Part shown: piece by piece, positions 1 through 64,000 of the stretch | Layout of the letters: every line of letters begins with the position of its first letter | Position numbering within the stretch: position 1 is the first letter of the stretch | Origin: Pectinatus haikarae | GTDB taxonomy: Bacteria > Bacillota > Negativicutes > Selenomonadales > Selenomonadaceae | Length of the DNA: 64,000 bases | Assembly (NCBI RefSeq): GCF_015732185.1 | Contig: NZ_WIQM01000015.1 | Location: 62,001 to 126,000, forward strand | Direction of reading: 5' to 3' | Position numbers and translations under genes: made by a program | The notes under the pieces: model-generated | What the model was told of the DNA's origin: nothing | Database searches by the model: none | What the model saw: only the letters and a program-made list of their open reading frames with translations

Positions 1-402
1 TACTACGACCATATTTACGTCTTCACGCCTTACTCCTTTTATGGGACAGGGAACTCCATTCAGCAGTTTAATCGGCCGCAGATTAACATATTGGTCAAAA
101 CCCTGCCGTATCTTGATCAGCAGATCACGCAGAGATATATGATCCGGCACATTTGGAGCACCCACTGCACCAAGATAGATAGTGTCAAATTTACTCAAAC
201 GTTCCAATCCGTCATCATCCATGACCTTTCCTGTTTTGCAAAAATATTCACATCCCCATGGAAAGTATTCAAATGAAAAAGCAAACCTGCCATCCAGTTC
301 TGCCACCTTTTTTAAAACCTTTATGCCCTCAGCTATTACTTCCGTACCGATTCCATCGCCAGGTATAACTGCAACATTGTATTCTTCCACATTAAGCGCC
401 AT
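1..402 (-). CDS. Tartrate/D-malate dehydrogenase-like protein (isocitrate/isopropylmalate dehydrogenase superfamily), 3' end outside window
   Basis: Only the N-terminal ~134 residues are present. They contain the nucleotide-fold opening VIPGDGIGTEV, the stretch FDTIYLGAVGAPNVPDHISL and the substrate/cofactor segment FDQYVNLRPIKLL, a pattern I recognise from the TtuC/DmlA branch (NAD-dependent oxidative decarboxylation of tartrate or D-malate) rather than LeuB. The ATG at 402 lies directly against an AAAGG, so a GTG at 390, about 12 bases from the same AAAGG, may be the real start. It lies downstream of the rplQ terminator, so it is a separate unit. The exact substrate cannot be read from this fragment. 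Confidence 0.75.
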   Translation of the reverse strand, partial: MALNVEEYNVAVIPGDGIGTEVIAEGIKVLKKVAELDGRFAFSFEYFPWGCEYFCKTGKVMDDDGLERLSKFDTIYLGAVGAPNVPDHISLRDLLIKIRQGFDQYVNLRPIKLLNGVPCPIKGVRREDVNMVVV

Positions 403-489
403 CCTTTCATTGTATTATCTTTAAAGTAAACTTTATTAATAAAAAAATCAATAGTTATTTTAAAATAATACAACATAGCTATATTGGGA

Positions 490-522
490 TAAAAAAATAA
501 GAACCGCCAAAAGACAGTTCTT
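490..522 (-). terminator. Rho-independent terminator after rplQ
   Basis: On the minus strand a 10-bp stem (with G-U pairs) AAGAACTGTC / GGCGGTTCTT closes a TTTT loop and is followed by ATTTTTTT. It lies 50 bases past rplQ and ends the ribosomal block. Confidence 0.85.
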
Positions 523-571
523 ATAGATATCAAGTTTATCATTGACAGGCATCACCTGCAATAACAAGTTT

Positions 572-913
572 TTATTTTACTAGTTCAAGAATAACCATCG
601 GAGCGGCATCACCGCGGCGAGGACCAAGCTTAAGAACACGTGTATAGCCGCCTTGACGTTCACTATACGAAGGTGCTGTTTCATCAAACAATTTTTTGAT
701 TACCGCTTCATCAAGCAAATCTGCAGCTATCTGACGGCGAGCATGTAAATCACCACGTTTAGCCAAAGTAATCATTTTTTCAGCAAGAGCACTGATTTCT
801 TTCGCTTTGGCTTCGGTTGTTTCTATACGTTCATATTTAAATAACGAAGTCAGCACACTGCGGAAAAGAGCACGACGGGCACTGCTGTCACGACCTAATT
901 TTCTGTAAGCCAA
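572..913 (-). CDS. rplQ: 50S ribosomal protein L17
   Basis: This 113-residue protein opens with [15 protein letters not shown], the conserved L17 N-terminus, and keeps the family length of 110-130. L17 binds 23S rRNA near the exit tunnel. It is the last gene of the alpha cluster, 11 bases after rpoA, and a strong terminator follows. The genes that often follow rplQ in Firmicutes (energy-coupling factor transporter genes, truA, rplM-rpsI) are not here, so the cluster ends at this gene. Confidence 0.97.
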
Positions 914-924
914 TTTCTTTCCTC

Positions 925-1884
925 CTATTCTTCATTATGTGAAAGTGAAAGACCAAGTTCTTTCAGCTTATTTCTCACTTCATCAAGTGATTTACGTCCT
1001 AAGTTTCTGACCTTCATCATATCGTCTTCGGATTTTTGGACAAGATCAGCTACTGTATTAATTTCTGCCCGTTTAAGACAATTGAAGGAACGAACCGATA
1101 AATCAAGATCTTCGATAGTCATTTCCATTACTTTGTTTGCATCATCTTCTTCATTTTCCAAAAAAGTGCTTTCTGATTCATTTTCTTCTTCTGAACAGCC
1201 TGCCATACTTTGGAAAAGTTTAAAATGTGCAATCAATATACTTGCAGATTTACTTATAGCTTCTTCTGGCCGCAGCGAACCGTTAGTCCATACTTCCAGA
1301 GTCAGCTTATCATAATCTGTGACATTTCCTACACGAGTATCCGCTACAGTATAATTCACTCTTTGAATAGGGGAAAAAATTGAATCTATAGGAATAACAC
1401 CGATAGGCTGATCGGCTCTTTTATTCTTATCGGCCGGTACATAACCGCGTCCGCGTTCAACAGTCATTTCTATTTTGAGTGAACCGCTTTCGTCGACAGT
1501 TGCTATATGCAGATCGGGATTTAATATCTCAATGTCAGCGTCAGCTTTAATGTCAGCACCGGTTACTTCTTTTTCACCTGTGACATCTATACTGATCGTA
1601 TGCGGTTCATCATTATGCATTTTGAGGCACAACGATTTGAGATTCAAAATGATATTAGTGACATCATCCCGCACACCAGGTATTGTAGAGAATTCATGAA
1701 GCACACCATCAATTTTTATTGATGTTATCGCAGCCCCCATCAAAGAAGACAAAAGTATGCGGCGCAGCGAATTACCGAGAGTAGTCCCATAACCACGTTC
1801 AAGTGGTTCACAAATGAACTTACCGTATTTTTGATCTTCACTTATTCCTACAATTTCTATTTTCGGCTTTTCGATTTCGATCAT
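925..1884 (-). CDS. rpoA: DNA-directed RNA polymerase subunit alpha
   Basis: At 319 residues this is full length. The N-terminal dimerisation domain (about 1-230) carries the conserved [18 protein letters not shown] segment, an acidic linker follows ([18 protein letters not shown]), and the C-terminal domain (about 250-315) carries the helix-hairpin-helix [18 protein letters not shown] that contacts UP elements and activators. The alpha dimer nucleates core RNA polymerase. It sits between rpsD and rplQ as usual. Confidence 0.98.
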
Positions 1885-1945
1885 CTAAGGTTCCCCTCCT
1901 TTATTCTATGCACATAAAGTGCCACAATATGACCAATATGACATA

Positions 1946-2533
1946 TTATCTGGAGTACAATTCGACGATAGCCTGTTCGTCTACTGGAACATCGATTTCA
2001 TCGCGATTAGGAAATCTGCTGACAGTGCCGCCTAATTCACCAGCACTGAGCCAAGCCGGAACACTCAGTTTATTGCCTGATTCAGCAATAGCTTTGAACA
2101 ATTCGCTTGAACGGCTGCCTTCTTTTACACCCACTATATCATTTGCTTTAACAAAAGCAGACGGAATATCAAGACGTTTGCCGTTGATTGTAATATGACC
2201 GTGTGTAACCATTTGTCTTGCTTGACGGCGTGTATTGGCAAGGCCCAAACGAAATACAACATTATCAAGGCGCCTTTCCAGTAAAATCAAAAGATTTTCA
2301 CCGGTAACTCCCTGCATTTTTTTAGCTTTATCATAACAAAGGCGGAATTGTTTTTCCAATACGCCGTATATAAATTTTGCCTTTTGCTTTTCTTTGAGCT
2401 GCATACCGTATTCACTTACCTTGCGGCCTGTGCGGCGAGGCTGGCGCTTGGATTTTTTGCCAAGACCAACAACAGCAGTTTCTATGCCCAAAGAACGGCA
2501 TTTTTTCAGAGACGGTACTCTATCAATTGCCAT
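1946..2533 (-). CDS. rpsD: 30S ribosomal protein S4
   Basis: The 195 residues show the S4 core (SEYGMQLKEKQKAKFIYGV) and the S4 RNA-binding domain RRLDNVVFRLGLANTRRQAR followed by GHITINGK. S4 is a primary 16S rRNA binder that starts 30S assembly and can act as a translational repressor. Only one cysteine lies near the N-terminus, so this is the zinc-free form. It is slightly shorter than the usual 200-208. It is read with rpsK, rpsM and rpoA. Confidence 0.97.
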   Translation of the reverse strand: MAIDRVPSLKKCRSLGIETAVVGLGKKSKRQPRRTGRKVSEYGMQLKEKQKAKFIYGVLEKQFRLCYDKAKKMQGVTGENLLILLERRLDNVVFRLGLANTRRQARQMVTHGHITINGKRLDIPSAFVKANDIVGVKEGSRSSELFKAIAESGNKLSVPAWLSAGELGGTVSRFPNRDEIDVPVDEQAIVELYSR

Positions 2534-2553
2534 TTATCTATTTTTCCCTCCTA

Positions 2554-2943
2554 TTATACTCTTCTGCGTTTTGGCGGACGGCATCCGTTATGCGGAATTG
2601 GGGTTACATCCTTGATCATATTCACTTCAAGACCTGTAGCCTGAAGAGAACGGATAGCTGCTTCACGGCCTGCTCCCGGTCCCTTTACATAAACTTCTAC
2701 CTGTTTCAAACCATGTTCCATGGCTGCTTTTGCAGCTACTTCTGCTGCCATCTGCGCTGCAAACGGAGTGCTTTTGCGTGATCCTCTGAAGCCAAGACCG
2801 CCGGCACTTGCCCAGGAAAGAGCGTTGCCGTTTTTGTCAGTAATGGTAACTATTGTATTATTAAAAGTTGATCGAATATGGGCTATGCCATATTCAATAT
2901 TTTTACGTTCCTTTTTTTTCGGACGAGATTTACTTGCTGGCAA
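2554..2943 (-). CDS. rpsK: 30S ribosomal protein S11
   Basis: A 129-residue protein with the S11 blocks [37 protein letters not shown] and the C-terminal basic tail [14 protein letters not shown]11 forms part of the 30S platform near the mRNA path. It lies 12 bases after rpsM and 20 bases before rpsD. The start is fixed by the AGGAGGG site just upstream. Confidence 0.98.
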
Positions 2944-2955
2944 TTCTAACCCTCC

Positions 2956-3330
2956 TTATGCTTCTTTCTTCTTACCCATAATGGTCTTTTTAGGACCTTT
3001 TCTCGTACGCGCGTTATTTTTCGTATTCTGTCCGCGTACAGGGAGTCCGAAACGATGACGTCTGCCACGATAGCAGCCTATTTCAACTAAGCGTTTAATA
3101 TTGAGTGATACTTCACGACGAAGATCACCTTCTACAGTATAACTTTTTTCAAGCGTTTCACGAAGTTTGGCTACTTCATCTTCAGTCAGATCGCGAGAGC
3201 GAGTATCAGGACTGATTCCTGTGACTGCCAAAATATCACGTGCCGACTTCGGGCCGATACCAAAAATATATGTTAAAGCGACTTCCATTCGTTTATCGCG
3301 TGGTAAATCTACACCGGCAATACGTGCCAT
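2956..3330 (-). CDS. rpsM: 30S ribosomal protein S13
   Basis: At 124 residues it carries the opening [25 protein letters not shown], the helix-two-turn-helix, the [17 protein letters not shown] segment and a very basic C-terminal tail that reaches the tRNA sites in the 30S head. It is spaced 18 bases from rpmJ, with an AGGAGG site at the start codon. Confidence 0.98.
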
Positions 3331-3348
3331 ATATTAACACACCTCCTA

Positions 3349-3462
3349 TTATCCTTGTTTTTGTTTATGCTTAGGGTTTTCGCAAATGACCATTACATGG
3401 CCCTTGCGTTTAATTATTTTACATTTTTCGCAAATGCGTTTCACTGATGGTCGTACTTTCAT
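3349..3462 (-). CDS. rpmJ: 50S ribosomal protein L36 (zinc form)
   Basis: The true product is 37 residues, starting at the ATG at 3462, eight bases from AAAGGAG; a longer reading frame upstream overlaps infA and has no site of its own. [16 protein letters not shown] and the C-terminal CENPKH give the Cys11-Cys14-Cys27-His32 zinc ribbon, so this is the zinc-binding form. It is the smallest gene of the alpha cluster and sits between infA and rpsM. Confidence 0.96.
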
Positions 3463-3508
3463 TGCATTTACTCCTTTCAGCAATATTCCTATAATCCCGG
3501 TAAGCCGT

Positions 3509-3727
3509 TTATTTAAATCTGTAGGTAATACGGCCTCTCGTAAGATCATACGGCGTAAGCTCAATCGTAACCTTATCACCCGGCAATATGCGGATAAAAT
3601 TCATACGAATCTTGCCGGATACGTGAGCTAAAACGACATGGCCGTTTTCCAGTTCTACCTGAAACATTGCGTTTGGTAATGCTTCAAGTACTCTACCTTC
3701 AACTTCAATTACATCTTGTTTAGACAT
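3509..3727 (-). CDS. infA: Translation initiation factor IF-1
   Basis: A 72-residue single OB-fold protein, the exact family length, with [21 protein letters not shown] and the C-terminal [16 protein letters not shown]-1 occupies the 30S A site during initiation. It is the first gene after a promoter located at the end of adk and a 140-base structured leader. The methionine aminopeptidase gene commonly placed between adk and infA is absent. Confidence 0.97.
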
Positions 3728-3751
3728 GAACCTGCTCCCTTTCGAATAAAG

Positions 3752-3808
3752 GTTGGGCGAACTAATTTTTCAGGCAACCTTTTTTCTAAGGAACCATCCT
3801 TGCCCAAC
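3752..3808 (-). promoter_or_regulatory. Predicted three-way-junction RNA leader of infA
   Basis: The transcript can form an outer 7-bp stem GTTGGGC (3808-3802) with GCCCAAC (3758-3752). It encloses a first hairpin AAGGA-TGGT-TCCTT that stacks directly on it, then a small AGG-TTG-CCT hairpin. It ends about 25 bases before the infA start. I know no named motif that fits; regulation by IF-1 or a downstream ribosomal protein is inference. Confidence 0.5.
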
Positions 3809-3871
3809 ATTATTGCAATGAATTGTCTTAATAGTGTCTTCACAAAACTACTATCCGACATAAACTTTTCC

Positions 3872-3900
3872 ATTATATCAGCCGCGCAGTACAGCCACAA
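3872..3900 (-). promoter_or_regulatory. Sigma-A promoter for infA and the alpha cluster
   Basis: TTGTGG (3900-3895), a 17-base spacer and a perfect TATAAT (3877-3872) overlap the last codons and stop of adk. Transcription would start near 3865, giving a leader of about 140 bases before infA. Confidence 0.6.
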
Positions 3901-4522
3901 TGTCGCCATACACCTTATCCATCGACTGTCTGCCATCAATTTTCTTATATAGATCTGCATCTTTATAATACTCGATAAGAGGCTTTGTTTGCTCATCATA
4001 AACCGACAGGCGGTTTTTCATAGTGATCTCACTGTCATCAGCACGCTGATAAAGCTCCCCACCGCAAAGATCGCAAATGCCTTCTTTAAGAGATTTTTTA
4101 AACTTTATATGATACGTTGCACCACATTTTCTACATATCCGGCGTCCCACGGCTCTTTCAACAAGGTCCTGTGCAGGCACGTCTATATTGAGAGCACCTG
4201 TGAGCTTCAAACCTAATTCATCGATTATCTCGTCAAGATTCTTCGCCTGCTCCACTGTCCTGGGAAATCCATCAAGAATAAATCCCTTTTTACAGTCCAC
4301 CTGAGAAAGACGTTCTTTGACTATACCGATGGTGATATCATCAGGTACAAGCTTTCCCTGATCCATGCAGGCTTTTGCTTTTTTCCCAAGTTCAGTCTGA
4401 TTTTTAACTGCCGCTCTAAACATATCACCCGTAGAAATATGCGGTATCTTAAATTCTTCAACTAATTTTGCCGCCTGCGTACCTTTACCGGCACCAGGAG
4501 GTCCCATTAACAGAATGTGCAC
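3878..4522 (-). CDS. adk: Adenylate kinase (zinc LID type)
   Basis: The 214 residues give the long-form kinase that interconverts ATP + AMP and 2 ADP. The P-loop [14 protein letters not shown] lies at 7-20, FILDGFPRT near residue 81, and the LID holds a four-cysteine zinc site (CRKCGATYH and [11 protein letters not shown]), as in many Firmicutes. It starts with GTG, nine bases from GGAGG, 14 bases after secY. The next gene, infA, is not coupled: a promoter begins at its stop codon. Confidence 0.97.
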
Positions 4523-4536
4523 AATAAAATTCCTCC

Positions 4537-5793
4537 TTATTTCATGAATCCTTCATAATGGCGCATGACCACCATGGATTCTATCTGCTTCATAGTATCA
4601 AGGGCTACCCCTACAACAATGAGCAGTGCCGTTCCGCCAAAATATACACCTTGAATATGTGTTGCATTAGCAATAAGCATCGGAAAAATAGCAATCAATG
4701 CTAAAAATACCGCACCAGCCAGCGTTATCCTTGTCATTATCCGATCAAGATAATCCGCTGTATCCTGTCCTGGTCTTATACCAGGAACAAATCCGCCATA
4801 TTTCTTAAGATTATCAGCTAAATCAGGTATTTTTAGTGTAACAGCTGTATAAAAATAAGTAAAGAAAATTATCAGCAAGGTATATGTTATTGTATGCGTG
4901 AGTGTTCCCCATTGAAAATAAGAAGCAACGGTTTTCACCCATCCCACACTTACAAACTGTCCTATAGTTGCAGGAAACATCAGCAGAGACGAAGCAAAAA
5001 TGATCGGAATAACTCCTGCCTGATTTACCTTAAGAGGTATATGAGACGAATGCCCGCCATAAGTTTTATTTCCAACGACCCGTTTAGTGTAAGATATAGG
5101 CACTCTGCGCTGTCCCTGTTGAATCGCTATAACGAAAACGACCATAGCCAATGCTATAAACAAAAACAAAAACAGATTGAAATAGTTTATTGTTCCTGCC
5201 TGCAAATACTGGTACATAGTGCCCAGAGAATGAGGCAGTGCCGCTACAATGCCGGCAAATATTATCAGAGAAATCCCATTTCCTATACCATTGGCTGTTA
5301 TCTGTTCACCAACCCACATTAAAAAAACAGTTCCTGCTGTTAATGTGATAGCGATAATCAATATGGATGCAGGATTTGGATTTATTATAGCAGCCCGTAA
5401 GCCGATGGACATGCCAATAGCCTGTAAAAACGCAAGGACAACCGTTAAATAACGGGTGACCTTAGTCGTTTTTTTATGACCTTCCGCACCTTCTTTAGAC
5501 CATTCTTCCAAGGTAGGAACTACTACAGCTAAAAGCTGCATTATGATGGAAGCGTTGATATAAGGAGTGATACTCATTGCAAATATGGAAAACTTACTTA
5601 AAGCACCACCGGAAAATAAATCCATCAATCCGAATAAATTACCACTATTAAAAAGATGTTCGAGTGCGTCGGGATTGACTCCCGGAACAGGAATATGCGT
5701 TCCCAAACGAAACACTGCAAACATTATTAAGGTGAAGATGATTTTTTGCCTTAATTCAGGAATTTTAAATATGTTCCCAAGGGCTGAAATCAA
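4537..5793 (-). CDS. secY: Protein translocase subunit SecY
   Basis: A 418-residue polytopic membrane protein with about ten hydrophobic helices. It carries the SecY signatures [15 protein letters not shown] near the N-terminus, [16 protein letters not shown] and [16 protein letters not shown]. It forms the SecYEG channel. The start is TTG, with the ribosome site inside the last codons of rplO and a one-base gap, so translation is likely coupled to rplO. Confidence 0.98.
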
Positions 5794-5794
5794 C

Positions 5795-6241
5795 TTAGAT
5801 CACCTCAATTTGCCCGCCTGCTGCCTTGATCTTTTCTTCGGCAGATTTGGTGAATCCCTGTGCTCTTACAGTAATTTTTTTCGTTATTTCACCGTTGCCG
5901 AGAATACGAATACCATCATGCACATTTTTCAATATTCCGGATTCCACTAAAGCAACTGCATCAACCACACTGCCGTCTTCAAAACGTTCCAGCATGCAAA
6001 CATTGACTTGTGCATATTCTTTAGCGAAGATATTTTTAAAGCCGCGTTTCGGTAATCTGCGGTACAATGGCATCTGACCGCCTTCAAATCCGGGACGAAC
6101 ACCACCGCCGGAGCGAGAGTTCTGCCCTTTATGTCCGCGTCCAGAGGTTTTGCCTAATCCGGAGCCAAGACCGCGTCCGACACGGGTACGTGTTTTCTTA
6201 GATCCTGGAGCAGGAGCTAATTCATGTAAGTTCATAGTCAC
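5795..6241 (-). CDS. rplO: 50S ribosomal protein L15
   Basis: The protein shows the L15 N-terminal pattern [20 protein letters not shown] and a glycine-rich [16 protein letters not shown] region, then the globular half ending QIEVI. The GTG at 6241 is well spaced (about 7 bases) from AGGAGG; the ATG at 6235 would give 146 residues with a long spacer, so either start is possible. It lies between rpmD and secY in the spc order. Confidence 0.97.
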
Positions 6242-6259
6242 CTGGCACCTCCTTTTTCA

Positions 6260-6445
6260 TTATGCATTTATTTCTTCTATTTTGATAAGATGTTCTATTT
6301 TATGAAGCATACCGCGGATAGCTGGATTATCATCTTTTTCTACCACGGAATTTATTTTTTTTAAGCCTAAAGCTTTAACTGTCGCGCGCTGATCCTGCGG
6401 ATGACCGATAAGGCTGCGGGTAAGAGTAACTTTCAGTTTTGCCAT
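6260..6445 (-). CDS. rpmD: 50S ribosomal protein L30
   Basis: The real product is 61 residues beginning [19 protein letters not shown]. The ATG at 6445 has AGGAGGTTG just upstream, while a longer frame runs back into rpsE and has no site. L30 is a small 50S protein near the 5S rRNA region. It is spaced 13 bases from rpsE. Confidence 0.96.
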
Positions 6446-6458
6446 TGAAACAACCTCC

Positions 6459-6959
6459 TTAACCCAAAAGTTCCTGAACAGTTTTGCCGCGCAGCTGCGC
6501 AACTGTTTCTGCTTTTTTAAGCTGATCCAAGCCGCAAATAGTAGCACGTACCATATTGTTAGGATTGGATGAACCGAGCGATTTTGTCAGGATATCGCCT
6601 ATGCCGCACAGTTCCAATACCGCACGGGCAGGACCTCCGGCTATAACACCAGTACCTTTTGCTGCCGGTTTTAAAAGAACCTTGCCGGCGCCAAAAACAC
6701 CTGTTATCTGATGCGGGATTGTCTTTTCTACTAATGATACTGTAATGATATTTTTCTTTGCATCTTCAATGCCTTTTCTGATTGCCTCTGGTACTTCGCT
6801 GGCTTTACCGAGTCCTGCACCAACATGACCGTTCTTATCACCGACGACAACCAAAGCACTGAAAGAAAAACGACGACCGCCTTTTACAACCTTGGCTACA
6901 CGATTTATATAAACGACTTTTTCCTGTAATTCAAGCGCATTAGCATCTATTCTGGCCAT
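6459..6959 (-). CDS. rpsE: 30S ribosomal protein S5
   Basis: This is a 166-residue protein with the double-stranded RNA-binding-like fold ([19 protein letters not shown]) and the C-terminal fold with [19 protein letters not shown] and [13 protein letters not shown]5 influences decoding accuracy and the mRNA entry helicase. I chose the ATG at 6959, seven bases from GGAGG; a TTG codon just before it would add one residue. Confidence 0.97.
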
Positions 6960-6982
6960 CAATTAACCTCCTGTTCCATAAA

Positions 6983-7342
6983 TTAGAATTTAAGTCCTGC
7001 TTCACGAGCTGCGTCAGCTAAAGCTGCTATACGACCATGATACACATATCCGCTGCGGTCAAACACAACTTCTGTGATTCCTTTAGCTACAGCAGATTTT
7101 GCAACTGCAGTGCCGACAGCTTTTGCTGCTTCGGCATTTCCGCCATAATTTTCAAAACCTTTATCTTTTGAACTTGCTGCTGCTATCGTAACACCATTCA
7201 CATCATCAATAACCTGTGCATATATATTGCTGAGGCTGCGGAATACGTTCAAGCGAGGTCTTTCTGGCGTACCGGACACACGATTGCGTACACGTAAATG
7301 ACGCTTTTGACGAGCCTTGTTCTTATCCTGCTTTTTAAACAC
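6983..7342 (-). CDS. rplR: 50S ribosomal protein L18
   Basis: At 119 residues it matches the usual L18 size and shows [23 protein letters not shown] and a C-terminal [24 protein letters not shown]18 binds 5S rRNA. It starts with GTG, about eight bases from AAAGGAG, and is 23 bases before rpsE. Confidence 0.97.
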
Positions 7343-7369
7343 GTCAATTGCTCCTTTCTCTTAAAAAAA

Positions 7370-7921
7370 TCATTTGGCGCCCTTACCGCCGGCCTTGCCG
7401 ACCTTACGGCGAATATGTTCATTTTCATATTTGATACCTTTGCCTTTATAAGGTTCGGGTTCTCTATAGCCGCGAATCTTGGCAGCAACTTCGCCAACAA
7501 CTTCTTTATCGATTCCGGACACAATAATTCTATTAGGCGCCGGAGCAGTAAGTGTAATTCCTGTCGGTGGTTCAACCACAACAGGATGAGAAAATCCCAA
7601 AGAAAGATTGAGATTTTTCCCTTGTTGTGCAGCTCTGTAGCCTACACCATTGATTTCAAGATTTTTAGTGAATCCTTCAGTCACGCCCACAACCATGTTA
7701 TTAACAAGACTGCGCGTAAGACCATGTAATGCTCTATGATTTTTATCGTCTGAAGGACGTTGTACAGTGACAACATTCCCTTCGACTATTACTTTTATAT
7801 CTTTATGGCACGTACGAGACAATTCACCCTTCGGGCCTTTTACAATTACATGATTGTTATCATCAACCGTCACTGTAACCCCGCCTGGGATCTCGATAGG
7901 TGCTCTACCTATTCTTGACAT
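7370..7921 (-). CDS. rplF: 50S ribosomal protein L6
   Basis: The product is 183 residues from the ATG at 7921 ([15 protein letters not shown]), which sits behind GGGAGGTGTACAA; the longer frame upstream adds seven unrelated residues. Two L6 repeats are visible, the second ending [19 protein letters not shown], the C-terminal signature that binds 23S rRNA near the factor-binding site. Confidence 0.97.
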
Positions 7922-7945
7922 TTGTACACCTCCCAGTTCCAAAAA

Positions 7946-8344
7946 TTACCAAACGTAAGCTAATACTTCGCCGCCAACTCCTGTGCTGCGGGCTTTCTTA
8001 TCACTCATAATACCCTTTGATGTAGATATTATTGCGATACCAAGTCCACCCAAAACGCGTGGCAGCTGATCTTTTTTAACATAAGCGCGAAGGCCGGGAC
8101 GAGAAACACGTTTCAAACCGGTTATTACCTGTTCACTGTCAGGACCGTATTTCAATTTAATTGTAAGAACACCCTGCTTATTATCCTGCGTGAAGGTGTA
8201 ATCTTTTATAAAACCTTCTTCTTTCAAAACATCAGCAATAGCTTTTTTGATATTAGAACCAGGGATTTCAACTTTTTCATGTAAAACAGAGTTTGCATTG
8301 CGCAAACGTGTAAGCATATCTGCAATCGGATCAGTCATTCCCAT
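7946..8344 (-). CDS. rpsH: 30S ribosomal protein S8
   Basis: A 132-residue protein with [26 protein letters not shown] and the C-terminal [28 protein letters not shown]8 is a primary binder of the 16S central domain and in some bacteria represses the spc operon. Two in-frame ATGs lie two codons apart; the first is nearer to GGAGG. Confidence 0.97.
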
Positions 8345-8373
8345 AAAATCGATATCCTCCTTTCTTTCTAACT

Positions 8374-8559
8374 TTACCAGCTGGCTTTCGTTACACCAGG
8401 AATTGCGCCTTTATAGCTTTGTTCTCTAAAGCAAATACGGCACATGTCAAATTTACGCATATAACCGTGCGGACGGCCACAAATTTTACATCTATTATAT
8501 TGACGAACTTTATATTTTGGTTCTTTGCTCCACTTTTCAATCAGTGCCTTTTTGGCCAT
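8374..8559 (-). CDS. rpsZ: 30S ribosomal protein S14 type Z (zinc form)
   Basis: The short 61-residue form has a zinc site from C24-x2-C27 and C40-x2-C43 (CKICGRPH and CRICFRE). This is the zinc-containing S14 typical of Firmicutes, as opposed to the ~100-residue zinc-free form. It sits at the expected spc position between rplE and rpsH. Confidence 0.97.
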
Positions 8560-8578
8560 TAAAAATTTACCTCCCCTT

Positions 8579-9118
8579 TTATGCGCTGAACGGCATTCCC
8601 AAAAGGCGGAGAAGTTCCTTGGCCTCTTCGTCGGTTTTCGCCGTTGTTACAACAATAATATTCATACCACGAACTTTATCAATCTTATCATATTCAATTT
8701 CCGGAAAAATCAATTGTTCTTTGAGTCCCACGGAATAATTGCCACGACCATCAAAAGCCTTTCCACTGACACCGCGAAAATCACGTACACGCGGCAAGGC
8801 AATACTAACAAATTTATCTAAGAATTCATACATGCGGACACCGCGCAAGGTAACCTTACAGCCAATAGGCATGCCGACACGTAATTTCCATGCAGCCAAA
8901 GATTTCTTGGCTCTGGTAAGAATAGGTTTCTGCCCTGCAATGATAGTTAAATCTTCAACAGCAGAATCAAGTGCTTTGGAATTGCTGACAGCTTCACCGA
9001 CACCCATGTTGATAACGATCTTTTCAACTTTCGGCAGCTGCATAACATTTTTATAGCCAAATTTTTCGGTCAAAGCCGGAATAACTTCTTTTACATACTT
9101 TTCCTGCAATCTATCCAT
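8579..9118 (-). CDS. rplE: 50S ribosomal protein L5
   Basis: The 179 residues from the ATG at 9118 show [31 protein letters not shown] and [19 protein letters not shown], all L5 signatures. L5 anchors 5S rRNA in the central protuberance. The TTG one codon earlier is less well spaced from GGAGG. The gene lies between rplX and rpsZ. Confidence 0.97.
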
Positions 9119-9139
9119 CAATAATTCCTCCTTCCCTTA

Positions 9140-9472
9140 TTATTTTGTCTGGTCTAAAAGTTCGCCGCATTTTTTGCATACACGAACCATTTTCCCATCG
9201 ACTAATTTTTTAGCTACACGGGTCGGTTTGGAACATGCTGAACATACGATCATGACCTTGGATGCATGCATAGGTGCTTCCTTAGGAATAATACCGCCTT
9301 TAGGAACGTTCTGATTAGGTTTCGTATGACGTTTTACTTTGTTTATTCCTTCAACCACGACTTTATCTTTTTTCGGTAGAGCTTGCAGAACTTTGCCCTG
9401 TTTACCTTTGTCTTTACCGGATAATACTAAGACTGTATCATCCTTTTTTACTTTTAACTTATATTGCGACAA
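9140..9472 (-). CDS. rplX: 50S ribosomal protein L24
   Basis: A 110-residue protein with the N-terminal KOW motif ([19 protein letters not shown]) and a C-terminal cysteine cluster (CSACSKPTR and VCKKCGELL) that probably binds zinc, as in many L24 proteins. L24 is one of the first proteins to join 23S rRNA. It starts with TTG, about seven bases from GAGGAGG. Confidence 0.97.
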
Positions 9473-9490
9473 TCTTGCACCTCCTCACCA

Positions 9491-9859
9491 TTAAAGTACT
9501 TCTGGAGCCAACGAGATGATTTTCATGAAATCTTTGTCACGTAATTCTCTGGCTACTGGTCCAAAAATACGAGTTCCTCTAGGGGTTTTATCTTCTTTTA
9601 TAACTACAGCTGCATTTTCATCAAAACGGATGTAAGACCCATCTTTTCTTCTAAGTCCTTTTTTAGAACGAACAACTACAGCTTTAATGACATCTCCTTT
9701 TTTAACCATACCACCAGGAGATGCGGATTTTACTGCGGCGACAATTACATCGCCGATATTGGCATATTTGCGATAGGAACCGCCTAAAACACGGATGCAC
9801 ATTATTTCCTTTGCCCCAGTGTTATCGCCAACATTAAGCATTGTCTGTTGTTGGATCAA
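9491..9859 (-). CDS. rplN: 50S ribosomal protein L14
   Basis: 122 residues, the invariant family length, with [21 protein letters not shown] and [30 protein letters not shown]14 sits at the subunit interface and is the docking site for the silencing factor RsfS. Its start is TTG behind GGAGGTAAACCAA. It follows rpsQ and precedes rplX. Confidence 0.98.
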
Positions 9860-9901
9860 TTGGTTTACCTCCTTTATTAAAATCCTTCGGCTTTAATAAA
9901 A

Positions 9902-10159
9902 TTATTTTGCTCGTTCAAGAATTTTAACGACTCTCCAGCGTTTATCCTTGGATAACGGGCGTGTTTCCATGAGAGAAACGGTATCGCCGATATGAGCATC
10001 ACTATTTTCATCATGAGCTTTAAATTTAACCGTTTTTTTGATAGATTTCTTATAGAGAGAGTGCTGTTCAAGATCCTCAACAGCTACTACAACGGTTTTA
10101 TCCATTTTATCGCTTACGACTTTACCGATTTTAGTCTTGCGTTCATTTCTTTCACTCAT
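9902..10159 (-). CDS. rpsQ: 30S ribosomal protein S17
   Basis: The product is 85 residues from the ATG at 10159 (MSERNERK), behind AAGGAGGCTCTTTT; the longer frame upstream overlaps rpmC and is not needed. It shows [19 protein letters not shown] and [23 protein letters not shown], the S17 OB-fold signature. S17 binds 16S rRNA helix 11. Confidence 0.96.
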
Positions 10160-10194
10160 AAAAGAGCCTCCTTCCTTATGCATATCGTTCATCA

Positions 10195-10395
10195 TCAAGC
10201 ATTAGCCTTTAATTCCTGCTCACGCTGAATTGTTTTAATACGGGCAATGTTTTTTTTGATATCTTTAATACGCATAGGATTTTCAAGCTGACCTGTGGCA
10301 AGCTGGAATCTTAAATTAAAAAGCTCTTCTTTAAGCGAAGCAAGTTTTTGGTTAAGTTCACCGTCACTCATATCACGTATATCTTTAACCTTCAT
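10195..10395 (-). CDS. rpmC: 50S ribosomal protein L29
   Basis: A 66-residue two-helix protein with [20 protein letters not shown] and [14 protein letters not shown]29 lies at the polypeptide exit and helps dock trigger factor and SRP. Its first 11 bases overlap the end of rplP, so translation is coupled. Confidence 0.97.
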
Positions 10396-10825
10396 TTACT
10401 TCACCGCCCTCTTGCTGTTCTTCACGTTTTATAAACTTTGTCTTAATAGGTAACTTATGTCCTGCAAGACGCATAGCTTCTTTTGCAGTTTCTTCAGTTA
10501 CCCCGCCCATTTCAAACATGATGCGGCCAGGTTTTACCACTGCTACCCAGTATTCTGGCGATCCCTTACCACTACCCATACGAGTTTCGGCAGGTTTTGC
10601 AGTTACCGGTTTATCAGGAAAAATCTTGATCCAGACTTGTCCGCCACGTTTAATATAACGTGTCATAGCAATACGGGCTGCTTCAATCTGGCGGTTGGTA
10701 ATCCATGCGGATTCAAGTGCCTGAAGACCATATTCACCATGTGATACTTTATTACCGCGATGAGCTTTTCCTCTCATGTTACCGCGGAATTGTTTACGGA
10801 ATTTTGTTCTCTTAGGTATTAACAT
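10385..10825 (-). CDS. rplP: 50S ribosomal protein L16
   Basis: At 146 residues it shows [36 protein letters not shown] and [16 protein letters not shown]16 contacts A- and P-site tRNA. The ATG shares one base with the rpsC stop codon (TAATG), and its 3' end overlaps rpmC, so three genes are translationally coupled. Confidence 0.98.
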
Positions 10826-11496
10826 TAAGCTTCGCTCCCTTCAGCTGCGACCTGAACAGGCTGCTTTTTTTCTGGAAGGATTTCGCCTTTAAATATCCAT
10901 ACTTTTACGCCGATACGACCGTATGTCGTATGTGCTTCAGCTGTCCCATAATCAATATCAGCTCTTAATGTATGAAGTGGAATACTGCCTTCACGATGAG
11001 ATTCACTTCTAGCTATTTCAGCGCCGCCGAGACGTCCGCCTACAGTAACTTTTATGCCCTTTGCCCCCATACGAATGGTACGACCCACGGACTGTTTCAT
11101 AGCACGACGGAATGCAATACGGCGTTCAAGCTGTGATGCAATATTTTCTGCCACAAGTGTCGCATCCATATCCGGCTGCTTAATTTCAGCAATATTTATA
11201 TCTACATGCTTTGTGGTTAACTTTTTCAAACTGTTTTTGATCTGTTCGATTCCAGAACCGCCGCGACCAATTACCATACCGGGTTTTGCAGTATGAATTG
11301 TGAGCTTAAGGCGATTTTTAGAACGTTCAGTTTCAATTTTTGACACGCCGCTTTGTTTGAGACTGTTTTTGAGATATTCGCGAATCTTTATATCTTCATA
11401 TAAATTTGCTGCGTAGTCTTTGTCGGCATACCATTTGGCATCCCATGTCTTAACGATGCCAATGCGCATCCCATGCGGATTAACTTTCTGACCCAA
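10825..11496 (-). CDS. rpsC: 30S ribosomal protein S3
   Basis: 223 residues with the opening [24 protein letters not shown], a KH domain carrying [20 protein letters not shown], and the C-terminal half with [19 protein letters not shown]3 guards the mRNA entry channel and takes part in helicase activity. It lies between rplV and rplP. Confidence 0.98.
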
Positions 11497-11511
11497 ATCT
11501 ATTCCCTCCTT

Positions 11512-11844
11512 TTATTTTTCTTTTACTACAACCGTAACATGCGACGTACGCTTCAAAATTTTGAATGCCTGCCCACGAGAGCGCGGATGAATGCGTTTGA
11601 GAGTAGGTCCCTGATCAACATATGCCTCAGCTACATAAAGAGCATCGACGTTCATATCAAAATTATTTTCAGCATTTGCCACAGCTGATTTCAATACTTT
11701 ATTTACTACATCAGCGCCTGCCTTAGGCGTAAATTTCAAAACTGCAAAAGCTTCCGTCACGTTTTTGCCGCGAATCAGATCTATAACTACGCGAGCCTTG
11801 CGCGGAGCAATGCGAATATATTTTGCTGTTGCCTTAGCTTCCAC
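11512..11844 (-). CDS. rplV: 50S ribosomal protein L22
   Basis: The product is 110 residues from the GTG at 11844 ([20 protein letters not shown]), spaced seven bases from AAAGGAGG; an earlier TTG overlaps that site. [20 protein letters not shown] is the L22 C-terminal signature. Its beta hairpin lines the exit tunnel. Position rpsS-rplV-rpsC is standard. Confidence 0.97.
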
Positions 11845-11865
11845 CAAAGTTCCTCCTTTCGGCAA

Positions 11866-12147
11866 TTATTTTAAAGCGGTTTTGCGTTCTTCGCCGGAAT
11901 GACCTTTGAAAGTACGTGTAGGTGCAAATTCGCCCAGCTTATGTCCGACCATATCTTCAGTTATATATACAGGCACATGTTTGCGTCCGTCATGTACAGC
12001 AATTGTATGACCCACAAATGCAGGCAGAATAGTCGAGCTTCTTGACCATGTCTTTATAACTTTTTTTTCGTTGGCTGCATTCATCGCATCAATTTTTTTC
12101 ACAACGCTCTGATGGACATAAGGTCCTTTTTTAATCGATCTTGACAA
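11866..12147 (-). CDS. rpsS: 30S ribosomal protein S19
   Basis: The 93-residue product starts at the TTG at 12147 ([10 protein letters not shown]), seven bases after AAAGGAGG. It has [32 protein letters not shown], in overlapping S19 signatures, and the tail [19 protein letters not shown]19 forms the top of the 30S head with S13. Confidence 0.97.
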
Positions 12148-12201
12148 GATACATCCTCCTTTCAGCCAGCTGCGCAGCAATATATTTACTGCTGCAATTT
12201 A

Positions 12202-13041
12202 TTATTTTTCGCGCTTACTTACGCGACGTTTAACAATAAATTTATCTGACGGTTTTTTACGGCGTGTCTTAGCGCCCATTGCGCATTTACCCCACTTGGT
12301 AACAGGATGCTTGCGTCCGACAGGACTTCTGCCTTCCCCGCCGCCATGTGGATGATCATTCGGGTTCATAGCTACACCACGGTTAGCCGGACGAATACCA
12401 AGCCAGCGTGAACGACCTGCCTTACCGATGGAGATATTTTCATGTTCAAGATTGCCTATCTGACCAATAGTCGCACGGCAATTAACGTGTACCTTGCGGA
12501 TTTCACCCGAAGGCATGCGCAAAAGTGCATAACTGCCTTCTTTTGCCATAAGTTGAGCTGCGGTTCCTGCTGAACGAACAAGTTGTCCGCCTTTACCAAT
12601 TTTTAATTCAATGTTATGGATCATTAAACCGACAGGAATATTAACTATAGGAAGTGCATTCCCGGGTTTAATATCTGCATCAGGACCAGATACAACTGTA
12701 TCGCCGACCTTTAATCCATTTGGTGCCAGAATATACCGTTTTTCACCATCAGCATAATTGAGCAACGCAATGCGTGCACTGCGGTTAGGATCATATTCAA
12801 TAGTTGCTACCCGAGCCGGAACTGTGTCCTTATTGCGTTTGAAATCAATTATACGATAAAGACGTTTGTGTCCGCCGCCCTGATGTCTTACAGTCAACCG
12901 GCCATGCATGTTACGACCGCCTGTCTTTTTTAATTCTTCTACCAAAGATTTTTCAGGTTTATCTGTTGTTATTTCCTCAAAAGAAGATACTGTCATAAAT
13001 CTTCGTCCCGGGGAATATGGTTTGAATTTTTTTATTGCCAC
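12202..13041 (-). CDS. rplB: 50S ribosomal protein L2
   Basis: 279 residues, usual length, with [19 protein letters not shown], the OB and SH3-like folds, and the catalytic-centre loop [19 protein letters not shown] preceded by NPNDHPHG, including the histidine long discussed for peptidyl transfer. L2 is needed for subunit joining. The start is GTG behind GGAGG. Confidence 0.98.
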
Positions 13042-13065
13042 TTCATTTACCTCCTTTTCCTCAAG

Positions 13066-13347
13066 TTACGCTTCGAAGAATTCAATAGTTTCTCCGGCAG
13101 CGAGCTTAACGATAGCTTTTTTATAATCGGAACGCTTGCCGATATTACGGCCCATGCGTTTCATTTTACCGGTAACATTTATAGTATTTACATCCGCTAC
13201 TTTTACTTTGAAAATTTCTTCTACCGCTTTACCGATTTCAATTTTATTAGCTCTCTTGTCAACTTTAAACACATATTTTCCCTGAGCCATTAAATCTGTG
13301 GATCTTTCAGTCACAAGCGGTTTAATAAGAATATCTCTTGCTTCCAT
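13066..13347 (-). CDS. rplW: 50S ribosomal protein L23
   Basis: A 93-residue protein with [30 protein letters not shown], in two adjoining family blocks, and [18 protein letters not shown]23 is the main docking site at the tunnel exit for trigger factor and SRP. Its ATG shares one base with the rplD stop (TAATG), so the two are coupled. Confidence 0.97.
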
Positions 13348-13970
13348 TATGCCAATACCTCCTCAATACGGGTAACAGCATCTTTCGTTATGAAAAGCTT
13401 ATTATGATTCAAGATATCATAAACATTCAATCCATTAGAATTTATTGCCTTTACACCCGGGATATTACGGGAAGATTTTTCCACATTTTCAGCAAAATCA
13501 GCAGTTATGAAAAGTGCCTTATTATCTACGCTGAAATCATTGAGCAATTTTACAACATCTTTTGTTTTAGGTACGGCAAAGTCAAGATTTTCCAGCACGA
13601 CGAAATCGTTGCTGTTAACTTTATCTGTAAGTGCGCATTTAATTGCTAAACGGCGCTGTTTACGCGGCATAGAAAATGCATAGGAACGGGGATGCGGTCC
13701 AAAAATAGTACCACCGCCGACCCAAATAGGAGAGCGTGTGCTGCCGCTTCTTGCACGTCCCGTACCTTTTTGACGCCAAGGCTTGCGACCGCCGCCGCGT
13801 ACAAAACCTCTTGTTTTAGTAGCGTGTGTTCCCAAACGCTGTGATGCAAGCTGCATAACAACAGCTTGATGTACCAGTCCTTCATTTATTTCAACACCGA
13901 ATACATTTTCAGCAAGCTGAACGTCACCGACCTTTTGTCCGGTCATATTAAATACTTCTACTGTAGGCAT
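13347..13970 (-). CDS. rplD: 50S ribosomal protein L4
   Basis: 207 residues with the tunnel-loop region [21 protein letters not shown] and [26 protein letters not shown] read as adjoining blocks, then the globular C-terminus. L4 binds 23S rRNA and in gamma-proteobacteria also represses the S10 operon; whether it does so here is unknown. It is followed by rplW with a one-base overlap. Confidence 0.98.
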
Positions 13971-13994
13971 ATTACCTCTTTATCCTCCTTCCGA

Positions 13995-14639
13995 TTATTT
14001 TTTATTTGGTTTAACAGTTTCTTTTATCATTACAAAGCTGTTTGTTGCGCCAGGGATAGCACCCTTTACGAGTAAAAGATTACGATCCTTATCAACACGC
14101 ACAACACTTAAACGTTGAATGGTAACTTGATCTGCCCCCATGCGTCCCGGCAATTTTTTACCTTTCAAAACTCTTCCGCCATGACCACTGATCATAGCGC
14201 CTGTCGAACCCGGTTCACGATGAGATTTAGACCCATGTTTCATCGGACCGCAAGCAAAGTTATGACGCTTGATGCCGCCGGCAAAACCTTTACCCTTAGA
14301 TGTACCAATAACATCCACCAGATCGCCTTCAGCAAATATATCAACACCGATTGCATCACCGACATTATATTCCGACGCATCAGCCAGTCGTATCTCACGA
14401 ATAACTTTCACTGGAACCGTTCCAGCTTTTGAAAAATGACCGCGCATAGGTTTAGTTACTTTTTTTTCTTTTATTTCACCAAAACCGATTTGCACTGCAT
14501 TGTAACCGTCATTTTCTACTGTTCTATTTTGAAGCACGACGTTTTTACCGGATTCAACCACTGTAACGGGTATTACTCCGCCTTCTTCGGTAAAAATCTG
14601 AGTCATGCCGAGTTTTTTACCTAAAATTGCTTTTGCCAA
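13995..14639 (-). CDS. rplC: 50S ribosomal protein L3
   Basis: I place the start at the TTG at 14639 ([15 protein letters not shown]), eight bases from AGGAGG. A GTG at 14648 overlaps the ribosome site and would add three residues. The 214 residues include [24 protein letters not shown], in two family blocks, and [12 protein letters not shown]3 reaches into the peptidyl transferase centre. Confidence 0.97.
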
Positions 14640-14654
14640 TTTTGCCACCTCCTA

Positions 14655-14966
14655 TTACAATTTAATTTCGATATCCACGCCAGCCGGTAAATCCAAACGC
14701 ATTAAAGCATCAACTGTCTTAGATGTAGGTTCTAAAATATCAATAAGACGTTTATGTGTTCTCATTTCAAACTGTTCACGAGAATCTTTATTTACATGTG
14801 GAGATCTCAAAATTGTATAGATATTTTTTTCGGTAGGCAAGGGAATCGGACCGGAAACCATAGCACCGGTTCTTTTAGCTGTTTCAACTATTTTAACAGC
14901 ACTCTGATCAAGTGCTTTGTGATCATAAGCCTTCAAACGAATACGTATTTTCTGTTGTTTAGACAA
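14655..14966 (-). CDS. rpsJ: 30S ribosomal protein S10
   Basis: 103 residues with [21 protein letters not shown], in adjoining blocks, and [31 protein letters not shown]10 is a 30S head protein and, as NusE, a transcription antitermination partner of NusB. It starts with TTG, seven bases from GGAGG. It heads the S10 cluster 166 bases after tuf, behind a terminator hairpin and a second hairpin in its leader. Confidence 0.98.
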
Positions 14967-15012
14967 AATAATTCCTCCTTATCGCCCGGATTCTCTGATC
15001 CAGACATTTCTC

Positions 15013-15054
15013 TGTGTTAGTTACCTCGTCCAACAAAACGAGCAATCTAACACA
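15013..15054 (-). promoter_or_regulatory. Hairpin in the rpsJ leader
   Basis: The RNA forms an 8-bp stem TGTGTTAG / CTAACACA, an internal loop, then a 5-bp stem CTCGT / ACGAG around an eight-base loop. It lies between the tuf terminator and rpsJ, 46 bases before the start codon. A role as a target for an S10-operon protein is inference. Confidence 0.55.
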
Positions 15055-15068
15055 TCATCGCATTGGAC

Positions 15069-15114
15069 AAAAAAAAGCCTTATATAAGGGCGGCGTTTCG
15101 CCGCCCTTATATAA
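15069..15114 (-). terminator. Strong terminator between tuf and rpsJ
   Basis: A perfect 16-bp stem with a three-base loop (arms 15080-15095 and 15099-15114) is followed on the minus strand by GG-C and eight to nine T residues. It should end most str transcripts at tuf unless read-through or antitermination feeds the S10 genes. Confidence 0.9.
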
Positions 15115-15132
15115 ATTTTATATTTTCTAAAA

Positions 15133-16320
15133 TTACTTATCAATTTCAATTACACGGCCGGCACCAACTGTATGGCCGCCTTCACGAATAGCAAAACGCA
15201 AACCTTTTTCGATAGCGATCGGGGTTATAAGTTCAATATCCATTTCGATATTATCGCCAGGCATTACCATTTCTGTTCCTTCAGGTAATTTGACAACACC
15301 GGTAACATCAGTTGTACGGAAGTAAAACTGAGGACGGTAGTTTGAGAAGAACGGAGTATGCCTGCCGCCTTCATCTTTAGTCAATACATATACCTGAGCT
15401 TTGAATTTAGTATGCGGATGAATTGAACCAGGTTTAGCAAGAACCTGACCACGTTCGATCTCAGTACGATCAACACCGCGCAGAAGCGCACCGATGTTAT
15501 CACCGGCAACAGCATTGTCCATGCTCTTGCGGAACATTTCTATACCGGTTACAGTTGTCGATTTTCTTTCATCAGAAAGACCAATAATTTCAATTACATC
15601 ATTAAGTTTGATTTCACCACGTTCAACACGACCAGTAGCAACTGTGCCACGGCCTGTAATGGTGAATACATCTTCGACAGGCATCAGGAAAGGTTTATCG
15701 GTATCACGAACAGGTGTAGGGATATAATCATCTACAGCATCCATGAGTTCGAAAATCTTTTTTTCTGCTTCGGGATCGCCTTCGAGTGCTTTCAATGCAG
15801 AACCGGTAATAACAGGAATGTCATCGCCAGGAAAATCGTATGAAGAAAGGAGTTCACGAACTTCCATTTCAACGAGTTCCAAAAGCTCAGGATCATCAAC
15901 CTGATCTGATTTATTAAGAAATACGACCATTGCAGGAACACCAACCTGACGAGCAAGCAGGATATGTTCACGAGTCTGAGGCATAGGGCCGTCAGCCGCG
16001 CTTACAACTAAAATAGCACCATCCATCTGTGCTGCACCAGTGATCATGTTTTTTACATAATCAGCATGGCCCGGGCAGTCAACATGTGCATAATGTCTTT
16101 TTTCAGTTTCATATTCAACATGTGCAGTATTAATTGTAATACCGCGTTCACGTTCTTCCGGAGCTTTGTCAATCATGCTGTAATCTTCAAATTGAGCAAG
16201 CCCTTTTGTAGAGAGAACCTTTGTGATAGCAGCTGTAAGAGTTGTTTTACCATGGTCAACATGACCGATAGTACCAATATTAACATGTGGTTTAGTTCTT
16301 TCAAACTTTTGTTTAGCCAT
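15133..16320 (-). CDS. tuf: Elongation factor Tu
   Basis: 395 residues with the GTPase motifs [10 protein letters not shown] (19-28), [12 protein letters not shown] and NKSDQVDD, then beta-barrel domains 2 and 3 ([14 protein letters not shown]). It delivers aminoacyl-tRNA to the ribosome. It lies 17 bases after fusA and ends at a strong terminator. No second tuf copy is in the window. Confidence 0.99.
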
Positions 16321-16337
16321 TGTGAGTAATTCCTCCC

Positions 16338-18416
16338 TTATTCACCTTTGTTTTTTGAAACAACTGTATCTGATATATTTCTAGGAACTTCTTCATAATG
16401 AGATACTTCCATTGAATAGTTCCCACGACCCTGTGTTCTTGAGCGCAAATCCGTAGCATAACCAAACATTTCAGAAAGAGGCACCATACCGTTAATGACT
16501 TGTACGCCATTACGAGGTTCCATCCCTTCAATACGTCCGCGGCGAGAATTCAAATCGCCGATTACGTCACCCATATAATCTTCAGGGACGGTAACTTCGA
16601 CTTTTACATATGGTTCTAAAAGCACTGGATCAGCCTTTTGGGCACCGCTCTTGAATGCCATGGAGCCGGCAATCTTAAATGCCATTTCCGATGAATCGAC
16701 TTCATGATAAGAACCGTCATACACAACGGCTTTGATATCAACCATAGGATAACCGGCTACTACACCGTTTCCCATAGCTTCTTTCACGCCATTTTCAATT
16801 GGGTTGATATATTCTTTAGGAATAGATCCTCCCACAATTTTGCTTTCAAAAGAGAATCCAGCACCCGGTTCCTGAGGTATAAGTTCAAGCCAGCAATGAC
16901 CATATTGACCTTTACCACCTGACTGACGGATAAACTTGCCTTCAGCTTTGACGTTTTTCTTTATAGTTTCGCGATAAGCAACCTGTGGCTTACCGACAGT
17001 ACATTCTACTTTAAATTCACGAAGCATACGGTCTACAATTATTTCCAAATGAAGTTCACCCATTCCGGAAATAATCGTTTGTCCTGTTTCCTGATCAGTT
17101 GCCACACGGAAAGTAGGATCTTCTTCAGCCAATTTTTGAAGAGCTATACCCATCTTTTCCTGATCAGCCTTTGTTTTAGGTTCTACAGCGACTGAAATAA
17201 CAGGATCCGGGAATTCCATAGATTCAAGAACAATCGGCTTCTTTTCATCGCAGAGTGTATCGCCCGTTGTCGTGTCTTTAAGGCCAACTGCAGCAGCAAT
17301 ATCTCCACTGTATACGACATCAAGTTCCTTGCGATGATTCGCATGCATCTGTAAAATACGTCCAATACGTTCTTTTTTATCTTTTGTCGAATTATACACA
17401 TAGGATCCCGCAGACAGCGTACCAGAGTACACACGGAAAAATGCGAGTTTACCGACAAACGGATCAGCCATGATTTTGAATGCAAGTGCTGAGAAGGGTT
17501 CATCATCACTTGCTTCACGTACGCCTTCTTCTCCAGTATCAGGATCTGTTCCCTTTATAGCTGGGATATCCATAGGTGCAGGCATGAAAGCGATAACAGC
17601 ATCAAGCATTGGTTGAATGCCTTTATTTTTGTAAGAAGAACCGCAAACTACCGGACAGATTTTACATTCAACGGTAGCCTTTCTGATTGCTCTTTTGATT
17701 TCATCTTCGGTAAGGTCTTCACCTTCAAGATACTTCATCATCAGCTCATCATCAGTTTCAGCTATAACATCAAGCATTTTCTGACGGTACTCTTCAGCCT
17801 TTTCCTTAACTTCATCAGGTATAGGACCGAATGTTTCCAGTCTGCCTTCTTTATCTTCATAAAGAATGGCTTCCATCTTTATAAGATCGACCATACCGCG
17901 AAAGTCCTCTTCTGCTCCGATAGGAATCTGGATAGGAACAGGATTGGCATGCAGACGATCAACCATCATCTGAATAACATTGTAAAAATCAGCACCAACG
18001 ATATCCATTTTATTGACATAAACCATACGAGGTACATTGTAGCGTTCTGCCTGGCGCCAAACAGTTTCAGACTGCGGTTCAACACCGCTCTTTCCTGAAA
18101 GAACTGTTACTGCACCATCAAGCACCTTTAATGAACGTTCAACTTCCACTGTAAAGTCCACGTGACCGGGTGTATCTATAATGTTGATACGATGATCCTT
18201 CCAATGGCAGGTAGTAGCAGCTGAGGTAATTGTTATGCCTCTTTCCTGTTCCTGAGCCATCCAGTCCATGGTAGCTGCGCCATCATGAACTTCCCCAATC
18301 TTATGAACAATACCGGTGTAAAAAAGTATACGCTCGGTCGTAGTGGTTTTTCCGGCATCAATATGGGCAATAATACCGATGTTGCGAGTTTTTTCAAGTG
18401 AAAACTCTCTGGCCAC
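16338..18416 (-). CDS. fusA: Elongation factor G
   Basis: 692 residues, the full five-domain translocase. G1 [15 protein letters not shown] is near residue 17, G2 is [11 protein letters not shown]3 DTPGHVDFT and G4 NKMDIVGAD. Domain IV carries [12 protein letters not shown] and domain [16 protein letters not shown]. The start is GTG behind AAGGAG. It is the third gene of the str order. Confidence 0.99.
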
Positions 18417-18440
18417 TTACATCGCTCCTTGTTCTATAAA

Positions 18441-18911
<471 letters not shown>

Positions 18912-18945
18912 CTATGTCCCTCCTTATCATTAAACATTTTAAAAA

Positions 18946-19323
18946 TTATTTTTTCTTACCGCGCTTCGCGCCATATTTGCTTCTTCCCTGTGCGCGATCT
19001 TGAACCCCTGCGGTATCAAGTGAACCACGTATAATGTGATAACGAACACCCGGTAAATCTTTTACACGGCCGCCGCGTATCAAAACAACACTATGTTCCT
19101 GAAGATTGTGCCCAATTCCAGGGATATAAGCCGTAACTTCAATACTATTGGTTAAACGGACACGGGCAACTTTACGCAATGCGGAGTTAGGCTTTTTCGG
19201 GGTAGTAGTATAAACCCTGGTGCAAACGCCACGTTTCTGCGGGCAGTTTTTAAGTGCCGGAGCCGTAGATTTTTCCTGCATGCTCTGTCTGCTTTTTCTG
19301 ATCAGCTGATTAATTGTAGGCAT
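18946..19323 (-). CDS. rpsL: 30S ribosomal protein S12
   Basis: 125 residues with [37 protein letters not shown] and [22 protein letters not shown]12 lies in the decoding centre. The lysine of TPKKPNS, changed in many streptomycin-resistant mutants, is the wild-type residue. It is preceded by the L7Ae-like gene and followed by rpsG. Confidence 0.98.
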
Positions 19324-19373
19324 ACATGCACCTCCTTCCTAAAAGATAAAACCCTTAATGGGCATATCGGCAA

Positions 19374-19619
19374 TTACTTGTTTATTATAGCTGCTGCTGC
19401 AGCGCCGACTTCAATTGAGCAGGCCTTGCCAAGTTCTGCCATCGTAGCTCCCGTCACCACTTCAATTCTTTTTGTTTCACATAAAGTCCTAAGTGGTTTA
19501 AGGATTCTGTCATCTGCGTCAATAGCTAAAAAAACATACTGTGCCAAACCGTTATTGACAGCCTTTGTTACTTGTTTTATTCCAATAACTCGTTTTGCAT
19601 TTTTCAGTTCTTCCAGCAT
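19374..19619 (-). CDS. L7Ae/L30e-family ribosome-associated RNA-binding protein
   Basis: About 81 residues from the ATG at 19619, eight bases after AGGAG (a GTG three codons earlier overlaps that site). KRVIGIKQVTKAVNNGLAQYVFLAIDADD and VTGATMAELGKACSIEVGAAA match the YbxF/L7Ae-like group, whose members bind kink-turn RNA. In Firmicutes this gene usually follows rpoC; here it is first after a consensus promoter, so the str genes are uncoupled from rpoBC. Confidence 0.9.
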   Translation of the reverse strand: MLEELKNAKRVIGIKQVTKAVNNGLAQYVFLAIDADDRILKPLRTLCETKRIEVVTGATMAELGKACSIEVGAAAAAIINK

Positions 19620-19663
19620 TAATATCACTCCTGTAACATTACCGCAGTCTTAGACACTCATAT

Positions 19664-19692
19664 ATATTACCATGCTCAAAAACCTATGTCAA
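19664..19692 (-). promoter_or_regulatory. Strong sigma-A promoter of the str cluster
   Basis: A perfect TTGACA (19692-19687), 17-base spacer and TAATAT (19669-19664) lie 45 bases before the L7Ae-like gene. This is the strongest promoter I see upstream of the ribosomal block. Confidence 0.85.
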
Positions 19693-19777
19693 CACTTTGT
19701 TTATAAGTATTTTTTACTACACGCCTCCTGGTGTGTCATTTATATTTTTCGAACAACAAAAAAATTGCTTTTCAGAT

Positions 19778-19867
19778 AAAAAACTGCCGCAAATGTATTG
19801 AGTTTCCCATAAGTTCAGATCGAAAATCCAGCTTATAGGGACACTGTATATCTGCGGCAGTTTTTTT
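19778..19867 (-). terminator. Long hairpin terminator of the ABC transporter operon, usable on both strands
   Basis: AACTGCCGCA (+ strand left arm) pairs with TGCGGCAGTT, with T runs on both strands. Inside the 60-base loop a second inverted pair (CCCTATAAG with CTTATGGG) can extend the structure. It begins at the stop codon of the ATPase gene. Confidence 0.8.
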
Positions 19868-20582
19868 ATAGCACTTTCGAAAGAAACAGCCTTGTTCTCT
19901 CTTCCTTCGGTGTTTCAAAGACAACCCGGGGCTCGCCCTGTTCTATTATTTTACCGTCATCAACAAACAGCAGCCTTGTGCCTACTTCTCTGGCAAATCC
20001 CATCTCATGAGTGACGATAACCATCGTCATCCCTTCTTTTGCCAAATTCCGCATAACATCCAAAACTTCTCCGACCATTTCCGGATCGAGCGCTGATGTA
20101 GGTTCGTCAAACAGCATAACCTTAGGACGCATAGCCAGCGCTCTGGCTATTGCAACACGTTGCTGCTGCCCGCCAGACAGCTGTGTCGGATAAGCATCGG
20201 CTTTATTTTCCAGTCCTACTCTCTCCAGAAGTACCAGCGCATCCTGCTCTGCAGTTTTTCTGTCAATATTCCTCACCTTCATAGGGGCAAGCAGAATATT
20301 TTGCAAAACCGTCATATGTGGAAATAAATTAAACCGCTGAAAAACCATGCCAATTTCAGATCTAACTTTATTGATGTCAGCCTTTTGCAGATCCGTTCCA
20401 TTAATCAATATCTGCCCTTGAGTAGGTACTTCCAAATAGTTCATGCACCGCAGCAGAGTGCTCTTTCCTGAGCCTGACGGTCCTATTATCACTACCACTT
20501 GACTTTTCTCTATACTGAGATCTATTCCTTTCAAAACCTCGGCAGATCCAAATGATTTGCGCAGATTCTTAACGTCTATCAT
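19866..20582 (-). CDS. Polar amino acid ABC transporter ATPase (GlnQ/HisP type)
   Basis: A 238-residue ATPase with Walker [11 protein letters not shown]-loop [14 protein letters not shown], signature [15 protein letters not shown], Walker [16 protein letters not shown] and switch [11 protein letters not shown]. The PAAT-family ATPase energises amino acid import at the inner face of the membrane. The ATG at 20582 overlaps the permease by 14 bases; a TTG at 20594 would add four residues. The specific amino acid cannot be read. Confidence 0.93.
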
Positions 20583-21237
20583 ATTTTGTATCAAACCTCC
20601 GCTCCAGATAAGCTACCAAGCGAGATATAGTAACTGTCATTATAAGGTACAGAAAGGCTACGCTAAGCCATATCTCCAAAGAACCATATGTTCTGGCTAT
20701 TATAAGCTGCCCGCGGCGGGTAAGTTCTTCAAAGCCTATGACAGAAACAAGCGACGAATCCTTCAGCAAAGCAATAAACTCATTGCCCAGCGGTGGAATA
20801 ACACTTTTGAAAGCCTGCGGTATGATGATATAACGCATAGTTTGCGGCCAGGTCAATCCAAGCGATCTGCCCGCTTCCATTTGTCCTTCATCAACTGCCT
20901 GTATCCCTGCGCGAAATATTTCTGCTACATAAGCACCGCTGTTTATACTGCAGGCAGTGATTGCCGCTATCAGCGGGTCGATTTTTATACCAAGGACAAT
21001 AGGCATAGCAAAATAAATTATAAAGATCTGTACTAGCAGAGGTGTTCCGCGGATAAAATCAACATAAACGGCCGCGAACAATTTTACAGCCCTTATGTTC
21101 ACAATGCGTGCTATACCAACAAACAACCCTATAAAAATGCCTATTGTCACACTGATCAGCGTTATCTTTATAGTAATCAGCGCGCCAGCCAATAAAAGCG
21201 GGAACGATTTAATAACTAAATCCAAATTAAAACTCAT
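20569..21237 (-). CDS. Polar amino acid ABC transporter permease (HisM/GlnP type)
   Basis: 222 residues, about five membrane helices, with the N-terminal PAAT block [21 protein letters not shown] and the EAA loop [22 protein letters not shown], listed as adjoining parts, that docks on the ATPase. It lies 37 bases after the binding protein and overlaps the ATPase gene, forming a three-gene operon. A single permease suggests a homodimer. Confidence 0.93.
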
Positions 21238-21274
21238 CTGGTCAACATCCTATACATTTTTTCAGCACTGCCGA

Positions 21275-22075
21275 TTATTTGTTATCTGTCGGTTCAGTAC
21301 CGAACCATTTTTTATAAATTTTATTATATTCGCCGTTTTCTTTGAGCTTTTTAAGAGCAGCATTGAGCTCTCCCACAAGTTTAGTATTATCTTTTTTAAC
21401 TGCTATTCCATAGCTTTCAGAAGTAAGTTTTTCACCAACACGTTTTACCGTATTATCGCTGTTTTTCACCATATAATAATCATTGACAGGCTTGTCATTA
21501 ACCACTGCATCGACATTACCAGCTTTCAGCTCAAGAAAGGTATCCGCTGAACTGTTCATTTCCTTCACCTGTGCGTCAGGAATTTTTTTTGCTTCTTCAG
21601 CCCCAGTAGTACCTATCTGTACAGCAATCTTCTTTCCTTTAAGATCCGCAAAAGAATTGATATCATTATTATCGGCCTTTACTGCTATCGTCAACCCTGA
21701 ATCATAATAAGGATCAGAGAATCCCACTTGCTGTTTGCGTTCATCAGTTATCGACATCCCTGAAATGGCAATATCTATGTTGCCGCTTTGAAGCGCTGGT
21801 ATCAGTCCATCAAAAGCGATATTGTTTATTTCTACATCAGTGCCCATTTCTTTGCCTATGGCTCTTATGAGATCCATATCGAATCCCTGATATTCATTGC
21901 TGTCTGCGCCTTGAAATTCAAAAGGAGCAAAATCAGCACTGGAACCTATTTTTAATGTTTTCGCAGTGCTGGAGCTAGAAGAAGAGTCCCTGTCTGCTGC
22001 ATTATCACCACAGCCAGCGGTGAGCATTGCCACGCTCATCAAAGCCGTCATGCATAAGAATAATATTTTTTTCAT
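21275..22075 (-). CDS. Amino acid-binding lipoprotein of the ABC transporter (family 3)
   Basis: 266 residues. A lipoprotein signal ends LTAGC with the lipidated Cys22, followed by a serine-rich linker. The family 3 signature is visible as GFDMDLIRAIGKEMG and later LQSGNIDIAISGMSIT and AVKKDNTKLVGELN. It captures an amino acid outside the membrane and hands it to the permease encoded 37 bases downstream. The substrate is not determinable here; the relatives bind glutamine, arginine, histidine or cystine. Confidence 0.92.
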   Translation of the reverse strand: MKKILFLCMTALMSVAMLTAGCGDNAADRDSSSSSSTAKTLKIGSSADFAPFEFQGADSNEYQGFDMDLIRAIGKEMGTDVEINNIAFDGLIPALQSGNIDIAISGMSITDERKQQVGFSDPYYDSGLTIAVKADNNDINSFADLKGKKIAVQIGTTGAEEAKKIPDAQVKEMNSSADTFLELKAGNVDAVVNDKPVNDYYMVKNSDNTVKRVGEKLTSESYGIAVKKDNTKLVGELNAALKKLKENGEYNKIYKKWFGTEPTDNK

Positions 22076-22134
22076 ATTGAATCCCCCATACTTTAATTTA
22101 CAGTCTTACTTGCGGCGTTATTGCTTCACTACGT

Positions 22135-22167
22135 AAAAAGGAGCACGGCTCATTCCCATGCTCCTTT
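22135..22167 (-). terminator. Terminator after the zinc-ribbon gene
   Basis: Stem AAAGGAGCA / TGCTCCTTT followed on the minus strand by TTTTTAC, 45 bases past the gene. It also separates this gene from the ABC operon. Confidence 0.75.
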
Positions 22168-22211
22168 GCCGACTATCCATACACGTAACCGTTCATTATT
22201 GCCACACAGTC

Positions 22212-22496
22212 TTATTTACGAAAAGTATTAAAGCAATCACGGCAGTATACCGGGCGATCAGATTTTGGCTCAAACGGAACTTGTGTCTCCTTGCCGCATT
22301 TCGCACAAACCACTTCATACATTTTACGCGGCGCCGACTGTCCGTCGCGGCTGTGTTTTTTTGAGTCGCGGCAATCATGGCAACGCCCCGGTTCGTTTGC
22401 AAAGCCTTTTTCCGCATAAAATTCCTGTTCCCCTGCGGTAAAAGTAAATTCTTTGCCGCAGTCTTTGCATACCAAAGTCTTGTCTTGATAATCCAT
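22212..22496 (-). CDS. Small double zinc-ribbon protein (CxxC-x17-CxxC type)
   Basis: 94 residues from the ATG at 22496, nine bases from AAGGAG. Two zinc-ribbon halves are visible: CKDCGKEFTF with GRCHDCRDSKK, and VCAKCGKETQVPF with VYCRDCFNTFRK. The first matches the small 'probable zinc-ribbon' family, the second the CxxC-x17-CxxC family; both have no assigned role. It forms its own unit between two terminator-like elements. Confidence 0.85.
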   Translation of the reverse strand: MDYQDKTLVCKDCGKEFTFTAGEQEFYAEKGFANEPGRCHDCRDSKKHSRDGQSAPRKMYEVVCAKCGKETQVPFEPKSDRPVYCRDCFNTFRK

Positions 22497-22606
22497 CTGT
22501 AAAATCTCCTTACATTTCAAGCCCGTTCGTTCTCCATCGCCGTAATGTCTAGCTGTGCAAAATAGAACAAAATAAGCTTATATAAATTTACGGCAAAGCC
22601 GTATAA

Positions 22607-22792
22607 TCAAACACTAAGGTCCACATTAACACCAAGGTTTGGATCCGAGCCGGCAGACATTTCAGTAATCATTTCAGCAGATGAATTCATATCATCAAAA
22701 ACCTTGCCAAGAACTGCCACTCCCACACTGTCCTGTGTCCGTTCCTGACTTATGCCAACTGACATTGCAGCAATACTCATAATAGCATCCAT
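22607..22792 (-). CDS. YjfB-like small protein (putative motility-associated family)
   Basis: 61 residues from the ATG at 22792. The pattern MDAIMSIAAMSVGISQERTQ, then VGVAVLGKVFDD and a C-terminal DPNLGVNVDLSV matches the YjfB family, often found near flagellar or motility genes, function unknown. None of those genes is in this window. A consensus promoter lies 44 bases upstream. Confidence 0.8.
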   Translation of the reverse strand: MDAIMSIAAMSVGISQERTQDSVGVAVLGKVFDDMNSSAEMITEMSAGSDPNLGVNVDLSV

Positions 22793-22835
22793 AATGAACA
22801 TATCCTTTCGGCATAGATATCGCAAATCTGTCTTT

Positions 22836-22864
22836 ATTATAAAGGAAGGTCAGGTAATTTGCAA
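22836..22864 (-). promoter_or_regulatory. Sigma-A promoter of the YjfB-like gene
   Basis: TTGCAA (22864-22859), 17-base spacer, perfect TATAAT (22841-22836). No motility-sigma (TAAA-GCCGATAA) promoter is seen. Confidence 0.7.
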
Positions 22865-22917
22865 TAAAATTTCATTTTATGACAGTAAATTCGCGATAAT
22901 AGAAATTATTTTTTCCT

Positions 22918-22961
22918 AAAAAACCCGCAGGGCACTTTAAAAGTGCCCTGCGGGTTTTTAT
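22918..22961 (-). terminator. Terminator after cysK
   Basis: A perfect stem of about 18 bp, AAAACCCGCAGGGCACTT with its complement, closes a four-base loop and is followed by TTTTTTAG on the minus strand; it lies 23 bases past cysK. Confidence 0.9.
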
Positions 22962-22983
22962 CATCTGCAGCTATATCTATTTA

Positions 22984-23916
22984 TCATTCGCTGAATAAGG
23001 CTGTAGACAAATATCTTTCGCCCGTATCAGGAAGAACAGCAACTATCGTTTTGCCTGCATTTTCAGGTTTTGCAGCCAGTTCTACAGCAGCGGCAAAAGC
23101 AGCCCCCGAAGAAATTCCTACCAAAACCCCCTCTGACTGAGAAAATTCACGGCCGTATTTAAATGCATCTTCATTGGAAACAGTTATAATACCGTCATAA
23201 ATATCTGTATCAAGGGTATCAGGCACAAACCCGGCGCCTATTCCCTGGATTTTATGCGGGCCGGCTTTTCCTTCACTCAGTACGGGCGATGTCTGCGGTT
23301 CAACCGCATAAACTTTTACTGAAGGATTTTTTTCCTTCAAATACTTGCCCGTGCCCGAAAGAGTGCCGCCCGTACCAACTCCGGCAATAAAAATATCCAC
23401 CTTGCCTTCTGTATCATCCCAAATTTCCGGACCAGTAGTCTGGTAATGAGCTTTTGGGTTAGCGGGATTAGTGAACTGAGACGGGATGAACGCATTGGGA
23501 GTTTTTTTTGCTAATTCTTCAGCTTTTGCGATAGCGCCCTTCATGCCAGCCTTGCCATCAGTCAGTACAATTTCTGCACCATAAGCTTTCAACAAATTGC
23601 GACGCTCCACGCTCATCGTTTCCGGCATTGTTATTATTATTTTATAACCGTGTGCGGCAGCAATAGCAGCCAATCCTATTCCTGTATTTCCGCTGGTAGG
23701 TTCAATAATAACAGAATCCTTCTTCAATATGCCATGTTCTTCGGCATCTTCAATCATTGATTTTGCAATACGATCCTTTGTGCTGCCGGCCGGGTTAAAA
23801 TACTCTAATTTAGTGAGTATATCAGCCTTTAAGCCGTGACTCTTTATGTAATTGTTTGCCCTTAAAAGGGGCGTTCCCCCTATAAGTTGTGTGATACTGT
23901 CATATACTTTAGCCAT
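22984..23916 (-). CDS. cysK: Cysteine synthase A (O-acetylserine sulfhydrylase)
   Basis: 310 residues from the ATG at 23916, eight bases from GGAGG. The PLP lysine is K47 in NPAGSTKDR, the substrate loop is PTSGNTGIG, and the phosphate-binding loop is [15 protein letters not shown]. It makes cysteine from O-acetylserine and sulfide. Length and the absence of a CBS domain favour CysK over cystathionine synthase. It is monocistronic, behind an attenuator-like leader and a consensus promoter. Confidence 0.95.
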
Positions 23917-24016
23917 TTTAATAACCTCCATTTATATTGTTATAGTGCATATAATAATGATTTATTTTCCCAGCGCCCGCATATGCCAATAGTCTTCAAG
24001 TAAAGCTAAATAATCT

Positions 24017-24077
24017 AAAAAAAGCCTGGAAGGATACGCTCACACCCCTCCAAGCTTTTAGTTTTCTAATCAGCTTG
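24017..24077 (-). promoter_or_regulatory. Attenuator-like leader of cysK (terminator with competing antiterminator)
   Basis: A terminator stem AAGCTTGGAGG / CCTTCCAGGCTT with seven T residues lies about 100 bases before cysK. Its 5' arm AGCTTG can instead pair with CAAGCT (24077-24072), helped by TTAG / CTAA, making a mutually exclusive antiterminator. No T-box sequence, SAM-box core or leader ORF with ATG is seen, so the signal is unknown. Confidence 0.6.
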
Positions 24078-24128
24078 CTGTCCGCTAAAATTGATCAATA
24101 ACTGACGCTTCTTATGTTTATGTTTTCA

Positions 24129-24157
24129 ATTTTAGCACGCTCAATTTATAAAGTCAA
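24129..24157 (-). promoter_or_regulatory. Sigma-A promoter of cysK with an overlapping 11-bp inverted repeat
   Basis: TTGACT (24157-24152), 17-base spacer, TAAAAT (24134-24129). The -10 lies inside one arm of a perfect inverted pair GCTAAAATTGA / TCAATTTTAGC (24084-24094 and 24126-24136), a possible operator. Confidence 0.75.
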
Positions 24158-24208
24158 ATATTTCTTGTTGGCTGTCTCAGATTTTTCAATTTATTTAAAA
24201 ATATTTTG

Positions 24209-24237
24209 TTGGGTTATGAATAAAACCATATTATAAT
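24209..24237 (+). promoter_or_regulatory. Promoter of the MFS gene at 24295
   Basis: TTGGGT (24209-24214), 17-base spacer, perfect TATAAT (24232-24237), 57 bases before the start codon and divergent from cysK. Confidence 0.6.
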
Positions 24238-24294
24238 GAGTGTAATATATTTTCTATAGTTTGAAAGATCACATGGGATAGGACGGATAATGTA

Positions 24295-25659
24295 ATGGAT
24301 GAAAAGAAAGTTTTTATCTCTGTATTGTTAACCTCTTTTTTCGGTCCTTTTATGGCCAGCTCTGTAAATGTTGCCATTCCCTCCATGGCTCAGGAATACG
24401 GCTTGAACGCTGCAGAGCTTACAGGGGTTTTAACTTTGTTTTTATTAGGCGCTGTTTCTTTTTTACTTCCTTTCGGCAAAATTGCCGATATAAAAGGCCG
24501 CCGCAAAATATACCAATATGGTTGTTTTGGTGTAGCGGTCAGTACATTTTTGTGTATTTTTTCTCCCAGTCTTAAAATATTGCTCATACTGCGGTTTATT
24601 CAAGGTGTATGTATGTCCATGAATTTCTCTACAGGCATGGCTATGCTGATAGCCAGCCACCCGGCACAAAAGCGCGGGCAGGTAATAGGTTATTCTGCGG
24701 CCTGCGTATATCTCGGACTTTCTCTGGGGCCGGTACTCGGTGGCGCCCTTACTGAGTTTTGGGGTTGGCGTACCGTATTTATCTTCACTTCATTTGGCAT
24801 CTTGGCCAGCATTTGCATAATGCAAACTGTCCGCCAGGAGTGGTACGGCAATCAGTGTGAAAAGCTGGACATCATCAGTTCTGTACTTTATTTTTTATTT
24901 TCTTCCTTAATACTATACGGAATTTCCAACTATTCAGGACACCCGTCCATGAAATGGCTGTGTCTTTCAGGTTTTATCTTAGGAATAATTCTCATAGTCA
25001 GACAAAAATATACACCTTTTCCACTTTTTAATCTCTCTTTGTTTAAAAACACTATCTTCACCATGTCAAATATTGCTGCGTTCATCCACTACAGCGCAAC
25101 ATTCGGCATTTCCTTTGTTCTGTCTCTGTACCTGCAGGTTATTCGCGGGCTCAATCCATTCAGCGCAGGCATGCTGCTGCTTTTACAGCCAATAATGATG
25201 TCTGTATTATCACCATTTGCCGGTGCTCTGTCTGATAAATTCGAACCGCGTCTGGTTGCTTCCTGCGGTATGACATTGACCGCTGCCGGCCTTTTTTCAC
25301 TTTCGTTTTTGACATATGAAACTTCATTTTATCATATCGGTCTGATCTTACTTGTAATAGGAATAGGTTTTGCCCTTTTTTCTTCGCCAAACAACAATGC
25401 TATCATGGGTGCAGTTTCCCCCAGTCTGTACGGTGTAGCTTCATCAATTTTAGCTGCCATGCGAATGTTTGGGCAGGCGGCCAGTATGGCTGTCGTATCA
25501 TTGCTGCTGACTGTGTACACCAACGATATTGTCGCCGCAGCGTATCTTCCAGCCTTGCTTGAAGGTATGCAGAAAATTTTTATAGTCTTATCTCTCACCT
25601 GCACAGCAGGGATTTTTTGTTCATTAGCCAGAGGATCAAAAAAACATAACTCAGTATAA
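24295..25659 (+). CDS. MFS transporter, DHA2 (QacA/EmrB-like) family
   Basis: 454 residues, almost wholly hydrophobic, compatible with 14 membrane helices. Motif A is GKIADIKGRRKIYQYG, the helix-5 antiporter motif region is LGLSLGPVLGGALTEFWGWR, and the second-half motif is AGALSDKFEPR. Relatives export drugs, dyes or bile compounds using the proton gradient. It is a single gene with its own promoter, divergent from cysK; the substrate is not evident. A second DHA2 member is at 60436. Confidence 0.9.
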   Translation: MDEKKVFISVLLTSFFGPFMASSVNVAIPSMAQEYGLNAAELTGVLTLFLLGAVSFLLPFGKIADIKGRRKIYQYGCFGVAVSTFLCIFSPSLKILLILRFIQGVCMSMNFSTGMAMLIASHPAQKRGQVIGYSAACVYLGLSLGPVLGGALTEFWGWRTVFIFTSFGILASICIMQTVRQEWYGNQCEKLDIISSVLYFLFSSLILYGISNYSGHPSMKWLCLSGFILGIILIVRQKYTPFPLFNLSLFKNTIFTMSNIAAFIHYSATFGISFVLSLYLQVIRGLNPFSAGMLLLLQPIMMSVLSPFAGALSDKFEPRLVASCGMTLTAAGLFSLSFLTYETSFYHIGLILLVIGIGFALFSSPNNNAIMGAVSPSLYGVASSILAAMRMFGQAASMAVVSLLLTVYTNDIVAAAYLPALLEGMQKIFIVLSLTCTAGIFCSLARGSKKHNSV

Positions 25660-25677
25660 GTTTTCTCGATCTGATTG

Positions 25678-25706
25678 TTGTAATAGCTTATCAACCATGC
25701 TATACT
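25678..25706 (+). promoter_or_regulatory. Sigma-A promoter of rpsF-ssb-rpsR
   Basis: TTGTAA (25678-25683), 17-base spacer, TATACT (25701-25706), followed by a ~90-base leader. Confidence 0.7.
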
Positions 25707-25752
25707 TATAAAGTTAATAATTTATTAGACTGGTTTCAAAATTTATTTTTGA

Positions 25753-25797
25753 ATCCCCTGCCCCTGTTTTGGGGCCGATAGTCCAGAGAGGGAGGTG
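25753..25797 (+). promoter_or_regulatory. S6:S18-type leader motif of the rpsF operon
   Basis: A hairpin CCCC-TGTTTT-GGGG is followed at once by CCGATAG. A lower stem (CCCCTG with CAG-AGAGGG) would sequester the rpsF ribosome site. A hairpin next to an unpaired CCG is the known S6:S18 binding motif that lets the two operon products repress their own translation; the match here is by eye. Confidence 0.65.
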
Positions 25798-25802
25798 ATT
25801 TC

Positions 25803-26090
25803 GTGAGAAAGTACGAAGTCATATTCATTGTAAGACCAATGGAAGAAGAACAGACCAATACCGTAATTGAAAAGTTTTCTAAACTTATCACTGACAACGG
25901 TGGCACCATCGATAAAGAAGATCGCTGGGGCAAAAAACGTCTTGCCTATGAAATAAAAGGCAGTATGGACGGTTTTTATTGTCTGCTTCATATCAGTGCT
26001 GAATCTGCTTGTGCTGATGAAATTGATCGTGTAATGAAAATTACTGATGAAATCTTAAAGCACATGATTGTTAGATTAGACGAAAAATGA
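25803..26090 (+). CDS. rpsF: 30S ribosomal protein S6
   Basis: 95 residues with [19 protein letters not shown] and [24 protein letters not shown], read as adjoining blocks. S6 pairs with S18 on the 30S platform, and both are encoded here with ssb between them. The start is GTG behind GGAGGTGATTTC. The leader carries a candidate S6:S18 regulatory motif. Confidence 0.97.
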
Positions 26091-26112
26091 TTCGTTTAGG
26101 GGGGAAACGCAT

Positions 26113-26538
26113 ATGAATAAAGTCATCCTGGCAGGACGACTTGCTACTGATCCTGAGGTTCGTTATACTCAGACAGGGAAAGCTGTAGCTTCGTTCCGTC
26201 TGGCTGTAAACAAAAGATTTTCCCGTGATCAGCAGAATACAGCTGATTTTTTCTCCATCATCGCATGGCAGAAATTAGCGGAAATATGCGGTAATAATCT
26301 GGTTAAAGGCAGCCAAATTCTAGTGGACGGCTATTTGCAGGTACGTAATTATGACGCTCAGGACGGTTCCAAGCGTTATGTGACTGAAATAGTGGCTAAC
26401 GATATAGAATTTATGGGTACACGCCCGGCTCATTCCGACAATGACTATTCCGGAGCACCAAGCCAGCAGCCTGCCGCATCTAGTCCGGCTTCCTCATTCG
26501 GTTCGGAACTGCCCCCTGACGAAGAGATTCCATTTTAA
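26113..26538 (+). CDS. ssb: Single-stranded DNA-binding protein
   Basis: 141 residues. The N-terminal OB-fold (about 1-105) starts [20 protein letters not shown] and includes [21 protein letters not shown]; a proline/serine-rich linker leads to the acidic tip PPDEEIPF used to recruit replication and repair proteins. It lies between rpsF and rpsR, the usual Firmicute order. Confidence 0.97.
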
Positions 26539-26555
26539 TTAGGAGGTATATACCA

Positions 26556-26789
26556 TTGGTTAAACGTGATAGAGGTAGAAGACCAAAGAGAAAAGTTTGC
26601 AGTTTCTGCGCAGATAAAGTAGAAGCAATTGATTATAAAGACGTTGCTAAATTACGTCGTTTCATTACCGAACGCGGCAAGATTTTACCGCGCCGTATCT
26701 CTGGTAACTGTGCACATCATCAACGTCAGGTAACTTTAGCGATCAAACGTGCCCGTAATATTGCTTTATTGCCTTTCACAGCAGAATAA
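26556..26789 (+). CDS. rpsR: 30S ribosomal protein S18
   Basis: 77 residues with [22 protein letters not shown], in adjoining blocks, and [30 protein letters not shown]. It starts with TTG behind AGGAGGTATATACCA. It is the last gene of the rpsF operon and has a terminator five bases later. Confidence 0.97.
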
Positions 26790-26791
26790 AT

Positions 26792-26826
26792 AAAAAGTCG
26801 GTGCAAGTTTTGCGCCGACTTTTTAT
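26792..26826 (+). terminator. Terminator after rpsR
   Basis: Stem AAAAAGTCGG(T)GC / GC(G)CCGACTTTTT around AAGTTTT, followed by ATTTATT. Confidence 0.9.
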
Positions 26827-26865
26827 TTATTCTGCAAAATCTATTCAGCAGTTACTGATAGAACC

Positions 26866-26894
26866 TTGACACTAATTGTTTATTTTGCTAGACT
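26866..26894 (+). promoter_or_regulatory. Sigma-A promoter of thiC
   Basis: Perfect TTGACA (26866-26871), 17-base spacer, TAGACT (26889-26894). Transcription would start just before the TPP riboswitch. Confidence 0.8.
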
Positions 26895-26897
26895 GAA

Positions 26898-26980
26898 CGC
26901 AGCAGGGGTGCTTTATGCTGAGAGGGCAATTTTGCCCAACCCTTTGAACCTGTTGGTTAATACCATCGTAGGGAAGCTGA
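26898..26980 (+). promoter_or_regulatory. TPP riboswitch (THI element) of thiC
   Basis: The conserved blocks CAGGGGTGC, GCTGAGAGGGC, ACCCTTTGAACCTG, TTAATACCATCGTAGGGAAGC occur in order, with a helix GGGCAATTTTGCCC in the variable arm. It senses thiamine pyrophosphate and should shut off thiC when TPP is abundant. Confidence 0.96.
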
Positions 26981-26994
26981 CATTGTCATCTACC

Positions 26995-27027
26995 GTCTGC
27001 TTTCTCTTATGAAGGCAGACTTTTTTA
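26995..27027 (+). terminator. Riboswitch-controlled terminator ahead of thiC
   Basis: GTCTGC pairs with GCAGAC (27015-27020), extended by CTTTC / GAAG, followed by TTTTTT. It lies 15 bases after the aptamer, so ligand control probably acts on transcription elongation. Confidence 0.88.
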
Positions 27028-27080
27028 TTTGGATAAATTATCTGTAATATGAAGCCGCAAAAGGCAGAAAAGAGGACTAC

Positions 27081-28403
27081 ATGCATTACAAAACACAGAT
27101 AGAAGCAGCAAAACAGGGTATCTTAACGGATCAGGTCAAACTGGCTGCAGAAAAAGAAAACCGTTCGGCAGAATGGATCAGAGAGCGTCTTGCCAACGGA
27201 GTTATTACTATTCCCGCTAATATCCACCATCAGTCACTTTCAGCTGAAGGCATCGGTGATGGATTAAAAACAAAAATCAACGTAAATCTGGGTATATCAG
27301 GTGATGCTAAAAATTATGATTTAGAAATGAATAAAGTAAAAATGGCCGTCAAAATGGGGGCCGAATCTATCATGGATCTCTCCAATTACGGAAAGACACA
27401 TGAATTTCGCGAAAAACTTATCGAATATTCACCTGCTATGATAGGAACAGTTCCCATGTATGATGCCATAGGCTATCTGGAGAAGGATCTGCTGAAAATG
27501 ACCGCTGACGACTTTCTCCGCGTGGTGGAAGCACATGCAAAAGAAGGCGTTGACTTCATGACTATCCATGCCGGTATCAATCGCCGCGCAATAGAAGGCT
27601 TCAAGAGATCAGGACGCCGCATGAATATCGTTTCCCGCGGCGGTTCGCTTCTGTTCGCCTGGATGGAAATGACAGGCAACGAAAATCCATTTTTTGAACA
27701 TTATGATGATGTTTTAGAAATACTCCATGAGCATGACGCCGTTATTTCTATAGGAGATTCATTGCGTCCCGGCTGTCTTGACGATTCCACCGATGCGGGG
27801 CAGATCGGTGAACTTATAGAGATTGGTTATCTCACCGACCGTGCTTGGAAAGCCGGTGTTCAAGTGCTGGTCGAAGGCCCCGGACATATGGCCATAGATG
27901 AAATCGCCGCCAATATGAAGCTTCAGAAAAGACTTTGCCATAATGCACCTTTCTATGTACTGGGCCCATTAGTCACTGATATAGCCCCCGGCTATGATCA
28001 TATAACCTCTGCAATCGGCGGTGCCATCGCCGCTTCAAACGGTGCAAATTTTTTATGCTATGTCACTCCGGCCGAACATCTGCGCCTGCCGGATCTGACT
28101 GATGTTCGTGACGGCATTATAGCCGCTAAAATTGCTGCGCACGCTGCCGACATTGCCAATAAACTTCCCGGTGCCAGAGATCAGGACAATCGTATGGCGG
28201 ATGCCCGTCAAAAACTAGATTGGGACGCTATGTTCAAAGAAGCTATAGATCCTGAAAAAGCCAAACGCTATTATGAAAGCGTGCCGCTCGCACAAAAACA
28301 TACCTGTTCCATGTGCGGCAAAATGTGTGCAGTACGCACAACGAATAAAATTCTCAGCGGTGAAAAAGTTATTTTCTGTGACGAGGACGGCGATTGCAGC
28401 TGA
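27081..28403 (+). CDS. thiC: Phosphomethylpyrimidine synthase
   Basis: 440 residues, the shorter form common in anaerobes. ThiC is a radical SAM enzyme turning aminoimidazole ribotide into the thiamine pyrimidine. Visible are [66 protein letters not shown] and the C-terminal cluster motif CSMCGKMC (Cys-x2-Cys-x4-Cys). It stands alone under a TPP riboswitch; no other thiamine gene is nearby. Confidence 0.97.
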
Positions 28404-28439
28404 CCCACCTTTGCTTATTACACAACAGTATCACAGCAA

Positions 28440-28473
28440 GAGTTTGCAGCTTGATTTGCAAACTCCTGTTTTC
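28440..28473 (+). terminator. Probable terminator after thiC
   Basis: A perfect 9-bp stem GAGTTTGCA / TGCAAACTC with an eight-base loop lies 37 bases past thiC; the T tract (CTGTTTTC) is weak. Confidence 0.65.
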
Positions 28474-28537
28474 ACTTGTCTAGATCATTATTTTTCGTTA
28501 CAATATTATTATCTTTTTATTGTGAGGTTTTAATATT

Positions 28538-29383
28538 ATGATGGATTTGCACTGTCATACCGCAGCATCGGACGGACAATACTCTCCTGTTCAGCTCATA
28601 AAACTAGCGAAAAAAACCGGCATTACTGTTCTTGCCATAACGGATCATGATACTGTAGACAGCCTCTGGCAGGGAGAATTGTCAGCTAAGGAGTCCCGCA
28701 TACGTTTCATCCCCGGGATTGAAATAAACGCCCAAGGAAAAAATGTTCACATATTAGGCTATAATATCAATTATAAGAGCTCTGCTACGCAGGATATTTG
28801 TGCTGCCAACAAACAAATGCGCAGAAAAAGAGCCAAAATGATATTTGATTATTTGGCGGATAAAAATATTTATCTGACTTGGGCAGACATTGAAAAATAT
28901 GCTCCCGGCGGTATATTTGCAAGACCGCATTTTGCCCGGGCAATGATCGAACAAGGTTATATTTCTACGGTCAGTGAAGCCTTCGAACGATATCTTGATA
29001 CCGAGGAATTCCGCAAAATAAAACGTCCCCGCCCAACTGCCGAAGAGGCAATAAAAATGATAGAAACCATGTCTGGCATTCCGGTCCTTGCACATCCTGC
29101 ATTACAGAAAAAATCAGATAAAGAAATCGAAGCATTGATTGTCCATTTAAAAAATACAGGACTTGCCGGCATAGAATGTTATCATAGCGAACATTCAAAA
29201 AACGACATAGAAAAATATCTGGCTTTCGCCCACAAATATGACCTTCTTATTACTGGAGGCAGCGACTTTCATGGTGAAAAAATAAAACCATCCATTAAAC
29301 TTGGAACAGGTATAAATAATAACTTAAACTTTCACGACGAAAAACTGATAGAGAATCTGCAAAAATTTAAATCTTGGAACTAG
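28538..29383 (+). CDS. PHP-domain metal-dependent phosphoesterase (RNase AM/TrpH type)
   Basis: 281 residues. The PHP signature appears as DLHCHTAASDGQYSP (H5, H7, D12), then ITDHDTV, FIPGIEINAQ, FARPHFARAMI, PVLAHPAL and ITGGSDFHGE. Relatives such as YciV/TrpH hydrolyse nucleoside 3',5'-bisphosphates or trim RNA 5' ends; no DNA polymerase fusion is present. It is a single gene, 14 bases from and convergent with dhaL. Which substrate it uses is inferred only from the family. Confidence 0.85.
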   Translation: MMDLHCHTAASDGQYSPVQLIKLAKKTGITVLAITDHDTVDSLWQGELSAKESRIRFIPGIEINAQGKNVHILGYNINYKSSATQDICAANKQMRRKRAKMIFDYLADKNIYLTWADIEKYAPGGIFARPHFARAMIEQGYISTVSEAFERYLDTEEFRKIKRPRPTAEEAIKMIETMSGIPVLAHPALQKKSDKEIEALIVHLKNTGLAGIECYHSEHSKNDIEKYLAFAHKYDLLITGGSDFHGEKIKPSIKLGTGINNNLNFHDEKLIENLQKFKSWN

Positions 29384-29397
29384 TCTTTCTATTGTTT

Positions 29398-30039
29398 TTA
29401 TTCCAGCAGCTCAACAATGGCATCACCCATAGCTGCCAGCAGCAGCCGGCAGGATACCGAACCAGCATCGGGCACGCCGATGCTGCGCTCGCCCAGTCGG
29501 CTGGCTCTGCCGTATCTGGCCTTAAGCTCTCTGGTGGAATCGCTGCCGGCTTTTGCCGCAGCTTTCATTTTTATCAGGGCTGTCTTAAAGTCTTCCTTTT
29601 TCTCGGTGCTTTTTTTGAGGCTTTCAAGTGCCGGAGCGAGCGTATCAATAAGGGTTTTATCGCCGGGGCGGGCTTCGATTATTTCACTGAGTTTGCTGTA
29701 TCCTTTTTCGATCATCGCTGTGAGATCCGCCAGGCTTATCTTGGTCAGCCGGCTGCCAGCTTCACCCATTCCGATAAACAATGTGCCGTATATCGACCCC
29801 ATAGAACCGCCGATTTTATTCATTAGGGTTGTTCCCAGTTTTTCGAGTCCTTCATTGAAACTGAGTTCTTTGTCTTTATATTCCTTCTCAAACAGAGAAA
29901 ATCCTTTGTTCATGTTTATACCGTGGTCGCCGTCACCGATCAGTCCGTCAATATCGCTTAGATGTGTTTTGTTCTGTTGTATGCTCCGCACCATTGCCTG
30001 CAGGATAGAACGGCCTTTTTTATTATCAAATGCTGTCAT
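29398..30039 (-). CDS. dhaL: Dihydroxyacetone kinase-type subunit DhaL
   Basis: 213 residues, all-helical nucleotide-binding subunit. GLIGDGDHGINMNKGF holds the three aspartates (about D31, D36, D38) and H39 that hold Mg-nucleotide, and MGSIYGTLFIGMG and ARYGRASRLGERSIGVPDAGS are family blocks. It overlaps dhaK by four bases (ATGA). No DhaM phospho-donor subunit follows. The dhaKL pair is clearly more G+C-rich than the upstream operon genes. Confidence 0.93.
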   Translation of the reverse strand: MTAFDNKKGRSILQAMVRSIQQNKTHLSDIDGLIGDGDHGINMNKGFSLFEKEYKDKELSFNEGLEKLGTTLMNKIGGSMGSIYGTLFIGMGEAGSRLTKISLADLTAMIEKGYSKLSEIIEARPGDKTLIDTLAPALESLKKSTEKKEDFKTALIKMKAAAKAGSDSTRELKARYGRASRLGERSIGVPDAGSVSCRLLLAAMGDAIVELLE

Positions 30040-31040
30040 GAGCAGACGCCCTCTTTAAGCCCCATACTGCAGGCAGGCATATCGATGAGCTCCTTTAGTT
30101 CGTCGTCGAGCTTCATCATTGTAAAGGTCGCTCCTTTCATTTCCAGGGATGTGAAATAGTTGCCGACATAGTTTTTATAGATTTTTATTCCTTTTTGCTG
30201 AAGCAGTTTTTCAATTTCATTGTACAGTACATAAAGCTCCATTACCGGGGTCGCACCCAGTCCGGAAACAAGCACGGCAGTCTGATCACCTTCTTTGAAA
30301 GGATAATCTGGAAGCACTATATTGACCATTATTTTGGCAATATCTTCGGCTGAACCAAGAGGTTCTACTTTCATGCCGGGCTCTCCGTGATGTCCTATAC
30401 CGATCTCCATCGTTGAAGGTTTTATTGCAAAGTTAGGATGGTCGGCAGCCGGCAGTGTGCATGGAGACAGGCCTATACCGACACTTCGGGTAGAATCCAC
30501 GGCTTTTTGCGCTGCGGCTATTACCTCGTCAAGCGAAGCACCCTGTGCCGCTTTGGCAGCACCGACCTTCCACATAAAAATCTCTCCGGCCACACCGCGG
30601 CGTTTCTCCCGCTGGTCTGCCGGAGCTGATGCCACATCATCATTGGCAATTACGGTCTTTATGGCAATTCCTTCTTTTTTTGCCATAGCAACAGCCATTT
30701 TGACGTTCATATTATCACCGGAGTAATTCCCGTAGAGACAGGCCACGCCCTTTTTCTGATCGGCGACTTTGGCCGCGTCAAGAAAAGCGGCGGCTGTAGG
30801 GGAGGAAAATATTTCGCCGACAGCTGCGGCATCGCACATATTTTTGCCCACATAGCCGATAAAGGCAGGTTTGTGTCCGCTGCCGCCGCCGGTTATTATC
30901 CCAACCTTGGCTCCCGGGATGTTCCTGGCTTTTATCACGCGAGGATTGGCAGTCGCTTCCACAATATCGGCATGTGCCTTTAAAAATCCCTCCAGCATTT
31001 CATCCACTATATTATCAGGGTCATTTATTATTCTCTGCAT
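30036..31040 (-). CDS. dhaK: Dihydroxyacetone kinase-type subunit DhaK (substrate-binding)
   Basis: 334 residues. The substrate loop GGGSGHKPAFIGYVGKNM (H56), NYSGDNMN (D109) and MEIGIGHHGEPGMKVEPL with the His at 218 that forms a hemiaminal with the ketose carbonyl are present. The partner DhaL supplies the phosphoryl group. As the last steps of a PTS-epimerase-aldolase operon, the real substrate could be dihydroxyacetone or another short ketose such as a tetrulose; this is inference. Confidence 0.93.
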   Translation of the reverse strand: MQRIINDPDNIVDEMLEGFLKAHADIVEATANPRVIKARNIPGAKVGIITGGGSGHKPAFIGYVGKNMCDAAAVGEIFSSPTAAAFLDAAKVADQKKGVACLYGNYSGDNMNVKMAVAMAKKEGIAIKTVIANDDVASAPADQREKRRGVAGEIFMWKVGAAKAAQGASLDEVIAAAQKAVDSTRSVGIGLSPCTLPAADHPNFAIKPSTMEIGIGHHGEPGMKVEPLGSAEDIAKIMVNIVLPDYPFKEGDQTAVLVSGLGATPVMELYVLYNEIEKLLQQKGIKIYKNYVGNYFTSLEMKGATFTMMKLDDELKELIDMPACSMGLKEGVCS

Positions 31041-31059
31041 ACTGTCCTCCTATTTAGAA

Positions 31060-31734
31060 TCAATTTATTATATCGGTACCCACTATATTTAAAATATCTT
31101 CTGGTCTGTCCGCTATATACACTGCCCCATACTTTTCAAGTTCCTTTCTGTCTCTGAATCCCCAGGTAACACCAATACTTTCTATTCCTGCATTCTTGGC
31201 TGTTAATATATCTGTTTTTGAATCTCCGACATATATAATTTTGCTTTTGGGAATATTCATTGTTTTTATTATTATCTCTGCAGCTGCGGGATCTGGTTTT
31301 TTAGGAATATTTGTTCTTTCCCCGTATATGGCAATAAATGAAATCATTGACAGTTTATCACTCAGTAATATTTTGGTGTAATCATCTCGTTTATTGGAAT
31401 TAACCGCCAGTGACATTCCTGCATCTCTGAGTTTTATCAATGTTTGCCCGATACCATTATAAGGTTTTGTATTTTTTCTATAATTTTTATCGTATACTGC
31501 CAAAAAACTGCTTAAAATTCTATCAATCATTTCTGCCGGAGTATCTGTCGGTAAACTGCGTTCCAGCAAATCTCTGAATCCGCCGCCAATTTTTAATTTA
31601 TAATCTTCTTTCGCATATCTTTTATAGCCATACATACCTAATGCTTCGTTTACACTATTTGATAAATCTTCCAGTGTATCCAGCAATGTCCCGTCCAAGT
31701 CAAAAATAATTCCATCGTATTTCAACATATTCAT
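31060..31734 (-). CDS. HAD-family sugar phosphatase (phosphoglycolate phosphatase-like)
   Basis: 224 residues. The HAD motifs are DLDGTLLDT (nucleophile D12), VNSNKRDDYTK, KKPDPAAA and YVGDSKTDILTAKNAG, with an alpha-helical cap between motifs 1 and 2. It would dephosphorylate a small sugar phosphate in the cytoplasm. It lies between the PTS IIC gene and dhaK, so it may remove a phosphate introduced by the PTS, making a free ketose for DhaKL. The substrate is not known. Confidence 0.85.
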   Translation of the reverse strand: MNMLKYDGIIFDLDGTLLDTLEDLSNSVNEALGMYGYKRYAKEDYKLKIGGGFRDLLERSLPTDTPAEMIDRILSSFLAVYDKNYRKNTKPYNGIGQTLIKLRDAGMSLAVNSNKRDDYTKILLSDKLSMISFIAIYGERTNIPKKPDPAAAEIIIKTMNIPKSKIIYVGDSKTDILTAKNAGIESIGVTWGFRDRKELEKYGAVYIADRPEDILNIVGTDIIN

Positions 31735-31755
31735 ATTTTTTATTCACCACCGCTA

Positions 31756-32784
31756 TTATAACTTTTCATTTTCCGTATTCTTTTTGAACAAAATCAAGCA
31801 TCCCGCTGTTACAAAACCTGCGATAATCAATGCCAGTAAAAATAACAATATATTATTGCAGAGAAAAAACACAAACAAACCACCATGCGGCGCATTCATT
31901 GTAAGATCAAATGAGTAGGACAACACTGCCCCCACCGCCGAACCTGCCATCAATGCTGGAATGACCCTAAACGGATCGGATGCCGCAAACGGAATGGCAA
32001 ACTCAGTTATCATTCCAAAGGCTCCTGCAAAAAGTCCCGGTACCGACGCCTTTTCAGCACCTGTAAATTTATTTTTTGCCAGCATGCATGCGATAGCAAT
32101 CCCCAATGGCGGCGACATTGACGCAATAAAATTAGCCGACATCGGGGCCCAATTACCGGCTTCCGAAGCTGCTATCGCAAATGCATAGGCTACTTTATTG
32201 CAGGGACCGCCCATATCAAATGCCAGCATGCAACCTTGAATAATACCCAAAACTACCAACCCGCTACCGCTTAATCCATTTAAAAAGTCCTGTAAAAATT
32301 TATTCAGCCATGAAATCGGGCCGCCTATAATATATACCATTATAAGCCCCATAATACCGACTCCCAGCAAAGGAATTATAAGTGTGGCCAAAAGTGATCG
32401 CAAGGACATCGGCAGCGGTATTCGTTTCAGCTGATTAACAATATATCCTGCTATAATCCCTGCTATCAATGCTCCTAAAAAACCCGATCCTTGATCCGAT
32501 GCCAAAAGTCCCCCTACCATACCTGCGGAAATTCCAGGTTTATCGGCTATTGAATATGCCACATAAGCAGCCAGCACCGGACACATCAATGAAAACGCCG
32601 TCTTACCCACCCAAAATGATGTTGATGCAAGATCGCCGTATTTTTCAACCGAATCAGGTATATTATAACCGCCGATTGCAAACCCTACTGCTATCAAAAT
32701 TCCTCCTGATATAACAAATGGCAGCATATAGGAAACTCCTGACAATAATGCTTCCTGAATTTCACGCAGTCGCTCCTTCATCAT
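31756..32784 (-). CDS. PTS fructose-family transporter, EIIC membrane subunit
   Basis: 342 residues, about eight to nine hydrophobic helices. EALLSGVSYMLPFVISGGIL and MAFDMGGPCNKVAYAFA, then MAPH-like TMNAPHGGLFVFF are EIIC-Fru landmarks. It forms the sugar channel, while separate EIIB and EIIA genes (next upstream) pass phosphate from HPr. The first of two adjacent ATGs was used. The sugar is probably a ketose or polyol given the neighbours. Confidence 0.92.
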   Translation of the reverse strand: MMKERLREIQEALLSGVSYMLPFVISGGILIAVGFAIGGYNIPDSVEKYGDLASTSFWVGKTAFSLMCPVLAAYVAYSIADKPGISAGMVGGLLASDQGSGFLGALIAGIIAGYIVNQLKRIPLPMSLRSLLATLIIPLLGVGIMGLIMVYIIGGPISWLNKFLQDFLNGLSGSGLVVLGIIQGCMLAFDMGGPCNKVAYAFAIAASEAGNWAPMSANFIASMSPPLGIAIACMLAKNKFTGAEKASVPGLFAGAFGMITEFAIPFAASDPFRVIPALMAGSAVGAVLSYSFDLTMNAPHGGLFVFFLCNNILLFLLALIIAGFVTAGCLILFKKNTENEKL

Positions 32785-32785
32785 G

Positions 32786-33094
32786 TTATCCCTCCACTAT
32801 ATTTTTAAAGATTATTTCTGGGTTTTGAATTACTTCATGCGGTTTGACTTTTACGATTTTATCCTTATATTCATCAAATCTCTCTGCCTTAACGACCTTT
32901 ATATCATTAGCAAAAACAATTAAATCGGCATTTTCTATTTCAGCGGGTGATAATTTATTTTCTAACCCCAATGCTCCCTGCATTTCTACTTTACAGGAAT
33001 AATTTTTTTCTTTGCATATTTTTTTTATGGCTTCTGCGGCCATGTATGTGTGTGCTACTCCGGTAGCACAAGAAGTAATTGCTATAACCTGCAT
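32786..33094 (-). CDS. PTS fructose-family EIIB subunit
   Basis: 102 residues from the ATG at 33094, six bases from GGAGG; the longer frame has no site. The phospho-acceptor is Cys9 in AITSCATGVAHTYMAAE, the EIIB-Fru signature. It is a separate polypeptide, one base from EIIC, taking phosphate from the EIIA protein encoded just upstream. Confidence 0.92.
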   Translation of the reverse strand: MQVIAITSCATGVAHTYMAAEAIKKICKEKNYSCKVEMQGALGLENKLSPAEIENADLIVFANDIKVVKAERFDEYKDKIVKVKPHEVIQNPEIIFKNIVEG

Positions 33095-33153
33095 ACAGAA
33101 CCTCCTGTTAATATTATAAGAATTAAGCAAATTTTCTTTACTTTATTTGTATT

Positions 33154-33624
33154 TTACTGCCATTTTTCAATTATCAGCAGAAGCTGCTCATATGACTCGA
33201 TAGTTTCCAGCGCATCTATAAATTCCTGATGTACCAGCATCCCTGCTAATGCCGCCAACACTCTAAGGTAATCATTTGCTGCCTGACTTTCCGGAATAGC
33301 CAGCATAAAAATATATTTCACCTCTCCTGCCGTATCAGCGCTTTTATAGATAAAAGGTTTTCTGCATCTGCAAAAAGCCACTCCCGGATTAACAACCGTT
33401 TTACTTTTACCATGTGGTATGGCAATAAAATTCCCCATATAGGTTGGTCCCAATTTCTCTCTGTAATTAAGAGCAGCAACAAAATCGTCCTTATTTTTCA
33501 CAACCTGCACCTGCTCTAATCTGTCAGCCAAAAAATCAAAGACTGCCTCTTTGTCATTAAATGAATCAACATTCAACACGACAGCATTTTTTTGCAATGC
33601 ATTTGATATTAGAACCTTTCCCAT
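33154..33624 (-). CDS. PTS fructose-type EIIA subunit
   Basis: 156 residues of the EIIA-2 fold. The active histidine is H71 in YMGNFIAIPHGKSKTV, and NDYLRVLAALAGML is a family block. It takes phosphate from HPr. The ATG at 33624 has no ribosome site of its own; a short ORF upstream with a good site overlaps its first codons, so translation is probably coupled to that ORF. Confidence 0.9.
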   Translation of the reverse strand: MGKVLISNALQKNAVVLNVDSFNDKEAVFDFLADRLEQVQVVKNKDDFVAALNYREKLGPTYMGNFIAIPHGKSKTVVNPGVAFCRCRKPFIYKSADTAGEVKYIFMLAIPESQAANDYLRVLAALAGMLVHQEFIDALETIESYEQLLLIIEKWQ

Positions 33625-33659
33625 TTGTTTATCGGCATAATGCCAACAATTATTGACAT
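33609..33659 (-). CDS. Possible 16-codon leader ORF ahead of the EIIA gene
   Basis: An ATG at 33659 lies eight bases after GGAGG and encodes 16 residues (MSIIVGIMPINKWERF) before a stop that lies 16 bases inside the EIIA gene. Its first codons form a 9-bp hairpin GGCATAATG / CATTATGCC. It may serve only to load ribosomes for EIIA. No function is claimed for the peptide. Confidence 0.35.
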   Translation of the reverse strand: MSIIVGIMPINKWERF

Positions 33660-33676
33660 TATGCCATCCTCCTCAT

Positions 33677-34546
33677 TTATTTATTATTACGAAACATTTT
33701 TATTATATCTTGAGCATAATCTTTAATAAAATGATACGCATCTTCTTGAACTTCATGATAGAACATACTGCCCTTCGCTGCGTTCAACTTTTCCCAAACA
33801 TGTTTGCTTGTGGCTTTAGCCATATAAGAATAATAATTTATTTTCGAACACCCTGCAGTTATGGCCTGCTGTACCTGATCTGCATCTACACCGCTGCCCC
33901 CGTGCATTACTATCCGGCACTTGTCATTAACTTGCTTTCTTATTTCCTTCACACGTTCAATATCAAGCAACGGCTCCTCCGCATAGATTCCATGCATAGT
34001 TCCGAAGCATACTGCCAGTGCATCAATACCTGTACGTTCAGCAAATTCAGCAGCCTGAGCCGGATCAGTAAAGCTTTTTTTAATATCTTCACGTGTAAGC
34101 GGTTTACCTCCATGAGAATCTTCTTCCGTACTTGACATGACTCCCAGTTCAGCTTCAACTGTTATATTAAGCTTATGCGCAATCTTGGTAAAAGCTGCCA
34201 ATTCCTCAACATTTTTTTCAAACGACATTGCACTGCAGTCATACATAATAGAAGGAAAACCACATCGTATAGCGCGCATCACAAACGTAAAATCACTGCC
34301 ATGGTCAAGATGCACACAGATAGGTACTTTGGCTTTTTCAGCATACTTTATCATTAACGGACCTATTCTTTCAATAGGAATGAGCTGGTCATGCACTTGC
34401 GCATGATCTATAATAAGCGGTGTATTCATCTCTTCTGCGGCTTTTATAAGCCCTCTGATCGTTTCTTCATTTGGCGAATTTATGCATCCGATTGCATAAT
34501 GATTTTTTTCGGCATCCTCAAGAATTTCACGCATATTAACTAACAT
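33677..34546 (-). CDS. Class II ketose-bisphosphate aldolase family protein
   Basis: 289 residues from the ATG at 34546, seven bases from GGGAGG. Zinc/catalytic motif VHLDHGSDF (H79, D81, H82), EAELGVMSS, CFGTMHGIY and RIVMHGGSGVD mark the FbaA/GatY/KbaY group. It should split a ketose phosphate into dihydroxyacetone phosphate and an aldehyde, or the reverse. In this operon it probably cleaves the epimerised sugar phosphate; the substrate is inference. Confidence 0.9.
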   Translation of the reverse strand: MLVNMREILEDAEKNHYAIGCINSPNEETIRGLIKAAEEMNTPLIIDHAQVHDQLIPIERIGPLMIKYAEKAKVPICVHLDHGSDFTFVMRAIRCGFPSIMYDCSAMSFEKNVEELAAFTKIAHKLNITVEAELGVMSSTEEDSHGGKPLTREDIKKSFTDPAQAAEFAERTGIDALAVCFGTMHGIYAEEPLLDIERVKEIRKQVNDKCRIVMHGGSGVDADQVQQAITAGCSKINYYSYMAKATSKHVWEKLNAAKGSMFYHEVQEDAYHFIKDYAQDIIKMFRNNK

Positions 34547-34572
34547 TATATGACCTCCCATGTTTAATAAAA

Positions 34573-35490
34573 TTAAAGTTTTGTTATTGCAAATACAGCC
34601 TTAATTTGATGTTTTTCAAAGTTAACCAATTGATATTTTACTTTGGCCGGTATAAAAAATGTATCTTCTCGTTCTAATACAAAACTTTCTTGTAGATCAG
34701 GAAGATTTATAGTAATAGGACCATCTATACAAAAAATAGCTGCATCGCCTTCATGTGAATCAATATCTGAACAGCGTGGTCCATATCCGCCGCCGTTTGG
34801 CAGAATAAATTCGCCAAAGTGCCCGTAATCATTGCTGGTAATAAATCGCATAAGCATTGGATGTTTTGTTCCGTGAACATTATTGAGCTTTTCAAAGTCA
34901 CGCACACCATATACTGCTCCCGTCCGTCTTGCCTCTTTTGCATCTACGGGCCATTTTCCTATATCATCGGTACATCCCTGTCTGGAAATATCATATATTT
35001 TCTCATTCATGTTGGGCAGTTTATCGTTATTTGGCCCTTTATAAAATTTAGTTTCTTCGTCAGTAGGTATAATCGCCGGAGGGATCTCTGTACTCCAAGC
35101 CTTAGGTGTTATGAAATAAAGTATGCGTGCCTTATCATCAGAAAAATTATGACAGCAGTGCCATGCTCCTTCAGGCATAAATAACCCTTCTCCTGTTCTG
35201 AGATAGGCAAACTGTCCATTACCGCTTCTCTGTACCACAGGTCCTTGAAGGATATAATACGATTCATCGCCCGGATGTATATCAAGCGGAGCAAATACTC
35301 CACCCGGACCCAACTCATAAATTCCCAGCATAAATGTATCTGTTGATACAAGCGTAAACGTATTATCACTGGTAAATGCATTATCAGGCGGATATAATGC
35401 TGTAGAATATTCTGTTCTTTTTATCAACATAGGTTTTTTATCTTTTACTTTGAAGGGAAAATTTTCTAAAATATCTAATAATTTCGCCAA
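34573..35490 (-). CDS. Bicupin protein of unknown function (sugar isomerase-like context)
   Basis: 305 residues with two cupin folds. The first (about 55-135) has a complete metal motif: H72 and E76 in IHPGDESYYILQG and H111/H114 in GAWHCCHN. The second (about 215-300) keeps the fold (SHEGDAAIFCIDG) but lacks the Glu and the second-motif His (FIPAKVKYQL), so it is likely metal-free. It starts with TTG behind GAGG. I do not recognise a named enzyme; sugar isomerisation is a guess from context. Confidence 0.75.
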   Translation of the reverse strand: MAKLLDILENFPFKVKDKKPMLIKRTEYSTALYPPDNAFTSDNTFTLVSTDTFMLGIYELGPGGVFAPLDIHPGDESYYILQGPVVQRSGNGQFAYLRTGEGLFMPEGAWHCCHNFSDDKARILYFITPKAWSTEIPPAIIPTDEETKFYKGPNNDKLPNMNEKIYDISRQGCTDDIGKWPVDAKEARRTGAVYGVRDFEKLNNVHGTKHPMLMRFITSNDYGHFGEFILPNGGGYGPRCSDIDSHEGDAAIFCIDGPITINLPDLQESFVLEREDTFFIPAKVKYQLVNFEKHQIKAVFAITKL

Positions 35491-35525
35491 TTATTACACC
35501 TCATAATTTATAATTTTTCTGCCAA

Positions 35526-36386
35526 TCAAATTCTGACTGCAATAGCTTCTAAATTGGCTAATCCCTTAACTGCCAATTCTTCTCCTGTATCTGCAAACTT
35601 CCGCCAAATAGCGCACTGCCCATTCAGTTCTTCAAAACCTGGATCGAATGATTCTATCACGCATGGTCCTTTATACCCTATATTTTTTAGTGCAGTAAAA
35701 AACTCCTTGAACGGCACCATCCCTGTCCCCGGAATCCCACGATTGCTTTCGCATACATGCACATAGCCTAAATATTTTACTCCGCATATCTCCACAGCCT
35801 TTGTGTAGCTTTCCTCCTCTCTGATCATATGAAAGCAATCGAGATGCACTGCCATATTTCCTGTTCCCACATCCTGGCAATACTTTACGCCATCTTCTGC
35901 AATATTGATGAAATGTGTTTCAAACCTATTTACCGGCTCAACACAAATCTTCAGCTCCGGATGTACTTTAAGCGCATATTCTGCGGCCTCCTGCATCGCA
36001 TTTACGGAGTGCGTCCATTCTATTTCCGTACGCGGCCTGCCGGTCAGACATCCCCAGCCCGCATAATTTACACCGCCCAATATTTTAGAACCGATAGCTC
36101 TGTTTATATCTATCAGCTTCTTTAATGAATCAATACCTTTTTTTCTTATTTGAGAATCCATCGAAATAATACTGTTATCAGCATTTAAGGTCGTACTTGT
36201 CACCGGTTCAAGTCTGGTTTTTTTCAATTCTATTATTACTTTTTCCGTAGGAAATGTTTCCGGATGAGCGATAGCAAAATCAATTGCCTTAAATCCTAAA
36301 TTCTCGGCTTTCTTTATTATCCACAAATCTTTTTCAGTAAATACCTCTGTCCATATAAAGGTATCTACTCCAAATTTCATATCCAT
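35526..36386 (-). CDS. Ketose 3-epimerase family protein (D-tagatose/D-psicose 3-epimerase-like TIM barrel)
   Basis: 286 residues. The metal and catalytic residues of the D-tagatose 3-epimerase family are all in place: E150 in CVEPVNRFETHFINIAEDG, D183 in VHLDCFHMI, H210 in GYVHVCESNRGIPGTG and E245 in CVIESFDP. These enzymes epimerise C3 of free ketoses using Mn or Co. It is the first gene of the operon, directly downstream of the promoter and operator region. Two in-frame ATGs lie near the AGGAGG. Confidence 0.88.
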   Translation of the reverse strand: MDMKFGVDTFIWTEVFTEKDLWIIKKAENLGFKAIDFAIAHPETFPTEKVIIELKKTRLEPVTSTTLNADNSIISMDSQIRKKGIDSLKKLIDINRAIGSKILGGVNYAGWGCLTGRPRTEIEWTHSVNAMQEAAEYALKVHPELKICVEPVNRFETHFINIAEDGVKYCQDVGTGNMAVHLDCFHMIREEESYTKAVEICGVKYLGYVHVCESNRGIPGTGMVPFKEFFTALKNIGYKGPCVIESFDPGFEELNGQCAIWRKFADTGEELAVKGLANLEAIAVRI

Positions 36387-36400
36387 ATGTCCTCCTTATA

Positions 36401-36506
36401 AAAGAAATTAAAAAGAAATTAAATAAGCTTATAAATAACTTTAAAGAAATGATATCACACTTTATTTCTTCTGTAAAGATGTTTTTATTTTCTTTTAACT
36501 TTCTTA
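36401..36506. promoter_or_regulatory. Symmetric operator region with tandem 11-bp AAGAAA-NTTAA repeats
   Basis: Two AAAGAAATTAA units in tandem (36401-36422) face two inverted AAGAAA-type units (36484-36506), with single copies nearer the centre (36443-36450 and the inverse at 36463-36470). The dyad centre is GATATC at 36451-36456, overlapping the -10 of the sugar operon. Likely the binding area of the divergent DeoR regulator. Confidence 0.55.
36449..36477 (-). promoter_or_regulatory. Promoter of the sugar operon
   Basis: TTTACA (36477-36472), 17-base spacer, TATCAT (36454-36449), inside the repeat region and 60 bases before the epimerase gene. Confidence 0.75.
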
Positions 36507-36535
36507 TTGCTTTTTTTTAACATTTGGGCTAATAT
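36507..36535 (+). promoter_or_regulatory. Promoter of the DeoR regulator
   Basis: TTGCTT (36507-36512), 17-base spacer, TAATAT (36530-36535), just next to the inverted repeat pair. Confidence 0.65.
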
Positions 36536-36565
36536 GTATATAAAAATAAAAAAGGACTTGTAAAT

Positions 36566-37324
36566 ATGGCCAAGCCTATAAATTTAGAAAGACGCAATCA
36601 GATAGTTCAATATGTGCTTGCTAAAGGCTCTGTGACAGTTAGTGAGTTAGCAAAAAATTTTGATGTGTCTATGGTAACAATGAGAAAAGATCTTGATTAT
36701 CTTACCTCCAATAATCTCCTTGAAAAAGGACATGGAATCGTTAATATTGCAAAGAGTTATACCGAAAATAGCTTTTCCCTGAAGGAAGAAAAAAATCTCA
36801 AAGCTAAAACTCTGATAGCTAAAAAAGCAGCTGGTCTTATCAGAGAAAATAATGTTGTCTTTTTAGATTCGGGATCAACTACTTTACAACTGGCAAAAAT
36901 ATTGTCCGTGCGTGATGACATAATTATTGTCTCAAATTCAGCTATTATTGGTGCGAATTTATACAATGCTTCCTGCCAAATATTGATTACCGGCGGTGAA
37001 TTAAGAAAAAAGAGCCTATCCTATGTTGGCCCATGGACACATATGGCTATTGAACAAATAAAAATTGATATTGCATTTTTATCCTGTAGCGGTTTTCAAG
37101 AAAAAGGTCCTTCCATTGACTCCTTCAGAGAACTCAGCATAAAACAAGATATTATAAAAAAAGCCGACACAAATATATTACTTGCAGATACATCAAAATT
37201 TCAGCGCCGAAGTCTATACCGTTATGCAGATTTTTATAATTTCAGCGCCTTTGTAACAGAAAGAGCCCTTCATGATGAAGAGCTGGAAAAATATGCTGAT
37301 CTTAAAAGCATCACTATTTGTTAA
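36566..37324 (+). CDS. DeoR-family transcriptional regulator of the sugar operon
   Basis: 252 residues. The N-terminal winged helix (about 5-60) reads RRNQIVQYVLAKGSVTVSELAKNFDVSMVTMRKDLDYL, given here as one region, and the C-terminal sugar-phosphate-sensing domain has FLDSGSTTLQLAKIL, VVSNSAI and ITGGELRKKSLSYVGP. DeoR proteins usually repress until a sugar phosphate binds. It is divergent from the PTS/epimerase operon and separated by a symmetric operator-like region, so control of that operon and itself is likely. Confidence 0.92.
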   Translation: MAKPINLERRNQIVQYVLAKGSVTVSELAKNFDVSMVTMRKDLDYLTSNNLLEKGHGIVNIAKSYTENSFSLKEEKNLKAKTLIAKKAAGLIRENNVVFLDSGSTTLQLAKILSVRDDIIIVSNSAIIGANLYNASCQILITGGELRKKSLSYVGPWTHMAIEQIKIDIAFLSCSGFQEKGPSIDSFRELSIKQDIIKKADTNILLADTSKFQRRSLYRYADFYNFSAFVTERALHDEELEKYADLKSITIC

Positions 37325-37365
37325 GCCCATCGCATCATGCACAGATATCACCATTAACAAATAAC

Positions 37366-37394
37366 TTGACCAAATTACAAGTATATATTAGAAT
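37366..37394 (+). promoter_or_regulatory. Sigma-A promoter of glmS
   Basis: TTGACC (37366-37371), 17-base spacer, TAGAAT (37389-37394), about 115 bases before the ribozyme core. Confidence 0.7.
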
Positions 37395-37511
37395 ATGGAA
37401 GACACAGAAACATCGCGTTTCTCTGCATCCATCATATCTATGTACTGCAATCTGCCGCGGTACAGACAGATGATCAGCAAAGGAGGTTTCAGGCTTCACC
37501 CAAAAGCATAT

Positions 37512-37660
37512 CGCTTAGCGCTGGCTCTTGTTATTGAGAGGACGAGGAAGAGGTCGTCGAATTATTCAGCGGATGCCTCTCGGCCGTGATCCGGTCGTCA
37601 AAATCTGGCAAAACCACGGGATAACCCATGGCACAATACAGAGAATAAGGATCGGCAGAT
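37512..37660 (+). ncRNA. glmS ribozyme/riboswitch
   Basis: The conserved blocks are all visible: AGCGC at the cleavage site (cut expected between A37517 and G37518), GAGAGGACGAGG, GCGGATGCCTCTCGGCCG, and the 3' pairing region with CGGGATAACCCATGG. Glucosamine-6-phosphate acts as cofactor for self-cleavage, after which the glmS mRNA is degraded. It lies 38 bases before the glmS start. Confidence 0.95.
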
Positions 37661-37697
37661 ACATCTTTAATAATTATTTTATTTTGGAGGTATCTTT

Positions 37698-39527
37698 ATG
37701 TGTGGAATTGTTGGTTATGTAGGAAGCAAACAGGCTGAACCGTTTCTCATTGACGGTTTGACCAAACTCGAATATCGCGGCTATGATTCTGCCGGAATCG
37801 CTGTTTTTGACGGCGATAAAATCAATCTGGAAAAATCAGTTGGCCGTCTTGATGCGTTAAAATCAAAAATCAAGGGACATGAACCGAAAGGCGTCATTGG
37901 CATCGGTCATACGAGATGGGCTACCCACGGTGGTCCGTCCGACATCAACGCCCATCCGCATATGGACTGCAAGGGTGACTTTGCTGTCGTCCATAACGGC
38001 ATTATTGAAAATTACATGCAGCTTAAAGATGAGCTCATAGAAAAAGGCCATAAATTTTTATCCGAAACGGATACAGAAGTAGTAGTTCACTTGCTTGAAG
38101 ACATATATGACGGGGATTTTGAAACTGCTGTCCGCGAAGTTCTGAAGAGGATTGAAGGTTCATACTCTCTGCTGTTCATGTCGAGAAAAGACCCTGATAA
38201 GCTTATCTGCACCAAAAAGGATAATCCGCTTATTGTCGGACTTGGTGACGGAGAAAACTTCATAGCTTCGGATATCCCGGCTATAATTGGCTATACACGC
38301 CGCAATTATATAATCAATGACGGCGAAATAGCTGTAGTAAAAAAAGATTCTATATGGATAACTAATCATGAGGGCCTGCCCGTAACGAAAAAAGTTTTTG
38401 AAGTAAATTGGAATGCAGAAGCTGCTGAAAAAGGCGGCTATGAGCACTTCATGCTCAAGGAAATATACGAACAGCCTAAAGCTGTTCGTGACACAGTAAT
38501 GCCTCGTATTGCCAAGGATAATCTCAGTGTGGTGCTTGACGAATTAAAATGGAATAAAGAATACCTTGATTCCTTCCACAAAATTTTTATCGTTGCCTGC
38601 GGTACAGCTTATCATGCAGGACTCGTCGGCAAATACTATATTGAAAAACTTGCCCGCATACCTGTTGAACTAGATATAGCATCAGAATTCCGCTATCGTG
38701 ATCCGATAGTTGATGAACATACGCTGGTAATAGTTATAAGCCAGTCAGGCGAAACTATTGACACCTTGGCTGCATTAAAAGAAACAAAACGACTTGGTGC
38801 AAAAACATTGGCTATTACCAATGTAGTGGGCTCTTCTATTGCTCGAGATGCGGATGAAGTCATTTATACATGGGCTGGTCCTGAAATAGCTGTTGCTTCT
38901 ACAAAAGCATATACAACCCAGCTCGTGACTATGTTCCTATTGGCAATGTACATGGCCGGAATAAAAAAATGCATCTCTGCCGATCGTACCGAACAGCTTT
39001 TAAAACAACTTCGCGAACTGCCTGCTCAAATTGATAGAACACTGGAAGATACAGAACCAATCAAAACATTTGCCAAGCAATATGGCTTTAACGAGGATGT
39101 TTTCTTTATAGGCCGGTCCTTGGATTATAACGTTGCTCTTGAAGGTGCTTTAAAACTGAAAGAAATTTCTTATATTCACGCTGAAGCTTACGCTGCCGGC
39201 GAACTGAAACATGGCACGCTGGCACTTATAATTAAGGGTGTACCGGTTATAGCGCTGGCAACACAGAAAAGTGTTTATGAAAAAACCATCAGCAACATTA
39301 AGGAAATAAAAGCGCGTGATGCTGTTGTTATCGGTATTACCTCAGAAAACAATAATGATCTGATAAAATGCGTCGATCATGTGATAAAGGTTCCTGCTAC
39401 CGATGAACTTTTGATCCCGCTTTTGACAGTAGTCCCTCTTCAATTGTTGGCGTATTATGCTGCTATTACCCGTGGTTGCGATGTAGATAAACCTCGCAAT
39501 TTGGCAAAATCCGTAACAGTTGAGTAA
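37698..39527 (+). CDS. glmS: Glutamine--fructose-6-phosphate aminotransferase (isomerising)
   Basis: 609 residues, family length. The N-terminal glutaminase domain begins with the catalytic Cys2 in MCGIVGYVG and has LEYRGYDSAGIAV; two SIS domains follow (VVISQSGETIDTLAAL) and the C-terminus ends PRNLAKSVTVE. It makes glucosamine-6-phosphate for cell wall and surface polymers. It is controlled by the ribozyme in its leader and ended by a terminator 13 bases later. Confidence 0.98.
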   Translation: MCGIVGYVGSKQAEPFLIDGLTKLEYRGYDSAGIAVFDGDKINLEKSVGRLDALKSKIKGHEPKGVIGIGHTRWATHGGPSDINAHPHMDCKGDFAVVHNGIIENYMQLKDELIEKGHKFLSETDTEVVVHLLEDIYDGDFETAVREVLKRIEGSYSLLFMSRKDPDKLICTKKDNPLIVGLGDGENFIASDIPAIIGYTRRNYIINDGEIAVVKKDSIWITNHEGLPVTKKVFEVNWNAEAAEKGGYEHFMLKEIYEQPKAVRDTVMPRIAKDNLSVVLDELKWNKEYLDSFHKIFIVACGTAYHAGLVGKYYIEKLARIPVELDIASEFRYRDPIVDEHTLVIVISQSGETIDTLAALKETKRLGAKTLAITNVVGSSIARDADEVIYTWAGPEIAVASTKAYTTQLVTMFLLAMYMAGIKKCISADRTEQLLKQLRELPAQIDRTLEDTEPIKTFAKQYGFNEDVFFIGRSLDYNVALEGALKLKEISYIHAEAYAAGELKHGTLALIIKGVPVIALATQKSVYEKTISNIKEIKARDAVVIGITSENNNDLIKCVDHVIKVPATDELLIPLLTVVPLQLLAYYAAITRGCDVDKPRNLAKSVTVE

Positions 39528-39540
39528 ATAGTTATTCGCA

Positions 39541-39573
39541 GGCTGCCGCAGCTGATTGCGGCAGCCTTTTCCA
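39541..39573 (+). terminator. Terminator after glmS
   Basis: A perfect 10-bp stem GGCTGCCGCA / TGCGGCAGCC around GCTGAT, followed by TTTTCC. Confidence 0.88.
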
Positions 39574-39651
39574 TTTTGTATATCTTCTCATCAGCGCAGT
39601 CCATATTTACCGCTGCAATATTATTAAACTGCATATTATCAGGAGGTTTTT

Positions 39652-40290
39652 ATGAAAGCATTTATTTTTGATATGGACGGAGTTATTATTGACAGTGAAC
39701 CGATGCATAACGCGACTCTTTCAGAAATGCTGAAAGAATACAATATCACCGCAGATGAAGAATATATGTTCACACTAAGCGGCCTTAATATCAGTGCGAT
39801 GTATCGTAAAGTGAAAAAAGAAAAGGGACTCTTGATCCCCGCTGATATATTTATCAATGAATACAACAGCAGAATTTTATCACATGTCCAAACAAATAAA
39901 ATAGAAGCTATCAATGGTATTTACAAATTATTGCTTGATCTTAAAAAACATAATGTACCAACTGCCGTTGCGTCATCTTCTCCTATTGAATTTATCGAGG
40001 CCAATATAAGCAGACTAAACTTTAACGCATATTTTCAATTTCTGCTCAGCGGGAATGAGGTAAAGCACGGCAAACCCGCTCCTGACATTTATCTCACAGC
40101 GGCACAGCGACTTGACGTCCTGCCTCAGGAATGTATCGTTCTTGAGGATTCGCATAATGGTGTCACTGCGGCAAAGTCTGCCGGCATGACCTGTATAGGT
40201 TTCCAGAACCCCAACAGCGGCACTCAGGATATCAGCAAGGCTGATATGATCGTTGACAGTGTGACTCAAATTGACATTTCGGTTCTTTAA
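39652..40290 (+). CDS. HAD hydrolase, beta-phosphoglucomutase-like
   Basis: 212 residues. Motif 1 is FDMDGVIIDSEPMHN (D8, D10), motif 2 VASSSPIEF, motif 3 KHGKPAPDIY and motif 4 LEDSHNGVTAAKSAGM, the pattern of the PgmB/YcjU/sugar phosphatase branch with a helical cap. It could be a mutase or a small sugar phosphatase. It is a single gene with a good AGGAGG site and its own terminator, between glmS and the mannitol operon. Confidence 0.85.
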   Translation: MKAFIFDMDGVIIDSEPMHNATLSEMLKEYNITADEEYMFTLSGLNISAMYRKVKKEKGLLIPADIFINEYNSRILSHVQTNKIEAINGIYKLLLDLKKHNVPTAVASSSPIEFIEANISRLNFNAYFQFLLSGNEVKHGKPAPDIYLTAAQRLDVLPQECIVLEDSHNGVTAAKSAGMTCIGFQNPNSGTQDISKADMIVDSVTQIDISVL

Positions 40291-40335
40291 TTTATTATTC
40301 ATCACAATATATTTTATGCAAGATTGCCTTCTTTG

Positions 40336-40362
40336 AGTCTGCCATTTTGGCAGGCTTTTTAT
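40336..40362 (+). terminator. Terminator after the HAD gene
   Basis: Stem GTCTGCC / GGCAGGC around ATTTT, followed by TTTTTATTT. Confidence 0.8.
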
Positions 40363-40505
40363 TTATTATCAACCAATAAGATAACTATCCCCTATCTTTT
40401 ATTTACAGCAAAAAATTATATTATTTGCAATGTATATTCCAAATATTAAATTTATCTATTCGATTTTGTCTTAAATTGATTGGTACTTATCAATATGTCT
40501 TTTGA

Positions 40506-40534
40506 TTGTATATATTTTTATTATATTCTATAAT
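40506..40534 (+). promoter_or_regulatory. Promoter of the mannitol operon
   Basis: TTGTAT (40506-40511), 17-base spacer, perfect TATAAT (40529-40534). No clear catabolite-responsive element was seen nearby. Confidence 0.65.
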
Positions 40535-40600
40535 TAAAATAACTTAATTAAGCAATTTGTCAACGATGAATCTTCTGAGTGATCATTAGGAGGATGAAAA

Positions 40601-42709
40601 TTGAATAAAGGGGAAATAAGTCCAAGAGTAAAAAGCATTATTCTTATTTTGTGCGCCCAGAAAAATTTTATGACGATAAGAGCTATCGCTGTTAAGCTAT
40701 CTGTCAGTACAAAAACAGTAATACGCGATCTTCCAGAAATAGAAAAACTTATAGGAAAATATCATGCACATCTGGACAAAAAACAGGGTGTTGGCATTTG
40801 TCTGCAAGGCAGTGAAGATGTTTTAATAAGGATAAAAGCAGCATTTGACACAGCTCCGGAAAAACTTATTTATCAACCCAAAGAACGCTCTACCTTTTTA
40901 ACAGCACGGCTGCTGCAAAATCAGGCTCCTATCAAACTTTTTGAACTTTCAACGGAACTCAATGTCGCTGAAAGCACCATAAGCAGTGATCTGGACAAGC
41001 TCGAAGATTGGTTTATCAAACATAAGCTTATACTCATACGCAAACCGGGGCTCGGCGTATATGTGAGCGGCTCGGAAAAAAATATACGCAAAGCTATCCT
41101 TCATTGTATTTATGAAAATATTGATGAAAAATCTTTGGTAAGTATCCTTCATGATACACTTTCCCGAAAACATGACGTAAAAAACCTGGTCGATCAATCT
41201 TCACAAAGACTTTTGAATCTTGTTGACACTCATGTCCTGCACAGGCTGGAAACCGTTCTTCGGCAAATCGAAACAAAGGATTCTTTTAAATTATCCGACA
41301 ATGCCTATGTCGGTCTGCTGATTCATCTTGCACTGGCAATACAGCGTATGGGACAAAACGAAAAAATAAGTTTTGATGATTCATTTTTAAAGCAGCTTTC
41401 CGGGAAAAAAGAATTTACGATCAGCAAACAAATAGCCTTATCAATAGAAAAAATGTTCAGCATCAGTGTTCCGCGCGAAGAAATAGGATATATCGCAATG
41501 CATCTGCTCGGAACACGGAATGAATATTACACCGGCAGCACTCCTTTTATTCCCAATTTCCAGCTCGTACAGCTGGCAAAAAAAATTATAAAAACTGCTC
41601 AGGCTGAGACTGGTCAAAAGCTTGAGAATAACGAAAAACTGCTTATCGGTCTTGTAAATCATCTCGGTCCATCCATAAGCCGATTGAAAATGGGTATGGA
41701 AATACGCAATCCCCTGCTGTCCGATATAAAAAAAGATTATGCACAGCTCATGCAGCTCAGCCGCATATGCTGCACACCTTTATATAAAATAGTCGGCCCG
41801 CATATTCCTGATTCTGAAGTAGCTTATATTGCCATGCATCTTGGTGCTGCCTTAGAAGACACAAAGCACACTTCCCAGACAAAATATCATGTGGCCATAG
41901 CATGCCCGACAGGACTGGGGTCTTCTAAACTTCTTGCCTCTCGCATAAAGCATGAATTTAATAGGATCCACATCGTGGATATTATTTCTGCCCTGCGTCT
42001 TGACTCGAACAAACTTTCAAAGGAAAATATTGACTTTATTATATCCACAGTCCCTATTCCCGACGCTTCGCTTCCCGTTTTGGTAGTAAATGCTCTGCTT
42101 CGTTCCGAGGATATTCATTCCATCAATAAATTTCTTTTAGTCTGTAAGTCTTCTTCAAAAAATATACGTTCCGCTTCAAAAGAGCAGCTTCCCTTTCAGG
42201 ACGCTTTATTGCAGCTTACTCACTATCAAACCGCTATCTTTGATATACTAAACAAATTTATCTTTATTGATGAAACCGGGCCAATACATGTGAATGATCT
42301 TATCAAAAAAATAGGATCTTTGCTAAGCGATGACAATGCCGATGACGCTGTTACCCAGGCAATATGGGAGAGGGAAAAATACGGCAGTACCTTTCTTTAT
42401 GACCAGAAAATCATGCTTCTGCATTGCCGCGCTCCCGTGAGCTCTTCGCGTCTGTCTATTGCAAGAATAGAAAATGGTTTTTCGCACACGGATGCTTCTG
42501 TCAAGCTCACAGCTGCGGTGGCGCTGGTCATCCCGATCAACGGTTATCAGGAAAATGCCGAAACAATGGGTGCCATAACTGAGGCGATGGCCGAAAATTG
42601 GCTTTTTTCTTCCACAATAACTAATGGGACAAAAAATGATATTCTAAAAGCTTTGGAAACAATTCTAAAAAGTTTCCTGCAAAAAAAGATCAATCTATTG
42701 CTAACCTAA
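40601..42709 (+). CDS. mtlR: MtlR-type PRD-containing transcriptional activator
   Basis: 702 residues. Order of domains: helix-turn-helix (about 8-60, MTIRAIAVKLSVSTKTVIRDL), a second DNA-binding part, PRD1 (LIHLALAIQRMG; IGYIAMHLLGTR), PRD2 (LVNHLGPSISRLK; VAYIAMHLGAAL), an EIIB-Gat-like domain with CPTGLGSSKLL and a C-terminal EIIA-like domain (IMLLHCRAPV). PTS phosphorylation of these domains tunes activity. It starts with TTG behind AGGAGG, and mtlA-mtlD follow without a visible promoter. Confidence 0.92.
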   Translation: MNKGEISPRVKSIILILCAQKNFMTIRAIAVKLSVSTKTVIRDLPEIEKLIGKYHAHLDKKQGVGICLQGSEDVLIRIKAAFDTAPEKLIYQPKERSTFLTARLLQNQAPIKLFELSTELNVAESTISSDLDKLEDWFIKHKLILIRKPGLGVYVSGSEKNIRKAILHCIYENIDEKSLVSILHDTLSRKHDVKNLVDQSSQRLLNLVDTHVLHRLETVLRQIETKDSFKLSDNAYVGLLIHLALAIQRMGQNEKISFDDSFLKQLSGKKEFTISKQIALSIEKMFSISVPREEIGYIAMHLLGTRNEYYTGSTPFIPNFQLVQLAKKIIKTAQAETGQKLENNEKLLIGLVNHLGPSISRLKMGMEIRNPLLSDIKKDYAQLMQLSRICCTPLYKIVGPHIPDSEVAYIAMHLGAALEDTKHTSQTKYHVAIACPTGLGSSKLLASRIKHEFNRIHIVDIISALRLDSNKLSKENIDFIISTVPIPDASLPVLVVNALLRSEDIHSINKFLLVCKSSSKNIRSASKEQLPFQDALLQLTHYQTAIFDILNKFIFIDETGPIHVNDLIKKIGSLLSDDNADDAVTQAIWEREKYGSTFLYDQKIMLLHCRAPVSSSRLSIARIENGFSHTDASVKLTAAVALVIPINGYQENAETMGAITEAMAENWLFSSTITNGTKNDILKALETILKSFLQKKINLLLT

Positions 42710-42756
42710 ATTATTATTAATTTTATTAAAAATTACAAAACGGAGGTATTAACATC

Positions 42757-44649
42757 ATGAATGAAAATGCTAAAACAAATACCATTCAGGAAAGCATTCA
42801 GGTTTTTGGCCGCTTTCTAAGCGGTATGGTAATGCCCAATATAGGTGCTTTTATTGCCTGGGGCTTGCTGACAGCTTTATTCATACCCACGGGCTGGCTG
42901 CCTAACGAATATCTTGCCAAAGCCAGCGGTCCAATGGTCCAATGGCTTATACCTTTACTGATAGGTTACAGCGGCGGACGGGCTGTATATGATCACAGAG
43001 GCGGTGTAGTAGGTGCCATAGCAACGGCTGGTGTCATCGCCGGTGCGGATATACCGATGTTTCTTGGTTCCATGATAATGGGACCTTTAGGCGGATGGGT
43101 CATCAAAAAATTTGATGATGCTTTTCAGGAAAGCATCCCTGCCGGTTTTGAAATGCTGGTCAACAATTTTTCCGCAGGTATCATCGGCGCTATACTTGCT
43201 GTGCTTGCCTATGTAGTCGTAGGTCCGATCGTGCTCGGTTTAAACAATATCCTGCGGGCTGCCGTCGAGTTTCTCGTAAATATAAACCTTATTCCTCTTG
43301 TTTCCATACTCGTTGAACCGGGAAAAATACTTTTCCTGAACAATGCGATCAATCATGGCATTTTTACACCTATAGGAATTCAAGAATCGCAAAACTTCGG
43401 TAAATCTTTATTTTTCCTGATTGAAGCAAATCCTGGTCCCGGTCTTGGTGTTCTTCTTGCTTTCTGCCTGTTTGGCAAGGGCAGTGCCAAAGGTTCTGCC
43501 CCCGGTGCCGTCATAATCCATTTTCTCGGCGGTATACATGAAATATATTTTCCTTATATCCTCATGAAACCAATGCTTCTGCTGGCTTTAATCCCTGCTG
43601 GTATGTGCGGTGTTCTGACATTGCATATCTTAAATGGCGGTCTCATAGCTCCCGCTTCTCCCGGCAGCATTTTCGCCGTTTTGGCCATGACACCAAAAGG
43701 CGCATATTTTGCCAATATAGCGGCCGTAGTAGTTGCCACAGCAGTCTCTTTCATCATAGCTTCGATCATTCTCAAATCTTCCAAAGATACTGGGGACAAT
43801 ACCGCACTGGAAGCTGCTAAGGCAGATATGAAATCAATGAAAAATCTTGGTAAGGCTTCAAATGAAAATAAAATTATTCCCGGCACACAAATAAAGAAAA
43901 TCATCTATGCCTGCGACGCAGGAATGGGATCTTCCGCAATGGGTGCGAGCGCTCTGCGGAACAAATTCAAAAAAGCCGGCTTTACTAATATTTCCATAAC
44001 TAATTGCGCCATCGAAAATATTCCTGCCGATGCCCAGATAGTCGTTTCCCATGAAAAATTGGCGGAACGGGCAGAAAAAGCATCTCCGCAGGCAGAACAT
44101 ATCTTCGTCACTGATTTTCTGCAGAACAATGTCTTTGATCTTTTGGCCCAGCGAATACGTCAAAATTCAGCTGCCGCTGATGTCCCCGCCGCTGTTCCAG
44201 ATGACAAACCGGCTGCTTTTAACGGCAGTGTCTTGAAGATCGAAAATATCAAAATCGGCCTAAACACCGTTTCCCACGATGAAGCCATCAAAATGGCCGG
44301 ACAAATCCTCGTAGACGGCGGATATGTAAATAACGACTATATTGCCGCCATGCTGCGCCGCGAAGAACAGATCAGTACCTACATCGGCAAGGGCGTCTCC
44401 ATACCGCACGGTGACAGCAGCGCCAAAGGCGAAATCAAAGCTTCCGGACTTTCCGTACTGCAATTTCCGCAGGGTGTGAAATTTGGCGACGAAACAGCCT
44501 ATATAGTTATCGGCATAGCCGGCATAGGCAACGAGCATTTAACTATACTTTCCAATATAGCCACTATGCTGGATGAAAATGAAAATGCCGTAACGATCCT
44601 TAAGAATGCAAAAACACCGCAGGAAATCTATGATCTATTCACGAAATAA
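42757..44649 (+). CDS. mtlA: PTS mannitol transporter EIICBA
   Basis: 630 residues with all three domains fused. The EIIC membrane domain (about 1-345) opens VQVFGRFLSGMVMPNIGAFI-like and contains GPGLGVLLAFCLFG; EIIB has the phospho-cysteine in IIYACDAGMGSSAMGAS; EIIA has the phospho-histidine in GVSIPHGDSSAKGEI. It imports mannitol as mannitol-1-phosphate. Many Firmicutes encode EIIA separately as MtlF; the fusion here resembles enteric MtlA. mtlD follows. Confidence 0.96.
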   Translation: MNENAKTNTIQESIQVFGRFLSGMVMPNIGAFIAWGLLTALFIPTGWLPNEYLAKASGPMVQWLIPLLIGYSGGRAVYDHRGGVVGAIATAGVIAGADIPMFLGSMIMGPLGGWVIKKFDDAFQESIPAGFEMLVNNFSAGIIGAILAVLAYVVVGPIVLGLNNILRAAVEFLVNINLIPLVSILVEPGKILFLNNAINHGIFTPIGIQESQNFGKSLFFLIEANPGPGLGVLLAFCLFGKGSAKGSAPGAVIIHFLGGIHEIYFPYILMKPMLLLALIPAGMCGVLTLHILNGGLIAPASPGSIFAVLAMTPKGAYFANIAAVVVATAVSFIIASIILKSSKDTGDNTALEAAKADMKSMKNLGKASNENKIIPGTQIKKIIYACDAGMGSSAMGASALRNKFKKAGFTNISITNCAIENIPADAQIVVSHEKLAERAEKASPQAEHIFVTDFLQNNVFDLLAQRIRQNSAAADVPAAVPDDKPAAFNGSVLKIENIKIGLNTVSHDEAIKMAGQILVDGGYVNNDYIAAMLRREEQISTYIGKGVSIPHGDSSAKGEIKASGLSVLQFPQGVKFGDETAYIVIGIAGIGNEHLTILSNIATMLDENENAVTILKNAKTPQEIYDLFTK

Positions 44650-44732
44650 TTATTGATAAAGCTTTTCTGAGACAGATATATCTTTCTCAGGCTGATCAGA
44701 AATTAAACACAACTATTCAGGAGGAGTTCACA

Positions 44733-45878
44733 TTGAAAGCAGTACATTTTGGTGCAGGCAATATCGGCCGTGGTTTTATAGGAGAACTGCTCCATAATTC
44801 CGGCTTTGAGATCACTTTTATCGAAGTAGACAAACACACAGTAGATTATATAAATAAAACCAACAGTTATGATGTATATATTATCAACGACAACTATCGT
44901 AAAGAAGTAATTGATAATGTTTGTGCGGTTTCCCCCATAACTGATGAGAAAAAGGCTATTGATGCAATCATTGCAGCGGATATAATAACCACGTCCGTTT
45001 GTGTCGATAATCTGCCGAAAATTGCCGGCACTTTGGCAAAAGGACTTAAGGAACGTCTTGCTAAAAGTGGAAGCAAAGTAAATATTTTATCATGCGAAAA
45101 CGCATTTTACGCCACTGATATGCTGAAAAAAGCTCTGACAGAATGTAAATTCGCTTTGACGGAAGAAGAGCTTGATTCTATCGGCTGTTTTCCTAACGTA
45201 GCCGTCGACCGCATTGCATTAAGCACAGAGCAGGACGGCATTCGTATTCCGCAGATAGAGATTTCTTTTGAACTTGTCATCGAAAAAAACAAACTTAAAG
45301 ATCCGTCAAGCCAACCCATCAAGGGAGCTGAATACGCTGACAATCTTGGTATGTATCTGGAAAGAAAACTTTATGTATTCAACTGCGGACATGCTACGGC
45401 AGCATATCTTGGCTATGCAAAAAAATTACCGACAATTTATGACGCGTTGAATGATAAGGCCATTTACGCTTCTGTAGTAGCTGCCATGCGCGAATCTGCT
45501 GTCATGATGACAAAGAAATTTCCTTTCACAACAGAAGAGCTGGAAACCTTCATCCAAAAAATATTGAAACGTATCTCACTTAAAGATCTGCATGATGAAG
45601 TTACCCGTGTCGGCCGTTCACCGATCAGGAAACTTGGCAGAAAAGATCGTTTGGTCGGCCCTGCCATGCTGGCTCAGGAATATGCTCTTCCTAATGAACA
45701 CTTGGCAGCAGCCATCGCCGCCGGATATCACTTTGATTACGCAGAAGATGAACAGGCCGCGGAAATTCAAAATTTCATAAAAAGCAATGGCATCGAAAAA
45801 GCTGTGGAAAAATATTCTCAGCTTACAAGCAGCGATCCTTTATTTGGAAAAATAGTATCTGCTTACAATAATATATAG
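44733..45878 (+). CDS. mtlD: Mannitol-1-phosphate 5-dehydrogenase
   Basis: 381 residues with the Rossmann opening MKAVHFGAGNIGRGFIGELL and the polyol dehydrogenase core (VAVDRIALS; LYVFNCGHATAAYLGY; GRSPIRKLGRKDRLVGPA). It oxidises mannitol-1-phosphate to fructose-6-phosphate with NAD. It starts with TTG behind AGGAGGAG. An intercistronic hairpin CTGAGA / TCTCAG (44667-44690) may set mRNA stability relative to mtlA. Confidence 0.97.
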   Translation: MKAVHFGAGNIGRGFIGELLHNSGFEITFIEVDKHTVDYINKTNSYDVYIINDNYRKEVIDNVCAVSPITDEKKAIDAIIAADIITTSVCVDNLPKIAGTLAKGLKERLAKSGSKVNILSCENAFYATDMLKKALTECKFALTEEELDSIGCFPNVAVDRIALSTEQDGIRIPQIEISFELVIEKNKLKDPSSQPIKGAEYADNLGMYLERKLYVFNCGHATAAYLGYAKKLPTIYDALNDKAIYASVVAAMRESAVMMTKKFPFTTEELETFIQKILKRISLKDLHDEVTRVGRSPIRKLGRKDRLVGPAMLAQEYALPNEHLAAAIAAGYHFDYAEDEQAAEIQNFIKSNGIEKAVEKYSQLTSSDPLFGKIVSAYNNI

Positions 45879-45894
45879 CAACAATTTTTATAAG

Positions 45895-45932
45895 AAGGCA
45901 CGGCATCATTTAAACGATACCGTGCCTTTTAT
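45895..45932 (+). terminator. Terminator after the mannitol operon
   Basis: Stem AAGGCACGG(C)ATC / GAT(A)CCGTGCCTT followed by TTATATT, 16 bases past mtlD. Confidence 0.85.
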
Positions 45933-45985
45933 ATTGCCCGGTATTAGCACCATCCTTTTTAGCAAAACTTTGTTTACAATAAATA

Positions 45986-46014
45986 TTGCTTCTAAAAAAA
46001 CAACGCAGTATAAT
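45986..46014 (+). promoter_or_regulatory. Promoter of the small gene at 46058
   Basis: TTGCTT (45986-45991), 17-base spacer, perfect TATAAT (46009-46014). Confidence 0.65.
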
Positions 46015-46057
46015 TAATATATATTTTTTAATAAGTACGAAGGGATTTGATATTGTT

Positions 46058-46360
46058 ATGATGAGCGATTCTATGCGTGAAATGCTTGATTTAAAGGAAC
46101 TTGCCGAAATAGTTAACGGTGTACACAATGCCAATGCCGATGCCTATCGTGATCGTTTGCGCAAAAAAATGGATGCTATCCCAGAATATGCCTATTTGAA
46201 TTCGTTGCGTATGGAAGATTTTAAAAAATTAGATGATCTGTATGCTGCTGTCAGAGAAATAAAAACTGAAGATGAACTGGAAAAAAGGATAATCCGCACA
46301 CCGGAAGTTCAAAAAAGTGCTTTTCGCCGCTTATGGAAACAGCTTCCCGTTACTGCCTGA
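46058..46360 (+). CDS. Small helical protein of unknown function
   Basis: 100 residues from the first of two ATGs at 46058. The protein is charged and predicted helical (LDLKELAEIVNGVHNANADAY; MEDFKKLDDLYAAVREIK; ELEKRIIRTPEVQKSAFRRL), with no membrane segment, cysteine cluster or signal peptide. I do not recognise a family. The ribosome site GAAGGG is 15 bases away, longer than usual, so a non-standard start a few codons earlier is possible. It is a monocistronic unit with a consensus promoter and terminator. Confidence 0.7.
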   Translation: MMSDSMREMLDLKELAEIVNGVHNANADAYRDRLRKKMDAIPEYAYLNSLRMEDFKKLDDLYAAVREIKTEDELEKRIIRTPEVQKSAFRRLWKQLPVTA

Positions 46361-46409
46361 ATTCCTTAATATTTTGCAATAAAATTTGTCTTTTGCTTTT
46401 GTTGTCGAT

Positions 46410-46448
46410 AAATCCCGCTGCCATTTTTCAAAGCAGCGGGATTTATTT
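46410..46448 (+). terminator. Terminator after the small gene at 46058
   Basis: A 12-bp stem AAATCCCGCTGC / GCAGCGGGATTT, followed by ATTTAC; the hairpin is also T-flanked on the other strand. Confidence 0.75.
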
Positions 46449-46634
46449 ACACTAAAGCTGCAAATTAAACCTGCGCTTAATTATCCTTGTCTTTTTTTGC
46501 CTGGTCTGCCGTTTTATATTTTTCTGCTTTATAAATAATCGGTCCGTGCCAATAGATAATATATCACCGGTAAGAGGGGATATTGCATCAATATAGAACT
46601 ATTATTATATAAAATTAATAGTGAGGTGAATTAT

Positions 46635-47477
46635 ATGTGTAAAACAATACCTGATATAACATTGAACGACGGTTTTAAAATACCGGCAATAGGCTTCGGC
46701 ACATATACATTGAAAGGTAAAAACGGCATCAAATCTATACAAGATGCTGTCAATGCAGGCTATCGCCTGCTTGATTCTGCTTTCAATTACGAAAATGAAG
46801 GCACAGTAGGACACGCTATAAAAAAATGCTTTATCGGACGAGACAAGCTGTTTGTCTGCTCCAAGCTTCCGGGACGCCGCCAAGCTTATCGGGAAGCCCT
46901 GGAAACGATCGAAGAATCTCTTTACAGAGCCGATCTCGACTACTACGATCTTTATCTTATCCATTGGCCGAATCCACGTATCGATCAATACGTGGAAGCA
47001 TGGCAGGCTTTCATAGAAGCAAGAAAAAGAGGCTATATACGCTCTATAGGTGTATGCAATTTTCTTCCTGAACATATTGACCGGCTGCTTAAGGAAACTG
47101 ATGTATGCCCTTGTATTAATCAAATTGAATTACACCCATACTTCAACCAAGAACTTCAGCGAAACTATAACAGCAGCCATCATATTGTCACCCAGTCATG
47201 GAGTCCTTTGGGCCGTGGCAACGCCTTACTCACAGACCCGGTCATTGCCAATATTGCCAATACACATCAAAAATCCGTATCGCAAATTATTCTCCGCTGG
47301 CATGTACAGCTCAATGCGCTGCCTATTCCAAAAGCCTCCGGCATTACTCATCAGCGTGAAAACATTGATATTTTTAATTTTCAATTATCCGATGAAGAAA
47401 TGCTCCAAATTTCAGGTTTGACTCGGACTGACGGCCGCAGCTTCGCTCAGGATCCGGCTGTCTATGAGGAGTTTTAA
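46635..47477 (+). CDS. Aldo/keto reductase
   Basis: 280 residues from the ATG at 46635, eight bases after GAGG; a GTG three codons earlier overlaps the site. The catalytic tetrad is D47 (YRLLDSAFNYENE), Y52, K77 (VCSKLPGRR) and H110 (YLIHWP), and the NADPH-binding end reads IPKASGITHQRENIDIF. It should reduce an aldehyde or ketone with NAD(P)H. Substrate unknown; it stands alone. Confidence 0.9.
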   Translation: MCKTIPDITLNDGFKIPAIGFGTYTLKGKNGIKSIQDAVNAGYRLLDSAFNYENEGTVGHAIKKCFIGRDKLFVCSKLPGRRQAYREALETIEESLYRADLDYYDLYLIHWPNPRIDQYVEAWQAFIEARKRGYIRSIGVCNFLPEHIDRLLKETDVCPCINQIELHPYFNQELQRNYNSSHHIVTQSWSPLGRGNALLTDPVIANIANTHQKSVSQIILRWHVQLNALPIPKASGITHQRENIDIFNFQLSDEEMLQISGLTRTDGRSFAQDPAVYEEF

Positions 47478-47603
47478 ATAATATAAGCTCTCAAAAATGG
47501 CCATTCAATTAATATGTCTTCCACATTTATCTGTTACAGCTCGTGAGCCGATTAACAAAGTAATTTAATTGATCAATTTGATAAATCGAAAAGGATTTTA
47601 CGA

Positions 47604-47702
47604 ATGAAAATGATTCAGGATTTTCTGTTTGATATTTTGGGTTCAATCATACCAGTTTTGGTAACTGTTATGCTGCTGATAGATAGTATAATCAATATAT
47701 AA
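47604..47702 (+). CDS. 32-residue hydrophobic peptide, candidate membrane or toxin-like small protein
   Basis: An ATG at 47604, eight bases after AAAAGGA, encodes 32 residues with one predicted membrane segment (FLFDILGSIIPVLVTVMLLI) and acidic residues at both ends. A good terminator follows 34 bases later, so it looks like a complete small unit. I do not recognise a family; type I toxin, or a small subunit of a membrane complex, are possibilities only. Confidence 0.5.
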   Translation: MKMIQDFLFDILGSIIPVLVTVMLLIDSIINI

Positions 47703-47736
47703 TTTGACTTTGAGTTTTTTTCATGCACCAAATATA

Positions 47737-47775
47737 AAAACGGCATCTGCTGCCAGTGAAAGGTGCCGTTTTTAT
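47737..47775 (+). terminator. Terminator after the 32-residue ORF
   Basis: An 11-bp stem AAAACGGCATC / GGTGCCGTTTT (one G-T pair), followed by TTATA. Confidence 0.8.
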
Positions 47776-47869
47776 ATTCACTGATCCTCAGTATTTACAT
47801 ATTCGCTTACCTTCCATAGTAAAATTTTTTTAGTTATCATATTATCAAAAATATAAAAGGAATATATCA

Positions 47870-49066
47870 TTGAAATATTGGAAATACAATATAACCCAAA
47901 AAGCTACTGTTCTGCTAAAGCCTTTTAATCATTTTTTCAGGCACAAATCCTCTAGCAGTGTAATATTACTATTATTCGCCATATTAGCAATGCTGCTTGC
48001 CAATAGCGGCATATCCGCTGAATATCAAGCAGTATTAAATTCGTATTTTTCAATGGGCATCATCAAGTTGTCTGTCTTACATTGGGTAAATGATGGGCTG
48101 ATGACAATATTTTTTTTCGTAATCGGCCTGGAGATAAAACGTGAATTTCTCTTTGGCGAGCTTAAATCTCTATCTGCTACGGTTTTGCCGATTGCAGCTG
48201 CCATAGGTGGCATGCTCGTTCCTGCGTGTATATATTATATTATCAATCAAGGTGAACCTACCTCAATAGGCTGGGGTATTCCAATGGCTACTGACATAGC
48301 GTTTTCACTGGGTATTTTATCATTGGCAGCAGGCAGTGCACCACGTAGTATAGCAATATTTTTAACTGCACTGGCAATAGTAGACGATCTGGGCGCCATT
48401 ATTATAATTGCTTTATTCTACAGCACTGATATCCAAATCTCGGCACTCAGCTGCGGATTGGCCTCCTTATTGACAGCCGCCCTCTTCAGCAGATACAACT
48501 GCAAGTATATTACCATCTACCTGCTCACAGGTCTGGCAGCCTGGTTTTCCTTTTACAATGCCGGTATACATCCGACTATAGCCGGGGTTGCATTAGGCTT
48601 GATCATTCCTGCCAATGCCGCACAAGACATGAAAAAATCACTTCTGCACAGACTGGAGCACATTCTCGCTCCATGGTCAGCATGGTTTATCATGCCTGCT
48701 TTCGCTCTAGCTAATGCCGGCATAAAACTGAACTTTTCCGAAATAAACGATCTGTTTACACACGAAGGCATAGGAATATTGGCTGGCCTGGCTTTGGGCA
48801 AACCATTGGGTATATTTGGTACAGTTTTTTTATTATTTAAAACAGGCTTCATAAAAATGCCAGAATCAACCACTTACAGTCATTTTTTGGGGGCAGGTGT
48901 ATTAAGCGGTATTGGCTTTACTATGTCCTTTTTTATAGCCTCGCTGGCCTTTGCAGATATTCCGGAATACCTTACAACTGCCAAATTGGGGATCATTCTG
49001 GGTTCAATTTTATCAGGACTTGCAGGTGCCTTTATATTCAAATTCATAGATTACAGAACAACGTAG
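47870..49066 (+). CDS. nhaA: Na+/H+ antiporter NhaA
   Basis: 398 residues, about twelve membrane helices. The ion-binding region is present: GIPMATDIAFSLGILSL and ALAIVDDLGAIIIIAL with the adjacent Asp pair, plus FFFVIGLEIKREFLFGEL and GIGFTMSFFIASLAF. It exports sodium in exchange for protons, more typical of Gram-negative cells, which fits a diderm Firmicute. It starts with TTG, eight bases from AAAAGGA. Confidence 0.96.
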   Translation: MKYWKYNITQKATVLLKPFNHFFRHKSSSSVILLLFAILAMLLANSGISAEYQAVLNSYFSMGIIKLSVLHWVNDGLMTIFFFVIGLEIKREFLFGELKSLSATVLPIAAAIGGMLVPACIYYIINQGEPTSIGWGIPMATDIAFSLGILSLAAGSAPRSIAIFLTALAIVDDLGAIIIIALFYSTDIQISALSCGLASLLTAALFSRYNCKYITIYLLTGLAAWFSFYNAGIHPTIAGVALGLIIPANAAQDMKKSLLHRLEHILAPWSAWFIMPAFALANAGIKLNFSEINDLFTHEGIGILAGLALGKPLGIFGTVFLLFKTGFIKMPESTTYSHFLGAGVLSGIGFTMSFFIASLAFADIPEYLTTAKLGIILGSILSGLAGAFIFKFIDYRTT

Positions 49067-49164
49067 CCTATTCGATTTATCTTACGCAGCTTATCCGATA
49101 AAGAGCTGTTTTCGGATCAAAAACCAACCGCCTAATTTGCTTAAATAACAATTGTCCCTTAGAT

Positions 49165-49226
49165 AAAAAACCGCAGCATTATGCATATACTTATAAAAAT
49201 GCATATAATGCTGCGGTTTTATTTTT
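49165..49226 (+). terminator. Long terminator after nhaA
   Basis: AAAACCGCAGCATTATGCAT pairs with ATGCATATAATGCTGCGGTTTT apart from a short bulge, followed by ATTTTTATTT. It lies 98 bases past nhaA and could also stop minus-strand transcription. Confidence 0.85.
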
Positions 49227-49239
49227 ATTTCATGGTAAA

Positions 49240-49261
49240 TTTCACATAGCTTTCACATAGC
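49240..49261 (+). repeat. Tandem 11-bp repeat TTTCACATAGC x2, candidate response-regulator box
   Basis: Two exact, adjoining copies give TTCACA-N5-TTCACA. Direct hexamers with an 11-base period are the known layout for OmpR/PhoB-type response regulators (for example PhoP boxes in Bacillus). It lies about 140 bases before the His/Met-rich gene; TAAAAT at 49291-49296 may be the -10. Confidence 0.5.
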
Positions 49262-49403
49262 TTCTCCATATTTTCTGCATATTTAAATTGTAAAATTATT
49301 TGATGTAGATCCTTTTTCTCAGTCAACAATACTGATATAACTGGCTACATAATCTGATAAGCACGTCTGTTCCTAAATTATCTTGAGGAAGAAGGTCAAA
49401 ATT

Positions 49404-49808
49404 TTGCGGAAATTTTTTATGGGATTTTTTGTGCTGTTTATAATCATGGGCAGTATCTACCCGCATGTTTATGCCGCCGAACAAAACGTTGAACATCAGC
49501 CCCATGCCATGGAAGAACACAGTCACGGAGACAACATGGACCAGCAAATGCACATGAACGGAAGCATGCAGATGAAAAGTGATGAAATGAACCATTCTGC
49601 TGTCGAAAATTCAGGCACGGAAGAACACAATCACGGAGATAAACCCGAAGGACACACGCATGATGAAAGAACTACCGGAAAATCAGGAATCGGTCCTGAC
49701 TGGCCGTTCATTTATGTATTTTTAACTGTCAACATCATTGCCATTGCGGTTGCCGCTGCAATGAAGTATAAAAAGAAGAGGGTATATCATCATGCAGACA
49801 AAAATTAA
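49404..49808 (+). CDS. Exported His/Met-rich metal-binding protein with C-terminal membrane anchor
   Basis: 134 residues from the TTG at 49404, eight bases after AGAAGG (an earlier TTG at 49383 has no site). A signal peptide ends near VYA-AEQ (residue 24). The next ~70 residues hold ten His and seven Met in motifs such as EEHSHGDNM, MHMNGSMQM and EEHNHGDKPEGHTHDE, then a membrane helix WPFIYVFLTVNIIAIAVAAAM and a basic tail. Copper or another soft/borderline metal is likely. It overlaps the polyferredoxin gene by 17 bases. Confidence 0.75.
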   Translation: MRKFFMGFFVLFIIMGSIYPHVYAAEQNVEHQPHAMEEHSHGDNMDQQMHMNGSMQMKSDEMNHSAVENSGTEEHNHGDKPEGHTHDERTTGKSGIGPDWPFIYVFLTVNIIAIAVAAAMKYKKKRVYHHADKN

Positions 49809-51129
49809 CATTTTTTTAAAAGAGCTTCTAAAAAGCCGATGGTATCCCGGAATATTTCGTTGGCCGACGGCAGCTGTATTTGCCGTCATCGTATATCAAC
49901 TTTTATTTGGGGACTCCTCCCCTCATGACAATTTTGGAACGGCCATGACATGGATTTTCTGGTGGTCAATAATCCCCCTGACATTTTTGGTGTTAGGCAG
50001 ATTTTGGTGTGCCATCTGTCCGTTCGCCACATTGAGTGACGTTATTCAAAAATTTGTGGGAAACCATCGGCCGGTACCTCGTTTTTTAAAAAAATATGGC
50101 ATATGGATCATTGATTTTTTGTATATTCTAATCACGTGGAACGACCATGTCTTTGGCATGGTAGAAAATCCGCGCGGCTCCGGAATCATTATGCTGCTGC
50201 TCATTACCGGAGTCATCATCTCAGGTGCATTCTTTGAACGAAGAACCTGGTGCCGATATCTTTGTTTTCTCGGCGGATTATCCGGAAATTATTCACGAAG
50301 CGCCTCGCTTGAACTCAGAGGCACACCGGAAAAATGTCAAAAATGTACGGTAGCTGCCTGCTATAAAGGCGGAGAAAAAGCCCCCGGCTGCCCTATGTTC
50401 GAGTTTCCGAGGACAATGCAAAGCAATGCCCGCTGCAATTTTTGCGGTTATTGCGTAAAGAACTGCCCTAATGATTCCATCAAACTTTCCGTGCGTATCC
50501 CTTCCAAAGAGCTTTGGTTCATTCGCAAACCAAGATTTGATGAAGCCTTTTTAGCCGTTATAATTATGGGAATCGTCTTTGTGCAAAATATTACAATGCT
50601 TGATATCTGGGCACAAGCACAGCATCATCTGGAGGTATTTTTAGGAACAAATAATTATGCGATAACCTTCACCGTAATTTTTGCTGTAGCTATGTCGATC
50701 CCCGTTGCGTTGCTTTACGCAGCCAGCTGGTTTGGCTCTCGTCTCAATAAAGATTCTGTGCATATGAATTTTGCACGCTTCGGTTATGCTTTGATTCCCT
50801 TGGACTTTGCCGGTCATATGGCTCATAATTTATTTCATTTATTCGCAGAGGGAAAATCCGTATTCTACTCGGCACTGTCAATGTTCGGCTTTACCAGTCA
50901 TCCCGCATCCACAGCCGTACTCTCTTCAGGTACTATAGAAATAATGCAGTTCTTATTACTGTTTTTAGGCGCAGCGGGTTCAGTTTACACCGCTTATCGT
51001 ATAGCTAAATCCAGCTATGGTCAGACCGTAAGAAAGAAAAATTCTTATATTCCTTACGCTGTACTGCTTATTCTGTTGACACTGCTCAATATCTATATAT
51101 TCCTTTTACCAATGGCACACCGCACCTGA
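49792..51129 (+). CDS. NapH/NosR/CcoG-like membrane polyferredoxin
   Basis: 445 residues, about eight to nine membrane helices. Cysteine pairs follow helices as in NosR/NapH: C73-x2-C76 (RFWCAICPFATL) and C154-x3-C158 (RTWCRYLCFL). A ferredoxin part follows: C182, C185, C190, C200, and a canonical set C215-x2-C218-x2-C221-x3-C225 (CNFCGYCVKNCP). Later HMAHNLFHLF could bind metal or haem. It probably moves electrons across the membrane to or from the His/Met-rich partner encoded with a 17-base overlap. Partner reaction unknown. Confidence 0.8.
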   Translation: MQTKINIFLKELLKSRWYPGIFRWPTAAVFAVIVYQLLFGDSSPHDNFGTAMTWIFWWSIIPLTFLVLGRFWCAICPFATLSDVIQKFVGNHRPVPRFLKKYGIWIIDFLYILITWNDHVFGMVENPRGSGIIMLLLITGVIISGAFFERRTWCRYLCFLGGLSGNYSRSASLELRGTPEKCQKCTVAACYKGGEKAPGCPMFEFPRTMQSNARCNFCGYCVKNCPNDSIKLSVRIPSKELWFIRKPRFDEAFLAVIIMGIVFVQNITMLDIWAQAQHHLEVFLGTNNYAITFTVIFAVAMSIPVALLYAASWFGSRLNKDSVHMNFARFGYALIPLDFAGHMAHNLFHLFAEGKSVFYSALSMFGFTSHPASTAVLSSGTIEIMQFLLLFLGAAGSVYTAYRIAKSSYGQTVRKKNSYIPYAVLLILLTLLNIYIFLLPMAHRT

Positions 51130-51147
51130 GCAATAAAAACTTCACAA

Positions 51148-51199
51148 AAAACCGTAGAGAACTGATATCTGCAATATTTATCATTTCTCTCCGGTTTTG
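51148..51199 (+). terminator. Hairpin terminator after the polyferredoxin gene
   Basis: AAAACCG(T)AGAGAA pairs with TTCTCT(C)CGGTTTT across a 23-base loop, 19 bases past the stop codon; only a short T run follows. Confidence 0.6.
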
Positions 51200-51288
51200 C
51201 TGTATTGATTTTTGCATCGACGGCTGCTGTCAAACAATGACTTCCTTTTACATTGCGGCTCGATATTTTCCACTGTAATATTATTTGT

Positions 51289-51915
51289 CTAATAGGAGTA
51301 TATATGTAATTCATTGGAAATATACTCAGCTAGATAAATTTCATCAATGTGATAACCAGCTTTTTGGACCTCATTTAAAAGCCAGAGCTTATCATGATTA
51401 ATCAATTCTAAGATAGTTTCATCAACTTGCCCATCAAGGATAAGCGGATAATGGACATCCTTTTCTCCATACTGGATAATTGTTAATTGCCCATTTTGCT
51501 CCATGACCGCCCGTTTAACGTTCTTTATATGATAAACACCCGACACTCTAAGTTTCAAAATAAGATCATGTGCGGATATTCCATACAGCATACACTGCTT
51601 TACAAAAATTTTACCATTCAAAATCAGCAGCACAGGACGTCCGTCAATTAGCACTTTTGCCAGATGGCTATTTGTTTTTATAAATTTTAATACCAGGACC
51701 AATAATGTCCAAATCATTAATATTAAAACGAACTGCCATACACTTATATTGTCATTGTAAATGACACCGCCAATTATACCGCCCAGAACATAATTCTGGA
51801 TTTGATCCATTGCCGACGTTGGTGCAAGATTGCCTTTACCCAGTACATTGATCTGCAGTATCAGACATAATAAACCCAATGTCAGTTTCATAATTATAGG
51901 ATAATAAATAAGCAT
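51289..51915 (-). CDS. DUF421 (YetF-like) membrane protein
   Basis: 208 residues. Two to three N-terminal membrane helices (MKLTLGLLCLILQINVLGKG; VWQFVLILMIWTLLVLVLKF) lead to the cytoplasmic DUF421 domain (VLIDGRPVLLILNGKI, DLILKLRVSGVYHIKNVKRAVMEQNGQLTI). YetF/YdfS-like proteins are poorly characterised. It follows a DUF3290 gene, its standard companion, with 67 bases between. Confidence 0.85.
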   Translation of the reverse strand: MLIYYPIIMKLTLGLLCLILQINVLGKGNLAPTSAMDQIQNYVLGGIIGGVIYNDNISVWQFVLILMIWTLLVLVLKFIKTNSHLAKVLIDGRPVLLILNGKIFVKQCMLYGISAHDLILKLRVSGVYHIKNVKRAVMEQNGQLTIIQYGEKDVHYPLILDGQVDETILELINHDKLWLLNEVQKAGYHIDEIYLAEYISNELHIYSY

Positions 51916-51982
51916 ATTTTTCTATGATATTGATATAGGAAAATACCATAATCCTTTCTTCAAATTTTATTGTTCATACGCC

Positions 51983-52429
51983 CTATTTATCAATAAACCG
52001 TATATCGGGACTTATGATAGAAATACTTTTTAATTCATATGCGCTGTAATTCGAAAAGAAGTTCACCTGATAAAAAGAATCCCCTATGCAAATAATCATT
52101 TCATTCTTTATACGTGATGAATTAGCACTTATTATATCTTTAGAAACACGTCTTTCTTCTGCCACGCTTTTAATGAACGCTATCATTTGAGATGTTTGTT
52201 CCGCGTCAGTCTGACTTTTTTGATAATCAGTCATTTGAAAACCTATTAATAAAATAATCAATAATAAAAATATAATAAGCAAATCTCTATTTTTTGTTTT
52301 TAAACGATTGCGCATATATTTAATACTGGCAAAGAGAAATCCGCTCAAAATCAAAAAAGATACAGTATATTCAAGGAAATAATTTATCTGTGATTGATTT
52401 TCAATAAAATTATAAGTATAAAAATCCAA
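51983..52429 (-). CDS. DUF3290 family membrane protein
   Basis: About 148 residues from the TTG at 52429 (MDFYTYNFIENQSQINYF), nine bases after AAGGGA; a GTG at 52447 would add six residues. Two helices (YTVSFLILSGFLFASIKYM; LLIIFLLLIILLIGFQM) precede an outward or cytoplasmic domain. DUF3290 is nearly always next to DUF421, as here. Role unknown, possibly envelope stress. Confidence 0.85.
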   Translation of the reverse strand: MDFYTYNFIENQSQINYFLEYTVSFLILSGFLFASIKYMRNRLKTKNRDLLIIFLLLIILLIGFQMTDYQKSQTDAEQTSQMIAFIKSVAEERRVSKDIISANSSRIKNEMIICIGDSFYQVNFFSNYSAYELKSISIISPDIRFIDK

Positions 52430-52574
52430 ATTATTTCTTCCCTTCACACATGATTTAATTATGTATGTTCATATTGCTATTATATAAAAATTTTTCTAAA
52501 ATTAAAAGAACCTTCTGATTATATGAACGAAAATATTCACATATAATGGCATTTAGTTTTTCTATAAGTAATAA

Positions 52575-53270
52575 TTATCCACCCGCATAGCGGGTGGTTT
52601 TTCCTTTTCGGGCATAGCCCTTTTTCACTGGCTGCGCATAAATGCGCCTTTTATTGGCCTGCCAGCCATGCAACTTTTATTTGCTACCCGTAAACGGGTC
52701 TCTTTGATCAAATAAACTTAATTGGTCTGCTTCCTTATCTCGTTTTAACTGATTTGCTATATATTCTGTTATAGCTTTTGTGTCTTTTCCAACTGTATCT
52801 ACATAGTACCCTTTGCACCAAAATTCGCGGTTTCTATACGCAAATTTCATATTCCCAAATTTTTGAAAGATCATTAAGCTGCTTTTCCCTTTTAGATATC
52901 CCATAAATCCTGAAACACTTATCTTTGGTGGTATACAAACTAACAAATGTATATGATCTGGACATATTTCTCCCTCAATAATTTCTACATCTTTCCATTC
53001 ACATAAAGTTCTCATTATATCTCGCAGTTCTTGCCGTTTTTCCTTATAAAATACCTTTCTACGATACTTCGGGGCAAAAACTATGTGATACTTACAATTC
53101 CACTTCGTATGTGCTAAACTATGTGTGTCATTATTTTCTTGTTTCGGCATTTAGTGGCATCTCCTAATGTATAATCTGTATTTTAAGCTGGCAGGCTTAT
53201 TTTCAGGTTAGCACATTAGGACTCACCGCTTAAGCTTTTTTGAACCACGCGACTATCGCGTGGTTTTCTT
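52575..53270 (-). mobile_element. IS200-type insertion sequence (IS200/IS605 family, tnpA only)
   Basis: About 700 bases, the size of IS200. It has no inverted terminal repeats but has subterminal hairpins at each end: CCACCCGCATAGCGGGTGG (52579-52597) and AACCACGCGACTATCGCGTGG (53243-53263, minus one base beyond). An inverted pair GCCTGCCAGC / GCTGGCAGGC (52657-52666, 53187-53196) flanks the gene. No tnpB. Exact ends cannot be fixed without an empty site. Confidence 0.85.
52677..53150 (-). CDS. tnpA: IS200 transposase TnpA (HUH, Y1)
   Basis: 157 residues, closely resembling classical IS200 TnpA: SLAHTKWNCKYHIVFAPKYR, CPDHIHLLV with the HUH pair H66/H68, and KGYYVDTVG followed by the catalytic Tyr130 in TEYIANQ. 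It cuts and joins single-stranded DNA at the end hairpins. All key residues are intact, so it may be active. The ribosome site AGGAG is ten bases from ATG. Confidence 0.96.
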   Translation of the reverse strand: MPKQENNDTHSLAHTKWNCKYHIVFAPKYRRKVFYKEKRQELRDIMRTLCEWKDVEIIEGEICPDHIHLLVCIPPKISVSGFMGYLKGKSSLMIFQKFGNMKFAYRNREFWCKGYYVDTVGKDTKAITEYIANQLKRDKEADQLSLFDQRDPFTGSK

Positions 53271-53280
53271 TTATACAAGA

Positions 53281-53313
53281 AAATGCCCTGCAGCGCAAGT
53301 CTGCAGGGCATTT
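53281..53313 (-). terminator. Terminator after queA
   Basis: A 13-bp perfect stem AAATGCCCTGCAG / CTGCAGGGCATTT with a seven-base loop, followed by TCTTGT on the minus strand, 22 bases past queA. Confidence 0.75.
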
Positions 53314-53334
53314 CGTGTCTTATTGTTTATGTTG

Positions 53335-54357
53335 TTATAATATCAACATTGCGTCACCAAAGCTGAAAAATCTGTATTTTTCCTGGACAGCAGTGTTATA
53401 TGCCCGCAAAACATATTCCCGTCCGGCAAAGGCGCTTATGAGCATGATCAAAGTTGATTTTGGTAGATGAAAATTCGTTATCATCCCATCTACTATTTTG
53501 AATTTGTAGCCAGGATAGATAAAAATCCCCGTTTCACCGCTTTTGGCCGGTAAAGTACCATCGTCCGCAGCTGCCGATTCAAGAGTTCTTATTGATGTGG
53601 TGCCAACTGCAATTATCCTTCCGCCCCGTGCTCTCGCATCATTTATCCGTGCCGCAGTCTGGCTGTCAATATGAAAATATTCCTTATGCATCACATGATC
53701 TTCGATATTATTTTCATTAACCGGACGAAAAGTACCCAACCCGACATGCAGTGTCACAAATTCCAGATTCACTCCCATGTCCCTCAATTCAGCCAAAAGG
53801 TCCTCGGTAAAATGGAGACCTGCTGTAGGAGCAGCTGCCGATCCATTTTCTCTGGCATAAACTGTCTGATAACGTTCTTTATCTTCAAGTTTCTCATGAA
53901 TATAAGGTGGAAGAGGTGTTTGTCCAAGCCGATCAAGTATCTCTTCCCATATGCCCTCATAAGAAAATTCGGCAATTCTGCCGCCGAAATCAGTGTTTTC
54001 TTTTATTTCGCAGCTAAGCTCCGTGCCAAAATTTATCAAACTGCCGACAAGTGCTTTCTTTCCGGGCTTTACCAGCACTTCCCATGCATCGCCTTCAAGT
54101 CTGCGCAGGAGGAAGACCTCTACTTTCCCACCTGTTTTTTCCCGCCTGCCGATAAGTCTGGCAGGAATTACTCTTGTATTGTTAAAAACTAACGTATCTC
54201 CTGCCTTGAGATATTTCTTCAATTCAAAAAAATGCTGATGCTTTATAGTTTCATCATTTCTGTTCAGCACCATGAGCCTCGAATGGTCACGTTGCGGGCC
54301 CGGTGTCTGTGCGATAAGGTTTTCGGGCAAATCGTAATCAAAATCTGTCAATAACAT
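53335..54357 (-). CDS. queA: tRNA preQ1(34) S-adenosylmethionine ribosyltransferase-isomerase
   Basis: 340 residues with [67 protein letters not shown] and [17 protein letters not shown]. It adds the cyclopentene-epoxide part of queuosine to tRNA. It is the last gene of the tsaE operon and is followed by a terminator. Its GGAG site is 15 bases from ATG, longer than usual. Confidence 0.97.
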
Positions 54358-54465
54358 GGATAGTATTTAAATCTCCTTTTTAATCAGCCTGTCCTGCAGA
54401 GCCGATTCCAATTCATTCACAATAATCATTGCTGCGGCAGAAACAGCACCGCCGACTGATATTGA

Positions 54466-55761
54466 TCAATACCAATCTTCTATAGAAACATCACTATAGT
54501 ATGCATACAGAATAGCCTGATAATCATAGCCCTGTTCAGAAAGTGCCTTTGCACCCCATTGTGACATGCCCACTCTGTGTCCTGATCCATATCCTTCTAT
54601 TTCCACAACTTCTCCGCTGCGATTCGTGATCGGGTGTATGTTGCCCGCTCCCGTCATCATCTTAGGAACTTTGTAATCCGGCAGATCAACATCAATATCC
54701 TTGCTGTACCCAGAATATTGATCAATTGTCACATTTATTTTTTTTGGAGAAGGTATGATTACATCAATTGCAAATTTAGTGCTTTTTAATCCCATTACAC
54801 GGCGTACTTCGCTGCCCGTCAATTTTACAATGCTTTTATCACCGCTGAATATAACTGTCTTTACTGCACCGTTTTCAGACCGGTCAGACTGACCGCTGCC
54901 AAATCCTGACAATGTCACAGTCTGGAGATTTCCTATATCATAGCCATACTGTCTCAATTTTTCACTCAAGTCTGTGGGCGATATCTGTAAAGTCCAATGA
55001 TAAGCGGGCGATTTCTGGTCGTAGTCTTTTACTGAGCGCAAATAGGGAATATAGGTTCCCCATATATCCTCGCTGTTTTCTGTATTTCCGCCAGAGCTGG
55101 CATGAAAAGCCGCAAAAATAGGTTTATGCGCATAAACCAATACTTGCCCTCTTGTATCATCCACCGCTTTTTTTGCTATATCATTTTCTACGTTACTGCC
55201 GCCGTACACCTGACAATGTGCCAGCGCGCAGACATCAAACCCTTCATTTTCATGACGATTAAGACTATACAGTGCGTAGCTTCTCGCCGCTACAGCCTGT
55301 GCCTTTAATGCCTCCGCCGGCCATGTTGACGGCATTTCCTCCGGGACCACACTGTACAGATACTGCTCAAGCGGCAGGTCATTTACAACTGTCATTCCTT
55401 CAGCTGCCTTTTTTATGAGAATCCTCCCACGATATGCTTTCTTATTTACTTCTGTACGGCCATCTTCTCCCTCTGCCTGAACAGAAAGCACCATGCTTTT
55501 AGCAGGAAGATTATTTATATACAGACGTCCGTTTTTTTGTGTTACCAATATTTTTTCACCGGCATTATACTTGCCGAATATATCATTCGTCCCTGGATCC
55601 TTTACTGAAAAAACCTTATTGGCAGAGATCATTATACTTGACTGACCTGTCCACAAACCAACGCGGATATTTGCTTCCGCTGCCAATACCGAGGTAGAAG
55701 AAGATATTGACACGGCAATTGTTATGAGTAAAAACCGTACAATCATTTTCAGACATTTCAT
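54466..55761 (-). CDS. SpoIID/LytB-domain exported protein
   Basis: 431 residues. A signal peptide ends near VLA-AEA (residue 27). The SpoIID domain begins about residue 120 (NDLPLEQYLYSVVPEEMPSTWPAEALKAQAVAARSYAL, one region) and ends GSGHRVGMSQWGAKALSEQGYDYQAIL. The family cleaves or binds denuded peptidoglycan. It occurs in sporulating and non-sporulating diderm Firmicutes, so sporulation is not implied. It sits between lgt and queA. After its TGA the frame stays open for another 32 codons. Confidence 0.92.
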   Translation of the reverse strand: MKCLKMIVRFLLITIAVSISSSTSVLAAEANIRVGLWTGQSSIMISANKVFSVKDPGTNDIFGKYNAGEKILVTQKNGRLYINNLPAKSMVLSVQAEGEDGRTEVNKKAYRGRILIKKAAEGMTVVNDLPLEQYLYSVVPEEMPSTWPAEALKAQAVAARSYALYSLNRHENEGFDVCALAHCQVYGGSNVENDIAKKAVDDTRGQVLVYAHKPIFAAFHASSGGNTENSEDIWGTYIPYLRSVKDYDQKSPAYHWTLQISPTDLSEKLRQYGYDIGNLQTVTLSGFGSGQSDRSENGAVKTVIFSGDKSIVKLTGSEVRRVMGLKSTKFAIDVIIPSPKKINVTIDQYSGYSKDIDVDLPDYKVPKMMTGAGNIHPITNRSGEVVEIEGYGSGHRVGMSQWGAKALSEQGYDYQAILYAYYSDVSIEDWY

Positions 55762-55794
55762 ACTTTCGCCTCCTTCACTGCTGCCCTGAGCAGA

Positions 55795-56622
55795 TTATCT
55801 TCTTTTCGTTTTAGATGTCCTGCCTGTTTTTATAGGTTCTGCAGTATCTTTTCTATTTCTGTCTCTCCAGCCACAGTAAATAAAGCCGGCAAGCGCAAGT
55901 ACAAACGCTATAATGCTTGTCATCTGAGCTGATGTACATATACCGAAAACCAATTCACTGTAGTCACCGCGCAAAAATTCGAGAAAAAATCTGGCTGCCG
56001 AATACAGCATCACATAAAGAGTAAAGGCCTGTCCTCTGCCATGCTTAAACGAACGGAAAAGCAGCAGCAGTGCAAAAATGACCATATCCAGCTGACCTTC
56101 CCAAACTTCTGCCGGCCAGAGAGGCTGACTGCCATATACGTGATGTGCCAAAGTAGTAGCAGGGTATATAATTCCGTATCCTGTACCAGTCGGTGTACCA
56201 AAAGCATCACCATTGAGCAGATTTGCACATCGCCCTATCGCCTGACCCAAAATTATAGCCGGTGCCAGAATATCCGCCAATGCCAATACATCTATATTAT
56301 GCTTTCTTGCATATATAATCCCCGCTATCGTTCCTAAAAACACGCCTCCCTGTATAGCCATTCCGCCCTGCCATACATTGAATATTTCTGTAATATGATT
56401 TCCGTAATAGTCCCAGTCAAAAAAGAAGACATCCCACAAGCGTGCACCTAAAATACCGGCCACACCGGAATAAATTCCCAGATCGACTATATGTTCATGC
56501 CATCTTCCATCCTGCTTTGCCAGAAAATATCCCACACCTACAGCAAGAATGATACTCAGCGACAAGACCAGACCATAAGAACGTATGGGAAAATCACCTA
56601 TATAAAATAAATACTGATGCAT
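55795..56622 (-). CDS. lgt: Prolipoprotein diacylglyceryl transferase
   Basis: 275 residues, seven predicted helices. RSYGLVLSLSIILAVGVGYF, WQGGMAIQGGVFLGTIAG, the Lgt signature GQAIGRCANLLNGDAFG and GHGRGQ-like basic C-terminus are seen. It lipidates the cysteine of lipoproteins such as the ABC binding protein at 21275. It is read between rimI and the SpoIID gene. Confidence 0.96.
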   Translation of the reverse strand: MHQYLFYIGDFPIRSYGLVLSLSIILAVGVGYFLAKQDGRWHEHIVDLGIYSGVAGILGARLWDVFFFDWDYYGNHITEIFNVWQGGMAIQGGVFLGTIAGIIYARKHNIDVLALADILAPAIILGQAIGRCANLLNGDAFGTPTGTGYGIIYPATTLAHHVYGSQPLWPAEVWEGQLDMVIFALLLLFRSFKHGRGQAFTLYVMLYSAARFFLEFLRGDYSELVFGICTSAQMTSIIAFVLALAGFIYCGWRDRNRKDTAEPIKTGRTSKTKRR

Positions 56623-56651
56623 TTATTATCATCTCCATCCATATAATACAT

Positions 56652-57104
56652 TCAAAATATCAGCCACATTATTTCGGCGTCTTCATTATTGTCCAGATAA
56701 TAATGCGGGCGCCTGCCGACACTTTTAAAACCAAATTTTTCATACAGGCGGATTGCTTTTTCATTACTGGGGCGAACTTCCAGTGTTATAGATGAAATAT
56801 CCTTTATCTTCGCTGTTTCTATCATTTTTTTCAGCAATAATCCTGCTATCCTTCTGCCCCTGTATTTCGGAAGCAAAGCTACATTGGTGATTTGTCCTTC
56901 ACCGAACACCAGCCACATTCCCGCATAACCGATTATTTGTTCACTGCCGCCTTCTTCATCCACTGCCAGCAAATAACAGGCATCCTCTTTTGCCGCTTCT
57001 TCCCAGAACGACTGTCTTGACCATGGCATGGAAAAGCAGGATTTTTCCACTTTTTCTACCCCTTCTGCATCTTCAGGCAACATTCTTCTAAAGCCTATTT
57101 TCAA
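56652..57104 (-). CDS. rimI: GNAT N-acetyltransferase, ribosomal protein S18 alanine acetyltransferase
   Basis: 150 residues with the RimI pattern VEKSCFSMPWSRQSFWEE, acetyl-CoA motif NVALLPKYRGRRIAGLLLKKMI and LEVRPSNEKAIRLYEKFGFKSVGRRPHYY. It overlaps tsaB by four bases, the standard tsaE-tsaB-rimI arrangement. Its likely target S18 is encoded at 26556. Confidence 0.93.
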   Translation of the reverse strand: MKIGFRRMLPEDAEGVEKVEKSCFSMPWSRQSFWEEAAKEDACYLLAVDEEGGSEQIIGYAGMWLVFGEGQITNVALLPKYRGRRIAGLLLKKMIETAKIKDISSITLEVRPSNEKAIRLYEKFGFKSVGRRPHYYLDNNEDAEIMWLIF

Positions 57105-57811
57105 TTCTTATCCTGCTCTTTCCGTCTCTTTTCCCAGAGTTCTTCAGCCTCGGAACGTCTTATATATAACGGTTCCAATGTCATGACATTGTCACACCTG
57201 CCGGATGCCAATCTATGTATACCTGCAAATGCAGTATTTGCCGCCCGAGGCATTATATGATGCGGCAGCGCCGGTCTGGTATTAAGGCACCGCGCAAATT
57301 CATCCAGTCGCCGCTGCACAACATCCCCCATAGCAACAACCGGTCTGTCCATGCCTTCACAAATATCTACAGCCTCAGCCATTTCAAGTACAGTCATTTC
57401 CCGTACAGTCTGCAGACATCCTTTATCCCATTTTTGAAGAGAAAAATAGACATTTCCCTTTTGAGCATCAACAAAAGCTGCTGAGTAGATATTTTCGACA
57501 GGATAATGATAGGCCAGTACCTCATCAATCCTGATCCCCGCTATAGGTATGTCCAGCGCATAGGCCATCATTTTAGCCGCTGCCAGACCAATTCTCAAAC
57601 CTGTAAATGAACCTGGCCCTATATTGACCGCAATACCTGTCAATTCACTTTTATCAACATGCGCTATTGCCAATGCATCCATTATATGTCCCATAAGCAC
57701 CTCAGACTGAGGCTTCTTTAGCTGCATAACAACTTCCGCGAGCAATCTATCCTTCGTTGCCACGGCAGCACTAGAAACCATCGTTGCCGCATCTATCGCA
57801 AGGACTGGCAT
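57101..57811 (-). CDS. tsaB: tRNA threonylcarbamoyladenosine biosynthesis protein TsaB
   Basis: 236 residues of the ASKHA fold: VLAIDAATMVSSAAVA, GIAVNIGPGSFTGLRIGLAAAKMMAYAL (one region) and FVDAQKGNVYFSLQ. TsaB partners TsaD and TsaE for t6A37 synthesis on ANN-decoding tRNAs. It overlaps tsaE by 19 bases and rimI by four. tsaD is not in the window. Confidence 0.95.
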   Translation of the reverse strand: MPVLAIDAATMVSSAAVATKDRLLAEVVMQLKKPQSEVLMGHIMDALAIAHVDKSELTGIAVNIGPGSFTGLRIGLAAAKMMAYALDIPIAGIRIDEVLAYHYPVENIYSAAFVDAQKGNVYFSLQKWDKGCLQTVREMTVLEMAEAVDICEGMDRPVVAMGDVVQRRLDEFARCLNTRPALPHHIMPRAANTAFAGIHRLASGRCDNVMTLEPLYIRRSEAEELWEKRRKEQDKN

Positions 57812-58278
57812 AAATATTTCAACTCCTCATACTGTTTTTGGTATTTCATGCCGTTCAGCGTTACAGTTATTTTACGTCTTCCGTCTTTTTGTTCACACAT
57901 TCTGATATATAGATTATCTTCGGGCAGGGCATCAGAAAATCTGTCCGGCCATTCAATAATTATTATTTCTCCATTTTCCTGCACATATTCATAAAAACCG
58001 ATTTCATACAAGTCATCTTCTGAGTTGAGCCGATACAGATCAAAATGATAAATAGATACATCGCCTTCGTACACATTCATTAAATTAAAAGTAGGACTTG
58101 ACGCGCTGTTGCAGTGCAAAAAAGCTGCCATCCCCTGTGTAAGCGTCGTTTTTCCTGCACCAAGCTCTCCCTCAAGGCAGACAACTATACCACTGCGGCC
58201 GGCTTCTCCCAAAAAAGCTCCCAGACGTTTTGTCTGCGCAGGATTATCCGTATACAATAAAAAAATTTTTTCTTCCAA
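57793..58278 (-). CDS. tsaE: tRNA threonylcarbamoyladenosine biosynthesis ATPase TsaE
   Basis: 161 residues with P-loop CLEGELGAGKTTLTQGMA, SSPTFNLMNVYEG, YHFDLYRL and IIIIEWPDRF. It is first in the operon tsaE-tsaB-rimI-lgt-spoIID-queA. An extended -10 promoter is 49 bases upstream. Confidence 0.96.
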   Translation of the reverse strand: MEEKIFLLYTDNPAQTKRLGAFLGEAGRSGIVVCLEGELGAGKTTLTQGMAAFLHCNSASSPTFNLMNVYEGDVSIYHFDLYRLNSEDDLYEIGFYEYVQENGEIIIIEWPDRFSDALPEDNLYIRMCEQKDGRRKITVTLNGMKYQKQYEELKYLCQSLR

Positions 58279-58326
58279 TATCTACACACCCTGTCCAAGC
58301 CTGATATAACGAATCTTAATTCATTA

Positions 58327-58335
58327 ATTATAGCA
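58327..58335 (-). promoter_or_regulatory. Extended -10 promoter of the tsaE operon
   Basis: TGC directly before a perfect TATAAT (minus strand 58335-58327), with no good -35, fits an extended -10 promoter. Confidence 0.45.
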
Positions 58336-58359
58336 TAATATCAAAAATTTCGCAGTCTA

Positions 58360-58394
58360 AAAAGAGCATCGTCCTTTGCTTCAGATGCTCTTTT
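58360..58394. terminator. Terminator-like hairpin between the divergent tsaE and aminotransferase units
   Basis: An 11-bp stem AAAAGAGCATC / GATGCTCTTTT has T runs on both strands. It lies upstream of the -10 of tsaE, so it insulates rather than attenuates. Confidence 0.6.
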
Positions 58395-58553
58395 GCTGCT
58401 TGCCCTGACCATATAGTTTTTTCCTCTGCAATCCTAAAGAATACAGAAGTATACAAGAATACTCTTTTAAATTGGCAGGATATCTGTAGTTTATCCAGAA
58501 GTTTATAAATTCATAACAATATTGCATTAATTAAAATTTTAGGGGGAATTATT

Positions 58554-59798
58554 TTGACTTCAAGCATGGCCGCCTCTCATTCAGTGGGAAAGGTAGCAAA
58601 GGATGTCATTTTCGGAGCAAGCGCTGCTTGCAGGAAAGCTGTCGATAAGTATGGCAGTGCTAAAGTAACAAACGCAACAATCGGCGCTATCATGGATGAT
58701 AATGGGCAATTGGCTTGCATACCGATCGTAGAAAAAGTCCTGCGCACACTGCCCATAAATGATCTTATTTCTTACGCTCCTATTTCCGGTGTTCCCGATT
58801 ATCTTGATATGACTACCTCACTCACATTCGGCGACCATAGGCCAGACGGGTACACGGCCGCAGTGGCTACTGCCGGCGGCACAGGCGGTATTCATCATAC
58901 AATCTGGAATTACACCGAAACAGGTGACAGCGTACTAACTTCTGACTGGTTTTGGGGTACATATAATATGCTTTGCCGTGAAGTGGGCAGAAAGCTCGTA
59001 ACCTATCCACTTTTTGACGAAAAACAAAATTTCAATATAGCAGGTTTTACCGCTGAAGTAGATAAACTCATGTCCAAGCAGAATTCTCTGCTGATAATAA
59101 TAAATACCCCTGCACATAATCCTACAGGTTACAGCCTCACTGAAACAGATTGGTCGGATGTCCTTGACGTCTGCAGAGAGCATGCAAAAAAATCGGATAA
59201 GAAAATTACCATAATGGTCGATATTGCTTACATTGATTTCGCCGGTGAAAAAAATGAAACACGCAAGTTTATGCGCCAATTCTCTGATCTTCCTGATAAT
59301 ATCCTCACAATATTTACCTTTAGCATGTCCAAAGGCTATACTGTTTATGGTCAGCGCTGCGGGGCGATGATAGGCCTGTCATCCTCCAAAGAAGTCATCA
59401 CAGAGTTTGCTGATATAAACAAATATACAAGCCGTTCCACCTGGTCCAACATAAATCATGGTGCTATGGCTCTGCTCGTTGCCATAAACAAGGATACTGC
59501 TCTCCAAAAACAATTTGAGGCAGAACGTGACGCTCTTTATCAAATGACACGCCGCCGCGGTGCCATATTCATGGAAGAGGCAAAAGCATGCGGCCTGAAT
59601 GCATTGCCATATAAGGCAGGCTTTTTCCTTTCAATTCCCGCCAAGGATTCCGCCGCAGTATGTGATAAAATGCACGATGATCTTATCTTTGCCGTACCGC
59701 TTAAGGCAGGTGTTCGCATTGCTGTCTGTTCTGTTCCCACCGATAAAATGCGTGGAATGGCAGTAAAAGTGCTGAAGGCTCTGCATAGCGCAGAATGA
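58554..59798 (+). CDS. PLP-dependent aminotransferase class I/II (aspartate/aromatic type)
   Basis: 414 residues. NTPAHNPTGYSL holds N189, MVDIAYIDF the Asp/Tyr that contact PLP, and FTFSMSKGYTVYGQR the Schiff-base K260; the C-terminal Arg region reads LKAGVRIAVCSVP. It transfers amino groups between an amino acid, probably aromatic or aspartate, and 2-oxoglutarate. It starts with TTG behind GGGGGAATTATT. It is monocistronic, so the pathway cannot be read from neighbours. Confidence 0.88.
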   Translation: MTSSMAASHSVGKVAKDVIFGASAACRKAVDKYGSAKVTNATIGAIMDDNGQLACIPIVEKVLRTLPINDLISYAPISGVPDYLDMTTSLTFGDHRPDGYTAAVATAGGTGGIHHTIWNYTETGDSVLTSDWFWGTYNMLCREVGRKLVTYPLFDEKQNFNIAGFTAEVDKLMSKQNSLLIIINTPAHNPTGYSLTETDWSDVLDVCREHAKKSDKKITIMVDIAYIDFAGEKNETRKFMRQFSDLPDNILTIFTFSMSKGYTVYGQRCGAMIGLSSSKEVITEFADINKYTSRSTWSNINHGAMALLVAINKDTALQKQFEAERDALYQMTRRRGAIFMEEAKACGLNALPYKAGFFLSIPAKDSAAVCDKMHDDLIFAVPLKAGVRIAVCSVPTDKMRGMAVKVLKALHSAE

Positions 59799-59851
59799 TA
59801 CAAAGCCATCTATTTACAATTATCCATCATTAGGAACTGAATATTTTTTTG

Positions 59852-59884
59852 ACAGCTTTGGATAATATCCAAGGCTGTTTTTAT
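59852..59884 (+). terminator. Terminator after the aminotransferase gene
   Basis: ACAGC(T)TTGGAT / ATCCAA(G)GCTGT around a three-base loop, then TTTTTATATTTT. Confidence 0.85.
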
Positions 59885-59892
59885 ATTTTGGA

Positions 59893-59921
59893 TTTACTAT
59901 TTGTAAAAAGTCCGTTATAAT
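59893..59921 (+). promoter_or_regulatory. Promoter of the marR-MFS operon
   Basis: TTTACT (59893-59898), 17-base spacer, perfect TATAAT (59916-59921). Confidence 0.7.
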
Positions 59922-59931
59922 ATTTACTGTT

Positions 59932-59941
59932 AGTAATTACT
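59932..59941 (+). promoter_or_regulatory. Palindrome AGTAATTACT, candidate MarR operator
   Basis: A perfect 10-bp palindrome, with further TTACT / AGTAA half-sites around the promoter, sits just after the -10, where a MarR dimer would block transcription. Confidence 0.45.
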
Positions 59942-59971
59942 TTTAATAATTATTTATAAAGTGTGGTATTT

Positions 59972-60424
59972 ATGACTCCAAATTTAATCAGAGAACTGCT
60001 TGATGCCTGCTTTTACGGCAAACAAATTATTGAAAAGATGCCGGCTCTGCCGCTTGGGATGAAACCGCGCCATCTGCACGTGCTACATGCCGTTGAGATT
60101 TTATCAGCCCAGGATATTGTACGCATTAGTGATGTAAGTAAAGTTCTCCGTACCACTATGCCCAGCATCACAAAATTGATTAATGAGCTTGAAGAACTTG
60201 ATACATTGATCAAAAACCGTGCCTATAGCAAAGATCATCGCGTTACAACTGTCAACTTGACACCGCTTGGCAAAAAATATGTTGCCAAATATATCCATCA
60301 ATATCATTGTAAACTTGCTGAACTACTCAGCTCCCTTAATGAGCAGGACTGTCGTACTACTGTCCATACTTTGAAAATTATGGCGCAGCTCATGGAAAAA
60401 CACCCAATACAATTTAAATTATAG
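59972..60424 (+). CDS. MarR-family transcriptional regulator
   Basis: 150 residues from the ATG at 59972 (GTG at 59963 is an alternative; neither has a strong site). The winged helix reads HVLHAVEILSAQDIVRISDVSKVLRTTMPSITKLINELEEL (one region), then AYSKDHRVTTVNLTPLGKKYV. MarR proteins usually repress an adjacent exporter and are released by its substrates. It is 11 bases before the MFS gene, with a palindrome at its promoter. Confidence 0.9.
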   Translation: MTPNLIRELLDACFYGKQIIEKMPALPLGMKPRHLHVLHAVEILSAQDIVRISDVSKVLRTTMPSITKLINELEELDTLIKNRAYSKDHRVTTVNLTPLGKKYVAKYIHQYHCKLAELLSSLNEQDCRTTVHTLKIMAQLMEKHPIQFKL

Positions 60425-60435
60425 GAATTTTTCAT

Positions 60436-61842
60436 ATGGAAAATTACGAACGAAAAATTGATACAAAATTAATTATGTCAATCATTGCCACAGGTATTAT
60501 GGCATTTACCGGTGTCGTCATCGAAACAGCCATGAATGTTACCTTTCCCACACTTATGCGAGAATTTCAAATAAACACCTCAACCGTACAATGGCTTACT
60601 ACTGGTTATCTGCTGATTCTTTCAGTAATTATCCCCGCTTCTTCCTATTTCAAAAAAAATTTCACATTAAAATCCTTATTCATAACCGCTGAAATTTTTT
60701 TTACAGCCGGTACAATTCTTGATGCATTTGCCCCAAGCTTCTTTATTCTTCTCGCAGGCAGAATTCTGCAAGGTTTTGGGGCAGGAATTGCTCTGCCTCT
60801 GATGTTCAACATAGTTTTGGATCAGGTCCCCCTGAATCATCTGGGCACAATGATGGGAGCAGCAACCCTTATAATTGCTATTTCTCCGGCTGTCGGGCCT
60901 TCCTTCGGTGGTTTTATCATCAACTACTGGGGCTGGAGAATGATTTTTATTGCCCTGCTGCCTCTGCTTGCCGCCGCCTTTTTTGTCGGTGTATTTTCTA
61001 TACGTTCTACTGCAAATCCTGTGCGGACACCTTTTGATTGGCTCGGGTTCCTTCTTCTGTCCATCAGTTTCAGCTGCCTCATTTTTGCTGCCGGCGCTTC
61101 AGGGAACACTGGCTGGAACGATCCCTTTATTCTTGGTGCATTTTTCATATGTATTATGACTTTTATAATTTTTTATAAGTATGCAGGCAAAAGCGCGCAT
61201 CCCATCTTTTATCCGTCTGTTTTTCATATAAGAACATTTACACTTAGTGTAATAGTCATAGGCATCGTGCAGTTTCTCTGTCTCGGCCTTGGTTTTTTGA
61301 TCCCCAATTATTCACAGCTTGTTTCCGGGGAAAAAGCATTGGTGGCCGGGCTGTTGCTGCTGCCAGGCTGTATTATCGGTGCTTTCATTACTCCATTAAG
61401 CGGTCGGATAATGGATCGTATCGGTGCCAGAAAACCCATTATCATAGGAAATATCTGCATGATCGCAGCAACCTTTTTATACAGTATACTGGCGCAGCAT
61501 CTGACAACAATGCTTTTTGTACTCATCTATACGATATTCACAATCGGTCAGGGATTCAGCAGCGGTACATCAATGACGAATGGCCTGCGGCAGCTTCCGG
61601 CAAAATTACGAGCCGATGGAAATGCCGTATGTACAACATTCCAGCAACTATCGGGAGCAATTGGCACAGCCGTTGTCAGTGCCTTGATTTCTGCCGAACA
61701 AAAACGTCTGCCGGACCAGCTGCCTTATGCTACTATGCTGGGCAGTCAAAATGCATTATTTTTATTGTTCATTCTGGCATGCGCTGCTCTTATTTGCTCC
61801 GTTATTATCTTCCGCGATATAAAAAAACTGCAGCGCAGTTGA
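60436..61842 (+). CDS. MFS multidrug exporter, DHA2 (EmrB/QacA) family
   Basis: 468 residues, 14 predicted helices. Landmarks are FPTLMREFQINTSTVQWLTTGYLL (two adjoining blocks), GRILQGFGAGIALPLMFNIV, AVGPSFGGFIINYWGWRMIF and SGRIMDRIGARKPIIIG. It forms an operon with the marR gene 11 bases upstream. It is related to the MFS gene at 24295 but carries a distinct regulator. A bidirectional terminator follows. Confidence 0.92.
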   Translation: MENYERKIDTKLIMSIIATGIMAFTGVVIETAMNVTFPTLMREFQINTSTVQWLTTGYLLILSVIIPASSYFKKNFTLKSLFITAEIFFTAGTILDAFAPSFFILLAGRILQGFGAGIALPLMFNIVLDQVPLNHLGTMMGAATLIIAISPAVGPSFGGFIINYWGWRMIFIALLPLLAAAFFVGVFSIRSTANPVRTPFDWLGFLLLSISFSCLIFAAGASGNTGWNDPFILGAFFICIMTFIIFYKYAGKSAHPIFYPSVFHIRTFTLSVIVIGIVQFLCLGLGFLIPNYSQLVSGEKALVAGLLLLPGCIIGAFITPLSGRIMDRIGARKPIIIGNICMIAATFLYSILAQHLTTMLFVLIYTIFTIGQGFSSGTSMTNGLRQLPAKLRADGNAVCTTFQQLSGAIGTAVVSALISAEQKRLPDQLPYATMLGSQNALFLLFILACAALICSVIIFRDIKKLQRS

Positions 61843-61867
61843 ATGTATTCCCTATGTCAGAAAATAA

Positions 61868-61906
61868 AAATCAGCTCTGCCTATACCACCGGCAGAGCTG
61901 ATTTTC
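61868..61906. terminator. Bidirectional terminator between the MFS gene and the convergent unknown gene
   Basis: A 14-bp stem AAATCAGCTCTGCC / GGCAGAGCTGATTT with T runs on both strands lies between the two stop codons. Confidence 0.88.
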
Positions 61907-61907
61907 A

Positions 61908-62591
61908 TTATTTTGAGTCAATCCGCGTCCTTATTTCCTGCAAATAAGGAAAAAGCTTCACATCCAGTTTATTGATAAGTTCCTGCAATTCATGCGAGTC
62001 AAAATCATAGCTGACCTCAGGGATATCAAAAATACGGCTTTCCCCAAAAAATTCATTACGAAAAACATTATAATAAATTATAAAATTACTTTTGCTGGTA
62101 AAATCGCTGTAATCAAAAACAATATATGAACCATTTATAATACGAACAGGCTGATCAGGCGTTATAAACAATCTGAATCCTGCAAAAGTTTCCGGCAATT
62201 TTTTCTTATAATCCCATTGCATAATTTTTTTGTCATGAATGATGGAAGTTATATGTTCCGGATTAAAAGTCTGCATATCAGCCAGCAGGCCAGAACATCT
62301 CTCCTGAAGTATTTCCTGAAAAGCTTCAAGTTCAGCATAAATATATTCTATGACACAAAATTCTGTCAGCCCAATCCGCATACGCAGCTTATACTCACTG
62401 GTCTCTTCATGGTAATATACCGTTATACTGCGGTGTGCTTCTTTATTTTCGTAACGATAAAGATCCAGCACATCTCCCTTTTCTTCCATCAGCAGAACAT
62501 AGTTGAACCCATGCATCTGTTCCGGCAGGTTTTTCATATAATCCCATGCTTTGACCTGAGACAGTATTTTTTCTTTTGTTGCCGCCTTCAT
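61908..62591 (-). CDS. Unknown protein made of two repeats of the same ~95-residue unit
   Basis: 227 residues, no signal peptide or membrane helix. The first unit starts WDYMKNLPEQMHGFNYVLLM and ends with LEAFQEILQERCSGLL; the second starts WDYKKKLPETFAGFRLFITP and ends with LQELINKLDVKLFPYLQEI. Both share WDY-K-LPE---GF, a -YY- strand pair and a closing helix, so the protein is a tandem duplication. I do not recognise the family. It lies 18 bases after pyrE, probably co-transcribed. Confidence 0.75.
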   Translation of the reverse strand: MKAATKEKILSQVKAWDYMKNLPEQMHGFNYVLLMEEKGDVLDLYRYENKEAHRSITVYYHEETSEYKLRMRIGLTEFCVIEYIYAELEAFQEILQERCSGLLADMQTFNPEHITSIIHDKKIMQWDYKKKLPETFAGFRLFITPDQPVRIINGSYIVFDYSDFTSKSNFIIYYNVFRNEFFGESRIFDIPEVSYDFDSHELQELINKLDVKLFPYLQEIRTRIDSK

Positions 62592-62609
62592 ACTACCACC
62601 GCTGTAATT

Positions 62610-63185
62610 TTATTTACCCGTACGACCGCGTTTTGTCATTGGAATGTTATTTTTGCAAAGAGGACATTCCTCCGGTTTATAAGCTGTAACGCTAAGATTC
62701 AGAAGAGCTTTATGAGGCACATCCCCAAAATCAGCCTTACCGCCGCTTCTGTCGACAAGCAGCCCTACACCGACAGGTACAGCCCCTTCACTGCGGACGA
62801 CGTCAATAACTTCCTTGACTGAACCGCCGGTCGTAACTATATCTTCAACGATAAGAACACGTTCTCCCCTTTTAAGTGAAAAACCGCGGCGAAAAGCCAT
62901 TTTTCCATCTACACGTTCAGTAAAAATAGCTCGTGTCCCCAATGCCTTGCCGACCTCGTGAGCCAATAAAATACCGCCTGTCATAGGACCGACCACAGTC
63001 TGAACCTGCATATCAGCAAAACGTTCAGCCAGCTCTTTACAAAGAGCCTCCGTATACCTGGGATGCTGCAACACGTTGAATTTTTCCACATACATTGGGC
63101 TGTGCAATCCAGACGTAAGCAGAAAATGTCCCTCCATTACAGCATTTGTTTGCATCAGCAGATCTTTTACTTCCTGTTCGGTCAT
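62610..63185 (-). CDS. pyrE: Orotate phosphoribosyltransferase
   Basis: 191 residues with the PRPP-binding motif RVLIVEDIVTTGGSVKEVIDVV (two adjoining parts), VVGPMTGGILLAHEVGKALG and FTERVDGKMAFRRGF. It makes orotidine monophosphate in pyrimidine synthesis. The C-terminal tail PLCKNNIPMTKRGRTGK is a small extension. No other pyr gene is adjacent and no PyrR site was recognised. Confidence 0.95.
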   Translation of the reverse strand: MTEQEVKDLLMQTNAVMEGHFLLTSGLHSPMYVEKFNVLQHPRYTEALCKELAERFADMQVQTVVGPMTGGILLAHEVGKALGTRAIFTERVDGKMAFRRGFSLKRGERVLIVEDIVTTGGSVKEVIDVVRSEGAVPVGVGLLVDRSGGKADFGDVPHKALLNLSVTAYKPEECPLCKNNIPMTKRGRTGK

Positions 63186-63214
63186 TATTATCTCTCCTAA
63201 TTCTTATTTACGTT

Positions 63215-63243
63215 ATTATATCATTTAGCAAAATTTTTGTCAT
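63215..63243 (-). promoter_or_regulatory. Promoter of pyrE
   Basis: ATGACA (63243-63238), 17-base spacer, perfect TATAAT (63220-63215), 30 bases before the start. Confidence 0.65.
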
Positions 63244-63308
63244 GCACTTGCCACTATACAATACTCTAAGCCCGCGTAAATAGATATCCTGAAAAGACTG
63301 CCCCCATC

Positions 63309-64000
63309 TCACTGCTGCTTTTTTCTGAACCATTGCCAAAAACACAACACAAAGGCTGCTGTCCACGCCGCACTGCCTTCCATATTTCCAGCAGCGCCGT
63401 ACAAAGGCAATACCATACCGGCCACACTCAGCCCAAATATCCAAACAGGCATTAACCAAATATTTTGATTTGATAGGACTTCTGCGGAAAAATTGCTTTT
63501 CGCAGAAGTATTATTTACTTTTGCTGCACGTTTCCACCATCCTGCAAAGCCTGCTATGATAACAACTATTGTGATTATATCTAAAATTGCCCAGATAATT
63601 TTAAGTGCCAATGTATCATGATTATGCACGTGCAGATCCAGTGAAGCTGCAGCAGCTGACAAATAAACCGGCAGCTCTTTTGTATAATACTGCATATTTC
63701 CCTGTGCATCGGCGCCGACAAAAACCAATTGGCCCATAAACTCTGTGGGTCTGTCCTTAGCCGGTGTCATATAAAAAACATAACGCGAATGATTCAATTT
63801 TTTATCGGGCATATCAACCGATAAAATATAATCTTTGCTGAATTGCTGATTAATGAAACTGATCGCTGCCGGAAGTCCAATATTGTCAGCAGTTACCTGC
63901 GCAGACATATTTTTTGCCGCTTCCGCTTTTGCACTGCTGATGTAACTTCCATAACCAAGAGAAAAGATAACTATCATTACACCGCTGAAACATAAAAGTG
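63309..64000 (-). CDS. PepSY-associated membrane protein, 5' end outside window
   Basis: The reading frame is open to the window edge, so the visible 230 residues are the C-terminal part. A membrane segment (GVMIVIFSLGYGSY) is followed by an external PepSY-like domain, LDLHVHNHDTLALKIIWAILDIITIVVIIAGFAGWW, and two more C-terminal helices. Relatives accompany siderophore or iron uptake or reductase systems. The identification is from the partial pattern and moderate. Confidence 0.6.
   Translation of the reverse strand, partial: LLCFSGVMIVIFSLGYGSYISSAKAEAAKNMSAQVTADNIGLPAAISFINQQFSKDYILSVDMPDKKLNHSRYVFYMTPAKDRPTEFMGQLVFVGADAQGNMQYYTKELPVYLSAAAASLDLHVHNHDTLALKIIWAILDIITIVVIIAGFAGWWKRAAKVNNTSAKSNFSAEVLSNQNIWLMPVWIFGLSVAGMVLPLYGAAGNMEGSAAWTAAFVLCFWQWFRKKQQ

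Follow-up and report, generated by a model that had tools for sequence, protein, structure and literature searches.

How can an enzyme from a family that acts on free ketoses serve a pathway whose sugar is phosphorylated on entry? The question is raised by an operon in a 64,000-nucleotide stretch of Pectinatus haikarae DNA (the window), where nine closely packed open reading frames occupy positions 29398 to 36386 of the minus strand (Table 1). D-tagatose 3-epimerase (DTE)-type enzymes use free ketoses as substrates, while a fructose-type PTS phosphorylates its ketose, probably at C1; the original prediction was right to regard such an epimerase behind a PTS as an odd fit. Its list of nine tightly spaced genes was also borne out, with every reading frame in place and the families assigned with Pfam and NCBIfam: DhaL, DhaK, HAD_2, fructose-type PTS IIC, IIB and IIA, a class II FBA-type aldolase, a double cupin and a DTE-type TIM barrel. 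Probably, the operon imports a sugar and splits it in two, the four-carbon half being directed to central metabolism by the bicupin and the ketose epimerase.

Table 1. Features of the operon and its flank, with positions in the window.
Feature	Position	Strand	Basis
dhaL, DhaL/Dak2 nucleotide-binding subunit of ketose kinase	29398..30039	-	Pfam Dak2 164.6 bits; TIGR02365 162 bits, cut-off 138
dhaK, substrate subunit, proposed D-erythrulose kinase	30036..31040	-	clade tree; H56, D109, H218
HAD_2 phosphatase, accessory	31060..31734	-	Pfam/NCBIfam; locus counts
Fructose-type PTS EIIC	31756..32784	-	TIGR01427 324 bits, cut-off 158
Fructose-type PTS EIIB	32786..33130	-	TIGR00829 above cut-off; phospho-Cys motif TSCATG
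Fructose-type PTS EIIA	33154..33624	-	TIGR00848 above cut-off; phospho-His motif IPHGK
Class II (PF01116) aldolase, distinct subfamily, proposed ketose-1-phosphate aldolase	33677..34561	-	motifs DHAxVH, NYYSYMAK
Bicupin, proposed tetrose (aldose-ketose) isomerase	34573..35490	-	cupin residues, fold
DTE-type ketose 3-epimerase, proposed free tetrulose (L- to D-erythrulose) 3-epimerase	35526..36386	-	family profile, active-site residues
Intergenic promoter/operator region, operon versus regulator	36387..36565	.	
DeoR-family regulator	36566..37324	+	adjoins operon in Negativicutes, conserved

A recurrent module with variable members

The intergenic spacings are -4, 19, 21, 1, 23, 52, 11 and 35 bp, and a gap of 179 bp separates the operon from the divergent DeoR gene. 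As listed, the bicupin and IIB reading frames begin with TTG; the true start of IIB is probably an internal ATG.

The gene set is not confined to the window. A module centred on the bicupin recurs at 40 loci in Bacillota and Actinomycetota, carried by about 40 species that are mainly gut and anaerobic organisms, with bicupins 68-87% identical and the gene order shuffled. Two Negativicutes genomes from a different family retain the DeoR regulator and all nine genes, in rearranged order, and the 40 loci keep most of them; the co-occurrence in related genomes, whose failure would have refuted the original prediction, is thus observed. Since the genes recur around the bicupin in shuffled order, the nine-gene set is a real module and not a product of chance. 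The same set was not found in a published pathway, in a search that covered the open literature.

The aldolase is present at 38 of the 40 loci, PTS IIC at 35, the epimerase at 27, an RpiB-type isomerase near DhaKL at 26 and the HAD phosphatase at only 14; at one locus a DeoC-type aldolase takes the place of the FBA type. Three loci (L041-L043) lack the PTS genes; beside their aldolase and bicupin lie, instead, an ABC transporter and a sugar kinase of the PfkB or FGGY type. In two of these (L042 and L043) RpiB and DhaK are missing nearby, a point against the pathway proposed below. The replacement of the PTS by a transporter and a sugar kinase implies that a phosphate is needed before aldolase cleavage. 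Thus, judged from gene content, it is phosphorylation, not dephosphorylation, that precedes the aldolase.

These variants bear on the order of reactions first put forward, in which the PTS product is dephosphorylated by the HAD phosphatase, epimerised as a free ketose by the DTE-type enzyme, phosphorylated again by DhaKL and finally cleaved by the aldolase. All of the parts are in the window and the scheme respects the preference of the epimerase family for free ketoses. However, the phosphatase occurs in only 13 of the 27 epimerase-positive loci, the PTS is replaceable, the phosphate cycle would squander both PEP and ATP, and the DhaK family acts on short ketoses. This order is therefore highly improbable, and the phosphatase, not being conserved, is rejected as an obligatory dephosphorylation step; possibly, it clears a dead-end phosphate.

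The proposed fate of the four-carbon half

The epimerase retains the residues expected of its family. The metal set that the original prediction had noted, here assigned to E150, D183, H210 and E245, is invariant among 27 sequences, as are E156, H186 and R216, which we take to be the contacts to C1-C3, just as we assume the metal-binding roles from the family. In fold family, metal ligands and C1-C3 contacts the protein resembles the D-tagatose, D-psicose and L-ribulose 3-epimerases (e.g. 7cj4 and 3vyl), although it scores 160 bits against a cut-off of 300 with the D-psicose 3-epimerase equivalog and is thus a member of the family but not that named enzyme. By these sequence criteria it is a DTE-type ketose 3-epimerase with a complete active site. 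Orthology to the TIM barrels of the Klebsiella, Pasteurella or ery tetrulose loci was considered and rejected, as BLAST gave no significant match.

DhaK belongs to a family of kinases for free C3 and C4 ketoses. The window protein has the catalytic His56 and Asp109 and the covalent His218 (motifs GHKPAF, DNMNVK and GHHGEPG), its Dak2 domain partner is present, and it scores 356 bits with the dhaK1 equivalog, for which the cut-off is 406. In a tree, the 26 DhaK proteins from epimerase-positive loci form one clade (26 rows, SH-aLRT 100), in which positions adjacent to the catalytic His and Asp are altered, while those from epimerase-less loci lie outside it, seven of the eight falling together in another clade. 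One genome with a bicupin locus also encodes a 75%-identical DhaK alongside DhaL, RpiB and a GolD/DthD-family dehydrogenase (350 bits, cut-off 286).

The original prediction had also remarked on the lack of DhaM. This holds for the operon, and 20 of the 23 genomes that host epimerase-type loci have no protein at all that scores above the DhaM cut-off; the window genome, however, has a separate canonical DhaKLM elsewhere. A DhaM-dependent DhaKL is ruled out for most hosts by this absence, from which it follows that the operon DhaKL is probably ATP-driven.

Given the short free ketoses used by the DhaK family, and its usual partnership with RpiB or, sometimes, a triosephosphate isomerase (TPI) homologue, the evidence suggests that DhaKL deals with the free aldehyde fragment left by aldolase cleavage and not with the whole sugar. 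In the window genome RpiB is unlinked to the operon and lies beside a split transketolase; in a comparison for a shared operator, AT-rich 12-mers were the only sequence common to the operon region and this tkt-rpiB cluster. Operon RpiBs score about equally with, or higher against, the D-erythrulose-4-phosphate isomerase (DerI) model, which carries a rhizobial name, than against the rpiB model, while housekeeping RpiBs fare 53-136 bits worse; the RpiB beside the transketolase of the window genome is of the operon-like kind. The DerI equivalog cut-off of 240 bits is not reached by operon or tkt-linked RpiBs, those tested from epimerase-positive hosts scoring 131-179 bits and that of L021 scoring 115.

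A non-housekeeping TPI homologue is found in seven of nine epimerase-less PTS hosts, compared with one of 25 epimerase-positive hosts. These homologues form a separate clade and are not plain copies of the housekeeping enzyme; in a tree they fall beside a homologue from a C4-acid cluster and not clearly beside EryH of the erythritol locus. The epimerase-type and epimerase-less loci correspond to two established ways of turning erythrulose into erythrose-4-phosphate, namely a D-erythrulose kinase with DerI, and LerK with LerI and DerI (PMC10733421, PMC12780249). Against this, an OtnK/PdxA cluster of the window genome itself encodes a TPI of this kind, the exchange of epimerase for TPI represents one or a few evolutionary events, and the TPI homologues may only convert DHAP to GAP.

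The latter conversion has a place in a six-carbon scheme, in which a ketohexose-1-phosphate from the PTS is split into DHAP and glyceraldehyde, the bicupin turns glyceraldehyde into DHA, DhaKL makes a second DHAP and the TPI homologue removes DHAP. The name of DhaKL, the fructose-type PTS, the TPI homologues at some loci and the simple balance of two DHAP all speak for it. Nevertheless, it is unlikely, for it leaves no role for RpiB, with its shift towards the D-erythrulose-4-phosphate isomerase model, nor for a free-ketose 3-epimerase tied to a single DhaK clade; the altered residues of that clade, and its occurrence elsewhere with a DthD-family dehydrogenase and RpiB, also tell against it.

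Aldolase and bicupin

The aldolase has the zinc-binding and catalytic motifs HLDHG, GT(M)HG and MHGGSG, although its best score with the named FBA/TBPA equivalogs is about 221 bits against cut-offs of 343-423. On alignment it differs from the bisphosphate enzymes GatY and Staphylococcus aureus FBA at two substrate-side motifs, which presumably contact the distal (C6) phosphate in those proteins. If these structural roles apply, the phosphate-6 contacts may have been lost.

The bicupin carries metal-type residues in its N-terminal cupin (H72, E76 and H111) and H246, D249 and Q287 in the C-terminal cupin, Gln287 occupying a position that is usually His in the second motif. In Pfam and NCBIfam only Cupin_2 is above its cut-off, the models for KduI, IolB, UGHY and quercetinase not being reached (ureidoglycine aminohydrolase, 19.8 bits against 200). 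An AlphaFold2 model (mean pLDDT 86.8) shows a two-cupin fold with a best Z of 22.6; sequence searches found no close solved homologue and the fold search returned generic bicupins only. The protein shares its fold with KduI, IolB-like, BacB and quercetinase-type bicupins (VIA Z about 19-23, 8-18% identity), but not a sequence family. Split homologues in rhizobia lie with ribulokinase and AraD, in the isomerase slot. The M20 peptidase also present at those loci is left without explanation by the proposed pathway, which counts against it.

Alternatively, the bicupin might work ahead of the aldolase and make the sugar phosphate cleavable, by isomerising an imported aldose phosphate or by some other rearrangement, with the four-carbon half handled as above. 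Bicupin isomerases of larger sugars with matching folds exist (KduI, IolB-like), and at many loci the bicupin and aldolase genes adjoin, among them ABC loci that have no DhaK close by. Such an order would, however, leave the operon with no enzyme to supply DhaKL with a ketose from the aldehyde half, and the rhizobial homologues occur with a sugar kinase but without an aldolase; we consider it improbable.

A proposed pathway and its relatives

We favour, at a probability of roughly 45%, a six-step pathway in which a ketose is split and its halves are handled separately, the C4 half passing through a tetrulose arm. The PTS would import a ketose, perhaps a heptulose, and phosphorylate it, probably at C1 (step 1), and aldolase cleavage of the ketose-1-phosphate would give DHAP plus an unphosphorylated aldehyde (step 2). 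An L-configured tetrose best fits the other genes, from which we infer an imported C7 2-ketose; the bicupin would isomerise the free tetrose to L-erythrulose (step 3). The DTE-type enzyme, whose family chemistry is compatible, would convert free L-erythrulose to D-erythrulose at C3 (step 4). From its clade and gene partners, DhaKL is predicted to phosphorylate D-erythrulose to D-erythrulose-4-phosphate with ATP (step 5), and an RpiB-type isomerase, which most relatives encode within the operon and the window genome encodes elsewhere, next to transketolase, would yield D-erythrose-4-phosphate for the pentose phosphate pathway (step 6). The tetrulose arm (steps 4-6) appears fairly well supported, and better so than steps 1-3, which include the C7 substrate and the putative isomerase activity of the bicupin. 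The fullest version, PTS-initiated heptulose catabolism with a new aldolase that frees a tetrose, a new bicupin family of tetrose isomerases and D/L-erythrulose as the true substrate of the DTE-type enzyme, is tentative and on balance doubtful.

Parts of this scheme have precedents. In the L-erythrulose/tetritol pathway of Mycolicibacterium smegmatis (LerK, LerI and DerI, with a D-threitol branch using DthD), a DhaK-family kinase and an RpiB-family isomerase lead to erythrose-4-phosphate, as proposed here, and its TPI homologue parallels the epimerase-less bicupin loci (PMC10733421, PMC12780249). There, however, a dehydrogenase makes the tetrulose from a polyol, whereas the bicupin operon core lacks a dehydrogenase and adds an aldolase, a bicupin, a PTS and a free-ketose epimerase. 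The erythritol (ery) locus of Alphaproteobacteria (EryA-EryI; L112 is an example) also reaches erythrose-4-phosphate, with the 3-epimerase EryC and TPI- and RpiB-type isomerases, but EryC acts on a phosphate, BLAST finds no significant similarity between it and the window epimerase, and the locus has no PTS, aldolase or bicupin. YdjI, of Escherichia coli ydjEFGHIJ, is a PF01116 aldolase active on a ketose-1-phosphate formed from DHAP and an unphosphorylated aldehyde, and its locus includes a sugar kinase and a regulator; the aldehyde is a different one, the substrate-side motifs differ from those of the window aldolase, and bicupin, epimerase, DhaKL and PTS are absent.

As recently as 2025, microbial tetrose uptake and catabolic pathways were described as still to be elucidated (PMC12780249). 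The operon yields sharp predictions for the purified enzymes. If the proposal is true, a group of DTE-type epimerases, known mainly from work on allulose biocatalysis, would gain a physiological role, an orphan bicupin family would gain a function, and gut anaerobes would have a route for using a sugar without prior tests in the open literature.

Operon content and conservation

The nine genes lie on the minus strand where the original prediction had placed them. Their spacings range from -4 to 52 bp, and a gap of 179 bp separates the operon from a divergently transcribed gene of the DeoR family. They encode DhaL, DhaK, a HAD_2 phosphatase, fructose-type PTS IIC, IIB and IIA proteins with phospho-His and phospho-Cys motifs present, a class II FBA-type aldolase, an unassigned bicupin and a DTE-type TIM barrel (the epimerase) with a complete set of metal ligands and C1-C3 residues. 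The host has a 3.1 Mb genome and belongs to the Negativicutes, the class of Propionispora.

This gene set is a genuine module. The bicupin is absent from the sampled genomes of the same genus, and all nine genes together with the DeoR gene are found, reordered, in two Negativicutes of another family. Use of a bicupin alignment to scan ~85,000 species genomes, and addition of the second Negativicutes locus, gave 40 loci encoding close homologues. As some contigs end early, gene counts are minima: the aldolase is present in at least 38 of the 40, PTS IIC in at least 35, the epimerase in at least 27, an RpiB-type isomerase in at least 26 and a HAD protein in at least 14. Gene order has been repeatedly shuffled, and co-occurrence is therefore not mere linkage. 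Nine bicupin loci (L019, L021, L024, L026, L027, L034, L044, L047 and L050) also contain Enzyme I and HPr homologues, apparently a phosphorelay dedicated to the operon-type PTS.

Location of the operon and of other features observed. L-numbers denote loci, with coordinates after the colon counted within the locus; G000 is the window's own genome and C3 one of its contigs.
Feature	Location	Strand	Remarks
Nine-gene operon	window 29398-36386	minus	dhaL to epimerase
Putative mannitol PTS cluster	window 40601-45878	plus	By eye; downstream; regulator, EII, mannitol-1-phosphate dehydrogenase-like
157-aa ORF	window 52677-53150		By eye; resembles IS200/IS605-type transposase
Second FBA-like aldolase	G000:C3 ~36573-37448 (L106:10574-11449)		Outside window; 43% identical to window's, HAxVH and NYYxY common to both; zinc dehydrogenase-like gene and apparent mannose-type PTS in same genome; uncharacterised sister system
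Second DhaK gene, Propionispora	L013:2700-3900		Near operon; split over two reading frames; probably decayed or mis-assembled
~400-aa family	L041:484-1704; L043:1742-2947; L053:11069-12265		No Pfam/NCBIfam match; recurs close to bicupin or split bicupin and other sugar genes
M20-type peptidase, rhizobial plasmids	L008:8489-9991; L009:8489-9991		Immediately before split bicupin; araD and ribulokinase genes in same loci; may hint at amino-acid-sugar conjugate
Klebsiella variicola conjugative plasmid cluster	L135:1509-9882		Fused DhaKL, TPI homologue, RpiB, transketolase, transaldolase, TIM-barrel isomerase; probable role in use of tetritol or tetrulose

Gene replacements and the kinase

At loci L041-L043, where the PTS genes are absent, genes for an ABC transporter and an FGGY or PfkB kinase lie next to those of the aldolase and bicupin, and at Oceanobacillus locus L030, which lacks the FBA-type enzyme, its place is taken by a class I aldolase of the DeoC/ADH-synthase type. 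These replacements leave a constant core of phosphorylated sugar, aldolase and bicupin, which argues against phosphate removal before cleavage. The original prediction named the parts correctly, but comparative data do not support its order of import, dephosphorylation, epimerisation, rephosphorylation by DhaKL and cleavage.

In 20 of the 23 genomes that host epimerase-positive loci (MAGs among them), no DhaM scores above the cut-off, making it most likely that the operon DhaKL is ATP-dependent. The three exceptions are Negativicutes; in the window's genome, DhaM is part of a separate glycerol-linked DhaKLM.

In a DhaK tree, all 26 proteins from epimerase-positive loci, the window's included, fall in one clade (clade 1), which has distinctive residues adjoining the catalytic His56, Asp109 and His218; none of the eight from epimerase-less loci belongs to it, and seven of these group together as clade 2. 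A non-housekeeping TPI homologue, counted if in the epimerase-less locus or elsewhere in its genome, occurs in 7/9 epimerase-less PTS-type hosts versus 1/25 epimerase-positive hosts (Fisher p ~5e-5, the rows being related by descent). Because of this shared descent, the 34 rows do not count as separate events; the pattern represents a single swap or a few. The single epimerase-positive host with such a homologue is that of the window, in which the TPI homologue is located in a C4-acid (OtnK/PdxA) cluster, while one epimerase-less host carries an epimerase (58% identical) elsewhere in its genome. A third, highly divergent TPI group (SH-aLRT 100, long branch) is seen in the epimerase-less hosts of L116, L123 and L128.

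A proposed tetrulose arm

LerK is a member of the DhaK family, and DthD is a D-threitol dehydrogenase whose product is D-erythrulose. In the published tetritol pathway, LerK converts L-erythrulose to L-erythrulose-1-P, LerI, of the TPI family, converts this to D-erythrulose-4-P, and DerI, whose activity RpiB may share, yields D-erythrose-4-P (PMC10733421; PMC12780249). Starting from D-erythrulose, this route needs just the kinase and DerI. The paired gene sets, epimerase with clade 1 DhaK and RpiB versus clade 2 DhaK with TPI homologue and RpiB, are what two L-erythrulose routes would need. Independent support comes from the L041 host, where one stretch encodes DhaL, RpiB, an above-cut-off GolD/DthD-family dehydrogenase and a DhaK that shares 75% identity with that of the window. 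Relative to housekeeping RpiBs, the operon RpiBs are shifted by ~50 bits or more towards a D-erythrulose-4-P isomerase model, but none of the operon proteins reaches the cut-off of that model. Such an RpiB gene adjoins genes for a DeoR regulator and a split transketolase in the window's genome, and transaldolase-family genes in relatives; Pasteurella and a plasmid of Klebsiella carry comparable DhaK/TPI/RpiB/tkt/tal clusters. We put the probability that the pathway has C4 intermediates at about 0.6.

Aldolase, bicupin and candidate substrate

Among the nearest solved relatives of the operon aldolase is YdjI, which uses DHAP and unphosphorylated L-arabinuronate. The DHAxxH and N(Y/F)Y(S/T)Y motifs are kept in all 38 aligned bicupin-linked aldolases, including the window's, whereas GatY has different residues at these positions. 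On this basis we propose that the enzyme cleaves a ketose-1-phosphate and that its aldehyde partner is new; were its products DHAP and a tetrose, the substrate would be a C7 ketose, and a tetrose L-configured at C3 would account for the epimerase requirement.

The bicupin is highly conserved (84% mean column identity in the alignment) and its structure model (mean pLDDT 86.8) has a two-cupin fold, with generic matches to quercetinases, ureidoglycine aminohydrolases, BacB, KduI and IolB-like proteins. The N-cupin retains H72, E76 and H111, and in the C-cupin Gln287 occupies the second-motif position. Rhizobial homologues (~41% identity), split into two genes, cluster with L-ribulose-5-P 4-epimerase and ribulokinase, and no arabinose isomerase is annotated near them, a context that suits an aldose-ketose isomerase, although such a role does not account for the M20 peptidase gene of these loci. 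The C7 substrate and the role of the bicupin as a tetrose isomerase are tentative proposals that we consider somewhat less likely than not. The operon itself is a real, conserved and uncharacterised sugar pathway, built from known kinds of enzyme.
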